DNA of 44,936 bases from Bacteroidota bacterium. GTDB lineage: Bacteria; Bacteroidota; Ignavibacteria; Kryptoniales; JAKASW01. Made by a program: the position numbers and the translations under genes. The stretch lies in assembly GCA_021845665.1 (NCBI GenBank), contig JAJZVO010000034.1, forward strand, positions 1 to 44,936, written 5' to 3'. Under the pieces are notes generated by a model. The model had not been told where the DNA came from. It saw only the letters and a list, made by a program, of their open reading frames with translations, and ran no database searches. This document shows positions 1-44,936 of the stretch, piece after piece. Within the stretch, counting starts at the first letter, position 1; every line of letters begins with the position of its first letter.

Positions 1-252
1 ATGGGTCGAGGCCGTAACATCGTCAAGGTGATTGCAGAACTTGGCATGATTCTTCGAGAATGGGTTCAATACTTCAAGCTGTGCGAAGTGAAGATCATCT
101 TCGAAGAACTCGACCAATGGATACGCCGGAAGTTGAGGTGTATCCTATGGCGGCAGTGGAAGCGGCCTTACACGCGAGCGCGTAAACTGATGGACCGAGG
201 ACTGGACGAAGCTCGTGCTTGGCAATCTGCAACCAAACGTACGGTGGTGTGA
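1..252 (+). pseudogene. Group II intron reverse transcriptase/maturase, C-terminal remnant
   Basis: The 83 visible residues match the C-terminal maturase (domain X/GIIM) region of bacterial group II intron-encoded proteins, which bind the intron RNA for splicing and retrohoming. The diagnostic stretch is FEELDQWIRRKLRCILWRQW followed by KRPYTRARKLM and a 'GLDEARAWQSAT' tail. The reading frame is open to the window edge, so the RT domain, if present, lies upstream. The usual ending after SAT (NGRGPWWN and about 15 further residues) is missing. The frame instead runs into what looks like the 3' half of intron domain V and stops at 250-252. The family assignment is strong. I infer that the protein is C-terminally truncated and no longer functional. 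Confidence 0.88.
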
Positions 253-287
253 GAGGACGACGGGTGGAATCCCGCCTCCTACTCGAT
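235..287 (+). other. Group II intron 3' end (partial domain V plus domain VI)
   Basis: The segment ACGTACGGT at 237-245 resembles the 3' strand of domain V. It is followed by a short GC-rich hairpin (CGGG at 261-264 pairing with CCCG at 271-274) and the terminal CTACTCGAT at 279-287, like the AY-ended 3' termini of bacterial group II introns. The 5' strand of domain V (usually starting GAGCC) is not visible: the maturase frame is joined directly to the 3' strand. A ribozyme lacking half of domain V should be inactive. This is a pattern match by eye without covariance scoring. Confidence 0.55.
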
Positions 288-409
288 GCTCTCCGAACTT
301 AGTCGATATTATTTACGATTGATAGTTTTTAGCCAATAGGCTATGTTTACGAAAACTTCGGAAGATGATGGTTCCGACTTGTCTTTTCACTTGAACAGGA
401 GTAGAACAA

Positions 410-709
410 ATGAGGTCCAACCTAAAGAAGCTGATCGTGGCAGCCGGTGTGCTCGTGGCCCTTTCGATATCCATAATGGTATTCATGCCGGGCCGGTCGA
501 CGGCGCAATCGCGGGTTGTCGGAAATGTGTATTCGAAGGTGACTTTGTATTCCAACGACGGAGCGGTGTTGGGGACCTGGACTGCCATAGGTCTCGGCCG
601 GATGGAAGGGAACACTTTCGTGTTCGACGTTTACAGAGGGGTGGGCGTTACTTATCAGAGGCAGATACGCATCAATGGCACCTTCACCGTGGAACAGACG
701 GCGCCGTGA
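410..709 (+). CDS. Small secreted protein, function unknown
   Basis: The 99-residue product begins with a textbook signal peptide: basic MRSNLKK, a hydrophobic stretch of about 20 residues, then a probable AXA-like cleavage site near STA-QS (residue 32). The mature part is about 66 residues, rich in alternating hydrophobic and polar residues with several Gly-Asn turns, which suggests a small beta-rich domain. There is no cysteine pair, lipobox or anchor. AGGAG lies 7-10 bases before the ATG and supports the start. It is flanked by an intron remnant and a convergent gene, so it is probably monocistronic. I do not recognise the family. An exported periplasmic or secreted location is the only call that can be made. 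Confidence 0.65.
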   Translation: MRSNLKKLIVAAGVLVALSISIMVFMPGRSTAQSRVVGNVYSKVTLYSNDGAVLGTWTAIGLGRMEGNTFVFDVYRGVGVTYQRQIRINGTFTVEQTAP

Positions 710-801
710 ATACGGGTATAAAAGAAGTCCTTCCCGTGGAGGCGGTCGAAATGCCGCGATGTACGAACGATGACGTTGGATCTCTTGTGATAAGATTTTG
801 A

Positions 802-828
802 GAAGGGGCCCGGCTGGCGAGCCCCTTC
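802..828. terminator. Possible bidirectional terminator hairpin
   Basis: GAAGGGGC at 802-809 pairs perfectly with GCCCCTTC at 821-828 across an 11-base loop. It sits between the convergent small secreted gene and the DUF6580 gene. No strong U-tract follows on either strand, so it may only stabilise 3' ends. Confidence 0.4.
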
Positions 829-836
829 GAGAGTAA

Positions 837-1352
837 TTACTCCTGAACCGTCTTCGGTTTCAACACAAATGTCTCAGCGACCTCGTAGATGCCGAACATC
901 GCTGCACTGTAAACGAGAGTGCTCAACAGCGTGTTCCCGAAGAATGGTATCGCCATAACGTAGCATTGTGCCAGACCGGCAAGTGTCTTCGGGTAGATCG
1001 AGCCCGGAACGAGCCACACCGCGAAGTTTGTCGTTACGAAGAATACAGCAGCCCCTGCCAGCGAGAGGCCTAGGACTTTTCCGGCTGACACCTTCTTCTC
1101 GAGCAACCGGCCCATTACAACGATGAGAATAATCGTTCCGTAGACGAAGGCCATCATCTCAAGTCCGTAGAATCCGATAACCATATCGCTGAGAAAGAGT
1201 GCCGCGACCGGCACCAGAAAAGCGTATGCCTTCTTCAGGTAAGCGCCTGCGAACAGCGTTATTGAAATGACAGGTGTGAAATTCGGCGCGTGAGGTATAA
1301 GCCTCGAAAAAGCGGCAAACAAAATAAGTATAAACGCCAACAGTATGCCCAT
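837..1352 (-). CDS. DUF6580 / ECF S-component-like membrane protein
   Basis: The 171-residue, very hydrophobic protein has about five predicted membrane segments, an N-terminal segment rich in FAAFSRLIPHAPNFTPV, and short basic loops. This layout and the 'SRLIPHAPNFTPV' start are those of the DUF6580 family, which resembles substrate-binding S components of energy-coupling-factor transporters. A strong ribosome site (GGAGG, 5 bases before ATG) fixes the start. It lies 93 bp downstream of the btuG-like gene on the same strand and is probably part of the riboswitch-controlled unit. I infer an inner-membrane role in uptake of cobalamin or a precursor. The substrate is not shown by sequence alone, and no BtuCDF genes are present in the window. 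Confidence 0.78.
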   Translation of the reverse strand: MGILLAFILILFAAFSRLIPHAPNFTPVISITLFAGAYLKKAYAFLVPVAALFLSDMVIGFYGLEMMAFVYGTIILIVVMGRLLEKKVSAGKVLGLSLAGAAVFFVTTNFAVWLVPGSIYPKTLAGLAQCYVMAIPFFGNTLLSTLVYSAAMFGIYEVAETFVLKPKTVQE

Positions 1353-1445
1353 AGTTACCTCCAGTTTGTAGATTTATTTTATTTATTTTTCTGAAATCGC
1401 AACCAAGAGATTTTTCTCTGTGTCGTCTTGAGTCGGAATTACCGC

Positions 1446-2495
1446 CTATCTAACGAAGACTATGCCGTCCGGGTAAATTCCTGCTGTGAAAGATCTGTTC
1501 GTGTATTGGCCGCTGGATGTATAAATATATACCTTGCCGTCAGCCGTTCCGCTGTTCGCTTCAGTAACATAAACGTCCCCCGTGGCACCGTCGGCGGCTA
1601 TCGAATAAAAATTCCCGTTCATCAGGTCACGGTTCATAATCGTACGATTCGACATATCTAACTTAACGACGGAGCTGTCCGCAATCAAGTAAGCGACACC
1701 GTCCTGGCCGTCCATCGCGAGAGTGTGTCCAGTGAAAGAAGGGATCTGTTTGCCTATTGCGACCGAGTCGATGACCGAATTCGACGACGCGCTGACGATG
1801 TATATCCACCCGTCGTAACTGGTGTCGCCGGCACAAACGACCCAGAAGTTACCTTCCCTGTCAGGCTCAACCTCGGTAGGTCCATTACCGACCGTCACGG
1901 TCTTCACGACCTTCCTGGTGTCGGCATTGATGATGCTCACGGTATTTCCGCTCCCGTAGCCGGAGTTGGCGACGCAGACCTCGCCGAAAGCACAGGCGAT
2001 ACCGTAAGGTTCCGGACCGACCGGTATTGTGTCCTGGGTTATAACCGTATTTGAAGTGAGGTTGACAACGGAGACTGAGTTTGTATACAAATCCGAAACG
2101 AAGGCGATGTTAGAAGGATTATAAAATGCGATACGGTATGGACTTGTTCCGCTCGGGAAGTATACGGTCCCGATATAAAGTGCGGTGGAGGCGTCCATGA
2201 CGACGACCTTATCGGAATTGTTGATTACCATGTATGCATCACCGTTGTACAACTGTATGTCGTTGCCGACGTCGCCGAGATTCATGCTGTTTGCGAGTTT
2301 GAACAAATCGGTCTCTGCGTAATTGGAATCCGGAAAGTATGCCGTCAGCGACGCATTTCCCTGGCCATAGTTCCCTTGGTTGAGGACGTATACCGCAACC
2401 GCCTGCGGTGTGAGATAATTCGATGAGCTTGTCGGGGCCTTGGTGCATGAACTTACGACAAAACCGAGAAAAACGAGTAGCGATAATTTCTTCAT
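1446..2495 (-). CDS. btuG: BtuG-like surface lipoprotein, YncE/DUF5074-type beta-propeller
   Basis: The product is 349 residues from the ATG at 2495, preceded by an AAGGAAAG ribosome site. It starts MKKLSLLVFLGFVVSSCTKAP: a lipoprotein signal peptide with lipobox VSSC, so it is predicted to be lipid-anchored. The rest consists of repeated 40-45 residue blocks with YncE-like signatures (IYNG/INNSDKVVVMDAST, SVSVVNLTSNTVI, VSIINADTRKVVKTV), as in seven-bladed propellers. The stop codon of btuB lies 10 bp upstream, so the two are co-transcribed. In Bacteroides, BtuG is a propeller lipoprotein that caps BtuB and captures B12 at the cell surface. The same role is inferred here from fold, anchor and position. 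A generic YncE-family lipoprotein is the alternative. Confidence 0.82.
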   Translation of the reverse strand: MKKLSLLVFLGFVVSSCTKAPTSSSNYLTPQAVAVYVLNQGNYGQGNASLTAYFPDSNYAETDLFKLANSMNLGDVGNDIQLYNGDAYMVINNSDKVVVMDASTALYIGTVYFPSGTSPYRIAFYNPSNIAFVSDLYTNSVSVVNLTSNTVITQDTIPVGPEPYGIACAFGEVCVANSGYGSGNTVSIINADTRKVVKTVTVGNGPTEVEPDREGNFWVVCAGDTSYDGWIYIVSASSNSVIDSVAIGKQIPSFTGHTLAMDGQDGVAYLIADSSVVKLDMSNRTIMNRDLMNGNFYSIAADGATGDVYVTEANSGTADGKVYIYTSSGQYTNRSFTAGIYPDGIVFVR

Positions 2496-2505
2496 TGGCT
2501 TTCCT

Positions 2506-4401
2506 TCACTGATTGAAATGGATACCGAGATCGAAATAAAAGGTTCGCAGCGGCATCGGGTACTGCGGAATAACCTGGTAGTTTTCATTGAACAAATTCT
2601 TTACGGAGATAAGCGGTGTCAGATCGAAGCGCGGCAAATGTATTTTGGCACCGGCGGAGAGATCCACGGTAGTGAACCCCGGCAGGAATTCATCGTTCTG
2701 AACGGTCACATATCTGAAGCTGACGTATCGCAGCGCAGCTGAAAATGTCGTGATCCATGGAGAGACAGCTGCCACCACGGAAGCTTGTTCCTGCGGCAGG
2801 TAGATAAGCTGCTTGTCGTAAGTCGGTGAATTCGGATCGGACAAATCGACGGTCCTGCCGAATGAGTATGTGCCGCGCAGTGCCAGGAAGTCGCGGTAAT
2901 TCGCCTGCGCGCTCAGTTCCACACCTTGAGAGAGTGTCTTCTGATAATTCACCGGGCGCCATATAATGCCCGTGGACGGCTGCCACACGATTCCGTCCCT
3001 GATATCGATCACGTAATAGTCTACGTCCGCTTGTAGGTCGACAGGCTCGTGAAGGGAGAAGACAATTCCAGCGTCGTAGTTCACGGACCGCTCCGGTTTG
3101 ATCGAAGGATTGCCCGCCCCCGCATAATAGAGCTCGTTGAAAGTCGGTGCCCTGAAGCTAGTACCGACGCTGGCGCGTAAGTTGACCGGAATCGTCTTCA
3201 CCGGCCGCAGGTTCAGGCCGAGCTTTGGGTTGAAGGAGCTTCCGAAATCGGAGTACCAGTCGATCCTGGCGCTCGGGAAGAGATGAATCTCTGCGGCGTA
3301 TGGGCCGCTGAAATTGATAACAGCGCTTGCGAAGGCGCCTGCTCGCGTGCGGTTCTTCGTACCGAGCATCTCTGAACTTGTGCCACGATCCTGCTCACCG
3401 TCAATTCCGACGGTGCCTTCAAACGCATTCGAAGAATAACTTAGTTGAATGTTCGGCTGGAACGAGAGCATTTTGTAGAAGTCGTCTATGAAATAACCCC
3501 CAGGCACCACCGGCGGTTGGACGTATCTGAGATAAGCGTAGGTGAAACCTCCGGAGGCCGAGAGGAGGAAATCACCGAGCTTCTGCTTGTGATTGACAAC
3601 CGAGAACAAGTCCCCGTCGTATTCCCGCTCCGTTCCTATATAGAACGGGCCTGTGACCGGTCCGGGTGTTCCACGGTTTGCGGTCATGTTGCTAACTACG
3701 ATGGATGTTGAAGATTCCTTTGCCGGAATCACGACTTGCAGGAATTCATTATCCCGCAGAAAGTCGGCACCTGTACGGGTCATGAGGAATGAGTTCAGGC
3801 CGTTGCTGAAGTTGAACTTGAAATCGTTGACAGCCCGTGTCCGCTCCGCCATGATCGTAATGGACGCGCGTCCCAGCCGCTCGTTTACGCTTGCGCGGCT
3901 TCGCTGGTACCCATATGAACCGGCACCGAGATTTATGCCGACATGAGGAGACTTGCTCGATGTCGTATTGAGGTTCACCACTCCGCCCATCGCATCCGCA
4001 CCGTATAGCGAGCTGGAACCGCCTTCCGAAATCTCGACGTCACCGATTTCCGATATCGGTACGAGAAAGAGATCAACGACGCCGTTTTGCACGCTGTTAA
4101 TTCTGACTCCGTCTATCATAAAAAGAGATTCTTCATCGCCGGTGCCTCTTATGCTGATTGTGGAAAGCTGAGACGGCCCGTAGTCCTTTACGTACAAGCC
4201 GTCCCCGTATGACAGGATGCTTCCTAAGTTTGTGAAACCCAGAGACGAGAGTCGCTTCACGTCAAGGTCGACGATTTTCGAAGGCGAGTCCTGTGGACTC
4301 ACGGGATTACGCGATGAAGTCACTACGACCTCCGGCGCCCTGAATATTTTGAGCGAGTCGGCGTTTGAGTGAAGTAGCAATGTAAGAACTAAAGCAAGCA
4401 T
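2506..4401 (-). CDS. btuB: TonB-dependent outer-membrane cobalamin receptor BtuB
   Basis: This 631-residue protein is a TonB-dependent receptor. A short signal peptide (about residues 1-16) is followed by a TonB-box-like PEVVVTSSR and a plug domain with the hallmark motifs STISIRGTG, ESLFMIDGVRIN, IGDVEISEGGSSSLYGADAMGG and VVNL. A beta-barrel follows, with the C-terminal SVKNLFNENYQVIPQYPMP signature typical of BtuB/FepA-type receptors and a last strand ending TFYFDLGIHFNQ. It uses proton motive force through TonB-ExbBD to import cobalamin across the outer membrane. Assignment to B12 rather than iron rests on the cobalamin riboswitch just upstream and the BtuG-like partner just downstream. 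The start follows directly after the riboswitch terminator, and its ribosome site is weak. Confidence 0.93.
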   Translation of the reverse strand: MLALVLTLLLHSNADSLKIFRAPEVVVTSSRNPVSPQDSPSKIVDLDVKRLSSLGFTNLGSILSYGDGLYVKDYGPSQLSTISIRGTGDEESLFMIDGVRINSVQNGVVDLFLVPISEIGDVEISEGGSSSLYGADAMGGVVNLNTTSSKSPHVGINLGAGSYGYQRSRASVNERLGRASITIMAERTRAVNDFKFNFSNGLNSFLMTRTGADFLRDNEFLQVVIPAKESSTSIVVSNMTANRGTPGPVTGPFYIGTEREYDGDLFSVVNHKQKLGDFLLSASGGFTYAYLRYVQPPVVPGGYFIDDFYKMLSFQPNIQLSYSSNAFEGTVGIDGEQDRGTSSEMLGTKNRTRAGAFASAVINFSGPYAAEIHLFPSARIDWYSDFGSSFNPKLGLNLRPVKTIPVNLRASVGTSFRAPTFNELYYAGAGNPSIKPERSVNYDAGIVFSLHEPVDLQADVDYYVIDIRDGIVWQPSTGIIWRPVNYQKTLSQGVELSAQANYRDFLALRGTYSFGRTVDLSDPNSPTYDKQLIYLPQEQASVVAAVSPWITTFSAALRYVSFRYVTVQNDEFLPGFTTVDLSAGAKIHLPRFDLTPLISVKNLFNENYQVIPQYPMPLRTFYFDLGIHFNQ

Positions 4402-4410
4402 TCCGGTCTG

Positions 4411-4450
4411 GTAAAATAAAAAGCCCCAACCTCGGGAAGGAAGTTGGGGC
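4411..4450 (-). terminator. Intrinsic terminator, expression platform of the B12 riboswitch
   Basis: Read leftward, GCCCCAAC (4450 to 4443) pairs perfectly with GTTGGGGC (4430 to 4423) and is followed by a T-rich run (TTTTTATTTT). The hairpin ends 10 bp before the btuB start codon and about 70 bp after the B12 box. This suggests that cobalamin binding causes premature termination of btuB transcription. Confidence 0.85.
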
Positions 4451-4517
4451 GGAAAAATAGAAACCTGGCGCTTGTTCAGCCTGAACTTAACCTCTCCCTC
4501 GAAGGTCGTGAATTCAA

Positions 4518-4715
4518 AGAAAGTCGCGGCAGGTCTCCTGGCTCACGGCCGTTGGCGCTTTCGCCTTCCCATCCCGATTCCACCATGAAGGATCGAGAAA
4601 GTGGCTGAAGCATCTTGATGCCGTATACAGTTGCGGGGCAGCTCCCGTTTAGATTCCGGATAATGTTCCGGTGGGGATTCCCTTTTCAGTCCGTCCGTAT
4701 TTGCTACGGGCGGTC
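4518..4715 (-). promoter_or_regulatory. Cobalamin (AdoCbl) riboswitch
   Basis: The minus strand contains, in order, the conserved cobalamin-riboswitch elements: AAAGGGAATCC near 4683-4673, GCTGCCCCGCAACTGTA around 4645-4629, GCCACT near 4604-4599, GGGAAGGC near 4572-4565, and the B12 box GTGAGCCAGGAGACCTGCC at about 4546-4528. It lies upstream of btuB with an intrinsic terminator in between. The expected logic is repression of the uptake genes when intracellular cobalamin is plentiful. Outer helix boundaries are approximate. Confidence 0.95.
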
Positions 4716-4838
4716 ACCGTGACTTCACTGTTATGAAAGAACGCAGATGGAATTTAACCGGCTTCTATCGGGAAAGCAAATAGGAAAATGAGTTTGAAAT
4801 TTTCTGCGGATTTGTCGCGAACCTCGCTTCCACAACAT

Positions 4839-4867
4839 TGCGCCCTCGGCCAGACTCTGAGGGCGCA
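4839..4867 (-). terminator. Stem-loop downstream of the PEBP gene
   Basis: TGCGCCCTC and GAGGGCGCA form a perfect 9-bp stem with an 11-base loop, about 120 bp after the stop codon of the leftward PEBP gene and before the riboswitch. There is no U-tract. It may end the PEBP transcript or protect its 3' end. Confidence 0.35.
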
Positions 4868-4988
4868 TGGAATTGTTTCGGCAGTTGTAGTCGGGGCAAC
4901 TCCTTTAGATCCGCGATCCGATTGTTCGATCCGAAGTATCGTGATGTCTCGAGCATACCCGCGCAAAATTTCTCTGATAGAGACAGCC

Positions 4989-5573
4989 TCATCGCGAATA
5001 CCTTCCCATGAGCTGGCCTTCGGCAAGTATGTGGCCTGCCATCGCCTTGAGCAGTTCGGCCTTCGTGCAGCCTGCCTTTAGCTGCAGCGCAGTGTCTAGC
5101 GCGTACAGCTTGAAGAAATACCGGTGTGTCCCGCCGGGAGGACAGGGGCCGCCGTAGCCGTAGTTCCTGAAATCGTTTTTCCCTTGCACCGCTCCGTCGG
5201 CAAGAGCGTCCTTCGTCGGTACGTTCTCGGGAAGTCCCGTCGCTGAAGTCGGGATGTTGAAGAAGACCCAGTGCACCCATGTTCCCATCGGTGCATCTGG
5301 ATCGTCCACGATAAGGGCGAGAGTCTTCGTTTTCTCAGGGATGTTGCTCCATTGAAGAGGAGGGGAGATATCGACCCCTTTGCAGCCGTACTGCTTTGGG
5401 ATGGCTTCTCCTTCCTTGAAGGCGGGACTTGTCAGGACGATCCTTAAGCTGGAATCAGTTGTCATCGCGGTCTCCTTTTGCTTTGTCGCGGTCGGTTGTT
5501 TTTTACCTGAGATGCCGCAGCTCGCTATGAGGAGAGCTGCAGTAAGGCTGATGAGGTGTCTTGGCAATATCAT
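4989..5573 (-). CDS. YbhB/YbcL-family PEBP lipoprotein (Raf kinase inhibitor-like)
   Basis: The 194-residue protein has an N-terminal lipoprotein signal with lipobox LIASC (Cys at about residue 20), a short linker, then a full phosphatidylethanolamine-binding-protein domain. Family motifs are [16 protein letters not shown] near the domain start, the ligand-pocket motif [19 protein letters not shown], and [19 protein letters not shown]. These bacterial PEBPs bind anionic ligands. Their cellular role is poorly defined, so no reaction is assigned. The lipid anchor suggests periplasmic exposure. It follows the aminotransferase gene by about 80 bp on the same strand with a hairpin in the gap, so co-transcription is uncertain. 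Confidence 0.9.
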
Positions 5574-5616
5574 TTGACATGAGCCTCGATTTTGCTACCG
5601 ACGAACTTTAACCGGC

Positions 5617-5644
5617 AGCCGGGAGCTATTCAAGACCCCCGGCT
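5617..5644 (-). terminator. Hairpin between alaA-like and PEBP genes
   Basis: AGCCGGG (5617-5623) pairs with CCCGGCT (5638-5644) 13 bases after the aminotransferase stop codon. No T-run follows in the leftward direction. It is a candidate factor-assisted terminator only. Confidence 0.35.
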
Positions 5645-5656
5645 TAGGAACGGAGC

Positions 5657-6874
5657 CTATGTTTGATGATAATCCTGCAGGAAGTTTTCAATTGCATCGA
5701 ATGCCCGCTGAAGGAGCGATGTGTCCGGCAGAAAGACAATCCTGAAATGATCCGGGTTGAACCAGTTAAACCCCGTGCCCTGGACTATGAGCACACCTTC
5801 CTTTTTCAGAAGGTCGAGGGTGAATCGCTCGTCGTCTTTTATGCCGTACATTTCCGTATCGATTCTGGGGAAGAAATAAAAAGCGCCCTTCGGTTTTGTG
5901 CATGAAAGTCCACGGATGTTCTTCAGTCTCTCATAACCCAGGTCGCGCTGTCTTTTCAGTCTACCATCTCCGGCGGTATGTTTCCGGATAACGGCGTCAT
6001 CGGAAAGAGCAGGTTCGATTGCGAACTGGGCGGGGACGTTGCTGCAGAGCCTCATTGAGGCGAGCATGTTGACGCCTTCCAGATAACTCGATGCGCCGGC
6101 AAGGTAGCCGCTGAATACCATCCAGCCGACCCGGTAACCGGTGATGAGATGGGATTTCGACAGTCCGTTCAGAGTTACGCATGGTACTTCGTTCGTGAGT
6201 GACGCTATCGATACGTGCTCGGCATCATCATAAAGGATCCTGTCGTATATCTCGTCGCTGAAGATTACCAGGTCATGTTCTTTCGCGAGTTCGACAATCT
6301 TCAGCAGGACTTCCTTCGGGTACACGGCCCCCGTCGGATTGTTCGGGTTAATGATGACGATTCCCTTGGTGCTCTGTGTAATTTTCTTTCTGATATCGGA
6401 AAGATCCGGCTGCCAGTCATTCTGTTCATCGCAAACGTAATGGACCGATGTACCGCCTGCGAGGACGACCGCTGCTGTCCATAATGGATAGTCGGGCGCG
6501 GGTATGAGTACTTCATCGCCGTCGTCGAGGAAACCCTGCATTGCCATTACGATGAGCTCGCTGACACCGTTGCCGATGAAAATGTTTTCCGGATTGACAT
6601 CCCGGATTCCTCTTCGGGTCGAGTAGGCCGCGATTGCGTGCCTGGCGCTGAGTAGTCCCTTGGAGTCTATGTAGCCTTCGGCGTTCGGAAGGTTTTCCGA
6701 AATGAGTCGCACAATTTCATCCGGTGCCTGGAATCCGAAGGGTGCCGGATTGCCGATGTTAAGTTTGAGTATTTCTTTGCCTGCCGCTTCCATCCTCTTT
6801 GCTTCGTCGAGCACGGGGCCTCTAATGTCGTAGCAGACGTTTTCCAGCTTCGTCGATTTGTATAATGTCTTCAT
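5657..6874 (-). CDS. alaA: AlaA-type pyridoxal-phosphate aminotransferase
   Basis: The ATG at 6874 gives 405 residues, the usual AlaA length. An upstream in-frame extension is open but has no family similarity. This is a fold-type I class I/II aminotransferase: IGNPAPFGFQAPDEI at the N-terminus, NGVSELIVMAMQGFLDDGDEVL, the NPNNPTGAVYPKEVL motif, FSDEIYDRILYD, the PLP-lysine motif LNGLSKSHLITGYRVGW, and the C-terminal FRIVFLPD with the substrate carboxylate Arg. AlaA transfers an amino group from glutamate to pyruvate to make alanine in the cytosol. Conservation through the SK(S/T)..TG(Y/F)R segment supports AlaA over aspartate aminotransferase. The exact substrate is inferred. The gene is divergent from mnmE with about 190 bp between starts. 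Confidence 0.9.
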   Translation of the reverse strand: MKTLYKSTKLENVCYDIRGPVLDEAKRMEAAGKEILKLNIGNPAPFGFQAPDEIVRLISENLPNAEGYIDSKGLLSARHAIAAYSTRRGIRDVNPENIFIGNGVSELIVMAMQGFLDDGDEVLIPAPDYPLWTAAVVLAGGTSVHYVCDEQNDWQPDLSDIRKKITQSTKGIVIINPNNPTGAVYPKEVLLKIVELAKEHDLVIFSDEIYDRILYDDAEHVSIASLTNEVPCVTLNGLSKSHLITGYRVGWMVFSGYLAGASSYLEGVNMLASMRLCSNVPAQFAIEPALSDDAVIRKHTAGDGRLKRQRDLGYERLKNIRGLSCTKPKGAFYFFPRIDTEMYGIKDDERFTLDLLKKEGVLIVQGTGFNWFNPDHFRIVFLPDTSLLQRAFDAIENFLQDYHQT

Positions 6875-7067
6875 AGTTCTATTCGTAAGTTCCGATGAAT
6901 TCGATTTACAAACAACGGAAAGTATCTGTTTTTTTGTTTCAATAATATCATGTGAAAGAAGGAACGACGGAATACTTGCTGGGGGGCGAGGACCGATAAG
7001 TTTGGAGCTGAAGATATCGTGAGACTGGATCTGAGGATTGGGCATTCCTTTAACTCCAGCGGTATGA

Positions 7068-8474
7068 ATGTTAAATTCAGACGTGCATTTGAATCTAAAG
7101 GATAGCGACACGATTGCAGCCATTGCCACACCTCCCGGTGAAGGGGGGATAAGTGTGATTAGAATTTCGGGCCGGGATGCTTTTTCTGTTGCCGATAAAG
7201 TATTCGTAGGGAAAAGTAGCCTCAGCGCCTCCCCGTCGCATACAGCCCACTTCGGGAAAATTGTGGATGCACAAGGCAAGTATGTCGACGAAGTCGTGGC
7301 TGTGACCTTCAAAAAGCCGAACAGCTACACCTGTGAGGATGTCGTCGAAGTCAGCTGCCACGGCGGATATATCGTCACACAGAAAGTGCTTGGGATGTTA
7401 CTGACCGCAGGTGCTCGTGCAGCGGAGCCGGGAGAGTTCACAAAGCGAGCTTTTCTCAATGGTCGGCTTGACCTGTCGCAGGCCGAGGCCGTTGGCGATC
7501 TCATCCATTCAAAAAGTGAGGCGGCCTACAGGAGTTCGCTTAGGCAGCTTTCTGGGGAACTGTCAAAAGAGATTAAAGTGGTAAAGGATGAGCTTCTGAA
7601 TCTGGCTTCGCTTCTCGAGTTGGAGCTCGATTTTTCAGAAGAGGATGTTGCGTTCGCCAACAGGAAGTCGCTTGAAGAGCGACTGATCGAAGCACTGGGG
7701 GTCACTGACAGGCTTCTTTCGAGTTATTCTGTCGGAAGGGTGTACAAGGAGGGGGTTAAGGTGACGATTGCTGGCAAGCCGAATGCGGGTAAATCGAGTC
7801 TTCTCAACGCGCTCCTTCACGAAGATAGGGCAATTGTGAGTGCGGTCCCGGGGACTACCCGGGACACGATTTCGGAGAGTATGGAGATTGACGGGATTGT
7901 CTTTCGCTTGACAGACACGGCAGGGTTGAGGGAGACGACCGACGTCATCGAGCAGGAGGGTGTGAATCGGGCTCAAAAGGAGGCGGAGCGAGGTGATATT
8001 CTCCTTTTGGTTTTGGATCTCTCGGCGCAAAATTATAACGGCAGCGATCCGTTATATGCGAAACTTGAGCAGATTTGTGGGAAATTAGGTATCTCCGTGA
8101 TAAAGGTTTGGAATAAATTGGATATTTATCGCTCGGGGGCTCCCAGTGGATACGAGGGCGGTTCGGCGTTTTATGTCTCTGCCCTTAGCGGGGAAGGAAT
8201 TGAATCACTGCGAACTGGGTTATTGAAGGCGGTGCTGGCGAGCAATGTGGGAGAGGCTTCCGTAGTAGTTACGAGCGCGAGACATCGGGATGCTTTGTCG
8301 AGGGCGCGAAAAAGCCTTGAATACGCGCTGGACACGCTCAGAAGTGGGAAATCCGGTGAGTTTGTTGCGCTGGATTTGAGGGCGGGTCTGAACGCCCTGG
8401 GTGAGATCACTGGAGAGATTACATCTGAAGATATCCTTAACAACATTTTCTCGAAGTTTTGTATAGGAAAGTAG
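7068..8474 (+). CDS. mnmE: tRNA modification GTPase MnmE
   Basis: This is a full-length MnmE (468 residues). With MnmG it installs the carboxymethylaminomethyl group on U34 of certain tRNAs, using methylene-tetrahydrofolate and GTP. The N-terminal folate-binding domain starts DTIAAIATPPGEGGISVIRISG. The central helical region contains AEPGEFTKRAFLNGRLDLSQAEAV. The inserted G domain has the P-loop GKPNAGKS near residue 235, DTAGLRE (G3) and NKLD (G4). The protein ends in the obligatory FCIGK with the C-terminal catalytic cysteine. Another ATG lies 4 bases upstream but in another frame. mnmG follows after 74 bp containing a parS-like site. Confidence 0.97.
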   Translation: MLNSDVHLNLKDSDTIAAIATPPGEGGISVIRISGRDAFSVADKVFVGKSSLSASPSHTAHFGKIVDAQGKYVDEVVAVTFKKPNSYTCEDVVEVSCHGGYIVTQKVLGMLLTAGARAAEPGEFTKRAFLNGRLDLSQAEAVGDLIHSKSEAAYRSSLRQLSGELSKEIKVVKDELLNLASLLELELDFSEEDVAFANRKSLEERLIEALGVTDRLLSSYSVGRVYKEGVKVTIAGKPNAGKSSLLNALLHEDRAIVSAVPGTTRDTISESMEIDGIVFRLTDTAGLRETTDVIEQEGVNRAQKEAERGDILLLVLDLSAQNYNGSDPLYAKLEQICGKLGISVIKVWNKLDIYRSGAPSGYEGGSAFYVSALSGEGIESLRTGLLKAVLASNVGEASVVVTSARHRDALSRARKSLEYALDTLRSGKSGEFVALDLRAGLNALGEITGEITSEDILNNIFSKFCIGK

Positions 8475-8481
8475 GGAACAG

Positions 8482-8497
8482 GGTTTCACGTGGAACA
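8482..8497. promoter_or_regulatory. parS-like ParB-binding site 1
   Basis: GGTTTCACGTGGAACA reads on the minus strand as TGTTCCACGTGAAACC, 15 of 16 positions of the parS consensus TGTTNCACGTGAAACA. It lies in the mnmE-mnmG spacer. ParB (Spo0J) loads on such sites to organise origin segregation. Confidence 0.75.
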
Positions 8498-8548
8498 GGA
8501 GCGTTTGGCGGCTGACGTGCAAGGAAAGATACAAGGAATCTGAAAGAG

Positions 8549-10423
8549 ATGACAGAGAAGAAATACGATGTGATTGTGATCGGAGCCGGGCACGCAGGCA
8601 TTGAAGCTGCACTGGCAGCCGCCCGGATGGGGTGTTCCGTCATGATGGTGACGATGGATATTGCGGCCATAGGTCGCATGTCGTGTAACCCGGCCATCGG
8701 AGGAACTGCCAAAGGGAACCTGGTAAGGGAGATTGATGCGCTCGGCGGTGAGATGGGAAAGCTTGCTGACGCCACGGGCATACAGTTCAGGATGTTGAAT
8801 CGGTCGAAAGGGCCTGCTGTCTGGTCGCCACGTGCGCAAAACGACAGGGAGGGCTACTCCAAAGAAGCTCGCCGCCGTGTAGAGGCACAAGAGAATGTTC
8901 ATATTCTTCAGGATATGGTCACCGATGTCTATGTAGAAGGTGGAGAAATCTCCGGCATCCAGACGGGAACAGGTGTTAAGGTACCTTGCAAAGCGCTGAT
9001 TATCTCCTCCGGCACCTTCTTGAATGGAGTTATGCATACCGGCCTCAAGAGCAGGACCGGCGGACGTTTCAATGAACCTCCAGCCGTGGGACTCACCGCG
9101 TCGCTTGAGAAGCTCGGCTTTGTCAGCGGCAGATTGAAGACTGGTACACCTCCGAGAGTAGACAGGAGGAGCATAGATTTCAGCAAAGTTGAGGAGCAGC
9201 CCGGTGATCCGGATCCGGAACCTTTCTCTTTCCAGACACGAGAAGTGACGCGGGATCAGATCAGCTGTTTCCTGACATACACAAACCACGATACTCATGA
9301 GCTGCTCAGGACAGGTTTCGACAAGTCGCCGATGTTCACTGGCCTGATAAAGGGAATTGGCCCGAGGTATTGTCCATCTATCGAAGACAAGATCGTTAGG
9401 TTCGCGGAGAAGGAAAGGCACCAGATATTCCTCGAGCCTGAAGGGCGTGACACGAATGTCGTCTACGTGAACGGGTTCTCAACGAGTCTTCCTGCCGAGA
9501 TACAGTATGAAGCGATGAAGACTGTACCCGGCCTTGAGAATGTCGAGATGCTCCGTCCCGGCTACGCGGTCGAGTATGATTTTTTTCCACCACACCAAGT
9601 GAAGTTGACTCTGGAGACGCATCTAGTGAAGGGACTCTTTTTTGCCGGACAGATCAACGGCACGTCCGGTTACGAGGAAGCTGCCGGACAAGGTATCGCA
9701 GCCGGGATCAACGCGGCAATAAAAGTGAAGGGCGGAGATCCATTCGTGCTCAGGCGGTCAGAGGCATACATCGGAGTATTAATTGACGACCTCGTCAACA
9801 AGGGGACGAGTGAGCCATATCGGATGTTCACATCGAGAGCTGAGTACCGTCTTATGTTAAGACAGGACAATGCTGATAGACGTCTGATGAGGTACGGATA
9901 TGAGTTGGGGCTTATTCCGTCCGAAGCATACGATGCTCTTCGGAAGAAAGAGGAATACGTTTCCATTCTCACCGGCTACGTTCGACAGAAGAGCGTTCCT
10001 CCATCTGCCGTGAACCCTTATCTCGAGTCTATAGGTTCCACTCCTTTGTCGGAAAGTGAGAAGTTGTCACAGTTGGTCAAGAGGCAGGACGTGAAGTTGT
10101 CCGAAGTGCTCGGATTGGAATTCTTTCGCAGCGACTCGCTTCCTGTAGAAGCTGCGAGTCACAAGCATGCAGTGGAGCAGGTCGAAATTGAGACGAAGTA
10201 CGAAGGGTACATTGTTCGTCAGCTTGATGAGATTGAGAAGTTCGAGAAATTCGATTCGATGGAAATTCCCGAAGGATTTGACTACGGTCGTGTGAAGTCA
10301 ATCTCAACCGAAGCGAGAGAGAAACTGACACGAGTGATGCCCTCGTCAATCGGGCAGGCAAGCCGCATTTCGGGTGTTTCTCCGGCCGACGTATCTGTAC
10401 TAATGGTCTACCTTCACGGTTAA
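8549..10423 (+). CDS. mnmG: tRNA uridine 5-carboxymethylaminomethyl modification enzyme MnmG
   Basis: This 624-residue FAD enzyme is the partner of MnmE. The N-terminal Rossmann motif is VIVIGAGHAGIEAALAAARMG. It is followed by CNPAIGG.AKG.LV.EIDALGG (residues about 47-69), the GTFLNGVMHTG and LKTGTPPR segments, and FFAGQINGTSGYEEAAGQG (FAD binding). The C-terminal tRNA-binding helical domain ends ISGVSPADVSVLMVYL. Length and all landmark motifs are intact. It sits in the usual mnmE-mnmG order and is flanked on both sides by parS-like sites. The usual next genes (rsmG, parA, parB) do not follow: murQ does. Confidence 0.97.
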   Translation: MTEKKYDVIVIGAGHAGIEAALAAARMGCSVMMVTMDIAAIGRMSCNPAIGGTAKGNLVREIDALGGEMGKLADATGIQFRMLNRSKGPAVWSPRAQNDREGYSKEARRRVEAQENVHILQDMVTDVYVEGGEISGIQTGTGVKVPCKALIISSGTFLNGVMHTGLKSRTGGRFNEPPAVGLTASLEKLGFVSGRLKTGTPPRVDRRSIDFSKVEEQPGDPDPEPFSFQTREVTRDQISCFLTYTNHDTHELLRTGFDKSPMFTGLIKGIGPRYCPSIEDKIVRFAEKERHQIFLEPEGRDTNVVYVNGFSTSLPAEIQYEAMKTVPGLENVEMLRPGYAVEYDFFPPHQVKLTLETHLVKGLFFAGQINGTSGYEEAAGQGIAAGINAAIKVKGGDPFVLRRSEAYIGVLIDDLVNKGTSEPYRMFTSRAEYRLMLRQDNADRRLMRYGYELGLIPSEAYDALRKKEEYVSILTGYVRQKSVPPSAVNPYLESIGSTPLSESEKLSQLVKRQDVKLSEVLGLEFFRSDSLPVEAASHKHAVEQVEIETKYEGYIVRQLDEIEKFEKFDSMEIPEGFDYGRVKSISTEAREKLTRVMPSSIGQASRISGVSPADVSVLMVYLHG

Positions 10424-10456
10424 ACGGTCGGAGGTCTCACTACCGAATGAGCAAGA

Positions 10457-10472
10457 AGTTTCACGTGAAACA
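10457..10472. promoter_or_regulatory. parS-like ParB-binding site 2
   Basis: AGTTTCACGTGAAACA is a 14-bp perfect palindrome (GTTTCACGTGAAAC) with 15 of 16 matches to the parS consensus. It lies 33 bp after the mnmG stop and just upstream of murQ. Confidence 0.85.
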
Positions 10473-10575
10473 AGATCGACCAATGTCTTCAAATGGAATG
10501 AGAAATGGTGATCCCACCCATGCGAGGGAGGGGATTGCCACTCTCGTGGAAATGTTGGAAAACAGGAGGTTTTGA

Positions 10576-11508
10576 ATGGCGGAGGGCAGGAATCTGTTCG
10601 ACGAGTTGCTTTCTCTCACGACCGAGAAGAGGAACACCGTTTCTATGGAGATCGACACGGCAGACCCCATCGAGATCGTTCAGATAATAAACGACGAGGA
10701 CAAGAAGGTGGCGTTTGCCGTTGAACGGGAGCTTCCTTTTATCGCAAGGGCAGTTGAGATGGTTGTGCAAGCGTTTGAGAACGGCGGGCGACTCTTCTAT
10801 GTCGGCGCCGGCACCAGCGGACGAATCGGCGTACAGGATGCTGCCGAGTGTCCCCCGACGTTCGGCACAGACCCGGAACAAATACAGGGACTCATTGCGG
10901 GTGGCAGGCGTGCAGTCTTCACGGCGCAGGAAGGTGCCGAGGACAGAGAAGAGAACGGTGCGAACGATCTTGTTGCACACGGGGTGACTGAGAGGGATGT
11001 CGTCTGCGGAATTGCGGCAAGTCAAAGGACCCCGTACGTTGTCGGCGCAGTCAAGAAAGCCCGGGAGCTTCGTGCGAAGACGCTCTTTGTAACAACCAAC
11101 CCGCGATCCCGGTTCAACATCGATGTCGATATCGCTATTTGTCCGGAGGTTGGACCCGAAGTGATCATGGGCTCGACCAGGATGAAGTCAGGTACCGCGC
11201 AGAAGATGGTACTGAATATGATAACGACCGCGGCGATGATCCTGCAGGGAAAAGTGTACGAGAATATGATGGTGGATCTGCAGATGACGAACAGGAAACT
11301 TGAGGAGAGATCCAAGAAAATCGTGATGACGATAACCGGCGTCGGTTACGAGGAGGCGGCGAGAGTTCTGGCACTTGCTGGCGGTCATGTGAAGACGGCG
11401 GTTGTCATGATCAAGGTGAATGTCAATGCAGCGGAGGCAAAGAAGCGTCTTGCAAAGGGAGACGGTTTCGTGAGACGAGCCATAGAGGGAGAATTTGGAG
11501 AACACTAG
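10576..11508 (+). CDS. murQ: N-acetylmuramic acid 6-phosphate etherase MurQ
   Basis: The 310-residue sugar-isomerase (SIS) domain protein cleaves the lactyl ether of MurNAc-6-phosphate to give GlcNAc-6-phosphate and D-lactate during peptidoglycan recycling. Visible motifs are LFYVGAGTSGRIGVQDAAECPPTFG (sugar-phosphate site, with catalytic Glu probably E91), GIAASQRTPYVVGA, and GSTRMKSGTAQKMVLNMITT. Length agrees with E. coli MurQ (about 298). A strong GGAGG lies 7 bases before the ATG. The end overlaps the mfd start by 14 bp, implying translational coupling. No anmK or MurNAc transporter is present nearby. All key motifs look intact. Confidence 0.96.
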   Translation: MAEGRNLFDELLSLTTEKRNTVSMEIDTADPIEIVQIINDEDKKVAFAVERELPFIARAVEMVVQAFENGGRLFYVGAGTSGRIGVQDAAECPPTFGTDPEQIQGLIAGGRRAVFTAQEGAEDREENGANDLVAHGVTERDVVCGIAASQRTPYVVGAVKKARELRAKTLFVTTNPRSRFNIDVDIAICPEVGPEVIMGSTRMKSGTAQKMVLNMITTAAMILQGKVYENMMVDLQMTNRKLEERSKKIVMTITGVGYEEAARVLALAGGHVKTAVVMIKVNVNAAEAKKRLAKGDGFVRRAIEGEFGEH

Positions 11509-14500
11509 TCTGATCCGCCTGATGGCGGAACTTGATTCACTTGAAACGAGCCGTACAGTCGCCGACTCAATCCCCCTATCAGGGTCAACGGCACTTCACT
11601 GCTTAAGTATCCCTTACTTTGCTTTCATCCTGACCAAGATACTGAAGTCCGACAAGTCGCCGCTTCTACTTGTCATAGACGACGAAGAGGTTAGCGAGCG
11701 ACTTCAGTCTGACTTCTCGGTCTTCTCCGGTGGCCACCCTGTCCAGCTGATGGGCGACGACCAGGGAGACGGAGAGTCCGGGACTTTCGGTCTGAACCTG
11801 GCTGGCCTGTTCGAATTCTACTCCGGCGCCAGGAATCTTTACGTCTGCGACTACGCGACGATTTTCCGGAATATGCCTGCACACCGTACCCTTAAAGACA
11901 CTGCCGTTATAATACAAGCGCGCGCCGATGTCGATCACGACGATCTCATTCGAAGACTGTCGAGGTATGGTTACCAGCAGAAGGATTACGTCGAGGAGGT
12001 GGGCGATTTTGCCGTACGTGGAAGCATCATCGATATCTTCCCGGACTCCGGTGAGAATCCGATCAGAATAGATTTCTTCGGCGACAATGTCGACTCGATA
12101 CGCGTCTTTGATGCCGTTACTCAGCGCTCAATTCAAGGAATCGAGTCATTCACCCTTCTTCCTTTTGCCAACTCGACGAAGGACGCATCCCCGTTCGCGG
12201 ACCAGATTCCGGAAGGGACGAGAGTGATCTTCCACGAACCGGCAGCGATATCCGAAGAGTTGTCAGGCGGCTTCACCCGGCTGATCGACCGCCTCTCGGC
12301 GAAAGCAAGCCTTCTTTACTGGAAAGTGCTTGAGAGAGCTGCCGGCGAACCTGGAGTGGAAGTGACTCCGCAGCCGACATTCGGCGGAAAACTTCAGCTC
12401 GCGGCTAACAAGATTGCCGAGCTTTTCTCGGAAGGTTACAGGCTAACCGTGGCCTCAAGCACCAAGCACCTTGAGGACAATTTTCTGAATCTCCTCACCG
12501 AATACGACGAGCTAAACGGAACAATGCTCAAGCAGGAAGTCCAGTTAGTCCAGGCATCTCTCTCCGGCGGCTTCATTCTTCCGTCCGACAAGCTCGCGAT
12601 TCTCACAGAGCATGAGATATTTGGCCGCCGCTCGCCGCTCGTTTCCAGAAAAGAGAAGGCTAGAAAATTCGTCGGGCTCCTTCGCCGCGACCTGAACTCT
12701 CTCAGGAAAGGCGACTACGTCGTCCACGAGGAATACGGCATCGGACGATTCCTCGGCATGCAGAAGCTGAAAATAATCGACAGCACCCAGGAGTGTGTGA
12801 AGATCGAGTATGCCGACGGTGATATGCTTTACGTGAACATCGACTACGTCGGGAGGCTGCAGCGATACGCCTCAGAAGACGGCTTCAATCCTAAGCTGTC
12901 CAAGCTGGGCGGTGCCGACTGGCAGTTAATGAAAACCCGGGCGAAGGGAAAACTTAAGGACATCGCCAAGGACTTGATCAAGCTCTACGCAGACCGGAAG
13001 AAGTCGAAAGGATTTTCGTTCCAGAGGGACAGCATATGGCAGCATGAGCTGGAAGCATCGTTCGTATATGAAGACACTCCCGATCAGTCGCGGGCCACGT
13101 CCGAGATAAAGAAGGATATGGAGAGTGATAATCCGATGGACAGGCTGCTTTGTGGCGATGTGGGGTTCGGCAAGACAGAGGTTGCAGTACGCGCCGCCTT
13201 CAAGGCGGTAATGAGCGGAAAGCAGGTTGCCATTCTCGTACCCACGACCATACTCGCCGAGCAGCATTATAATACTTTTCGGGACAGGCTTGCGGAATAT
13301 GCCGCGCGGGTCGAGGTCCTTTCGCGATTCAGGAAAAGGTCCGAGCAGAAGGTGATTCTTCAGAAGCTTGAGAAGGGAGAAGTCGACATAGTCATAGGTA
13401 CCCACCGGCTCCTTTCCGGTGACGCGAAGTTCCACGACTTAGGACTCTTGATTGTCGACGAGGAACACAGGTTTGGAGTTGAAGCGAAAGAAAAGATTAG
13501 GCAGCTTCGTGCGAATGTAGACACGCTTTACATGACGGCGACTCCGATCCCGAGGACGCTGTATATGTCACTTTCGTCAGCCATGGACATATCGATCCTT
13601 CAGACGCCACCCGCCAACAGGCTTCCAATCGATACGTACATTGTTAACTTTGACGGTAAGCTCATTCAGTCAGTAATAGAGCGTGAGCTCAGCCGCGGCG
13701 GACAAGTATACATAGTGAGCGATACGGTGAAGGATCTCAACAAGCTGGCCGACTTCGTGCACAGGAAAGTTCCGGGGGCAAAGGCTGGAGTCATTCACGG
13801 GAAGATGAAGGCGACGGAAATCGAGCGGACCATGGTTCATTTTCTCGAGAAGAAGCTCAACGTCCTTATAGCGACGAAGATAATCGAGTCCGGCATAGAC
13901 ATACCTTCGGTGAACACGCTCATCGTCAATAACGCCGACCGGTTCGGTCTCGCGGAACTTTACCAGATTCGCGGGCGCATCGGGCGCTCGAACGTGCAGG
14001 CGTACGCGTATCTCATTGCCAGGCAGTTCTCGTATTTGACTAGAGACGCCGTCCGGCGGCTCACCGCAATTGAGGAATTCAGCGAGCTCGGCTCGGGTTT
14101 CAACCTCGCGATGAGAGATTTGGAAATCCGCGGTGCCGGAAACGTGCTCGGTAGGGAGCAGAGCGGCTTCATAAACAACCTCGGGTTCGAGATGTACAAT
14201 AAGGTGCTCGAGGAAGCTGTGGCGGAGGCGAAATTCGAGGAGAATCTTACCGAGCAGCTTGATACTCTTACCCGGCGAAAGGTCGAGCCGAAAGTTACTG
14301 CCGATGTCGACGCTTACATACCCGACGACTACGTCGCCCTCGACGCCGACAGGTTCGATTTCTACAAGCGTCTCTCCAGGGCTGCGATGGCGGCTGAAGT
14401 CGACGACATACGTGCCGAGATGCTGGACAGGTTCGGCAAGATTCCTGAACCGGCGGAGAACCTCTTCAAACTTATAAAGCTCAAGATAAGACTTGAGCCG

Positions 14501-14755
14501 CTCAGGATACCGAAAGTCGAAATGCGTGCTGCCGCCGTCGACATATTTCTCCCTTCGGATGATAAGGACTTCTTCAAAGAGATATTCCCGCTCATGATGA
14601 ATGCGCTCGACAGGATCAGCGACATCAAATATCGGGTTACCCAGGAAAACGCGAACGCGAAAGTAGAAGTGAAATTCGTATCGGGCCGATCTGAAAACGA
14701 AGGCGCGAAGATCGATCAGCTCGAGCGACTTGTCGAGGTTCTGAAGATCCTTTAG
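11495..14755 (+). CDS. mfd: Transcription-repair coupling factor Mfd
   Basis: This 1086-residue ATP-dependent translocase removes stalled RNA polymerase and recruits UvrA to damage. In order: a UvrB-like N-terminal part (residues 1 to about 350); the CarD-like RNA-polymerase interaction domain with GDYVVHEEYGIGRFLGMQKL near 402; the superfamily 2 helicase core with Walker A GDVGFGKTE at about 553, DEEH box at about 652, TATPIPRTLYMS, and ATKIIESGIDIPSVNTLIVNNADRFGL; and the C-terminal TRCF domain. The chosen start is a TTG with GGGAG 6 bases upstream, inside the end of murQ. The first ATG, at 11522, would shorten the protein by 9 residues and is a fair alternative. Confidence 0.96.
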   Translation: MENTSLIRLMAELDSLETSRTVADSIPLSGSTALHCLSIPYFAFILTKILKSDKSPLLLVIDDEEVSERLQSDFSVFSGGHPVQLMGDDQGDGESGTFGLNLAGLFEFYSGARNLYVCDYATIFRNMPAHRTLKDTAVIIQARADVDHDDLIRRLSRYGYQQKDYVEEVGDFAVRGSIIDIFPDSGENPIRIDFFGDNVDSIRVFDAVTQRSIQGIESFTLLPFANSTKDASPFADQIPEGTRVIFHEPAAISEELSGGFTRLIDRLSAKASLLYWKVLERAAGEPGVEVTPQPTFGGKLQLAANKIAELFSEGYRLTVASSTKHLEDNFLNLLTEYDELNGTMLKQEVQLVQASLSGGFILPSDKLAILTEHEIFGRRSPLVSRKEKARKFVGLLRRDLNSLRKGDYVVHEEYGIGRFLGMQKLKIIDSTQECVKIEYADGDMLYVNIDYVGRLQRYASEDGFNPKLSKLGGADWQLMKTRAKGKLKDIAKDLIKLYADRKKSKGFSFQRDSIWQHELEASFVYEDTPDQSRATSEIKKDMESDNPMDRLLCGDVGFGKTEVAVRAAFKAVMSGKQVAILVPTTILAEQHYNTFRDRLAEYAARVEVLSRFRKRSEQKVILQKLEKGEVDIVIGTHRLLSGDAKFHDLGLLIVDEEHRFGVEAKEKIRQLRANVDTLYMTATPIPRTLYMSLSSAMDISILQTPPANRLPIDTYIVNFDGKLIQSVIERELSRGGQVYIVSDTVKDLNKLADFVHRKVPGAKAGVIHGKMKATEIERTMVHFLEKKLNVLIATKIIESGIDIPSVNTLIVNNADRFGLAELYQIRGRIGRSNVQAYAYLIARQFSYLTRDAVRRLTAIEEFSELGSGFNLAMRDLEIRGAGNVLGREQSGFINNLGFEMYNKVLEEAVAEAKFEENLTEQLDTLTRRKVEPKVTADVDAYIPDDYVALDADRFDFYKRLSRAAMAAEVDDIRAEMLDRFGKIPEPAENLFKLIKLKIRLEPLRIPKVEMRAAAVDIFLPSDDKDFFKEIFPLMMNALDRISDIKYRVTQENANAKVEVKFVSGRSENEGAKIDQLERLVEVLKIL

Positions 14756-14858
14756 GCCGGGTCGATTTCCCGATGGACTTAGAATGTCATGGACCACGTG
14801 GAGGGGACCGTCCCTCCCGGATTAAATCACAACAACGATCCGGATTTCACTTCAAGAC

Positions 14859-14876
14859 TCGCCGATCGATCGGCGA
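14859..14876. repeat. 18-bp perfect palindrome between convergent genes
   Basis: TCGCCGATC is followed directly by its reverse complement GATCGGCGA in the 172-bp gap between mfd and the convergent ATPase gene. There is no T-run. It may be a bidirectional transcript end or a protein-binding site. Confidence 0.4.
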
Positions 14877-14927
14877 TAGTAGACGTCCGACGCAAAACTT
14901 TTGTTTGCAGCGCACGGCTTAATGTCC

Positions 14928-17351
14928 TCATTCCACGCCAAATTTTTTGAATGCATAATACTTCGGAAGGTCGGTCACGAACGTGAAGACCACCGAGAAG
15001 AGAAGGATAGCGAATACTTCCCCCGGTGTTATCGCCGGAATGATTATGCCGTAAATCCCGAGGAAGATAAAGGCGATTACTCCGCCCAATGTCGCGATTG
15101 TCAATGCTCCGCCGGGGAGTGAATCCCAGAAAAACCTTCTCTCACGAACGCTGATGACTCTGAACTGGCTCGTGAAAACTAGCATCAGAAGAATGAACGT
15201 CTGAAGCTGCGGGAAATTGAGGTGTAGGTAATCCTTTCCCCAGAGCAGCGTTACGATACCGCCGAGAACGAAAATGCCGCCGACAGCCAGGGAAGCGAGA
15301 GTTATGTCCCTGACGTTCCAGTTGTTCGGCGCGACGGTATGTTTCACGTTATCAGTTGCAAGCGACATTGTTACGAAATCGAGTGCGAACACCAGGAGTG
15401 ACATGCCGAGAAGCGACAGCACCATCTTGTCGATCATGAAAAATCCGACCATCAGCAGGCCGACGAGCTGTACCACTTTTGTTACTTTGTTTATCACCCA
15501 GGTAAGCATCCGCTGGTATGTCTCCCGGCTTCGTTTTACCGCGTCGACGATGACGCTCACGCCGGGCTGTGTCAGGACAACGCTAGCCGATGCCTTCGCA
15601 ACATCCGTCGAATTGCTCACCGCGATCCCCATCTCGGCCTGCTTCAGTGCCGGCGCATCGTTTACACCGTCTCCGGTCATTCCGACCATGTATCCCTTAG
15701 ACTGAAGGAGCTTTACTATCTTATACTTATCTTCGGGATATATTTCTGCGAAGCCGTCGCTCTCGGCGGCTTTCTTCGCCTGGTCGTCCTCGTTTAGGTT
15801 CGCGATGTCCGAAAGCCTGATGACGTTCGTGCCGATTCCGACCTGACCCGCGATCTCGCGCGCGATGGCGAGGCTGTCGCCGGTGAGCATAAGCGGCTTC
15901 ACGCCGAGTTCCTTGATCTCCTCTATCATCTTCCTGCTGTCGGGCCTCGGCGGGTCGGCAAGCGGGATCAGGCCAGCGAGGCGCAGGTCATCGGGGTTAC
16001 CGTCGGCCGAGCGGGCCACGGCGATTGTGCGGTATCCCTTCTGCGAGAATGAAGCGATCTGCTTATCCACATCGGCGATGGTTTGCGCATCAAGTCCCTT
16101 GCACATTCCGAGTATGACCTGAGAGGCTCCCTTAACAGCGCGATATTGCTTCCCCCCGGCCTCGAAGACTGCTTCGGTTCTCTTGATTGCGGGATTGAAC
16201 GGCGTGTAGGAGATTTGCTTGTGGGAATTCAGACTAATATTCTGACTCTTTGTGTAATCGATCACCGCCAAATCGATGAGGTCCATCCCTTCCGATCTCG
16301 ATGCGAGGAAGGCCGTTCGGATCACTTCGTCTCTGTCGAAACCAGAATATGGGATAGTGTCGGTTACCGCCAACTTGTTTTGCGTGATTGTGCCGGTCTT
16401 ATCGAGGCAGAGCACGCTGATAGAAGCTGCATCCTCGATCGAGTCGAGTCTTGTAACGAGGACGCCTTCAGCCGCGAGCTTGGTGCCTGTTGCCGCCTGT
16501 ACGATCGTCATTACCGCAGGGAGAGCCACCGGAACCGCGCCCATTAGGAACACGACGATGAAGGTGAGGATGAGGAGGAAGCTCATATGCATCGCCAGGG
16601 CGTAGAGGGCGACAACGAGCGAAGCCGCAATCCCGAGGTACATCATGTCCTTCACGATGTTCATCATAATCTCTTCCTGGTGAGACTTCGGTTTTGCGAT
16701 CTTGACTAGCTCTGCCGTCTTGCCGAAGTAAGTGTTGGCGCCCGTATTGAGCACGGCGCACTTTGCTTCACCTCGTCTGACTACCGAACCTGAATAGACC
16801 ACGTCAGAATTCTGTTTCTCGACCGGGAGCGACTCGCCGGTGAGCGCCGATTCGTCAATAGATATTTCTCCGCTGATGATCTTCGCGTCCGCCGGGATTA
16901 TGTCGCCGAGTTTGACTATAAGTATGTCGCCCGGTACTATTCCGCCGGCCTCCTCGGTGGTCCATATGCCGTTTCTCAGGATTTTTGCCTTGATGGCGAG
17001 CCGCTGTTTAAGCAGCTCGACCGCCTTCTGCGACCCGCGGGAATGCATGAAACCGATTATCGCGTTCACTGTCAGGAGTGCGAAGATGATTATTCCTTCA
17101 AGTTTGTGCTTGAGCACGAAATCCAAGATCATGGCGAATTCGAGCAGCCAAGGCATTGGGCCCCAGTACCGTTTAAGAAATGCCAGGACCGGGTTCTTCT
17201 TCTTCTCAGTAATCTCATTTCGTCCGAAAAAAGAAAGTCGTTCCTTGACATCCGAATCTGTCAGTCCTGATTCGGTTGATCTTAACAGTCTGTATGTGTC
17301 GTCTATCGATGCAGTTTTGAAATCTGAAGTAGGTTTAATCTGGAAATCCAT
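14928..17351 (-). CDS. P-type H+-ATPase (plasma-membrane proton-efflux type)
   Basis: This 807-residue P-type ATPase is of subfamily IIIA. The cation-ATPase N domain (GLTDSDVKERLSFFGRNEI) is followed by WGPMPWLLEFAMILDF in M1, the actuator TGES loop (DESALTGESLPVEK), the phosphorylation motif LCLDKTGTIT with D317, the MTGDGVNDAPALKQAEMGIAV hinge, and about ten membrane segments. The length and the WGPxPWxLE motif match archaeal, bacterial and plant proton pumps rather than Ca2+ or heavy-metal pumps. It would export protons from the cytosol at the cost of ATP. The gene stands alone, convergent with mfd and divergent from msrA. The start at 17351 follows a GGACCAAT-type leader without a strong ribosome site. 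Confidence 0.92.
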   Translation of the reverse strand: MDFQIKPTSDFKTASIDDTYRLLRSTESGLTDSDVKERLSFFGRNEITEKKKNPVLAFLKRYWGPMPWLLEFAMILDFVLKHKLEGIIIFALLTVNAIIGFMHSRGSQKAVELLKQRLAIKAKILRNGIWTTEEAGGIVPGDILIVKLGDIIPADAKIISGEISIDESALTGESLPVEKQNSDVVYSGSVVRRGEAKCAVLNTGANTYFGKTAELVKIAKPKSHQEEIMMNIVKDMMYLGIAASLVVALYALAMHMSFLLILTFIVVFLMGAVPVALPAVMTIVQAATGTKLAAEGVLVTRLDSIEDAASISVLCLDKTGTITQNKLAVTDTIPYSGFDRDEVIRTAFLASRSEGMDLIDLAVIDYTKSQNISLNSHKQISYTPFNPAIKRTEAVFEAGGKQYRAVKGASQVILGMCKGLDAQTIADVDKQIASFSQKGYRTIAVARSADGNPDDLRLAGLIPLADPPRPDSRKMIEEIKELGVKPLMLTGDSLAIAREIAGQVGIGTNVIRLSDIANLNEDDQAKKAAESDGFAEIYPEDKYKIVKLLQSKGYMVGMTGDGVNDAPALKQAEMGIAVSNSTDVAKASASVVLTQPGVSVIVDAVKRSRETYQRMLTWVINKVTKVVQLVGLLMVGFFMIDKMVLSLLGMSLLVFALDFVTMSLATDNVKHTVAPNNWNVRDITLASLAVGGIFVLGGIVTLLWGKDYLHLNFPQLQTFILLMLVFTSQFRVISVRERRFFWDSLPGGALTIATLGGVIAFIFLGIYGIIIPAITPGEVFAILLFSVVFTFVTDLPKYYAFKKFGVE

Positions 17352-17610
17352 CTGGATTGGTCCTTGTCAAATCTTAGGAGTTTGTATCTAAGGTTAGATG
17401 ATTAAAGCAGAATTAGGTTCTCAATTTGGATTACATATTATAGCTTTCTTGTATCAATATTAGCAGTCGGTTGAATTCTTTTCAAGGTGCTATATGACTT
17501 ATGTGACGGTTCAAGCTATTGAGAACCTGATACGGGAACCCGGATGGATTCCGCGTCTGTATATCTGATTTAATGAAAGTTGCAGGCGCTATTTGTTGTT
17601 AATCAAGTAA

Positions 17611-18174
17611 ATGAAGGAGAATATTTTGCAGGACGAGTCAAAATATGAAACCGCCACTCTCGGAGGTGGATGTTTTTGGTGCACCGAGGCGGTTTTCGAC
17701 GAACTGAACGGAGTCGTCCGAGTGGAATCGGGATACTCCGGAGGGACGGTCATCAATCCAAGTTATGAAGAGGTCTGCACAAGCAGGACAGGACACGCCG
17801 AAGTGGTACAGATCACGTTCGATCCCCGTGTGATTTCATACGAGGACGTTCTCAGGATATTTTTTACGGTGCATGATCCTACGACGCTTAACCGGCAGGG
17901 GAATGACGTCGGGACACAATACCGGTCGGTTATTTTCTATCACAATGAAGATCAGAAGAACTCAGCAGAGAAAATAATGAAGGAGATTACTGCCGGTAAG
18001 ATTTACGACAATCCCTTGGTAACCGAGCTTTCTCCCCTCCATGCATTCTACAGGGCCGAGAACTATCACCAGGACTATTTCGCGAACAATCCTAGCCAGG
18101 GTTACTGCCGGGTTGTGATCGCGCCGAAGGTGGCGAAGTTCCGCGACCACTACAGAGAAAAGCTGAAAGGATAG
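17611..18174 (+). CDS. msrA: Peptide-methionine (S)-S-oxide reductase MsrA
   Basis: The 187-residue cytosolic repair enzyme reduces methionine-S-sulfoxide in proteins using thioredoxin. The active-site motif GGGCFWCTEAVF carries the catalytic Cys21. Also present are SGYSGG, the substrate-pocket residues in GHAEVVQITFDP, HDPTTLNRQGNDVGTQYRSVIF, and a resolving-cysteine candidate in GYCRVVIAPK. A normal single-domain length with no MsrB fusion. A ribosome site is weak, and a TTG six codons in is a possible alternative start. It is transcribed alone, divergent from the proton ATPase. Confidence 0.96.
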   Translation: MKENILQDESKYETATLGGGCFWCTEAVFDELNGVVRVESGYSGGTVINPSYEEVCTSRTGHAEVVQITFDPRVISYEDVLRIFFTVHDPTTLNRQGNDVGTQYRSVIFYHNEDQKNSAEKIMKEITAGKIYDNPLVTELSPLHAFYRAENYHQDYFANNPSQGYCRVVIAPKVAKFRDHYREKLKG

Positions 18175-18330
18175 GAAGAAAACCGGCGGCAGTAATTGCC
18201 TGTCGTCGATTGAAGTAGCGTACATTGAGCGCATACTCGCGGCCGGTTGATTTCGTTGATCCTTCAGACTCCTTCCTTTACTTTTCACACATAAGAAGAA
18301 TTTTGCGCAATAATCTCAATCGCGGAGAAT

Positions 18331-18603
18331 ATGATGGAGATCTATCGATCTCTGGTCGGTCACCTGAGGAATCAGCACGAGGCGATCGCGAACATGATCG
18401 AAGGGCTGGAAGACACACGCGTGATGGGGCATCCGGAAACCGGAAAATGGACCATCCACGACAACATTACACACCTCGCATAATACCAGCCGATTTTCGC
18501 CGAGAGGATCAACGGGATACTCGGTCTGAAGGAACCGGTCTTCGGAGCGTACCGCTTTACGGTCCGTCCGCGGACGAGAGACAATGGTGACCGGATAGAG
18601 TGA
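18331..18603 (+). pseudogene. DinB-like protein, broken by an in-frame stop and 3' truncation
   Basis: From the ATG at 18331 the frame encodes 50 residues ending GKWTIHDNITHLA, then a TAA at 18481-18483. The same frame continues without a shift as YQPIFAERINGILG and PVFGAYR, stopping at 18601. The combination 'HPETGKWTIHDNITHLA-YQPIFAERI' is the usual first half of DinB/DUF664 four-helix proteins (His metal ligand in HDN.(A/T)HL). The family is normally about 160-170 residues, so roughly half is missing as well. A single base change could have made the TAA. It is judged a pseudogene unless the stop is a sequencing error. Confidence 0.65.
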
Positions 18604-18720
18604 ATGTTTCTCGGTCCTAATTTCCGTCGGACATTTCCGGAGGGATGCATCGTTGACTGAACGTTTCGTACCGATCCCTCGTCAGTATGATCAAAAAACC
18701 AGCGACCATGGAGAATCGAC

Positions 18721-19470
18721 ATGAACATTTCAGGCAACACGGTTCTGATCACCGGCGGCGCAACAGGAATCGGCTTGTCTATCGCCGAGGAGTTCGTCAA
18801 ATCAGGCAACGAAGTAATTATTTGCGGCCGAAGGGAAGAGAAGCTGAAGGAGGCGAAAGCAAAGCTCCCTCAGATTGCTACGCGAGTTTGTGACGTCTCC
18901 AGCATGAAAGGTCGGGAAGAGCTATTTGACTGGGTGATTTCCAAATTCAAAAACATAAACGTGCTTGTAAACAACGCCGGCGTTCAGCGGATGATCGATT
19001 TCAAGAAGGGGATCGATGAGCTCGCGCGGCACGAGAATGAAGTCGACATCAATTTTACTTCAACCATCCAGCTCTCCGCGTATTTCATTCCCTTGTTCAT
19101 GCAAAGGAAAGAGTCGGCAATAATCAACATCTCCTCGGGGCTCGCCTTCATCCCGCTCGCGATGATGCCTGTCTACTGTGCCACGAAGGCAGCGGTGCAC
19201 TCGTTCAGCGTCTCTCTGAGGCACCAGTTGAAGAACACACCGGTCAAGGTGTTCGAGGTGATACCGCCGACAGTGGACACCGAGCTGGACAAGGGAACTC
19301 GCGCGCAGCGGAATATGGCATACCGCGGAATTCCTCCCTCCGATGTTGCAGTTGCAACGATGAAGGCCCTGGCCAGCGACGAGTATGAGTGTGCGGTGGA
19401 ACAGGCGAAGATCCTGATGGAAGCCTCGCGCTTCAACTTCGCCGAACAATTTGGACGGATGAACCACTGA
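18721..19470 (+). CDS. Short-chain dehydrogenase/reductase, DltE-like
   Basis: The 249-residue classical SDR has the NAD(P)-binding TGGATGIG at residues 11-18, NNAG at 84-87, catalytic Ser138/139 in NISSG, and Tyr152-x3-Lys156 in VYCATK. The Arg at 37-38 after the second strand (CGRREEK) favours NADPH. It resembles the DltE/YvaG type of SDR, several of which lie in lipid or cell-wall settings, but the substrate cannot be read from sequence. The gene follows the DinB pseudogene and is not obviously in an operon. A soluble cytosolic enzyme is expected. Confidence 0.9.
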   Translation: MNISGNTVLITGGATGIGLSIAEEFVKSGNEVIICGRREEKLKEAKAKLPQIATRVCDVSSMKGREELFDWVISKFKNINVLVNNAGVQRMIDFKKGIDELARHENEVDINFTSTIQLSAYFIPLFMQRKESAIINISSGLAFIPLAMMPVYCATKAAVHSFSVSLRHQLKNTPVKVFEVIPPTVDTELDKGTRAQRNMAYRGIPPSDVAVATMKALASDEYECAVEQAKILMEASRFNFAEQFGRMNH

Positions 19471-19634
19471 CGGGGTAGTAGAGGTTGAACTGGGCTGCTT
19501 TCATGATGAACCACAAATTGACTCTGTTGAAGTAATATGGTTTGATGAATCTGTTGTCTTGATGCATTAGATTCCCTCTATTGCTGCCAGGTTACCATGG
19601 CGGCGTTCAAGACAGATTCGACAGGAGGCTTCAA

Positions 19635-20060
19635 ATGGGCGAGATCGTTGCGCGTTGCGGGTTCAGGTGCGATGAATGCGGCGCTTACGCGGGGAACAAT
19701 CACTCACAGGAGGACGGTATACGCATTGCGGAAGCGTGGACGAAGTACTTCGGGCTGAACTTTCCTCCCGAGAAGCTGCGCTGCATTGGTTGTTGGGGAG
19801 ATGCGTGCACCGGAAGCGAGCTTCCTGATCCGTCATGTCCAATCCGGGCCTGTGTCATGGAGAGAGGCATGAACACCTGCGCTGACTGCTTTGACTATCC
19901 GTGCGAGAAAATGGAAACACGAATGAAAGATATCGAGGAAGTCATCCTGCGGTTCAAAGACAGGATAACGCATGCGGAGTACGATGCCTACATTGCGCCG
20001 TACGATTCGCGGAAGACGTTGAATGAGATTCGGGACCGCCGGGTAGACAGAATAGACTAA
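19635..20060 (+). CDS. DUF3795 cysteine-rich protein
   Basis: The 141-residue product starts at ATG 19635 (MGEIVARCGFRCDECGAYAG). Twelve or more cysteines occur in pairs: CGFRCDECG, CIGCWGDAC, CPIRACVMERGMNTCADCFDYPC. This is the arrangement of DUF3795, a family thought to bind metal (zinc or an iron-sulfur cluster) and of unknown function. The C-terminal third is helical and lacks cysteines. A longer frame begins at 19581, but its extra residues do not resemble the family. It is a single gene upstream of the NgoMIV-like restriction system, with no reason to link the two. Confidence 0.85.
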   Translation: MGEIVARCGFRCDECGAYAGNNHSQEDGIRIAEAWTKYFGLNFPPEKLRCIGCWGDACTGSELPDPSCPIRACVMERGMNTCADCFDYPCEKMETRMKDIEEVILRFKDRITHAEYDAYIAPYDSRKTLNEIRDRRVDRID

Positions 20061-20159
20061 ACCACGGTCTCATGCTTTGGAATTTCTCTGAGTCGTCAAG
20101 GGAGTGTCACGTTGAAATCATCTGATGTCTTGCGTATTATGTGATACGAAAATTCCCTG

Positions 20160-21536
20160 ATGGAAAAACGCCGGCTCAACCGAAGCAGACATCCCAGAGT
20201 GTCAGAGCTCAAGACCGATTTTATAGTCGATCCGCTCTTGACACGGGCAGTTGGTGGTGAAGTATTAGGAAAGCTTAAAGCTCTCCTCTCTGAGGATTTG
20301 GGATTCCACGGTGCCGCTGTCAATAACGGCAGACACAATTTTCATTCCTTCCCCGCGAAGTTTCCCCCGCAGTTGTCGCGCCTGTTTATCGAGAATCTGA
20401 CTTCACCTGGCGATCTCGTCTTGGATCCGATGGCAGGATCCGGAACTACAATTGTGGAAGCCATGTCAACAGGCAGGACAGGACTAGGATTTGATATCGA
20501 TCCGCTGGCTTTACTCATAAGCAAGGTCAAAATCACACTTCTTGACCCGATTGCGGTGGAGCGTCAGGCTCACAGGGTGGCACAGGAGGCTGAACTTTCT
20601 CTTTTGCACTCATCAAAAATAGAGAAAGAGCTCAAGGATAGGTTCGACGAGCAGACAAAGGCATTCATAGACTACTGGTTCAGCGGTGAAACGCAGATCG
20701 AACTGATGGGTCTCCTTCTACAAATCGAGAAAGTCAGAGATCCGGATATCAGAGATTTCCTGAAGCTTACGCTCTCTGCAATTATCGTGACAAAATCCGG
20801 TGGTGTCTCACTTGCCTGGGACCTGGGCCATACTCGTCCGCATAAGCTTAATCAAGGCAAGACCAAGAAATACAAGGCGGCGATTCCTGAATTTGAGAAA
20901 CGGGCAGCCAGGAACATCTCGAGCCTTATCAAGAATGCCGAGTCAGCAAAAAGGAGCCGTGTTCAGTTTGGGAACGCAGAGGATCTGCCTCTCGAAGATG
21001 AAAGTGTCGATTTGATTGTTACATCACCCCCGTACGCTTCGAATGCCATAGATTACATGCGAGCGCATAAGTTTTCACTCGTGTGGCTCGGCATGGAAGT
21101 AAACCATCTGACCGAGCTTAGAAGCAAGTATATCGGGAGTGACAAAGTAACAGGATATGAGTTCGAATCTCTCCCGTCGCTCACAGAGAAGGTCATTTCG
21201 AGAATCTCCGCTCTCGATCCCAGAAAAGGAATGGTGCTCCGCAGGTATTTTTCGGAAATGACACGGGTGCTTAAAGAGATGCGGAGGCTACTTAAGCCGG
21301 GAAAGGTTGCCATCGTCGTTGTCGGCTCTTCTGTGATGCGCGGGATTGATACGGAGACCGACAGATGTCTTGTGGAAATTGGAGACTCGCTGAAGTTTCC
21401 TTGCGCCGGAATAGGAATCCGATTGCTCGACCGCGACAGACGCATGATGCCTACGAGCACAAAGAGCCGCACCGATTCACAAATAGAAAACCGGATGCAT
21501 CGGGAGTTTGTCCTCGCTTTTGTGAGACCAAAATGA
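20160..21536 (+). CDS. DNA methyltransferase of the NgoMIV-like system, N4-cytosine/N6-adenine type
   Basis: The 458-residue protein has the SAM-binding motif LDPMAGSGTTIVEA at residues 88-101, preceded by HNFHSFPAKFPPQL, and the catalytic TSPPY near 288 in VDLIVTSPPYASNAIDYMRAHK. SPPY marks an exocyclic-amino (N4-cytosine or N6-adenine) methyltransferase, and the S in SPPY slightly favours N4-cytosine. It should protect the sites cut by the adjacent endonuclease, whose start lies 13 bp downstream. Oddly, the characterised partner of NgoMIV is a C5-cytosine enzyme, so this pairing differs from the prototype. The start at 20160 is the first ATG. Rare short inverted repeats just upstream are not convincing operators. 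Confidence 0.9.
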   Translation: MEKRRLNRSRHPRVSELKTDFIVDPLLTRAVGGEVLGKLKALLSEDLGFHGAAVNNGRHNFHSFPAKFPPQLSRLFIENLTSPGDLVLDPMAGSGTTIVEAMSTGRTGLGFDIDPLALLISKVKITLLDPIAVERQAHRVAQEAELSLLHSSKIEKELKDRFDEQTKAFIDYWFSGETQIELMGLLLQIEKVRDPDIRDFLKLTLSAIIVTKSGGVSLAWDLGHTRPHKLNQGKTKKYKAAIPEFEKRAARNISSLIKNAESAKRSRVQFGNAEDLPLEDESVDLIVTSPPYASNAIDYMRAHKFSLVWLGMEVNHLTELRSKYIGSDKVTGYEFESLPSLTEKVISRISALDPRKGMVLRRYFSEMTRVLKEMRRLLKPGKVAIVVVGSSVMRGIDTETDRCLVEIGDSLKFPCAGIGIRLLDRDRRMMPTSTKSRTDSQIENRMHREFVLAFVRPK

Positions 21537-21549
21537 AAGGACGGGGTCG

Positions 21550-22407
21550 GTGAGTAAAATTGAGGATATGCGGCATCAGTATCAACGGAGAGTATCGGCA
21601 TCGCTCATTTATATGAAGCAGGGCAACATACCAAGCATGGCCGATGTAGGCAGCAAAGGGAGTACGAATATCTCCAAACACTTGGTCAAGACGCTTGGCT
21701 TCAAAATGAGAAAGAGTGCGACCGAGGGGCAGACAGCGGGAAAAGGATTTGAAGATTTAACAAGGGATTTTCTTCAAGAGGTCTTCGAATACTTGCAGAA
21801 CTTGCGACCGGGGAAATGGAGATTCTCTGTTCACGAGGAGATTTCCGCGTTTACCCAGTACAAGCATCTGGGGGAACTTACCCAGATTCTGAAGAGTGGG
21901 GTCCAGAAAGATATGCGGACAAACTTGAAGAGTCTGCTCGGCGATTATCTTGTCACACCTGACATCGTGATTTTGCGAGAGCCACTTGCTGATAGCGAAC
22001 TAGACCATAGCGGAGGATTGCTGGATGGAAGCAGATACCCGCAACACACTCCACTTAGAAAGAAAAATAGCGAGAGCGAACTTCTGCACGCGAGCATTTC
22101 ATGTAAATGGACCATCAGAAGCGACAGGGCGCAAAATGCCAGAACGGAAGCTCTCAACCTCATAAGAAACCGGAAAGGCAACACTCCTCACATCGCAGTT
22201 GTGACCGCTGAGCCCCTTCCGAGCAGAATCGCTTCGGTAGCTCTTGGAACTGGCGACATAGACTGCGTCTACCACTTTGCCCTCCCCGAGTTGCAGACTG
22301 CGGTGCGAGAGGTTGGAAATGAGACAGAACAGGAGCAGTTGGAGATGATGATAAACGGACGCAGACTGCGCGACATCGTTGACCTCCCGTTCGATTTGGC
22401 TATCTGA
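21550..22407 (+). CDS. NgoMIV-like type II restriction endonuclease
   Basis: The 285-residue protein matches the NgoMIV family in length and across its core, especially LLHASISCKWTIRSDRAQNA, then LNLIRNRKGNTPHI, VVTAEPLPSRI and LGTGDIDCVYHFAL. Catalytic residues of the PD-(D/E)XK-type site can be placed: E68 (GFEDL), D138 (TPDIVI), and S184-C185-K186 (SCK). The adjacent RSDR segment contributes to recognition in NgoMIV, which cuts GCCGGC as a tetramer. Recognition of GCCGGC or a close relative is inferred. The start is GTG at 21550, 13 bp after the methyltransferase stop, so the two are one operon. GCCGGC sites occur in the window and are not avoided. Confidence 0.92.
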   Translation: MSKIEDMRHQYQRRVSASLIYMKQGNIPSMADVGSKGSTNISKHLVKTLGFKMRKSATEGQTAGKGFEDLTRDFLQEVFEYLQNLRPGKWRFSVHEEISAFTQYKHLGELTQILKSGVQKDMRTNLKSLLGDYLVTPDIVILREPLADSELDHSGGLLDGSRYPQHTPLRKKNSESELLHASISCKWTIRSDRAQNARTEALNLIRNRKGNTPHIAVVTAEPLPSRIASVALGTGDIDCVYHFALPELQTAVREVGNETEQEQLEMMINGRRLRDIVDLPFDLAI

Positions 22408-22606
22408 GGTTCGGTCCGCAGGGGGCCGGGTACACATCGCGGTCTGTGGCGGCGCATTCTTGTAGGATAAGGGAGCCAGCCGTTGAGGTCCTTTGTTGTA
22501 TTACTGTTCTAACGTGATCCAGTACCGAAAAATCACCCTGTCCGCAGTTTCCTCACCGTATACATCGACAGTTATGTGCAGATCCGGCCCGCCGAACGAA
22601 ATGCCT

Positions 22607-23044
22607 TCAGCCCTTCATAAGGTCTTTGAGCTTTGCGAAGAGCGAATGCGACTGCAGATGCCGGACTGTCGATTGCCAATGAGCCTCTGCGTCGAACTTC
22701 CGCTTCTCATCGCGCTTCCGCTCTTTCATCAACTCGAGAATGCGGTCGTCCTCACCGGCATCGAGCCAGAACCCGTGCTTGTTCTCGCAATATTCGAGAA
22801 CCAGATCGTACATCCTGTAATCGAACTGCTTTAAGTTTGAATTGCAAGCCGGGCAGTAGAATTTCGACGGCGTGCTCGAGAGCATCAGCGATCCTTTTTC
22901 TTCCTCGTCGCTGAACGCTTCGTTCTCAAGCTCATCCAGTTCGCTCATGGTGAACCACATCCCGTGATCGTTCGAACAGCTCTGGACCGCAATTCCGTGA
23001 CGAAGCTGATCCGTCATCTCCGCTCCACACTCGGGGCATCTCAT
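22607..23044 (-). CDS. Zinc-ribbon protein with two zf-TFIIB-like domains
   Basis: The ATG at 23044 gives 145 residues starting MRCPECGAEM. Two similar zinc ribbons are visible. The first is MRCPECG..(x17)..SCSNDHGMWFTMSELDEL, and the second YCPACNS..(x18)..YCENKHGFWLDAGEDDRILEL. This CPxC...C(x)3-HG(M/F)W(F/L) layout is that of zf-TFIIB (TFIIB-type zinc finger) proteins, common small bacterial proteins of unknown role. The C-terminal 40 residues are a charged helix (MKERKRDEKRKFDAEAH). It is convergent with the restriction endonuclease gene. No further function is assigned. Confidence 0.85.
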   Translation of the reverse strand: MRCPECGAEMTDQLRHGIAVQSCSNDHGMWFTMSELDELENEAFSDEEEKGSLMLSSTPSKFYCPACNSNLKQFDYRMYDLVLEYCENKHGFWLDAGEDDRILELMKERKRDEKRKFDAEAHWQSTVRHLQSHSLFAKLKDLMKG

Positions 23045-23164
23045 AGGAATCCTCTTTTCTAATGGTGTTGTACTGAAAAAGCTAATCGCGGTCTCGATAA
23101 AAGACAAGGAAGACATTCAGGCCGGATTGCATTGAGATGGTTGCACGTGAATAGAACGGAAATC

Positions 23165-24445
23165 CTAAGCAGAGTCATGTCCTTTTCGGGTTATTTTTCC
23201 ACTGAGCAGTCTTTTCTCGGAATCGGACCTTGTGAGTCTCAATGCCGTTTCGAACTCAATGTCGGCTTGACCGGTCTTGCCGAGGCGTGAATATATCTCG
23301 CCCAGGAGGCTATGGTACAGGTAATATGCATCGAGTCTCTTTTTGTCCGGGATGGTACCCAATGCCGAGAGCGCCTCTGCCGGCCCGAGTACGCGCATCA
23401 CGGCTACTGCGCGATTCAACGAGTAAACCGGCGACGGGTAGTCCCGGCAGAGCCATTCATAGAGCTCAAGGATCCGCTCCCAGTTTGTTGTCTCATATGT
23501 TTTCGCAGTGCAGTGCTCGAACGCAATAGCTGCTTCGATGTGATACCTGCTCACAGAATCCCCGGAGGCAGCTTTTGCCATGTAGTCATTTCCGAGAGCG
23601 ATGAGCTCCGAATTCCATTTGCTCCTGTCCTGGTACTGAAGGAGTACGATGTCCCCCGCAGGCGAGACCCGCGTCGAATTACGCGAAGAGTGGAAACACA
23701 TAAGCGCCATAAGGGCGAATGTGTCCGGGATCTCAGTGAGCGGATTCTCACCGAGCATTTTGCAGAGCAACATCGCCTCTTCCATCAGGTCCTCTCTTAT
23801 CAGCGTGTCGGAATCGGTGGAATTATAACCCTCGTTGAAGAGAAGATAGATCGAATTGAGTACCGCGTCGGTCCTCGTTTCGAGCTCGGTGGAAGGAGGC
23901 AGCGCAAAATTTATTTTGTTCTCCCGGAAGAACTGTTTGGTCCTGTACAGCCTCTTCGAGATCGTGTCTTCGGAAGTCACAAACGCCCTGGCAATTTCCC
24001 TCGTACTGAAGCCGCAGAGAGTCTTGAGTATGAGTGTGACCTGGTTTTCTTCAGGGATGCCTGGATGACAGCACGCGAACATCATCTTGAGCATGTCGTC
24101 TTTGATGAGATCTTCATCCCAGGTTTCCTCGAGCCTTTCCTGGAAAGACGCTCCCGGATCGGGAATGGAATTATCTTCGGGCCCGGTGAAATGAACCGAC
24201 TTCGCGTCGCGCCTGAGTATGTCGATGGCCTTGTTCCTGGCGGCCCGGTAAAGCCAGGCGGAAGGGTTATCGGGTATGCCTCTAACGGGCCAGACCTGCG
24301 CGGCCTGGAGGAGCGCATCCTGTACCACGTCCTCGACGAGCCCGAGATTGTCGGTACCGAAAGTCCGGGTCAGAACGGAAACCATCTTTCCCGCTTCATG
24401 ACGGAAAAGATGATCGACCAGCTTGTCTACGTTATGACGGTTCAA
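23165..24445 (-). CDS. ECF42-type RNA polymerase sigma factor with C-terminal TPR-like extension
   Basis: The N-terminal half holds sigma region 2 (HLFRHEAGKMVSVLTRTFG, AEDVVQDALLQA-like DVVQDALLQAAQVWPVRG, PSAWLYRAARNKAIDILRR) and sigma region 4 (LKTLCGFSTREIARAFVTSEDTISKRLYRTK). The C-terminal about 220 residues carry the DUF6596/TPR-like domain (LNSIYLLFNEGYNS, AAIAFEHC, VYSLNRAVAV, YYLYHSLLGEIYSRLG) that defines ECF42. These sigma factors typically control DGPF/YCII proteins, and one lies 1.9 kb upstream on the same strand. The TTG at 24445 fits the family start. An in-frame ATG at 24508 adds 21 residues encoded by a dispersed repeat and looks less likely. No anti-sigma factor is visible, as expected for this group. 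Confidence 0.9.
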   Translation of the reverse strand: MNRHNVDKLVDHLFRHEAGKMVSVLTRTFGTDNLGLVEDVVQDALLQAAQVWPVRGIPDNPSAWLYRAARNKAIDILRRDAKSVHFTGPEDNSIPDPGASFQERLEETWDEDLIKDDMLKMMFACCHPGIPEENQVTLILKTLCGFSTREIARAFVTSEDTISKRLYRTKQFFRENKINFALPPSTELETRTDAVLNSIYLLFNEGYNSTDSDTLIREDLMEEAMLLCKMLGENPLTEIPDTFALMALMCFHSSRNSTRVSPAGDIVLLQYQDRSKWNSELIALGNDYMAKAASGDSVSRYHIEAAIAFEHCTAKTYETTNWERILELYEWLCRDYPSPVYSLNRAVAVMRVLGPAEALSALGTIPDKKRLDAYYLYHSLLGEIYSRLGKTGQADIEFETALRLTRSDSEKRLLSGKITRKGHDSA

Positions 24446-24474
24446 CGAATGCCGCTTCTGCTCTCGCGGTTGAA

Positions 24475-24650
24475 GAAGCTCCAAGCGCCAAACTCCAAAC
24501 AACTTCAAAAGAACTAAGCACCAACTCAGAAAAACATGCGGATTGTTGTTTAGTTGTTTTGTTTTTGGTTATTGTCCCGTCAAAGGATTTGTATGTCGGG
24601 ATGCCGCTCCGCGGCGTTTGGAGATTGTGAGTTGCAACTTGGAATTTACC
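24475..24650. repeat. Wordy inverted repeat, copy 1 (CAAGCTCCAA type)
   Basis: The left arm contains GAAGCTCCAAGCGCCAAACT and CCAAACAACTTC. The right arm contains TTTGGAGATTGTGAGTTG and CAACTTGGAATTTACCAGT, with a T/G-rich centre (GTTTTGTTTTTGG). The arms are imperfect inverted copies of a CTCCAA/TTGGAG word pattern also seen at 26176-26310 and 37914-37980. The 307-bp gap 24509-24815 shows no gene besides this element. Confidence 0.6.
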
Positions 24651-24815
24651 AGTCATCAGATTACGCCTGAACCCGGGCCGTGCAGATCATCTCAGATTTC
24701 GCTGACTTTGCCTCCCTTGCCTTCGGCATGTCGATGACCGCTACGGCAAGCATCATTAGTTTATTGCTTACCTGCATACAGAGAAATCCTCCGCTATCTT
24801 AATCGTACATTCGCT

Positions 24816-25241
24816 CTATCGCTCGCGCTTTTTTGATTTGTTTATCCTCACGGCATCAAGAACGAGTGCCTTCAGCGCTCCCTCATCGACAGCGTCATCT
24901 TCATGGAAGTCGATTGCGCGGACCGTGTTGCTATCCAGGCGCGTATTGAAGAGCTTCATCGGATCTTTCATCTGAGCCCCTTTGGGGAATGTCAGTCTCA
25001 CCGCGTTCTTCAGCGTATCGGCTATGCAGAGTATTCCATCGTGAGACCAGACGGGCACCCCCGATGGCTTGGAGGGCTTTTTCCATTTCACTTCTTCGAC
25101 AAGCTCTGCGTCCGCTTTCCTGATTACGGCGCGCAGCCGTGCGAGCATCTTGCCGCGCCAGTCGCCCGGCTCCTTGCTTATCTCACCTATCTGTTGAGAC
25201 GGTGGTTTCTCTTTGGGGGAAGAATTAGCAATGGTTTTCAA
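24816..25241 (-). CDS. DUF1801-family protein
   Basis: About 141 residues from a TTG at 25241 (preceded by AAAGAGGT). An ATG further up would run through the preceding gene in another frame and is unlikely. Core motifs are WRGKMLARLRAVIRKADAELVEEVKWKKPSKPSGVPVWSHDGILC, then LKNAVRLTFPKGAQMKDP and FNTRLDSNTVRAIDFHE, typical of DUF1801 (the YdhG/frataxin-like fold family). The function of most members is unknown; some have been linked to intracellular iron handling. It is downstream of a DoxX-like gene by 19 bp and belongs to the run of small proteins near the ECF42 factor. The start is uncertain. Confidence 0.75.
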   Translation of the reverse strand: MKTIANSSPKEKPPSQQIGEISKEPGDWRGKMLARLRAVIRKADAELVEEVKWKKPSKPSGVPVWSHDGILCIADTLKNAVRLTFPKGAQMKDPMKLFNTRLDSNTVRAIDFHEDDAVDEGALKALVLDAVRINKSKKRER

Positions 25242-25260
25242 TTTCGGCTTACCTCTTTCT

Positions 25261-25620
25261 TCACGACTTTGAATCCGGCCATCCCTTATACGCCACGAAC
25301 GCAGCCAAAATGGCGGGGATGACGCCCCAGAGCATGCCGGGAAAGCCGGCGTATTGTGAGTAAAGCGCAATGCCCAATAGAGAAAGTACCGCCAGGCAGG
25401 CAGCCGCGATGGAGTTTGGCTTACGAAACTTCCTCCCGGGCAGGACCATACCGAGCGCGAGCAGGATCTGCAGTGCGCCGAGTGTTATCCAGGCAGGCCT
25501 TGGCAGCGCGTTCAAAGCCGACTCGGTGGCGACTTTCTGATAGTTATTGACGACGAAGAAACCGCCTATGATATTCCAAAGGGCTAACAGGATTTGAAGG
25601 ACCCATAGCAAAATGTTCAT
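25261..25620 (-). CDS. DoxX-like four-helix membrane protein
   Basis: 119 residues with four membrane helices: LLWVLQILLALWNIIGGFFV, WITLGALQILLALGMVLPG, IAAACLAVLSLLGIALYSQY and GMLWGVIPAILAAFVAYKGW. Length, helix spacing and the N-terminal 'LLWVLQILLALW' resemble the DoxX-like family of small inner-membrane proteins, often found in ECF-sigma or stress-related gene groups. No catalytic residues are evident. It starts 10 bp after the stop of the upstream DUF1801-type gene and ends 19 bp before the next one, so these three genes are probably co-transcribed. Confidence 0.75.
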   Translation of the reverse strand: MNILLWVLQILLALWNIIGGFFVVNNYQKVATESALNALPRPAWITLGALQILLALGMVLPGRKFRKPNSIAAACLAVLSLLGIALYSQYAGFPGMLWGVIPAILAAFVAYKGWPDSKS

Positions 25621-25630
25621 GAGTTCTCTC

Positions 25631-26128
25631 CTACCGCCGACCTGCCGGCAGGCAGGCTTTCTTCACGAGCTCGGCAATCCTTGCCTCGTCGTCGTCGGTC
25701 AACTTCGTCAGCGCGTAGGAGGTGGGCCACATTGCGCCTTCATCGAGGTTCGCCGCGCCGCTGAAACCGAAGGTCGCGTACCTCGCTTTGAACTTGGCTG
25801 CGTCTTGAAAGAAGCAGACGACCGTGCCGTCCTTGTTGGCGTACGCAGGCATCCCGTACCAGGTTTTCGGCATGAGGTCAGGCGCGGCGGTCGTGACGAT
25901 TTCATGGATCCGCCTGGCCAGGGCGTGATCCGAACCCTTCATCTGGGCGATCTTCGCGAGCACTGCTTTTTCCCCCGCCGCCCTGTCCATGTTGATGCGC
26001 TCTTCCGCCTTTCGCTCTTTGGCGATCTCCCTCATCGCGGCCTTTTCCTCGTCCGTCCATACGTTGGGTGTCTTGCTTTTCGAAGTCGCGCTCTTAGTGG
26101 ACTTCAGCGTTTGTTTCTTTGGACTCAT
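25631..26128 (-). CDS. DUF1801/YdhG-like protein with Lys-rich N-terminus
   Basis: 165 residues. The first about 25 are Lys/Ser/Thr-rich (SPKKQTLKSTKSATSKSKTP) and probably disordered. A charged helix (TDEEKAAMREIAKERKAEE) follows, then a DUF1801-type core: PDLMPKTWYGMPAYANKDGTVVCFFQ, KARYATFGFSG and EGAMWPTSYAL, and the C-terminal helix DEARIAELVKKA. The last residues CLPAGRR are encoded by a GC palindrome repeat (25640-25657) that seems to have replaced the native C-terminus. A ribosome site AAGGAGAT lies 6 bases before the ATG. The function is unknown. Confidence 0.85.
   Translation of the reverse strand: MSPKKQTLKSTKSATSKSKTPNVWTDEEKAAMREIAKERKAEERINMDRAAGEKAVLAKIAQMKGSDHALARRIHEIVTTAAPDLMPKTWYGMPAYANKDGTVVCFFQDAAKFKARYATFGFSGAANLDEGAMWPTSYALTKLTDDDEARIAELVKKACLPAGRR
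25640..25657. repeat. GC-rich palindromic repeat encoding a CLPAGR tail
   Basis: ACCTGCCGGCAGGCAGGC contains the palindrome CCTGCCGGCAGG with the GCCGGC core. This kind of element is widely dispersed in environmental genomes and often yields CLPAGR-like C-termini. Its core equals the NgoMIV recognition sequence. Confidence 0.6.
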
Positions 26129-26175
26129 ATAAATCTCCTTATGGTAAAAGTGTCATCTAAACCACACGGGCTTAA

Positions 26176-26310
26176 CTTCTCAAGCTCCAACTCACAAGCT
26201 CCAAGGAAAAGCTAAAACCAAAACAGCCAACCAACAAGGATCCTTTCTCGTTGAAGCTTGGTTTCTTGGTGGTTGCTTGGAGCTTGTTGATTGGAACTTG
26301 GAATTTGCTA
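26176..26310. repeat. Wordy inverted repeat, copy 2 (CAAGCTCCAA type)
   Basis: The left arm is TTCTCAAGCTCCAACTCACA and AGCTCCAAGG. The right arm is GGTTGCTTGGAGCTTGTTGA and TTGGAACTTGGAATTTGCTAGT. The right end is nearly the same as copy 1 (AACTTGGAATTT(A/G)C(C/T)AGT). It provides the stop codon of the DGPF gene and fills the 178-bp gap. Confidence 0.6.
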
Positions 26311-26646
26311 GTAGGTCATAACCTCCCGAACCTCGACGCTGCCGTCGTGGTCGAGTATCGGACAGGCTTTGGCGAACTCGACCGCTTCCGCGAGATCGCG
26401 CGCCTTGATGACGCAGAAGCTGGCGACGACTTCCTTTCCTTCGGCAAAGGGTCCGTCGTTGACCTGTTTCTTCGATCCGTTGACCACCTTGCCGTTCGAT
26501 GTGAGGCGCTGGCCGGGAGTCAGCCTTCCTTCTTTCAGGAGCTTCTCCATCCACTTCTGCCATTTCATCGCTTCCTTCTGAAATTCTTCCGGGGAAGCTT
26601 TCCTGTCATCGAAGGCCCCTCTGAACAGGAGCATGTAGTCTTTCAT
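26308..26646 (-). CDS. DGPF-domain (YCII-related) protein
   Basis: The 112-residue single-domain protein MKDYMLLFRGAFDDRKASPEEF... contains the diagnostic NDGPFAEGKEVVASF motif (residues about 64-78) and ends GSVEVREVM. YCII/DGPF proteins have a dimeric alpha-beta barrel fold and unknown biochemical activity. DGPF genes are the hallmark neighbours and targets of ECF42 sigma factors, and an ECF42 gene lies downstream on the same strand. A candidate ECF42-type promoter is seen upstream (26681-26707). A ribosome site GGAGGAA lies 4 bases before the ATG. The assignment to the family is strong. The regulatory link is inferred. Confidence 0.92.
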   Translation of the reverse strand: MKDYMLLFRGAFDDRKASPEEFQKEAMKWQKWMEKLLKEGRLTPGQRLTSNGKVVNGSKKQVNDGPFAEGKEVVASFCVIKARDLAEAVEFAKACPILDHDGSVEVREVMTY

Positions 26647-26680
26647 AATTCCTCCATCTGTTTTCGTATGTTATAATGAT

Positions 26681-26707
26681 GACGAACGGAGGCTGTCGAA
26701 TTGGACA
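26681..26707 (-). promoter_or_regulatory. Candidate ECF42 promoter upstream of the DGPF gene
   Basis: On the minus strand TGTCCA (26707-26702) is followed after 17 bases by CGTC (26684-26681), 34 bp before the DGPF start codon. As I recall, the described ECF42 motif is TGTCGA in the -35 region with CGTC/CGAC at -10, so the match is 5 of 6 plus 4 of 4. A short motif by eye; chance is possible. Confidence 0.35.
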
Positions 26708-26754
26708 AGGGAGAGAAGACGAAAACGCTCATTCAGCTCTTCCATTGAGTTGCT

Positions 26755-27120
26755 TCAACTCCGTCTCCTCTTGCGGTCCGTTTTCCGGCGCGCATCGGCT
26801 CCGCGCCCGAGATTGAACTCCAATGCGAGATCGATCCAGAAATTGAAATCTTTCTTCGTCTTCATCGCCGATTCGTCGACCATGATCATGTTCAGCGACG
26901 TCTTTCGCTTCATCCTGAGCGGGGCGCATCCTTCCCGACGCAGAACAGACTCTATCGAGTCCGGTCCTATCCTGCACATCATCTCGTCCCCGCGCACTCC
27001 GAGGCACATCCTGCCGTTTACCATAAAGACCAGGAAGCCGAACATCCTCTTCTCTTCGACTTTATTGTAGTCAGCCAGCGCTCCTCTGATGCGGTTGGCC
27101 AGTCCTTTGTCGTAAGGCAT
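26755..27120 (-). CDS. TfoX/Sxy N-terminal domain protein
   Basis: 121 residues with only the TfoX N-terminal domain: LANRIRGALADYNKVEEKRMFGFLVFMVNGRMCLGVRGDEMMCRIGP, followed by a helical, Arg/Lys-rich tail (GADARRKTDRKRRR). Full-length TfoX/Sxy regulates competence in Proteobacteria, but isolated N-terminal domains are common elsewhere and their role is unknown. The gene is 11 bp downstream of the SnoaL-like gene and likely forms an operon with it and the decarboxylase-like gene. Similar small TfoX-N genes are often found next to ECF42/DGPF genes. Confidence 0.88.
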   Translation of the reverse strand: MPYDKGLANRIRGALADYNKVEEKRMFGFLVFMVNGRMCLGVRGDEMMCRIGPDSIESVLRREGCAPLRMKRKTSLNMIMVDESAMKTKKDFNFWIDLALEFNLGRGADARRKTDRKRRRS

Positions 27121-27131
27121 GATACCTCTGA

Positions 27132-27497
27132 TTATTGAGCCATGAATATCTTGAAGTCCTCGGTATCGAAGTAAAGGGACGACGATGCGATCTTATCGCC
27201 TTTCACCGACAAAATCTCAACAACCTCCTTCGTTGAGATGTTCCCCTTTGGCGAACGCAGGTCGTACGCCACTATGACACATGCCTTATCGCCGTCAATA
27301 ATTGTTTCCTTCAAATTTGCGTCCGTAACAGCACGGAGGAATCTGCCCGTGATTTCGACATACGCGGCTTTGCCTTTTGTCGCTTGTGTTCCCATCGTAA
27401 ATACCATGTCATCCGAAATCACGGATTGCCATCCATTCTTTTTCTTGACGCTGTTGTAGTATTTCGCGATGGTTTCTCTTGTGGATTTATTTTGCAT
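27132..27497 (-). CDS. SnoaL/NTF2-like protein
   Basis: 121 residues from ATG 27497 (MQNKSTRETIAKYYNSVKK). The pattern of an N-terminal helix, FTMG..ATKGKAAYVEITGRFLRAV, then alternating strands (KETIIDGDKACVIVAYDLRS, EVVEILSVKGDKIASSSLYFD) is that of SnoaL-like NTF2-fold proteins, a cone-shaped fold used by isomerases, hydrolases and many non-enzymes. No catalytic set can be named. An alternative ATG 12 codons upstream lies deep in the preceding gene. The start overlaps the end of the decarboxylase-like gene by 11 bp, so translation is coupled. Confidence 0.82.
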   Translation of the reverse strand: MQNKSTRETIAKYYNSVKKKNGWQSVISDDMVFTMGTQATKGKAAYVEITGRFLRAVTDANLKETIIDGDKACVIVAYDLRSPKGNISTKEVVEILSVKGDKIASSSLYFDTEDFKIFMAQ

Positions 27498-28062
27498 TTT
27501 CTCGTCTCTTCTCTTTTTTCCTGCTGATGTCACATAGCATATCGGAATGTATATTCAAACCGATGTTCGTCATGTTGTAAAGATGTTCGCTGGCGACGAG
27601 CCAGACAATCTCGCAGATCTCGCGCTCTGAATAATATCTTGCCATGCGGGCAAAAAGCTCCGGGTCGCCTCTTTTGTTCTTCGTCAACTCGGTCACGTAA
27701 TCCAACATTGCACGCTCTGCATCTGTAAACAGCGGGCTCGTCCTGTATTGTTCCAGAGCGTTGAACCTGTCCATATCCATCGACTTGCTGATCGCATAAT
27801 ATCGGTTTGCATCGATGCAGAAGAGGCAGACATTGATGCGTGCCACCCGTTCACGGACAAGCATCGCAGTCTCCGGCGGCAAAGTCAGCTTCTTATCCAG
27901 TCTTCCGACCTTCGTGTAAAACAGACCGAATGCCGTCGGCAGCCGCGCGGAGTGAACTGCCAGCGGTGAAAACACCTTGCCGAATTGCCGACGCATAAAG
28001 TAGTACACCAGCATCATGATTAGCCCTTTGGGCTTTTCGACGGGAGGGAGAAATGTGTCCAT
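27487..28062 (-). CDS. Carboxymuconolactone decarboxylase/AhpD-like protein
   Basis: 191 residues from ATG 28062. The AhpD-like core carries the CxxC motif in RVARINVCLFCIDANRYYA (residues about 90-108). Helices rich in LPTAFGLFYTKVGRLD precede it, and LFTDAERAMLDYVTELTKNKRGDPELFARMARYYSEREICEIVWL follows, which is the typical CMD signature. Such proteins are disulfide-linked peroxidase partners or decarboxylases. CxxC without the partner ahpC makes redox function plausible but unproven. It is the first gene of a leftward run (this gene, SnoaL-like, TfoX-N). Two AACCTTGNCAAGGTT palindromes lie just upstream. A further ATG at 28104 is possible. Confidence 0.86.
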   Translation of the reverse strand: MDTFLPPVEKPKGLIMMLVYYFMRRQFGKVFSPLAVHSARLPTAFGLFYTKVGRLDKKLTLPPETAMLVRERVARINVCLFCIDANRYYAISKSMDMDRFNALEQYRTSPLFTDAERAMLDYVTELTKNKRGDPELFARMARYYSEREICEIVWLVASEHLYNMTNIGLNIHSDMLCDISRKKEKRRENAK

Positions 28063-28084
28063 AAGCGTGCTCCGATTTTGCGAC

Positions 28085-28168
28085 AACCTTGTCAAGGTTT
28101 TCAATGGGAGATCACGTGTATCATATCATATGATTGCGCGATTCTCACATATGAACCTTGACAAGGTT
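28085..28168. repeat. Pair of AACCTTG-N-CAAGGTT palindromes
   Basis: AACCTTGTCAAGGTT (28085-28099) and AACCTTGACAAGGTT (28154-28168) are each perfect 7-1-7 palindromes differing only at the centre, 54 bp apart, with ATCATATGAT between. The first lies 23 bp upstream of the leftward decarboxylase-like start codon. They may be operators, or the ends of a miniature mobile element. Confidence 0.6.
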
Positions 28169-28277
28169 GACCTCTATTTTGTCTCCTCTTTATTCTATGT
28201 CTTGCGCCGCTTGCGTGGTTCCCTCAATAGTGGCGCCTTCGTGGTTCTTGTTACTTCAATCTAATGACGAACGGGGA

Positions 28278-28496
28278 ATGGAGATTTGGACAGGAAGAAG
28301 TGCCCCGGATGAAGCGGCGACCAGGTTGGCCGGTGTACTCATTTGGCCCATTTCGCGACTCGTCGGGAAGATTTCGCGGGTCGTTGGGGAGACTTCGCAA
28401 GTAGTCGGGAAGATTTCGCAAGTCGTTGGGCAGACTTCGTGGACTATCGGGAAGATTTCGCGAGTCGTTCGAACGACGGGATTTGTCGATTTTTGA
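28278..28496 (+). CDS. Short heptad-repeat protein (hypothetical)
   Basis: From ATG 28278 (after ACGGGGA) the frame gives 72 residues. From about residue 26 it consists of seven-residue repeats: ISRLVGK, ISRVVGE, TSQVVGK, ISQVVGQ, TSWTIGK, ISRVVRT. Hydrophobic residues at fixed positions would allow an amphipathic helix or coiled coil. Because the DNA unit is 21 bp, another plus-strand frame (from 28343) also gives heptads (REDFASRWADFVDY type), so the coding frame is not certain and the ORF may be non-genic. No homology is recognised. I cannot assign a function. Confidence 0.3.
   Translation: MEIWTGRSAPDEAATRLAGVLIWPISRLVGKISRVVGETSQVVGKISQVVGQTSWTIGKISRVVRTTGFVDF
28346..28480 (+). repeat. 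21-bp tandem repeat (minisatellite) with 42-bp higher-order pattern
   Basis: Five full 21-bp units start at 28361, 28382, 28403, 28424 and 28445, of the form (C/A/T)GTCGGGAAGATTTCGC..GT, flanked by degenerate half units. Units 1, 3 and 5 share GGGAAGATTTCGC and units 2 and 4 share GGGNAGACTTCG, so the real period may be 42 bp. From 28497 to 28687 I see no gene. Confidence 0.8.
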
Positions 28497-28687
28497 AGAA
28501 TTTGAGAGGATCTTTGGACGGAGGCCGAAATCGGGAGGCTGGAAGCCGGACTGCGGCTCAGTTTGGCCCTTCCTGGTAAAACCTGAAATATCAGACAGAT
28601 TCAGGGACTGTCCCGAAAAGAGGCGATTTCGGTCGTTCAGGAGGCCTCTTCATCCGTCCCGATAAGTCTGCGGGCTTTTCGGGTTTC

Positions 28688-29231
28688 TCAAAGTGAGGCT
28701 GCCGGGTTATCTTCGTCCGACGGCCACATCGCAGGATTGTTTGAGATGTATTCACGGATACGGTTCAAATCCTGCTCGTTACGGATGACGTGCTCGTAGT
28801 AATCCCGCTGCCACACGCGTGATCCAGCGCCATTGTTGATTTGATTTATCTGTTTTGCGGAATTCATTTTGAATCTGCCGATGATTTTCGGGAGCAACAT
28901 CTGACGACGCTGCTTCATTCTTGTCTGTAAAGATTGATGTTCTTCTTCTTGTTGTTATCGCGGCAATTCATGAATTGCCGCGACGACCGTGGAAATGATC
29001 CGGCATCACGACGAAAGCGTCTGTCTGAACGTTCGGGATATCATTCCAGCATTCCGTGACTATCTCTCCAAGTCGATTCGTTTTCATTTTGCCGTCGATA
29101 ATCTCCCCAAAGATGCGCTGCCTTCCCTGCACACACATCGTCACGAAATACGCACCGGCCCGCGAGTAGTCGTAATTTCTCAGCCTGATCGAGTGACGGT
29201 GGTGTTTGTAGGGATCGTATGGCATTGTCAC
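28688..29231 (-). pseudogene. REP-associated tyrosine transposase (RayT, Y1_Tnp), disrupted
   Basis: The N-terminal piece (29231-28968; GTG at 29231 or ATG at 29225) reads HHRHSIRLRNYDYSRAGAYFVTMC, IFGEII and FVVMPDHFHG, carrying the HUH metal-binding motif HFH. The C-terminal piece (28918-28688, another frame) reads MLLPKIIGRFKMNSAKQINQ, VWQRDYYEHVIRNEQDLNRIREYI and NNPAMW, carrying the catalytic Tyr. These are the two halves of a Y1/RayT transposase that mobilises REP palindromes. A perfect 24-bp palindrome (28959-28982) lies at the break and introduces a TGA and a frame change. All landmark motifs are present but split, so it is a recent pseudogene. Confidence 0.85.
28959..28982. repeat. 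24-bp perfect palindrome inside the transposase
   Basis: CGCGGCAATTCA followed by its exact reverse complement. It lies right after the HUH motif codons, in the variable region of RayT genes where such short palindromes often sit. It may be a REP-like substrate of this transposase family. Confidence 0.75.
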
Positions 29232-29316
29232 ATCAAGCGGTCTGGTTCATCCGCAATGGGAAACATGTAGGCTGTCTGGGGCGGCCCAATATTTAGCCGA
29301 CCATGTTTTTGCTGTG
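29230..29316 (-). pseudogene. Relic of the 5' end of a second copy of the NotI-type methyltransferase gene
   Basis: Positions 29259-29316 align without gaps to 32223-32280, the leader and first codons of the intact methyltransferase, with 46 of 58 identical bases by my count. Read leftward the relic encodes IGPPQTAYMFPIADEPDRLM, against MEPTQIAFMFPVAEQPN in the intact gene; several differences are silent third-position changes, so it diverged as a coding sequence. The start codon is now ATT, and a TGA follows after 20 codons, directly before the RayT gene. No more of the methyltransferase is visible beyond the transposase. Probably the stump of an older restriction-modification copy. Confidence 0.65.
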
Positions 29317-29329
29317 GCTAGGAGAAAGC

Positions 29330-30250
29330 CTACTCGCTATCGTATTCCGCTTGCTCTTCCTTTGTCCTGCCGGATGATGTTGCCTGGGGTACGCCCAACT
29401 GCGATGAGACCCCCTTCGCATCGAGTCGCAAGCTTGATTTGATTTCCGAATTCACCTTCTCCTGCAGTCGATTAATGAATAGTTCTACAGGTGGGATATC
29501 GTCATTCTTTCTGAAGGCGTTGAACAGATCGTCGACAGTCGATGAGACGATCTCCGTGAGTCCTAAAACCAGCTTATCTCCGGTTGGCTTGAGATCATAG
29601 ATAGCAAAGACCGATGAATGCTTCTTGTGATAATCAAGTTTTCCAAGCCGATACTTGTTTAAGAAATAGTCAAAGATGGGCTGCTGAATTACCCAGAATA
29701 TTTTGCGGTTCCATTTTTCGAGGATAATTCCTTTGTTCAGGATCTGCGCAAACGTCCGTTTCCAGATGTCGTAATAATTGATGCCGAAATTGTAGCTGGC
29801 CGCTTTCGGTATCGTTCGATTCATCATGAAGTCTGTGAAGCCTTCAACTAACTTACCAGTGCTCGTGGTTTGACCGGTCTGGAATTCTATCACGGCAAAA
29901 TCCTCGACCACATTGCTTAAAGGCCTATGCTTGACCATTACGAAATCGAAGTTACCGATACCCTTTAGCCCGACCTCGCTGAAGATCAGGATGTTGTCTA
30001 CCGTACCGAAGTGGGCCTTAGCTATGTCCCGGAATACAGTTGCACTATCCAGAAAACGGCGCGGGCAAAGCGCTATGTCGCTTTCATCGACATGAGCGGA
30101 GCAGACTCCGAATGGATAAGAGACGAGTCTGCTCTTTTTGTAGCAACTCTTGTCAACAAAAGGACAAAGGCGCTTCTCTCTTGCTGTGGATGCAGCTTTG
30201 GAGGTGTTCTTCCAATAATAGCCGAACATTTCGGACGGGTATTTCGACAT
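29330..30250 (-). CDS. NotI-family type II restriction endonuclease
   Basis: The 306-residue protein has the NotI-family four-cysteine metal motif near the N-terminus: C29-P-F..C36..GVC50..C62-P (LCPFVDKSC, FGVCSA, LCPRRFLD), which holds an iron atom in NotI. The catalytic PD-(D/E)XK variant can be placed at D101 (GNFDFVMVK) and E121-x-Q123 (AVIEFQTGQ), like the E-x-Q of NotI, and the conserved WKRTFAQIL helix follows. It should cleave unmethylated double-stranded DNA at a GC-rich palindrome. The exact site is unknown. It starts 3 bp after the methyltransferase stop codon, an obvious operon. It is shorter than NotI itself (383), mainly in the C-terminal part. Confidence 0.87.
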   Translation of the reverse strand: MSKYPSEMFGYYWKNTSKAASTAREKRLCPFVDKSCYKKSRLVSYPFGVCSAHVDESDIALCPRRFLDSATVFRDIAKAHFGTVDNILIFSEVGLKGIGNFDFVMVKHRPLSNVVEDFAVIEFQTGQTTSTGKLVEGFTDFMMNRTIPKAASYNFGINYYDIWKRTFAQILNKGIILEKWNRKIFWVIQQPIFDYFLNKYRLGKLDYHKKHSSVFAIYDLKPTGDKLVLGLTEIVSSTVDDLFNAFRKNDDIPPVELFINRLQEKVNSEIKSSLRLDAKGVSSQLGVPQATSSGRTKEEQAEYDSE

Positions 30251-30253
30251 CCG

Positions 30254-32254
30254 TCATCCTTTCATGAAAGTGGACCACTCGCGTTCGATCTCGGATTCGG
30301 ACAGATTGTTCTCCAATATCCATCCGGTCATCCGGCCGCATGCCTGACAGAACGAATAGCTATCGAAGTCGACGATCGGCTCAGGTTTGTGCCATCGGAC
30401 AAGCTCATTACCGTTCCGGGGCTTGAGAACGAGTATAGTATCGTGCTTCAGGGACCGCAGATTTATGATGTGGACCGATATCGGGTTCTCCGAATGTACA
30501 ACGAATGCGTTAACGAGGGAAAACCCGGCCTGTTGTAAAGCTATGGTGAGCTGTGCCCAGGCGCCGGGCTTCCAGTGGTGGTAAGTGAAAATCAAACGAC
30601 CGTGCGGGCGCTTGAGCACCCGGTTACACTCCTTCCAGATGCGGCCTATAACGGAGCCAAACTTTTCTTCGTTCTCCGAATTCTCTGCGACAGCAGAATC
30701 ATGCGCGACATATTGCCAATTAGCTTCCCCGGGCAAGAAAGTCTTAAGCCAACAGCGGAAGAAATGTGAGAGGTCGCTATACTGGACGTTGTCAAAGTAC
30801 GGCGGATCAGTTACGACAAAATCTACCGATTCGGAAGGGAGAGACATGCGGCTTGAGTCGTTCTGAGCAACGAGGAACATCCTTTTCTTCCCTATGAATT
30901 CGTCGGCGGAAGACACCTCCCGTCCGATGTCGACTTCTTCCGGTACGGATGTTTCTGTCCACGTCCCGTTGACAAAACGTCTCTCGACAGGTTCTCTTGC
31001 CCATTCCCCGGCCGATACGATACGGTTCTCGAAGAGATTGTTGAGAGTGCCCGACGTGTTGCGGGAGAATACAGGATTGTTCTCCAGCGCGGTGTATGGG
31101 AATGAATACGCATGATGGGAAAAAACGTGCCTGATGGCCCCCGGTCTCCTCTTCGCGGCGCCTTTGTAGCCGCACAACGCGGAATTGAATTCGAGAGACG
31201 TCGACAGGAGCAGCGCCAGCCAGAGTACATGCTCACGAGGAACGCTCTGCAGGACCTCTTGGGATTGCGCGATATAGGCGAGCTGACGCGGGAAAAAAAG
31301 CTCAGAGAAATAGCGGATGTCTCTGTTAGTCAGATCGCGCGACTTTGGACCTTGAGGTATTTCAAAGTCGGACGGGGAGAACTCCGCATTCTTGGTTACC
31401 CAGCGTGCCGCCGCCTGGATGTAATCGTTGTCGGCTGAATCGACTTTCTTGAAAAAACTCTTGTGAATGTTGCAGTAACCGACGATGGCAAGAGGAACGT
31501 AGCGTTGCGCGAAGGGAACGGAGAGAATATCCGACGACTTTCCATTGATGCCCTGCTTGTGCGCATCCGCCCTGTCAATTATCGACCGGGAACTGCCGTT
31601 CGACGATATCTCCAAAGAAGGATAAAGGTCCACCAGGCTCTTCTGTGTGTCGTCAGGCTCCTCCCTCAGCGTGAAAGAGTCCACCACGACGACCTCACCC
31701 TGCGGGCCCATCTTTCGTTGGCCGTAAAGAGTAAACTGTATCTCGGCTGTCCCGCCGCAGGCAGGACACGAAGTCTGGTAATACTTGGATATGCGTCTAG
31801 CGAGCTCACTCTTGAAGGAACGGAAGGCGCTGACTTTTTCGGAAAGCGGGATGTTTGAGAGTGATGCTCTCGCCTGCAAAACAGGTATAGGGTCGATGTC
31901 ATAGCCGATGATATTGGCGCCGAGGCGGATCGCCTCGTGAAGCGTGGTTCCTCCACCCATCATCGGGTCAAGAATCGTGACACCTTCAAGTCCGCCGGGA
32001 GAATAGTAGTCTCTCCTCGAAGGATCGGGGACAAGCTGTTTCAATATGTGCCGGAAGGTAGTGCCAGAACGCCTCGCCCACCATTTATGAAGATATGTAT
32101 TCGGTCTGAACAGGTGCTTGTTGAATGATTCTATTTCGGCGAGTGTGTTCGCTTCCTCTTCCGGGAAGAAAGCATCTATCGGAACCGTATCGCCGAGCCG
32201 TACATTCGGTTGTTCCGCGACAGGAAACATGAAAGCTATCTGTGTCGGCTCCAT
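30254..32254 (-). CDS. DNA methyltransferase of the NotI-like system (DUF1156-like)
   Basis: 666 residues. An N-terminal segment (FNKHLFRPNTYLHKWWARRSGTTFRHIL) typical of DUF1156-like methylases precedes the SAM motif ILDPMMGGGTTLHEAIRLGANIIGYDIDP (about residues 94-122). A zinc-knuckle-like CPACGG (about 163) lies in the long insert, then VDFVVTDPPYFDNVQYSDLSHFF (catalytic DPPY, about 480), and a C-terminal CQACGR. DPPY marks exocyclic-amine methylation (N6-adenine or N4-cytosine). It protects the sites cut by the endonuclease encoded 3 bp downstream. The order motif I then motif IV is the same as in the other methyltransferase of this window. Its leader and first codons are duplicated as a relic at 29259-29316. 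Confidence 0.9.
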   Translation of the reverse strand: MEPTQIAFMFPVAEQPNVRLGDTVPIDAFFPEEEANTLAEIESFNKHLFRPNTYLHKWWARRSGTTFRHILKQLVPDPSRRDYYSPGGLEGVTILDPMMGGGTTLHEAIRLGANIIGYDIDPIPVLQARASLSNIPLSEKVSAFRSFKSELARRISKYYQTSCPACGGTAEIQFTLYGQRKMGPQGEVVVVDSFTLREEPDDTQKSLVDLYPSLEISSNGSSRSIIDRADAHKQGINGKSSDILSVPFAQRYVPLAIVGYCNIHKSFFKKVDSADNDYIQAAARWVTKNAEFSPSDFEIPQGPKSRDLTNRDIRYFSELFFPRQLAYIAQSQEVLQSVPREHVLWLALLLSTSLEFNSALCGYKGAAKRRPGAIRHVFSHHAYSFPYTALENNPVFSRNTSGTLNNLFENRIVSAGEWAREPVERRFVNGTWTETSVPEEVDIGREVSSADEFIGKKRMFLVAQNDSSRMSLPSESVDFVVTDPPYFDNVQYSDLSHFFRCWLKTFLPGEANWQYVAHDSAVAENSENEEKFGSVIGRIWKECNRVLKRPHGRLIFTYHHWKPGAWAQLTIALQQAGFSLVNAFVVHSENPISVHIINLRSLKHDTILVLKPRNGNELVRWHKPEPIVDFDSYSFCQACGRMTGWILENNLSESEIEREWSTFMKG

Positions 32255-32280
32255 GCTTGACCGACTATGTTTTTGCTGTG

Positions 32281-32611
32281 AGTTGGCATAGGTTTATTGA
32301 AATATAGCAAGAAGGAGGGGGAATTGCTGAAGGCATTTCCATTTGGCTACTACCCTAATTCTGCGGCCGCCGCGATAACAAGATTAGAACCGATTGCACA
32401 CAATTTGGACTGCCCGGTGTCCTCTCTATCGTCATGGGTCGGGCGCAAAATCGGGGTCACATCGAATTTCTCTGGCTATTAAAGTACAGAACGGATGGTT
32501 GTTCCTTTGCAATGGCCAAATCAATACAGTATTGAGAAATCGTTGCTTAGAATTGATTTTGGAATCGCTTTCTGATAACTTTCGATAAATTATCGAAGCA
32601 AGGCGACCGCA
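32281..32611. promoter_or_regulatory. Divergent regulatory gap between the NotI-like system and the four-gene operon
   Basis: This 331-bp stretch holds no convincing gene. Short open frames in it have no family features. It must carry the leftward promoter of the methyltransferase and the rightward promoter of the operon. It contains a NotI octamer GCGGCCGC at 32363-32370 and a perfect palindrome at 32581-32597. The right half is clearly AT-rich. Confidence 0.55.
32581..32597. promoter_or_regulatory. Inverted repeat TTCGATAA-A-TTATCGAA, candidate operator
   Basis: A perfect 8-1-8 palindrome ends 14 bp before the GTG start of the first operon gene. Size, symmetry and position fit the binding site of a dimeric helix-turn-helix repressor. 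The winged-helix protein encoded first is a candidate binder. Confidence 0.55.
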
Positions 32612-33193
32612 GTGCAGAAGAAGAGACTAACAGGCAAAACACTCATACTAATCCTCCTTTATGCGCCGACGGAAGGCGGAGGCCACGTGAACACTCCAAT
32701 CTCGGGCCGTACGCGATTGATGAAGATGGGATTCCTGTTCGGAGAAGAAATTGCAGATCAATTCAAAAAGGATGGAGGATTGCAGGAAGCAGATCTTCCA
32801 GAGTACTTCGCGTGGAAATACGGGCCTTTTTCAACGACGTTTTTGAATGATCTGGAGTTTCTCATTAACCAAGAGTACGTTCGCCCTCAAATGAGTTCTG
32901 GTACACCTTTAATTGCGGAACTTGCAGAATATGAATATTGGATTGACGACTTGGAAGAATTGGACGACCGCGAATACGTTGAAGAAACATTTGAGCTGAC
33001 AGATGATAAGGGTATCGCAAAAGCCAAGGAATTGTGGGGATTGTTGAGCACAAATCAACAGGAGTTACTATCTCAATTTAAGAGGGTACTTGTTCGAGCT
33101 CCTTTAGATCGAATACTTGAGTATGTCTACAAGAAATACAACGAAAAAGGCTATATAGATAAGTCACTGATACGCGACAAGTATCTTTCCTAA
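32612..33193 (+). CDS. YwgA/Panacea-like winged-helix protein, first gene of the unknown operon
   Basis: 193 residues from GTG 32612. The sequence shows LTGKTLILILLYAP, then ISGRTRLMKMGFLFGEEI, WKYGPFSTTFLNDLEFLINQEYV, and a FELTDDKGIAKAKELW ending. This 'GRTRLxKxxFL...YGPFS..L..DL..L...YV.....(x)LT..G' pattern is shared by YwgA-like proteins and the Panacea/SocA domain, which occur in toxin-antitoxin and defence settings. I infer a winged-helix fold and a protein- or DNA-binding role. It has no catalytic motif. The last base of its TAA is the A of the next ATG, so translation is coupled. It is visibly AT-richer than the housekeeping genes of the window. Confidence 0.7.
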   Translation: MQKKRLTGKTLILILLYAPTEGGGHVNTPISGRTRLMKMGFLFGEEIADQFKKDGGLQEADLPEYFAWKYGPFSTTFLNDLEFLINQEYVRPQMSSGTPLIAELAEYEYWIDDLEELDDREYVEETFELTDDKGIAKAKELWGLLSTNQQELLSQFKRVLVRAPLDRILEYVYKKYNEKGYIDKSLIRDKYLS

Positions 33194-33672
33194 TGGACTT
33201 CCTGCAAGTAATTTTCGCAGCGGCAAGCCTAGGTGTGAGCGTGATTTTTTCTGTTACGGAAAAAATCGGTGACCATTTGCGGGATGCTCGATCAAGCATG
33301 CGTGACGAGATATATCTCGCGTATAAAGAATTCAGCAATACAGTCAGTGCTGGGACAATTGACAACACGTCCATTGAGAGAATGAAACGTCTGCACTATT
33401 CATACGGGGAGGATTGTGTGAAAATTGTCTTTCTTGATTGGGCAATCAAGAAAGCGGCAAAAATCTTGCATCTCATGACTATTCTTGTCATCGTGTCGGT
33501 GGTGCTAGGTAATGTCCTTGATCTCAAGGGATCTCCAATATATAAGTCTGTGCTCATTGTCTACATGCCCATTGTCGCTCTGCTAGTTCAAGTCTTCATT
33601 GTTGCAGTGGCAACACAGGCCGCGCAATTTCTGAAGAGCATGAGGACACGCTACATCAGAAGAGAGTATTAA
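33193..33672 (+). CDS. Small multi-pass membrane protein, second gene of the unknown operon
   Basis: 159 residues. An N-terminal hydrophobic segment (FLQVIFAAASLGVSVIF) is followed by about 70 charged helical residues (EKIGDHLRDARSSMRDEIYLAYKEF...). Then two long membrane segments come (ILHLMTILVIVSVVLGNVL and SVLIVYMPIVALLVQVFIVAVA) and a basic C-terminus (KSMRTRYIRREY). No family was recognised. Membrane-tethered components without enzymatic motifs are frequent in abortive-infection systems, where they act as effectors or sensors; that reading is only a guess here. The start codon shares a base with the upstream stop and the next gene starts 2 bp after its stop. Confidence 0.75.
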   Translation: MDFLQVIFAAASLGVSVIFSVTEKIGDHLRDARSSMRDEIYLAYKEFSNTVSAGTIDNTSIERMKRLHYSYGEDCVKIVFLDWAIKKAAKILHLMTILVIVSVVLGNVLDLKGSPIYKSVLIVYMPIVALLVQVFIVAVATQAAQFLKSMRTRYIRREY

Positions 33673-33674
33673 TT

Positions 33675-34073
33675 ATGCCTGAAAAAGATATCGTTGAGGC
33701 TATCGTAAGCAACCTTGTGAGGATGGGATTCAAAGTTGCTACCGAGGTCGCAAATATCTATCGGAGCGCAGATATCGCTGCCCTTGATCATAACGGAAAA
33801 GTCTGGGTTATTGAATGTAAGATTTCAAGTATAGGCCAGGCGGTTCGACAGACGAGAATACATAAGTTGGGTGCTGATAAAGTTTTCATTGGAACTCCCT
33901 ACCGAAACACTCAGCAGGGGACTCTGGATATGATTAAAGAGGCGGGAGTTGGTCTGATTTATGTTATGCCGGACGGTTCCATTCACGAGGTGATTCAACC
34001 GTGCCGAGAGGAAAAGGCTTGGCCATCTGCAAAAGAAAAATTGAGACAACGAATTATACAGGTAACCCAATGA
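33675..34073 (+). CDS. PD-(D/E)XK nuclease-like protein, third gene of the unknown operon
   Basis: 132 residues. An N-terminal helix (EKDIVEAIVSNLVRMGFKVATEV, with E24) is followed by SADIAALDHNGKVWVIECKIS, giving D33-x13-E47-x-K49: a textbook PD-(D/E)XK nuclease core. QAVRQ after it provides the conserved Gln/Arg helix seen in RecB- or Mrr-like domains. Strands VFIGTP and VGLIYV complete the fold. The small size means a lone catalytic domain without its own DNA-recognition part, so it may act with the protein encoded next, whose ATG overlaps its TGA (ATGA). Cleavage of DNA is inferred from the motif; the substrate is unknown. Confidence 0.8.
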   Translation: MPEKDIVEAIVSNLVRMGFKVATEVANIYRSADIAALDHNGKVWVIECKISSIGQAVRQTRIHKLGADKVFIGTPYRNTQQGTLDMIKEAGVGLIYVMPDGSIHEVIQPCREEKAWPSAKEKLRQRIIQVTQ

Positions 34074-35452
34074 GCCGGCACATTTATCAATACAACATAA
34101 ATTCAGAGCAGCGCTTTTTTCTCGGTAAGGAACACCATGATTTGTACGATCTTATTGCATTAAATGGCAACATAGTTTCTCATGCACCTGCAGGAGTTGC
34201 AGCTTTCGTTGCGAACGCTGGCAAACCGTTCTACGTAGACCCGCAAACACATGCGTTTCAACATGCTACAATTCATCTTAAAAAGGACATTAGTGACAAA
34301 GAGAAAAAAGAGCCCCCGAATTATATCTTTCGTCCGTCAATTAAGAAATTGGCGCAGGAGCGGCTTGGTGAGCCGTTTTCAAAAGTGATTGATGAGGACC
34401 GTCCCTTGCGCCCGAAAGATTTCACAACCTCCGATAGTGAACTGAACGAAAGCCTCCTCGAGAAAGTCTGTCAGAATACGGTCGATTTCCAATTGAAAAC
34501 CCTGTCCGATTCAATTGATGATGAAGCTCGCGAACTATTGGGGGGATCCTCAGCTTTCAAGCCAGAATTTATTCTTGCACCCTACTTCTATCTTTCGCCA
34601 CTTTCTTACGAGAATTGGCTAAATCTAAACTTGACCTTCTACAACAAGACCAAGCAAATAGTTTCAGACCTCCCGGTGTTTCTTGCCTTGGTGATATCAA
34701 AAGAGGCATTAGAAGAAGGATTAAGTGAAATCGTTGCTAAGATCAAAAAGACTAAGCCGGACGGAATTCTTTTATGGATTGACGACCACGTTGAGGAAGA
34801 ACTCAATAAGAAAGAAATATGGAGATACGTTGATCTTCTGAGTGCACTTAAGAATACAACTGAAACAATATATAATTCTCATGGTGGGTACTTATCAATT
34901 TTACTCGGCCATGAAGAAACGGGTCCGTTGCTTGACGGAGTTGGACACTCTATAAACTATGGCGAGAGTCGCGCGGTTGTTCCAGTAGGGGGTGGCATTC
35001 CGATGGCAAGGTTCTATATGTTCGAAATGCACTCCAGACTCCGTTGGGGAGACGCGTTGGGCATCGCAACCTCTAACGGATTTCTGAATTCAGTGAAAGA
35101 TTATCTTCAGAACATTTGCTCGTGTATTCAATGCGCTTCGTTGCTTAAGGAGACTAAATCGGCAGCTGTTACTTTTGACCTTTATGGTGATAGTAATGAA
35201 CTTACTTTCCGAAGGCGTTCTGGCGCAATTGTCAAGCTCGATTATCCAACAAAGGAAGCTAAGCAATTTGCGTCCAGACATTATCTTTACAATAAGGCAC
35301 GGGAATTCGATACGGTACGAAGCGACGATCTTACCACTTTGCTGAACAGACTCAAACAAACATATGAAAAGATATCTCCAACGGCCGAGGAAGAAATAGT
35401 TGCCAACCTGTTTAACTGGGAGCAAGCGCTTGTAGGTCGTCTTAAGAAGTAG
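34070..35452 (+). CDS. Putative TIM-barrel enzyme with CxCxxC motif (TGT-like?), fourth gene of the unknown operon
   Basis: 460 residues from the ATG at 34070, which overlaps the upstream stop. A longer in-frame ATG at 34001 lies within the nuclease gene. Alternating strand and helix segments suggest an alpha/beta barrel: KPFYVDPQTHAF (52-63), PVFLALVIS (202-210), PDGILLWIDD (230-239), HGGYLSILLG (271-280), and VVPVGGG (303-309). Near the C-terminus ICSCIQC places C350, C352 and C355, followed later by RHYLYNKAREF. The CxCxxC...H arrangement is like the zinc site of tRNA-guanine transglycosylases and their DNA-modifying relative DpdA. The relation is tentative because the canonical catalytic motifs are not obvious. 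No named family was recognised with certainty. Confidence 0.6.
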   Translation: MSRHIYQYNINSEQRFFLGKEHHDLYDLIALNGNIVSHAPAGVAAFVANAGKPFYVDPQTHAFQHATIHLKKDISDKEKKEPPNYIFRPSIKKLAQERLGEPFSKVIDEDRPLRPKDFTTSDSELNESLLEKVCQNTVDFQLKTLSDSIDDEARELLGGSSAFKPEFILAPYFYLSPLSYENWLNLNLTFYNKTKQIVSDLPVFLALVISKEALEEGLSEIVAKIKKTKPDGILLWIDDHVEEELNKKEIWRYVDLLSALKNTTETIYNSHGGYLSILLGHEETGPLLDGVGHSINYGESRAVVPVGGGIPMARFYMFEMHSRLRWGDALGIATSNGFLNSVKDYLQNICSCIQCASLLKETKSAAVTFDLYGDSNELTFRRRSGAIVKLDYPTKEAKQFASRHYLYNKAREFDTVRSDDLTTLLNRLKQTYEKISPTAEEEIVANLFNWEQALVGRLKK

Positions 35453-35667
35453 TCACAAGATTGTGTTCTTCTTGTTGCCAGGGTCTCCATGTGAACATAC
35501 TTGTTAACGCTCCGTGTACAATGCCAATTTGCTAGCACTGCCGCAGAGCACCCATCTTTTCGCTACTACCCCGCCGATGCGAGGAGTATGGAAACGAAAT
35601 GCAAGAGTGGTCCTGTAAGCCCATCTGCCTCTGACCTTATTGTACTGCAATACGTGATGATCCCAAC
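35453..35667. other. Gap without recognisable gene
   Basis: The 215 bases after the four-gene operon hold no frame with family features. The leftward promoter in repeat copy R1 (35690-35718) points into it, but its possible short product is not recognisable. Confidence 0.5.
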
Positions 35668-36012
35668 TCATCCCCCACCATCTTGATCGAATATACCCGC
35701 CCCCTGTCGCAATGTAAACCTTTCGAAGGGCAACGAGCATGGAGCAAAGTGCATGGGGTTACGCCCACCGCGCCCCTTGTTTGACATCGCAATCTGCGAT
35801 ATCAAAGCGTCATGTTCATCCTTGGTTAGCCGAAACACGAAATCCTCGGGGAAGCGATTCCGATTTCGTTTTACAGCCTCGTTCAGTCTGAAAGTAGGTA
35901 TTCCGTAGATCTTTGCGAGATCGGAATTCAGAATGACACGCTCGCCTCGAACGAGTTATATCGCAGAGTCAATATGAACCGATTCGAGAGAAGCATTCCT
36001 CATTTGTTTCAT
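35668..36012 (-). pseudogene. ORF6N-domain protein, decayed
   Basis: From ATG 36012 (GGAGGG 6 bases upstream) the frame gives 18 residues, a TAA at 35958-35956, then continues as LVRGERVILNSDLAKIYGIP, RLNEAVKRNRNRFPEDFVF, RLTKDEHDALISQIAMSNK and GRGGR. These are the hallmarks of ORF6N (phage- and mobile-element-associated DNA-binding) proteins. After GRGGR the normal continuation (YLPYAFTE) is missing: the frame runs into repeat R1 and ends at 35668. It thus has a nonsense mutation plus a 3' deletion at a repeat boundary. Confidence 0.75.
35684..35775 (-). repeat. Promoter-bearing repeat copy R1
   Basis: On the minus strand TTTACA (35718-35713), a 17-bp spacer, TATATT (35695-35690) form a sigma-70-like promoter inside a repeat shared with R2 and R3 (CGAATATACCCGCCC core). 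R1 and R3 also share GAGCAAAGTGCATGG words to the right. Confidence 0.6.
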
Positions 36013-36032
36013 AAGCCCTCCATATCGCCCGC

Positions 36033-36095
36033 CATCTCGCACGAATATACCCGCCCCCAATTGCAATATCAACCGTTTGAACGGGCCCTTCGCCT
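36033..36095 (-). repeat. Promoter-bearing repeat copy R2
   Basis: TTGATA (36072-36067), 17-bp spacer, TATATT (36049-36044) on the minus strand, 32 bp before the ORF6N start codon. It shares TCTCGCACGAATATACCCGC with R3 exactly and carries AACCGTTTGAACGGGC. Confidence 0.65.
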
Positions 36096-36115
36096 ATGGA
36101 AATGATAGATGTACC

Positions 36116-36304
36116 CTATTCTTCCGCTTCCTTCGATCCTGGAACTTCCGCCCATCGGGGGATACCCTCTCCGAATTCATTGCGAATGATTGGGGTGATG
36201 CAGACGCGGCTCGACGATTCTTTGAGTAAGCTTAATTCATCAATATTCTTCAGCAGGATCAGGCAGCTTGTATCAGGAACAAGAATGCTAGAAGCGACCG
36301 GCAT
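36116..36304 (-). pseudogene. Truncated PIN-domain (DUF3368, VapC-like) toxin
   Basis: 62 residues: LVPDTSCLILLKNIDELSLL carries the first catalytic Asp (D11), CITPIIRNEFGEGIPRW carries the second acidic position (E44). The protein then ends after GSKEAEE. DUF3368 toxins normally continue about 90 residues with the remaining acidic residues of the RNase site, which are absent here. The ATG overlaps the end of the UPF0175 gene by 17 bp, the usual antitoxin-toxin coupling. Truncation coincides with the approach to repeat R2. It is judged inactive. Confidence 0.75.
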
Positions 36305-36515
36305 CTTTGATTATATCTGACGGGGGATAGTTTATAATCGAGACGCCATAATCGGATAGTATTTCGCTGAAAGCCAGCTTAGACATTCCGGCCAATTCGG
36401 CAGCTTGTCCGAGAGAAAGTCTTCCGGTCTCATACATCTTCGCAGCAAGAAACCTTTTCGTCTCGTGCTCGGTCAGCTGCAGATTGTCGGGTATGGTTAA
36501 CGTCAGATTTTTCAT
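36288..36515 (-). CDS. UPF0175-family antitoxin
   Basis: 75 residues from ATG 36515 (a TTG two codons upstream is possible): LTLTIPDNLQLTEHETKRFLAAKMYETGRLSLGQAAELAGMSKLAFSEILSDYGVSIINY. The ribbon-helix-helix/HTH-like 'LSLGQAAELAGMSKLAFSEILS' is the UPF0175 signature. These proteins act as antitoxins for DUF3368 PIN RNases and usually autoregulate. The toxin gene downstream is truncated, so this antitoxin may be an orphan. The promoter in R3 (-10 at 36601-36606) and the palindrome GGGCAAATTTGCCC (36571-36584) in its leader suggest controlled expression. Confidence 0.88.
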   Translation of the reverse strand: MKNLTLTIPDNLQLTEHETKRFLAAKMYETGRLSLGQAAELAGMSKLAFSEILSDYGVSIINYPPSDIIKDAGRF

Positions 36516-36570
36516 AGGCAAATTTAACTCATGTAAGCGACTGATGCTTCCTTACGAATCCCGATGAATC

Positions 36571-36584
36571 GGGCAAATTTGCCC
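36571..36584. promoter_or_regulatory. 14-bp palindrome upstream of the UPF0175 gene
   Basis: GGGCAAATTTGCCC is a perfect palindrome, preceded by CCCGATGAATCGGG. It lies between the R3 promoter and the antitoxin start, and a half-like AGGCAAATTTAA overlaps the start region. Candidate autoregulatory operator. Confidence 0.45.
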
Positions 36585-36589
36585 TAACG

Positions 36590-36715
36590 CATCTCGCACG
36601 AATATACCCGCCCACCATTGGAATGTCAACCGTTCAAAGGGCATGGAGCAGGGAGCAAAGTGCATGGTGCACGGAGCGCGGGGCATGGGGTCACGCCGGC
36701 TGTTATGTTTTGATT
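36590..36715 (-). repeat. Promoter-bearing repeat copy R3
   Basis: TTGACA-like TTGACA (36629-36624), 17-bp spacer, TATATT (36606-36601) on the minus strand form a near-perfect sigma-70 promoter for the UPF0175 gene. To the right lie low-complexity words (GGCATGGAGCAGGGAGC, GTGCATGGTGCACGGAGC) shared in part with R1. Confidence 0.65.
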
Positions 36716-36827
36716 TATTTCACGTTTGTACTGTTCGGGCGGATTAGTTAGCATATTATCCGATGTACACGGCGGAGCGGAAAGGATCCGCTCTGAAAAC
36801 AGAATAGACTTATTGGAATATTTCGAC

Positions 36828-37865
36828 ATGAAGGCAGCGCTACTAACCGCACCGAGACAATTTGAGATCAAGGAAGTTCCCGATCCGAAAATAGTAAACG
36901 ATGCCGACGTACTTATCCGTATAAAAACCGTCGGTGTCTGCGGATCTGATATGCATTACTACACGACCGGAAGGATCGGCTCACAGATCGTCCAGTATCC
37001 GTTCATCGTCGGCCATGAAGCCGCCGGCGTGGTGGAGAAGATCGGGAACGGCGTGACACGCGTAAGACCGGGACAGCGAATCGCGATCGAACCGGCCGTG
37101 TCGTGCGGGAAGTGCGACCAGTGCAAATCTGGAAGGGAGAACACCTGCCGAAAGCTCCGTTTCCTTGGCGCGCCGCAGCAGCTCGACGGCGCACAGTGTG
37201 AATACGTTGTCCTTCCACAGGAAAATTGTTTTCCGATTATTGAAAGCATGACGTTCGAGCAGGCGACCCTTTGCGAGCCGCTGGCAATTGCGGTCTACGC
37301 CGTCGAAAGATCTCCGCTTGCCGACGGTGCCAGCGCGGCAATCCTCGGAGTGGGACCGATCGGGATGTCAGTATTTCACGTACTGCGCACGAGAAACGTC
37401 CGCAGCGTCTGTGTCACTGATAAGATAGATGCACGGCTTGAAGCTGCGAGGAAGTTGAGCCCGAAGTGGGCCGGTAACCCGGATCGTGTCGATGTCATTA
37501 AAGAAATTGGCGAAATCGAGCCGTTCCAAATGGATGTCATTTACGAATGCAGCGGAGATCAGGCGGCGATTTCGCAGGCTGTCCAGCTATTGAAGCCGGG
37601 CGGCACGCTAATGATCGTCGGAATTCCAGAGGTGGACGAAGTTTCGTTTCTCATACATGAGCTGCGGCGAAAGGAGATCACGATCGTCAACGTGCGCAGG
37701 CAGAATCATTGCACGCAGAAGGCCATCGATCTCCTAACGTCGCGCAAGATAAATATGGATTCGCTTGTGACTCACCGCTTCCCGCTTGAAGAGACACCCA
37801 AAGCTTTCGACCTGGTTGCGAATTACAGGGACGGCGTCATGAAGACAATGATACGCATCGATTAG
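36828..37865 (+). CDS. Zinc-dependent polyol (sorbitol/xylitol-type) dehydrogenase
   Basis: 345 residues from ATG 36828; a longer frame from 36726 adds residues without similarity. This is a medium-chain dehydrogenase: the catalytic zinc ligands C38 (VGVCGSD) and H63-E64 (VGHEAAG), the structural zinc cysteines C93, C96, C99 and C107 (CGKCDQCKSGRENTC), and a Rossmann motif AILGVGPIGMSV. The sequence VCGSDMHYYTTGRIG and FLGAPQQLDGAQCEYV point to the sorbitol/xylitol/threonine dehydrogenase branch. An FGGY kinase follows 240 bp downstream, fitting a polyol to ketose to ketose-phosphate route. The exact polyol is not determined by sequence. Confidence 0.9.
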   Translation: MKAALLTAPRQFEIKEVPDPKIVNDADVLIRIKTVGVCGSDMHYYTTGRIGSQIVQYPFIVGHEAAGVVEKIGNGVTRVRPGQRIAIEPAVSCGKCDQCKSGRENTCRKLRFLGAPQQLDGAQCEYVVLPQENCFPIIESMTFEQATLCEPLAIAVYAVERSPLADGASAAILGVGPIGMSVFHVLRTRNVRSVCVTDKIDARLEAARKLSPKWAGNPDRVDVIKEIGEIEPFQMDVIYECSGDQAAISQAVQLLKPGGTLMIVGIPEVDEVSFLIHELRRKEITIVNVRRQNHCTQKAIDLLTSRKINMDSLVTHRFPLEETPKAFDLVANYRDGVMKTMIRID

Positions 37866-37913
37866 GTCTTTGTGGATTTGGCTAGTCGAGACGAGAATAC
37901 TTCTTTAGAGTTA

Positions 37914-37980
37914 AAAGCTCCAAATCACAAACACCAAGTTCCAAACAAATCACAAATTCCAAATCTCAAGCTCCAAACAT
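37914..37980 (+). repeat. Wordy repeat, copy 3 (CAAGCTCCAA type, one arm)
   Basis: AAAGCTCCAAATCACAAACA, CCAAGTTCCAAACAAATCAC and AAATCTCAAGCTCCAAACAT follow one another. Same word set as at 24475-24650 and 26176-26310, but only the forward arm is clear. It lies between the dehydrogenase and the kinase genes. Confidence 0.55.
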
Positions 37981-38025
37981 CGTCGAGAAGAACTGGTCGG
38001 TATGCGATTTTGCTATCGAGATCAA

Positions 38026-38064
38026 GAGGTTGTTCGAAGGGCCCCTCGAACAAGTTGTTTTTTG
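38026..38064 (+). terminator. Intrinsic terminator or attenuator before the kinase gene
   Basis: TTGTTCGA (38030-38037) pairs with TCGAACAA (38046-38053) around GGGCCC, followed by GTTGTTTTTTGG. It would stop rightward transcription after the dehydrogenase gene, 44 bp before the kinase start, or attenuate the kinase. Confidence 0.55.
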
Positions 38065-38107
38065 GTTGCTGCTTCGCAGAGTTAGGTAAACTTCGGATAT
38101 ACGGAAA

Positions 38108-39619
38108 ATGAGCAACGAAAACGGCGCCGACCTGGTCGTCGGTCTTGATTGCAGCACAACGAGCGTGAAGGCGATCGCGTTCGACAGGAATGGAAGTGTT
38201 GCCGCTTCGGCGAGCTCGTCAATACAATTGCATTCGCCTCAGCCGAACTACTACGAGCAGGATCCCGAAGACTGGTGGAGCGCCGCTCGAGGCGCGTTGA
38301 AGAGAATGACGGGTGAAATCGATCCGGCAAGGATTGCGGCGCTTGCCGTCTCTAACCAGAGAGAGACCTTCGTCGCGCTCGACAGGAACGGGAAACCGCT
38401 CAGGCCTGCGATCGTCTGGCTGGACGAGCGGTGCAAAGAAGAGGTGGAACCATTCGCTCAGAAGGCCGGCAAAACCAGAATACACCGAATAACCGGCAAG
38501 CCGGCCGACTATGCTCCCGTCGTTTACCGCCTTGCATGGATGAAGAAGCACGAGCCGGAGCTGTTCCGGAAGATCGAAATGGTCTGCGACGTCCAAACGT
38601 TCCTCGTGTGGAAGTTGACGGACTCGTTCAAAACAAGCTGGGCGAGCGCCGATCCGCTCGGGCTGTTCGACATGCGGAAGAAGAATTGGTCTGCCGTCGT
38701 TCTCAAAGCGCTCGGCCTCTCCGAAAATCGGCTTCCTGAAACCTTCGCCCCGGGCACAATCCTCTCGAAAGTATCCCGGGAGGCGGCGGAGTCTACAGGT
38801 CTCAGTCCCGACACTTCCGTTGTCGCCGGCGGCGGTGACGGACAGGCGGCAGGACTCGGCTCGAACGTGCTTACTCCGCGCCGCGCTTATCTTAACCTGG
38901 GGACGGCGGTCGTCGCGGGCATTTACGGCACCGAATATAAAACTGGTAAGGCTTTCCGAACGATGAACAGCTGTTCCGGCGCCGGGTACTACTACGAGTG
39001 CAGCCTCCGCGCCGGGACTTTCGCAATCGATTGGCTGATAAAAAAAATCCTGAAGGTCGATCCAACGAAGCATCCTGAGATTTACCGCGAACTTGAAAAC
39101 GAAGCGCGCAAGATTCCAGCCGGGAGCGACGGTCTGTTTCACCTTCCGTATTTATGCGGCGTAATGAATCCCTACTGGGACGTCAACGCGAGAGGAGCTT
39201 TTGTGGGACTGTCATCATCGCACACCCGCGGACACATTTACAGGTCGATACTTGAAGGGATTGCTTTCGAGCAGCGGTTCGCGATACGCGAGGTCGAGAA
39301 GGCGGCGGGGGTATCATTGAAAGAATTTGTCGCAATCGGTGGAGGAGCCGCAAACGAGATCTGGCTCTCGATATTTGCCGACATCACGGGTAAGAGTATA
39401 CTGGTCCCCGAAAATGCCGAGGCGTCTGCGTTGGGAGCAGGGATCACGGCGGCGGTGGGGGAAGGATGGTACGCTTCATTCAAGACGGCCGCGAGAAATA
39501 TGACCGGAAGAGAAAGAGAAATCAGGCCGGACCGCAGAAGGCGAAAGATTTATGCCGGCCTTTTTGAAAGTTATAGAAAATTGTATCCAGTATTGAAGGA
39601 TAGAATACCAACGGGCTGA
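38108..39619 (+). CDS. FGGY-family carbohydrate kinase (xylulokinase-like)
   Basis: 503 residues with both ASKHA-fold halves: VVGLDCSTTSVKAIAFD (residues about 10-26, phosphate 1), the substrate region YYEQDPEDWWSAARGAL and VSNQRETFVALDRNGKPLRPAIVWLDERC, GGGDGQAAGLGSNV, and the FGGY signature EFVAIGGGAANEIWLSIFADITGKSI. Full length with no gaps. By neighbourhood (polyol dehydrogenase) it likely phosphorylates xylulose or a related ketose, feeding the pentose phosphate pathway. The subgroup within FGGY kinases cannot be fixed by eye. A terminator-like hairpin and a dispersed repeat separate it from the dehydrogenase. Confidence 0.88.
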   Translation: MSNENGADLVVGLDCSTTSVKAIAFDRNGSVAASASSSIQLHSPQPNYYEQDPEDWWSAARGALKRMTGEIDPARIAALAVSNQRETFVALDRNGKPLRPAIVWLDERCKEEVEPFAQKAGKTRIHRITGKPADYAPVVYRLAWMKKHEPELFRKIEMVCDVQTFLVWKLTDSFKTSWASADPLGLFDMRKKNWSAVVLKALGLSENRLPETFAPGTILSKVSREAAESTGLSPDTSVVAGGGDGQAAGLGSNVLTPRRAYLNLGTAVVAGIYGTEYKTGKAFRTMNSCSGAGYYYECSLRAGTFAIDWLIKKILKVDPTKHPEIYRELENEARKIPAGSDGLFHLPYLCGVMNPYWDVNARGAFVGLSSSHTRGHIYRSILEGIAFEQRFAIREVEKAAGVSLKEFVAIGGGAANEIWLSIFADITGKSILVPENAEASALGAGITAAVGEGWYASFKTAARNMTGREREIRPDRRRRKIYAGLFESYRKLYPVLKDRIPTG

Positions 39620-39683
39620 CTCACCGTTACGGACGATCGCACTCTCTTCGGAACGGATGAGGAAGGAATCCGGATCGGTAGTT

Positions 39684-40373
39684 TCAAATCTCCAGTTCAA
39701 GCGTGTCCATGAGTTCCGATTTACCTGCTGCGGTAATCAATAATTCCCGCGACAGTTTTGTCTTCCTCGCCCAGTCTCTTTTCAAAATCATTTGCAGGAA
39801 TGAAGCTCCGAGGGCTCCGGCCAGATGCGGCTTCCTCTCGCTCCAGTCGAGACACTGACGCGCGAACGAGCGCCTTTGGGATCTTATGTCCTCGATCTCG
39901 AATCCCATCGATGAAAACCAACCGTTTCCCCGGTCCGTGACTATATAGTCTTCGCCGGAAGGAGAGATGAGCCGCTTCTTTACCAGGGAATCGGTTATTG
40001 CAACGCCGACTTTCCCTGCGATATGGTCGTAGCAGGTTCTCGCGTAGGTGATGCCTGAGAGTTCGGGGCCGCCTCCCACTGTCCGATCCTGCTTCGGAGG
40101 AAGGAGCGTTGCAATCGATTCCATGACATGGGCCGCTTCGGCGCTGGCGAGAGTATAATGCCTGTACTTCCCCTGTCTGCGAACCTGGAGTATGCCGGCG
40201 TTAACTAGCTTTGCGAGATGGTTGCTCGCTGATTGCGGTGAGATGTCGGCACAGATTGAAAGCTCGGTTGCAGTGTGCGACCTCCCATCCATGAGATTCC
40301 ACAGCATCACAGACCTGGACTTGTCGCAGAGGAGTGCGGCGACTTCAATGAGATTATTCTGAAACTCATTCAT
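39684..40373 (-). CDS. ArsR-family winged-helix regulator
   Basis: 229 residues. The N-terminal winged helix-turn-helix is clear: IEVAALLCDKSRSVMLWNLMDGRSHTATELSICADISPQSASNHLAKLVNAGIL (about residues 9-62) with the wing RRQGKYRHYTL. The C-terminal about 130 residues (CYDHIAGKVGVAITDSLV, YIVTDRGNGWFSSMGFEI, RQCLDWSERKPHLAGALGA) form the extended domain found in long ArsR regulators. CLDWSERKPHLAG is conserved in that subgroup. The start overlaps the end of the osmC-like gene by 8 bp, so it probably regulates this two-gene unit in response to a thiol- or metal-type signal. Confidence 0.9.
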   Translation of the reverse strand: MNEFQNNLIEVAALLCDKSRSVMLWNLMDGRSHTATELSICADISPQSASNHLAKLVNAGILQVRRQGKYRHYTLASAEAAHVMESIATLLPPKQDRTVGGGPELSGITYARTCYDHIAGKVGVAITDSLVKKRLISPSGEDYIVTDRGNGWFSSMGFEIEDIRSQRRSFARQCLDWSERKPHLAGALGASFLQMILKRDWARKTKLSRELLITAAGKSELMDTLELEI

Positions 40374-40854
40374 GGTCCTGTTCCTTTGTCGATTCCCGCG
40401 GAATAATTTCGATTTTTGATTTTACAGAATTGGCAAGAAAGCATTCGCGGTGAGCAAGCGCGTGCATTTCCGCCAGCTGTTCGGAAGTCGGTACCGGCGG
40501 GCCGCCGAATTTCACGGCGGGCCTTAGGGTCACGCTTTCCACAACCAGTATAGCATCGGCGTTCTTTGCCATGACATACTCCGCCTGGTCTTCGTAGCTC
40601 TCTACAATAGCATTTCTCTTTGCCGCGATGGCGAGGAACGACAGCATGTGGCAGCTGGATAGCGCCGCAGTGAACGCTTCTTCAGGATCGACTGCGCTTT
40701 CGTCCGAATAGGGAAGCGGGACTACAGACGGGGACGAGGACGCCCGGATTTCCATTCCTCCATCGAATAACCATTTGTGTGCCCGGCTGTATTTCAGGTC
40801 GGTAAACTTCTCGCCGGGCCTTTTTTCCCAGGATATTCTCGTGTGGTGCGCCAT
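40366..40854 (-). CDS. OsmC-family peroxiredoxin-like protein
   Basis: 162 residues from the second of two adjacent ATG codons (GGAGG lies right before the first, so 40854 has better spacing than 40857). OsmC/Ohr-type thiol peroxidases reduce organic hydroperoxides. The two reactive cysteines are C68 in TAALSSCHMLSFLAIAA and C138 in ALAHRECFLANSVKSKI, with VDPEEAF preceding. It corresponds to the broader OsmC group (YhfA-like) rather than to Ohr. It is co-transcribed with the ArsR-type regulator. Confidence 0.9.
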   Translation of the reverse strand: MAHHTRISWEKRPGEKFTDLKYSRAHKWLFDGGMEIRASSSPSVVPLPYSDESAVDPEEAFTAALSSCHMLSFLAIAAKRNAIVESYEDQAEYVMAKNADAILVVESVTLRPAVKFGGPPVPTSEQLAEMHALAHRECFLANSVKSKIEIIPRESTKEQDHE

Positions 40855-41032
40855 CATTCCTCCGGTTGAATACATTCACAACATACATTCCAATTTACCT
40901 GCACGCTTCATTCTGGAATTAACAATGGATTGCGTCCGGACGTTTCCGGCTTACTGCTGTTCTTCTGGAAAAGGGTGTTGAGCTGGTGATCGTTCAATTT
41001 ATTGTAAGAACGGGCCGATCCGAATCAAAAAG

Positions 41033-41764
41033 CTAAAGCTGAATGAACGCATATGCGGCCACCGGTCCGCCGGTTGCACCGACTATCCTGATCGGCGCGG
41101 TCTGCAGGTCGAACCGTGATCTTGCCACCTCCGGAATCTCGTGCAAATGGACAAGCGATTCGACGATCATCTTGTCCCTGAGCGCCATGTGCGACGCGTG
41201 TTTGCCCGGAGGATCGATCGTTATCGAGTCGATGCCCACTACTTTGATATTTCGGAACTGTGCCAGAAATTTGCTCGCATCTTCAGCCATATATGGAATT
41301 GTATCGGGCGCGTGAGGCTTGTTCTTTTCGAGCCAAGTGTCATATCCTGTTCTGATCACAACGGCACCTACCTTGGCCAATAAGCCCTCGAATGTCTTGA
41401 GATGTTCCATCTCAACTCTCGTGAGAAATCTGATACCGTCGCATTCGACCGCTTCCGATGAGTCGGAAAGATCTATAACGAAAGCGCTGTTGAAACAGAA
41501 TGACAAGTCGAATGTCTCAAAGCCGAGATGCTTCATGCCGAAGTTTTGATGACTCGGTGCATCACCGTGTGGATGACAATTGTGGTCACCAACCCTGTAG
41601 ATGTGATGCTGATATCCGGTTTTGTCGATGTCGCTGAAGATTTCCATCTGAGGCTTCGGGTCGCCGGGAAAAACTTCCACGTCGAGATCGAGCGGCTGTG
41701 TGAGATCGATAACGAGGTATTCGACCGATCCGAGCCGGATCGCTCTTGTATTTATTCGCTCCAT
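41033..41764 (-). CDS. Cyclase-family metal-dependent hydrolase (kynurenine formamidase-like)
   Basis: 243 residues from ATG 41764 (a TTG two codons upstream is possible). Cyclase-family features: DLTQPLDLDVEVFPGDPKPQ at the N-terminus, the metal site NCHPHGDAPSHQNFG (matching the HxD.P.H part of the HxGTHxDxPxH motif, with the first His shifted), VVIRTGYDTW, and VVGIDSITIDPP followed by HLHEIPEVARSRF-like helix. Members hydrolyse amides or lactones such as N-formylkynurenine using Zn or Mn. The shifted first histidine makes the substrate assignment uncertain. No tryptophan-degradation genes are adjacent. Confidence 0.85.
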   Translation of the reverse strand: MERINTRAIRLGSVEYLVIDLTQPLDLDVEVFPGDPKPQMEIFSDIDKTGYQHHIYRVGDHNCHPHGDAPSHQNFGMKHLGFETFDLSFCFNSAFVIDLSDSSEAVECDGIRFLTRVEMEHLKTFEGLLAKVGAVVIRTGYDTWLEKNKPHAPDTIPYMAEDASKFLAQFRNIKVVGIDSITIDPPGKHASHMALRDKMIVESLVHLHEIPEVARSRFDLQTAPIRIVGATGGPVAAYAFIQL

Positions 41765-41872
41765 ATCCAAATGTAGCTCCGGAACCCACTCGCCCGCAAC
41801 CGGAAAATGGGCAGAAACTCCCGGCGTGATGCCAGCCGTGGTTGGGCGAAAAGGCGGAGCGCGGTCTGAAAC

Positions 41873-42664
41873 CTATCTGAGCCTTTTGATCCTTTTGGAA
41901 ATCAATTCCCGGATTTTCTCGTATGACGGCGGCGGTCCGCTCCATACATGCTTCTTGTCGATGAACAGCGAGTTCGATATGCCGTATCTCCTGACATCCT
42001 CCCGGTCGAAGGTGTCGAAGGCGCGGAACTGCACCCTGCCCTCGAACTGAGGCTCCGCGGCGGCTCTCTTCGCGCGCTCGAAAGTAAGGTTTTGTGCCGG
42101 GCACCATCCGCTGCAAAAGGCATTGACGGTCACTTTGTTCTCTGCCAGTTCGGGCCTGAATTTTCCGCGAATCCACTTCGGAGGGGCGGCGTCTGTCGTG
42201 AACGGCTTCCACATCAGTGCCTGCATACCGTTTCTGTCCACGGTGCGAAAGCCGTGCTTCCGGAACCACGACGCATGCATAAACACAGGAATAAGAATTC
42301 CCCAGGCTACGATTCCCTTCGCGCCGAGCTCGCGAGCGTCCGCTTCCGCTGCTTCAAGTAGAGCAGTTCCCATTCCGTGTCGACGAAAGTCTCCCCGGCC
42401 ACGCTTGTATCCATGCACCCAAATGCAATTTATGAAGTATAGATCTTTTCCATCGACGAACGAAAACTCGATAGGGACATATTGAATCATTCCGCCGACT
42501 GTCCCATGGTCGTCCACTGCAAGCTTGACCCGGAGTCCTCTATGTTGCATTCTCCTGTACCAGTCCTCTTTCATCTTTCCGGCCTCCTTCATTTCGTTTG
42601 ACCAGTCTTCGAGACAGACGAGATAGAGAGACAGATTACGCTCATCCAGATCCACGATATTCAT
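41873..42664 (-). CDS. GNAT N-acetyltransferase with C-terminal YoaP-like domain
   Basis: 263 residues in two parts. Residues 1 to about 155 are a GNAT domain (VDDHGTVGGMIQYVPIEFSF, the acetyl-CoA loop RRHGMGTALLEAAEADARELGAKGIVAWG, WFRKHGFRTVDR). Residues about 170-263 match the YoaP-like extension: VTVNAFCSGWCPAQNLTFERAKRAA with a CxxxC-like FCSGWCP, VQFRAFDTFDREDVRRYGISNSLFID and GPPPSYEKIRELI. The second part resembles a thioredoxin-fold segment. Acceptor substrate unknown. The gene stands alone, and the 420-bp stretch upstream carries no gene. Confidence 0.88.
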   Translation of the reverse strand: MNIVDLDERNLSLYLVCLEDWSNEMKEAGKMKEDWYRRMQHRGLRVKLAVDDHGTVGGMIQYVPIEFSFVDGKDLYFINCIWVHGYKRGRGDFRRHGMGTALLEAAEADARELGAKGIVAWGILIPVFMHASWFRKHGFRTVDRNGMQALMWKPFTTDAAPPKWIRGKFRPELAENKVTVNAFCSGWCPAQNLTFERAKRAAAEPQFEGRVQFRAFDTFDREDVRRYGISNSLFIDKKHVWSGPPPSYEKIRELISKRIKRLR

Positions 42665-43087
42665 GCTATTCTCCTGGTCTCTTCATTCGGCTCAGATGAC
42701 TGCCGATGCGTGTTTTCCTTCATACCGTCAGCAGTTGTCGAGCGTTGTTGCAAGCTTGCCGAACAACGCGCCGGCCTCCGAGTTCGCCGGCAAAAAGCTC
42801 CGCGATCGCCAAATCTAGAGAATCGTGCTTGGGACGGTTAAATTACGCAGCACTATTATGGAATGTAATGGTAGGAAGGTTCGAAGCTAAATGCATACGG
42901 TAAAAATCTCCTGCGTGAGACATCAACCTCTACACTTCGGATGATCTCAAAATCGATGCAATCATCTGTGAGGAATTTAGCGACTCCCCTATGGAATGTC
43001 AACAACGACTCCGCTTGATGGCAAGGGTTCCTGCTGCGATTGGCAGCCCTACCGATGCGCATTCATGCGCTGCAAGATGATGGTTAT
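42665..43087. other. 423-bp gap without intact gene
   Basis: No frame here shows convincing coding character. A leftward stretch around 42985-42915 reads AKFLTDDCIDFEIIRS, faintly like the first residues of DUF5615 PIN-like toxins, preceded by AGGGGAG and TTGACATTCCA. It may be the remains of a toxin gene. Confidence 0.4.
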
Positions 43088-43945
43088 CTAGTTTGAAAGC
43101 CCCGCGAAATCATCATCAGAGAGTTCAATGTTCACCGAGTCGATATTTTCCTGCAGGTGTTTGAGCGAGCTCGTCCCGGGGATTATTACCATGTTAGGTG
43201 AACGCTTCAGGAGCCATGCCAATGCGATCTGAGCAACTGTTCCTTGGTACTTCTTCGCGATCGCGCCAATCTTGTCCTTCATCTTGTCGGGCCCCGACGC
43301 GAGCGGGAACCACGGTATGAATGCAATGTTGTGCTTCGCCGTGTAGTCGATGACATCTTCCCATTTCCGGTTCGCAAGGTTATACAGGTTCTGCACCGAC
43401 ACGATGGGGAGAACCTTTTGCGCGCGTTCTATTTCTGCAACGCCCACTTCGGACAGGCCGACAAATTTGATCTTGCCCGCCTGTACGGCTTCGGCGACGG
43501 GACCGAGCGTTTCTTCTACCGGCACTTTCGGGTCTATGCGATGGAGCTGCCACAGGTCTATCGTGTCCCGCTTCAGTCGTTTCAGACTTCCCTCGATGCA
43601 TCCTCTGATGTAGTCGGGACGTCCGTTCGGTGTCCACTGTCCCGGGCCTGGCCGCTCGAGTCCCCCTTTTGTAGCAAGGACGAATTTCCCGTATTGTGGA
43701 GCCAGGGCTTCCTGTATCAGGACTTCGCATGTGTGCGGTCCGTAAGAGTCCGCGGTGTCGATGAAGTTGATGCCTCCCTTCAGCGCGGCCGTCAATAACT
43801 CCTTAGCCGATTTCCTGTCCGGTGCGTCTCCCCAGACACCCTTGCCGGTGAGCTGCATCGCACCGTATCCCATGCGGTTGATTTCAGTTCTCCCGGCAAG
43901 CATGAAAGTCGATGATGAACCTGCAGATGTTTTTGAATCTTTCAT
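43088..43945 (-). CDS. Aldo/keto reductase
   Basis: 285 residues from ATG 43945 (an ATG at 43960 overlaps the upstream stop and is an alternative). AKR barrel with the catalytic tetrad recognisable: Asp and Tyr in GINFIDTADSYGPHTCEVLI, Lys in KFVLATKGG, His in TIDLWQLHRID. Others are VGLSEVGVAEIERA, QNLYNL and the NADPH-binding NMVIIPGTSSLKHLQENI. It resembles the YdbC/Tas-like oxidoreductases. Substrate unknown. It lies 5 bp after the VOC gene stop on the same strand, so they are one transcript. Confidence 0.92.
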   Translation of the reverse strand: MKDSKTSAGSSSTFMLAGRTEINRMGYGAMQLTGKGVWGDAPDRKSAKELLTAALKGGINFIDTADSYGPHTCEVLIQEALAPQYGKFVLATKGGLERPGPGQWTPNGRPDYIRGCIEGSLKRLKRDTIDLWQLHRIDPKVPVEETLGPVAEAVQAGKIKFVGLSEVGVAEIERAQKVLPIVSVQNLYNLANRKWEDVIDYTAKHNIAFIPWFPLASGPDKMKDKIGAIAKKYQGTVAQIALAWLLKRSPNMVIIPGTSSLKHLQENIDSVNIELSDDDFAGLSN

Positions 43946-43950
43946 AGTGC

Positions 43951-44403
43951 CTAATCCCATTTCTGTATTTCAATTATGTTTCCGTCCGGATCGGTTGCAT
44001 ACGTGAACGTGAGGCGCCCGACGCCGGCCACTTCATGCGTAACAACTTCTCCGAGCCGCGACCCGCCGTGCGATATGACGCTATCGAGAGCCTTCCTGAC
44101 GTCGTCGGCGTGAAACGCTATGTGGCCGAACCCGATCCTGTTAGCCGCTGGGGCTCCCGAGCTCTCAAGCATTTCAGAATAGGAATATATCTCAAGCGTC
44201 GGGCCATTCTCCCCGCCACCGGGAAGTCTTAAATGAATACCTTCAAGATGCGCAGCCTTTACCCCGGTGCCCTTCTCCAACCATTCGCCGGACAGATCCC
44301 TGGCTGGCGGCACCGGTTTGCAATCGAAAACTTCGATGTAGAAGTCCGCGAGTTTGCGCCAGTCTTTGCTAATTATATTAGTGTGTGAAAATACCATCGG
44401 CAT
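43951..44403 (-). CDS. VOC-family (glyoxalase/bleomycin-resistance-like) protein
   Basis: 150 residues with two beta-alpha-beta-beta-beta modules: FSHTNIISKDWRKLADFYIEVFDCKPV (with a metal His), GPTLEIYSYSEM (Glu), FGHIAFHADDVRKALDSVISHGG (His), and FTYATDPDGNIIEIQKWD (Glu). This gives the four metal ligands of vicinal-oxygen-chelate enzymes. It probably acts as a lyase or dioxygenase-like enzyme on a small molecule; the substrate is unknown. It is the first gene of the two-gene unit with the aldo/keto reductase, suggesting aldehyde or ketone detoxification. Confidence 0.9.
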   Translation of the reverse strand: MPMVFSHTNIISKDWRKLADFYIEVFDCKPVPPARDLSGEWLEKGTGVKAAHLEGIHLRLPGGGENGPTLEIYSYSEMLESSGAPAANRIGFGHIAFHADDVRKALDSVISHGGSRLGEVVTHEVAGVGRLTFTYATDPDGNIIEIQKWD

Positions 44404-44744
44404 AATGTCATTCCTGTCCCGAAGCGTGACGATTATTATTTAAATATAGCCGTCTGATGTTGCCGTTTCAATTTGTTTAGGAGGAGCGGGAACGCGGATG
44501 ACACGGAACAAGACATGAGATTGTATTGGATTGTTCTCAACGGACATCCGGGCTCCTTAGAAGTTTTTGGGGTGCGACGATCATGGCCGGTAATGGATTC
44601 CAGGTCCGGCAAAGAGAGATTACTTCGGAAAAAAGACGAAGCGGCCGGGCGGTAACCGCTCAGTTACAGGGTTAAGATAAGAAGAAAGATGAAGTGGGGG
44701 GCTGGACTCGTGGAGGGAGATTCTGTATATCTGAGGCAGAGACG
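44404..44744. other. 341-bp gap without recognisable gene
   Basis: No convincing frame. The stretch AACGCGGATGACACGGAAC near 44490 resembles a dispersed low-complexity word repeat of environmental genomes. From about 44660 the plus strand becomes strikingly purine-rich, continuing into the DUF4338 gene. Confidence 0.4.
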
Positions 44745-44936
44745 ATGCCAGAGACAAAAAGGTTCTTAGAGACAGCGACGGAAGAAGATGTAGAGTTAGT
44801 ACGGCGGATGATAAGAGAAGAAGGGGAAAAAGGGCGGACGTACATATCGAGGAGACATTGTGAGGCGTGGGGATGGCGAACGCCAAAAGGGAAGTTACGG
44901 GATATACATGCAGAGAAGTGCTCAGAGAATTGGAGA
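44745..44936 (+). CDS. DUF4338 (DruA-like) protein, N-terminal part, cut by window end
   Basis: From ATG 44745, 64 codons are open to the window edge. EEDVELVRRMIREEGEKGRT, YISRRHCEAWGW and TPKGKLRDIHAEK match the N-terminal helix-turn-helix-like start of DUF4338 proteins (pattern '(R)xIxxxp..sR..lc..(l/w)gW....G.lrdm.cr..l'). DUF4338 occurs in DruA of the Druantia defence system and in many stand-alone or transposon-associated genes. Which one applies cannot be told from this fragment. It is distinctly purine-rich with A- and G-ending codons, unlike its neighbours, which suggests acquisition by transfer. Confidence 0.6.
   Translation, partial: MPETKRFLETATEEDVELVRRMIREEGEKGRTYISRRHCEAWGWRTPKGKLRDIHAEKCSENWR

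What the first reader, a model, noticed from the sequence alone, without database searches (positions are those of the whole stretch)
29330..32254. NotI-like restriction endonuclease paired with a DUF1156-like methyltransferase
The endonuclease has the four-Cys metal motif and the E-x-Q catalytic variant of NotI, a rare-cutter family with few characterised members. The gene is shorter than notI and lies 3 bp after a 666-residue methylase with zinc-knuckle-like insertions. Its specificity could be new.
Basis: partly seen in the sequence, partly recalled or inferred. Interest (0 to 1): 0.62.

Follow-up and report, generated by a model that had tools for sequence, protein, structure and literature searches.

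The report
NotI-family restriction–modification gene pair
These two neighbouring genes are most likely a working DNA-cutting defence enzyme of the NotI kind and the methylating enzyme that protects the host from it; the same pairing occurs in bacteria of several phyla, so it is a good but fairly ordinary addition to a known kind of system whose target sequence is still unknown.

Summary
The 306-aa protein at 29330-30250 (-) belongs to the NotI family. It scores above the Pfam cut-off, its predicted fold matches crystal NotI far better than anything else (Z 22.9, next entry 7.6), and all four cysteines and the D...E-x-Q residues align with NotI's. The 666-aa gene ending 3 bp upstream is a class I DNA methyltransferase with a TDPPY motif. 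It is only DUF1156-like: it scores below that family's cut-off.

The pair is not a curiosity of this genome (Candidatus Kryptoniota). Eighteen of 33 loci encoding close methyltransferase relatives have a NotI-family gene directly adjacent. In the window's own lineage the two gene trees agree across several phyla, and synonymous changes greatly exceed amino-acid changes. The same methyltransferase clade also pairs with other NotI subfamilies and stands alone in twelve genomes. A congener carries a broken endonuclease, and this genome a decayed second copy.

Most likely it is a functional Type II system. The recognition sequence is unknown: site avoidance gave no answer. Adenine methylation, hence a site other than NotI's GCGGCCGC, is favoured but unproven. 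New member of a known kind.

The parts
29330..30250 (-). NotI-family restriction endonuclease (R), 306 aa; Cys4 metal site C29/C36/C50/C62, catalytic D102, E122, Q124
   Evidence: PF12183 1e-9; profile hit on 3bvq/3c25 1.5e-9; AF2 model pLDDT 83.7 matches 3c25 with Z 22.9 over 266 residues, next entry 7.6
30254..32254 (-). Cognate DNA methyltransferase (M), 666 aa, DUF1156-like, motif I LDPMMGGGTT (95-104), long presumed target-recognition insert (about 160-455), motif IV TDPPY (482-486)
   Evidence: PF01555 9.4e-13, PF06634 below cut-off; 22-member alignment; AF2 model pLDDT 84.5, class I methyltransferase fold
32255..32331 (-). Conserved upstream leader of M (probable promoter region); homology of all four Kryptoniota copies starts at 32330/32331
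   Evidence: blastn against the three other copies; flank comparison
29242..29316 (-). Diverged copy (about 77%) of the start of the M gene directly behind R: remnant of a second copy
   Evidence: (77% over 73 bp)
28675..29285 (-). Broken REP-associated tyrosine (IS200-like) transposase gene joined to the M-start remnant
   Evidence: NCBIfam NF047646 1.6e-6; similar arrangement in the congener locus L044; intact homologue PF01797

Best explanation
This is a functional Type II restriction-modification system. M (666 aa, AdoMet-dependent, most likely adenine-N6) methylates one short palindromic site in the host genome. R, a NotI-type PD-(D/E)xK nuclease in which Q replaces the lysine (D102, E122, Q124) and which carries a Cys4 metal-binding N-terminal domain, presumably dimerises and cuts the unmethylated site in incoming DNA. 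M and R are probably transcribed together, M first, and move between genomes as one cassette. Shown here: both ORFs intact, NotI fold and catalytic/metal residues, methyltransferase fold and motifs, adjacency and shared phylogeny with other pairs, purifying selection. Inferred: co-transcription, activity, dimerisation, metal identity, methylated base. Unknown: the recognition sequence.
For: R is NotI-family by profile, by alignment of all catalytic and Cys residues with NotI and by fold (Z 22.9 to 3c25 against 7.6 for the next entry). M has motif I and TDPPY, conserved in 22 relatives, and a Rossmann methyltransferase core. Of 33 loci encoding close M relatives, 18 have a NotI-family R directly adjacent; the R tree (clade of 13, support 95/97, all partnered with this M type) and the M tree agree on the grouping of window, L064, L065, then L106 and L066. 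dN/dS between this M and the congener's is 0.08-0.11, and for the R N-terminal part about 0.05, so both have been kept under selection. Adenine-N6 is favoured by TDPPY, by the description of DUF1156 relatives as N6-MTases with the TRD inserted in the core (PMC12839542), and because the R subfamily of L067/L068, there paired with this M type, is elsewhere paired with D12-class adenine methylases.
Against: No expression, cleavage or methylome data. The congener's R is disrupted by an 11-bp insertion and a nonsense codon, and this genome's own second copy is decayed, so loss of R is common in the genus. A DUF1156-like M in another congener sits beside a HaeII-type endonuclease (PF09554 4e-114); if that enzyme has HaeII's site RGCGCY, its M would have to methylate cytosine, which weakens the adenine inference.
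Confidence: 0.85

Rival explanations
1. R has lost activity in this strain and only M works, as a solitary methyltransferase, as seems to have happened in the congener and in Anaerolineae.
For: Congener R is frameshifted and has a nonsense codon while its M is intact; twelve related Ms have no adjacent R, and PF12183 found nothing in those genomes; the second copy in this genome is decayed.
Against: In the window R is uninterrupted and keeps every catalytic and Cys residue; dN/dS of its N-terminal part against the congener is about 0.05.
Confidence: 0.1
2. M belongs to a larger multi-gene defence system (Hma or BREX-related, with helicase and ATPase), and the NotI-like gene is only a neighbour.
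For: M's best PADLOC/NCBIfam matches are DUF1156_MTase, HmaB and PglX.
Against: Those matches are weak (81.5 bits against a cut-off of 1000 for NF042963); none of the genes flanking the pair that were scanned matches a helicase or large ATPase family; the adjacent gene is a NotI-family R in 18 loci of several phyla, and in the window's lineage R and M share a phylogeny.
Confidence: 0.03
3. The pair works as a Type II system with the same site as NotI (GCGGCCGC) or EagI (CGGCCG), M being a cytosine-N4 methylase. This is a rival only to the specificity and chemistry part of the best explanation.
For: Same fold and catalytic residues as NotI; CGGCCG is mildly under-represented in the sample of this genome (148 against 202 expected) and in three other hosts; an M relative next to a HaeII-type enzyme could be a cytosine methylase.
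Against: TDPPY is the usual adenine-N6 form; PF01555 partners of other NotI relatives read SPPYW, the usual N4-cytosine form (L045, L046). R is only about 16-19% identical to NotI. GGCC itself is depleted in the same samples, so the CGGCCG signal is not specific.
Confidence: 0.15

Closest known systems
NotI (Nocardia otitidiscaviarum; PDB 3bvq, 3c25; PF12183)
   Same: Fold over 266 residues (Z 22.9), Cys4 site, D...E-x-Q active site
   Different: 306 against 383 residues, 16-19% identity, long NotI insert before the catalytic core absent; partner methyltransferase of DUF1156-like type; specificity unknown
Other NotI-family pairs on plasmids and in the same phylum (Thermus, Klebsiella, Acinetobacter, Sagittula, Sedimenticola; L045/L046)
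   Same: NotI-family R next to a methyltransferase gene
   Different: Partners are C5-cytosine, PF01555 N4/N6 or D12 adenine methylases, not DUF1156-like ones; R 24-31% identical
NotI-family R plus DUF1156-like M modules in Chloroflexota, Myxococcota, Nitrospinota, Gemmatimonadota, Zixibacteria (L063-L093, L106)
   Same: Same M family (43-83% identity) and adjacent NotI-family R; trees of both genes agree for the window's clade
   Different: Some have R before M with another R subfamily (L067, L068, L070; L069); twelve are solitary M
DUF1156 methyltransferases of Hma / BREX-related systems (NF042963, HmaB, PglX)
   Same: Core motifs, N-terminal DUF1156-like segment, insert between motif I and motif IV
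   Different: Much shorter, below the family cut-offs, no helicase or ATPase partners seen; paired with a Type II nuclease gene

Membership tests
NotI family of Type II endonucleases (PF12183) | Score above Pfam gathering cut-off | tested here: met
   38.5 bits against 22
NotI family of Type II endonucleases (PF12183) | Four cysteines of the N-terminal metal site | tested here: met
   C29, C36, C50, C62 align with NotI C42, C55, C65, C81 and are invariant in 12 members
NotI family of Type II endonucleases (PF12183) | Catalytic D...E-x-Q (Q instead of K; PMC4081073) | tested here: met
   D102, E122, Q124 align with D160, E182, Q184
NotI family of Type II endonucleases (PF12183) | NotI fold | tested here: met
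   AF2 model against 3c25: Z 22.9, 266 residues, rmsd 3.6
NotI family of Type II endonucleases (PF12183) | Sequence-specific cleavage, Fe in the Cys4 site, dimer | not testable with these tools
   Needs protein
Type II restriction-modification system | Adjacent R and M, inherited together | tested here: met
   3-bp gap; 18 loci with adjacent pairs and congruent trees in the window's clade
Type II restriction-modification system | M modifies the site that R cuts | not testable with these tools
   Needs methylome and cleavage assay
N6_N4_Mtase (PF01555) | Score above cut-off | tested here: met
   49.1 bits against 26.7
DUF1156 (PF06634) | Score above Pfam gathering cut-off | tested here: not met
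   20.6 bits against 24; only 6 of 22 relatives reach E 0.01
Hma / anti-phage DUF1156 system (NF042963) | Score above the curated cut-off | tested here: not met
   81.5 bits against 1000
Hma / anti-phage DUF1156 system (NF042963) | Helicase and ATPase partner genes | tested here: not met
   None among the scanned genes flanking the pair

The most novel reading that the evidence does not exclude
The window pair represents a separate NotI subfamily that has evolved together with a dedicated DUF1156-like adenine methyltransferase, recognises an A/T-containing site unlike any NotI/EagI-type site, and spreads as a two-gene cassette between distant phyla.
Probability: 0.5. Interest if true: 0.42.

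Novelty: new member of a known kind. Interest (0 to 1): 0.33.

Why it matters
It adds an intact, testable member to a small group of Fe/Cys4 endonucleases of which NotI is the structural reference, and ties a subgroup of the NotI family to one methyltransferase family across several phyla. A new site would be a useful reagent, and the exchange of R partners on one M lineage is a handle on how specificity is kept matched. No close solved structure of the M family was found.

Tried and rejected
Site avoidance: palindromes of 4, 6 and 8 bp were counted in 0.44 Mb of this genome and 0.4 Mb of each of three other hosts. Nothing convincing: in this genome CGGCCG is at 0.73 of expectation, together with several unrelated 6-mers; GCCGGC, the site I would expect (from my own knowledge) for the NgoMIV-type enzyme in the same window, is also hardly avoided (0.90, rank 31 of 64). 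So the test is not shown to detect a resident system here, in line with PMC4687349 (life span of a system affects avoidance; abstract seen). Whole-genome GCGGCCGC count: 97 here, 164 in the congener, below the control pattern in both, which reflects composition at least in part.

Direct single-protein scan of genome contigs with R found nothing; the multi-family R alignment was too diverse for a pattern scan. phmmer with R alone does not reach NotI in the PDB; a profile does. No match in the phage collection, and only weak methyltransferase hits in viral contigs. The NotI structure paper is not held, so DNA-contact residues could not be compared. The hypothesis that the M-start copy behind R is a dispersed repeat was rejected: only two places in the genome.

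Full report
Observation. On the minus strand the window holds M (32254 to 30254, 666 aa) and R (30250 to 29330, 306 aa). The M stop codon and the R start are 3 bp apart and an AAAGGA sequence lies just upstream of the R start. Both ORFs are uninterrupted. The finding's coordinates cover exactly this pair.

R is a NotI-family endonuclease. Pfam PF12183 matches residues 24-221 at 38.5 bits (cut-off 22). An alignment with eleven other family members shows 19 invariant residues, among them C29, C36, C50, C62, E92, D102, E122 and Q124. A profile from it finds crystal NotI (3bvq/3c25) at 1.5e-9, with CPF, SC, GVC, VCP, FDW and EIQ aligned; counted on the NotI chain these give C42, C55, C65, C81, D160, E182 and Q184, which agrees with the Cys4 iron site and the Q-for-K active site described for NotI (PMC4081073; PMC4176176). 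AlphaFold2 with 15 aligned sequences gives pLDDT 83.7. Foldseek ranks the four NotI chains first (E 1e-11 to 1e-14, next 2e-3), and VIA-align gives Z 22.9 over 266 residues against 7.6 for the next entry.

M is a DNA methyltransferase related to, but not formally in, DUF1156. PF01555 is met (49.1 bits, cut-off 26.7); PF06634 is not (20.6, cut-off 24). Twenty-two relatives share the motifs DPMMGGGT and TDPPY(F/Y). The model (pLDDT 84.5) is a class I methyltransferase with about 300 residues inserted between the motif I part and the motif IV part. The best structural matches (Trm11, Trm14, and CcrM by Foldseek) cover the core only. A study of BREX-like systems describes DUF1156 methyltransferases as N6-MTases with the recognition insert placed after core strand 2 (PMC12839542).

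The pair is a recurrent module. A scan of 84,980 species genomes with an M alignment gave 80 loci, of which 33 belong to the window's M clade by identity (43-83%; L063-L093 and L106, with the partial L095). Eighteen of these have a NotI-family gene directly next to M (positions), in two cases broken or partial (L063, L079), and one more (L082) shows a remnant. In the window's clade, M and R trees agree: window and congener with L064 (Myxococcota) and L065 (Chloroflexota), then L106 (Nitrospinota), L066, and a group from Chloroflexota, Gemmatimonadota and Zixibacteria. Elsewhere in the M tree R lies before M and is from other NotI subfamilies: L067/L068/L070, whose R relatives pair with D12-type adenine methylases in Thermus and in the same phylum, and L069, whose R falls with NotI itself on long, uncertain branches. 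Twelve Ms, mostly Anaerolineae, have no neighbouring R; PF12183 found none in those genomes, though that search also missed two loci with R fragments. So this M lineage is repeatedly paired with NotI-family nucleases, has exchanged partners, and has repeatedly lost them.

History in the genus. The window belongs to a genus that includes a Candidatus Kryptoniota MAG (G303, record JAHECO010000014.1). G303 carries M at 83% identity, followed by an R with an 11-bp insertion and a nonsense codon. The window's own genome has a second, decayed pair on contig C17: M with stops and frameshifts, R reduced to about 44 recognisable residues. A further locus of G303 keeps only M-start fragments around a REP-type transposase, near a dehydrogenase gene that also lies near the window pair. 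All copies share homology from the same point 77 bp upstream of M, as expected for a cassette. M between window and G303 has dN/dS 0.08-0.11 and the first 155 codons of R about 0.05 with saturated dS: both genes were kept functional for most of that time, and the G303 break is recent.

Mechanism. The evidence supports an orthodox Type II system: M protects, R cuts. Adenine-N6 methylation is my preferred reading (TDPPY; D12 partners for one R subfamily; published N6 assignment of DUF1156 relatives), which would exclude GCGGCCGC since it has no A. The contrary hint is an M relative beside a HaeII-type enzyme. I could not obtain the recognition site; the avoidance test was uninformative, and GCCGGC, the site expected for the NgoMIV-type system in the same window, is not avoided either.

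Verdict. The broader pattern (NotI-family R with DUF1156-like M across phyla) was not found in the papers I could search, but REBASE could not be consulted, so I claim no priority for it.

Noticed in passing
window 20160-22407 (+): A second Type II pair in the same window: a PF01555 methyltransferase (458 aa) followed by an NgoMIV-type endonuclease (PF09015, 2e-100, 285 aa).
   Followed up: partly
window 28675-29316 (-) and L044:4177-5078: A REP-type tyrosine transposase gene is joined to a copy of the first codons of the M gene in both the window and the congener; in the congener a longer M leader follows it as well. Looks like remnants of tandem module copies, but the order differs between the two genomes.
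   Followed up: partly
window 32612-35452 (+): Four-gene run (193, 159, 132 and 483 aa) divergent from the pair, almost without family matches; the 132-aa protein has a weak nuclease-like match (NucS, MmcB-like) and the first a weak PADLOC PDC-M19A match. Possibly a further defence operon.
   Followed up: no
L074, L078, L080, L084, L085, L088, L089 and similar: Anaerolineae genomes keep solitary members of this M family, several in pairwise similar gene neighbourhoods, suggesting a methyltransferase kept for a purpose other than restriction.
   Followed up: partly
L055:3125-6420: In another congener (G299) a DUF1156-like M (745 aa) sits beside a HaeII-type endonuclease (PF09554, 4e-114).
   Followed up: no
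L012, L013, L015, L016, L017: In one genus of the same phylum two NotI-family genes of different length lie in opposite orientation within about 1.5 kb of each other.
   Followed up: no
window M residues 183-185: The Kryptoniota Ms have lost the CxC pair of a zinc-ribbon-like CPxC...CxC motif that most relatives keep.
   Followed up: no
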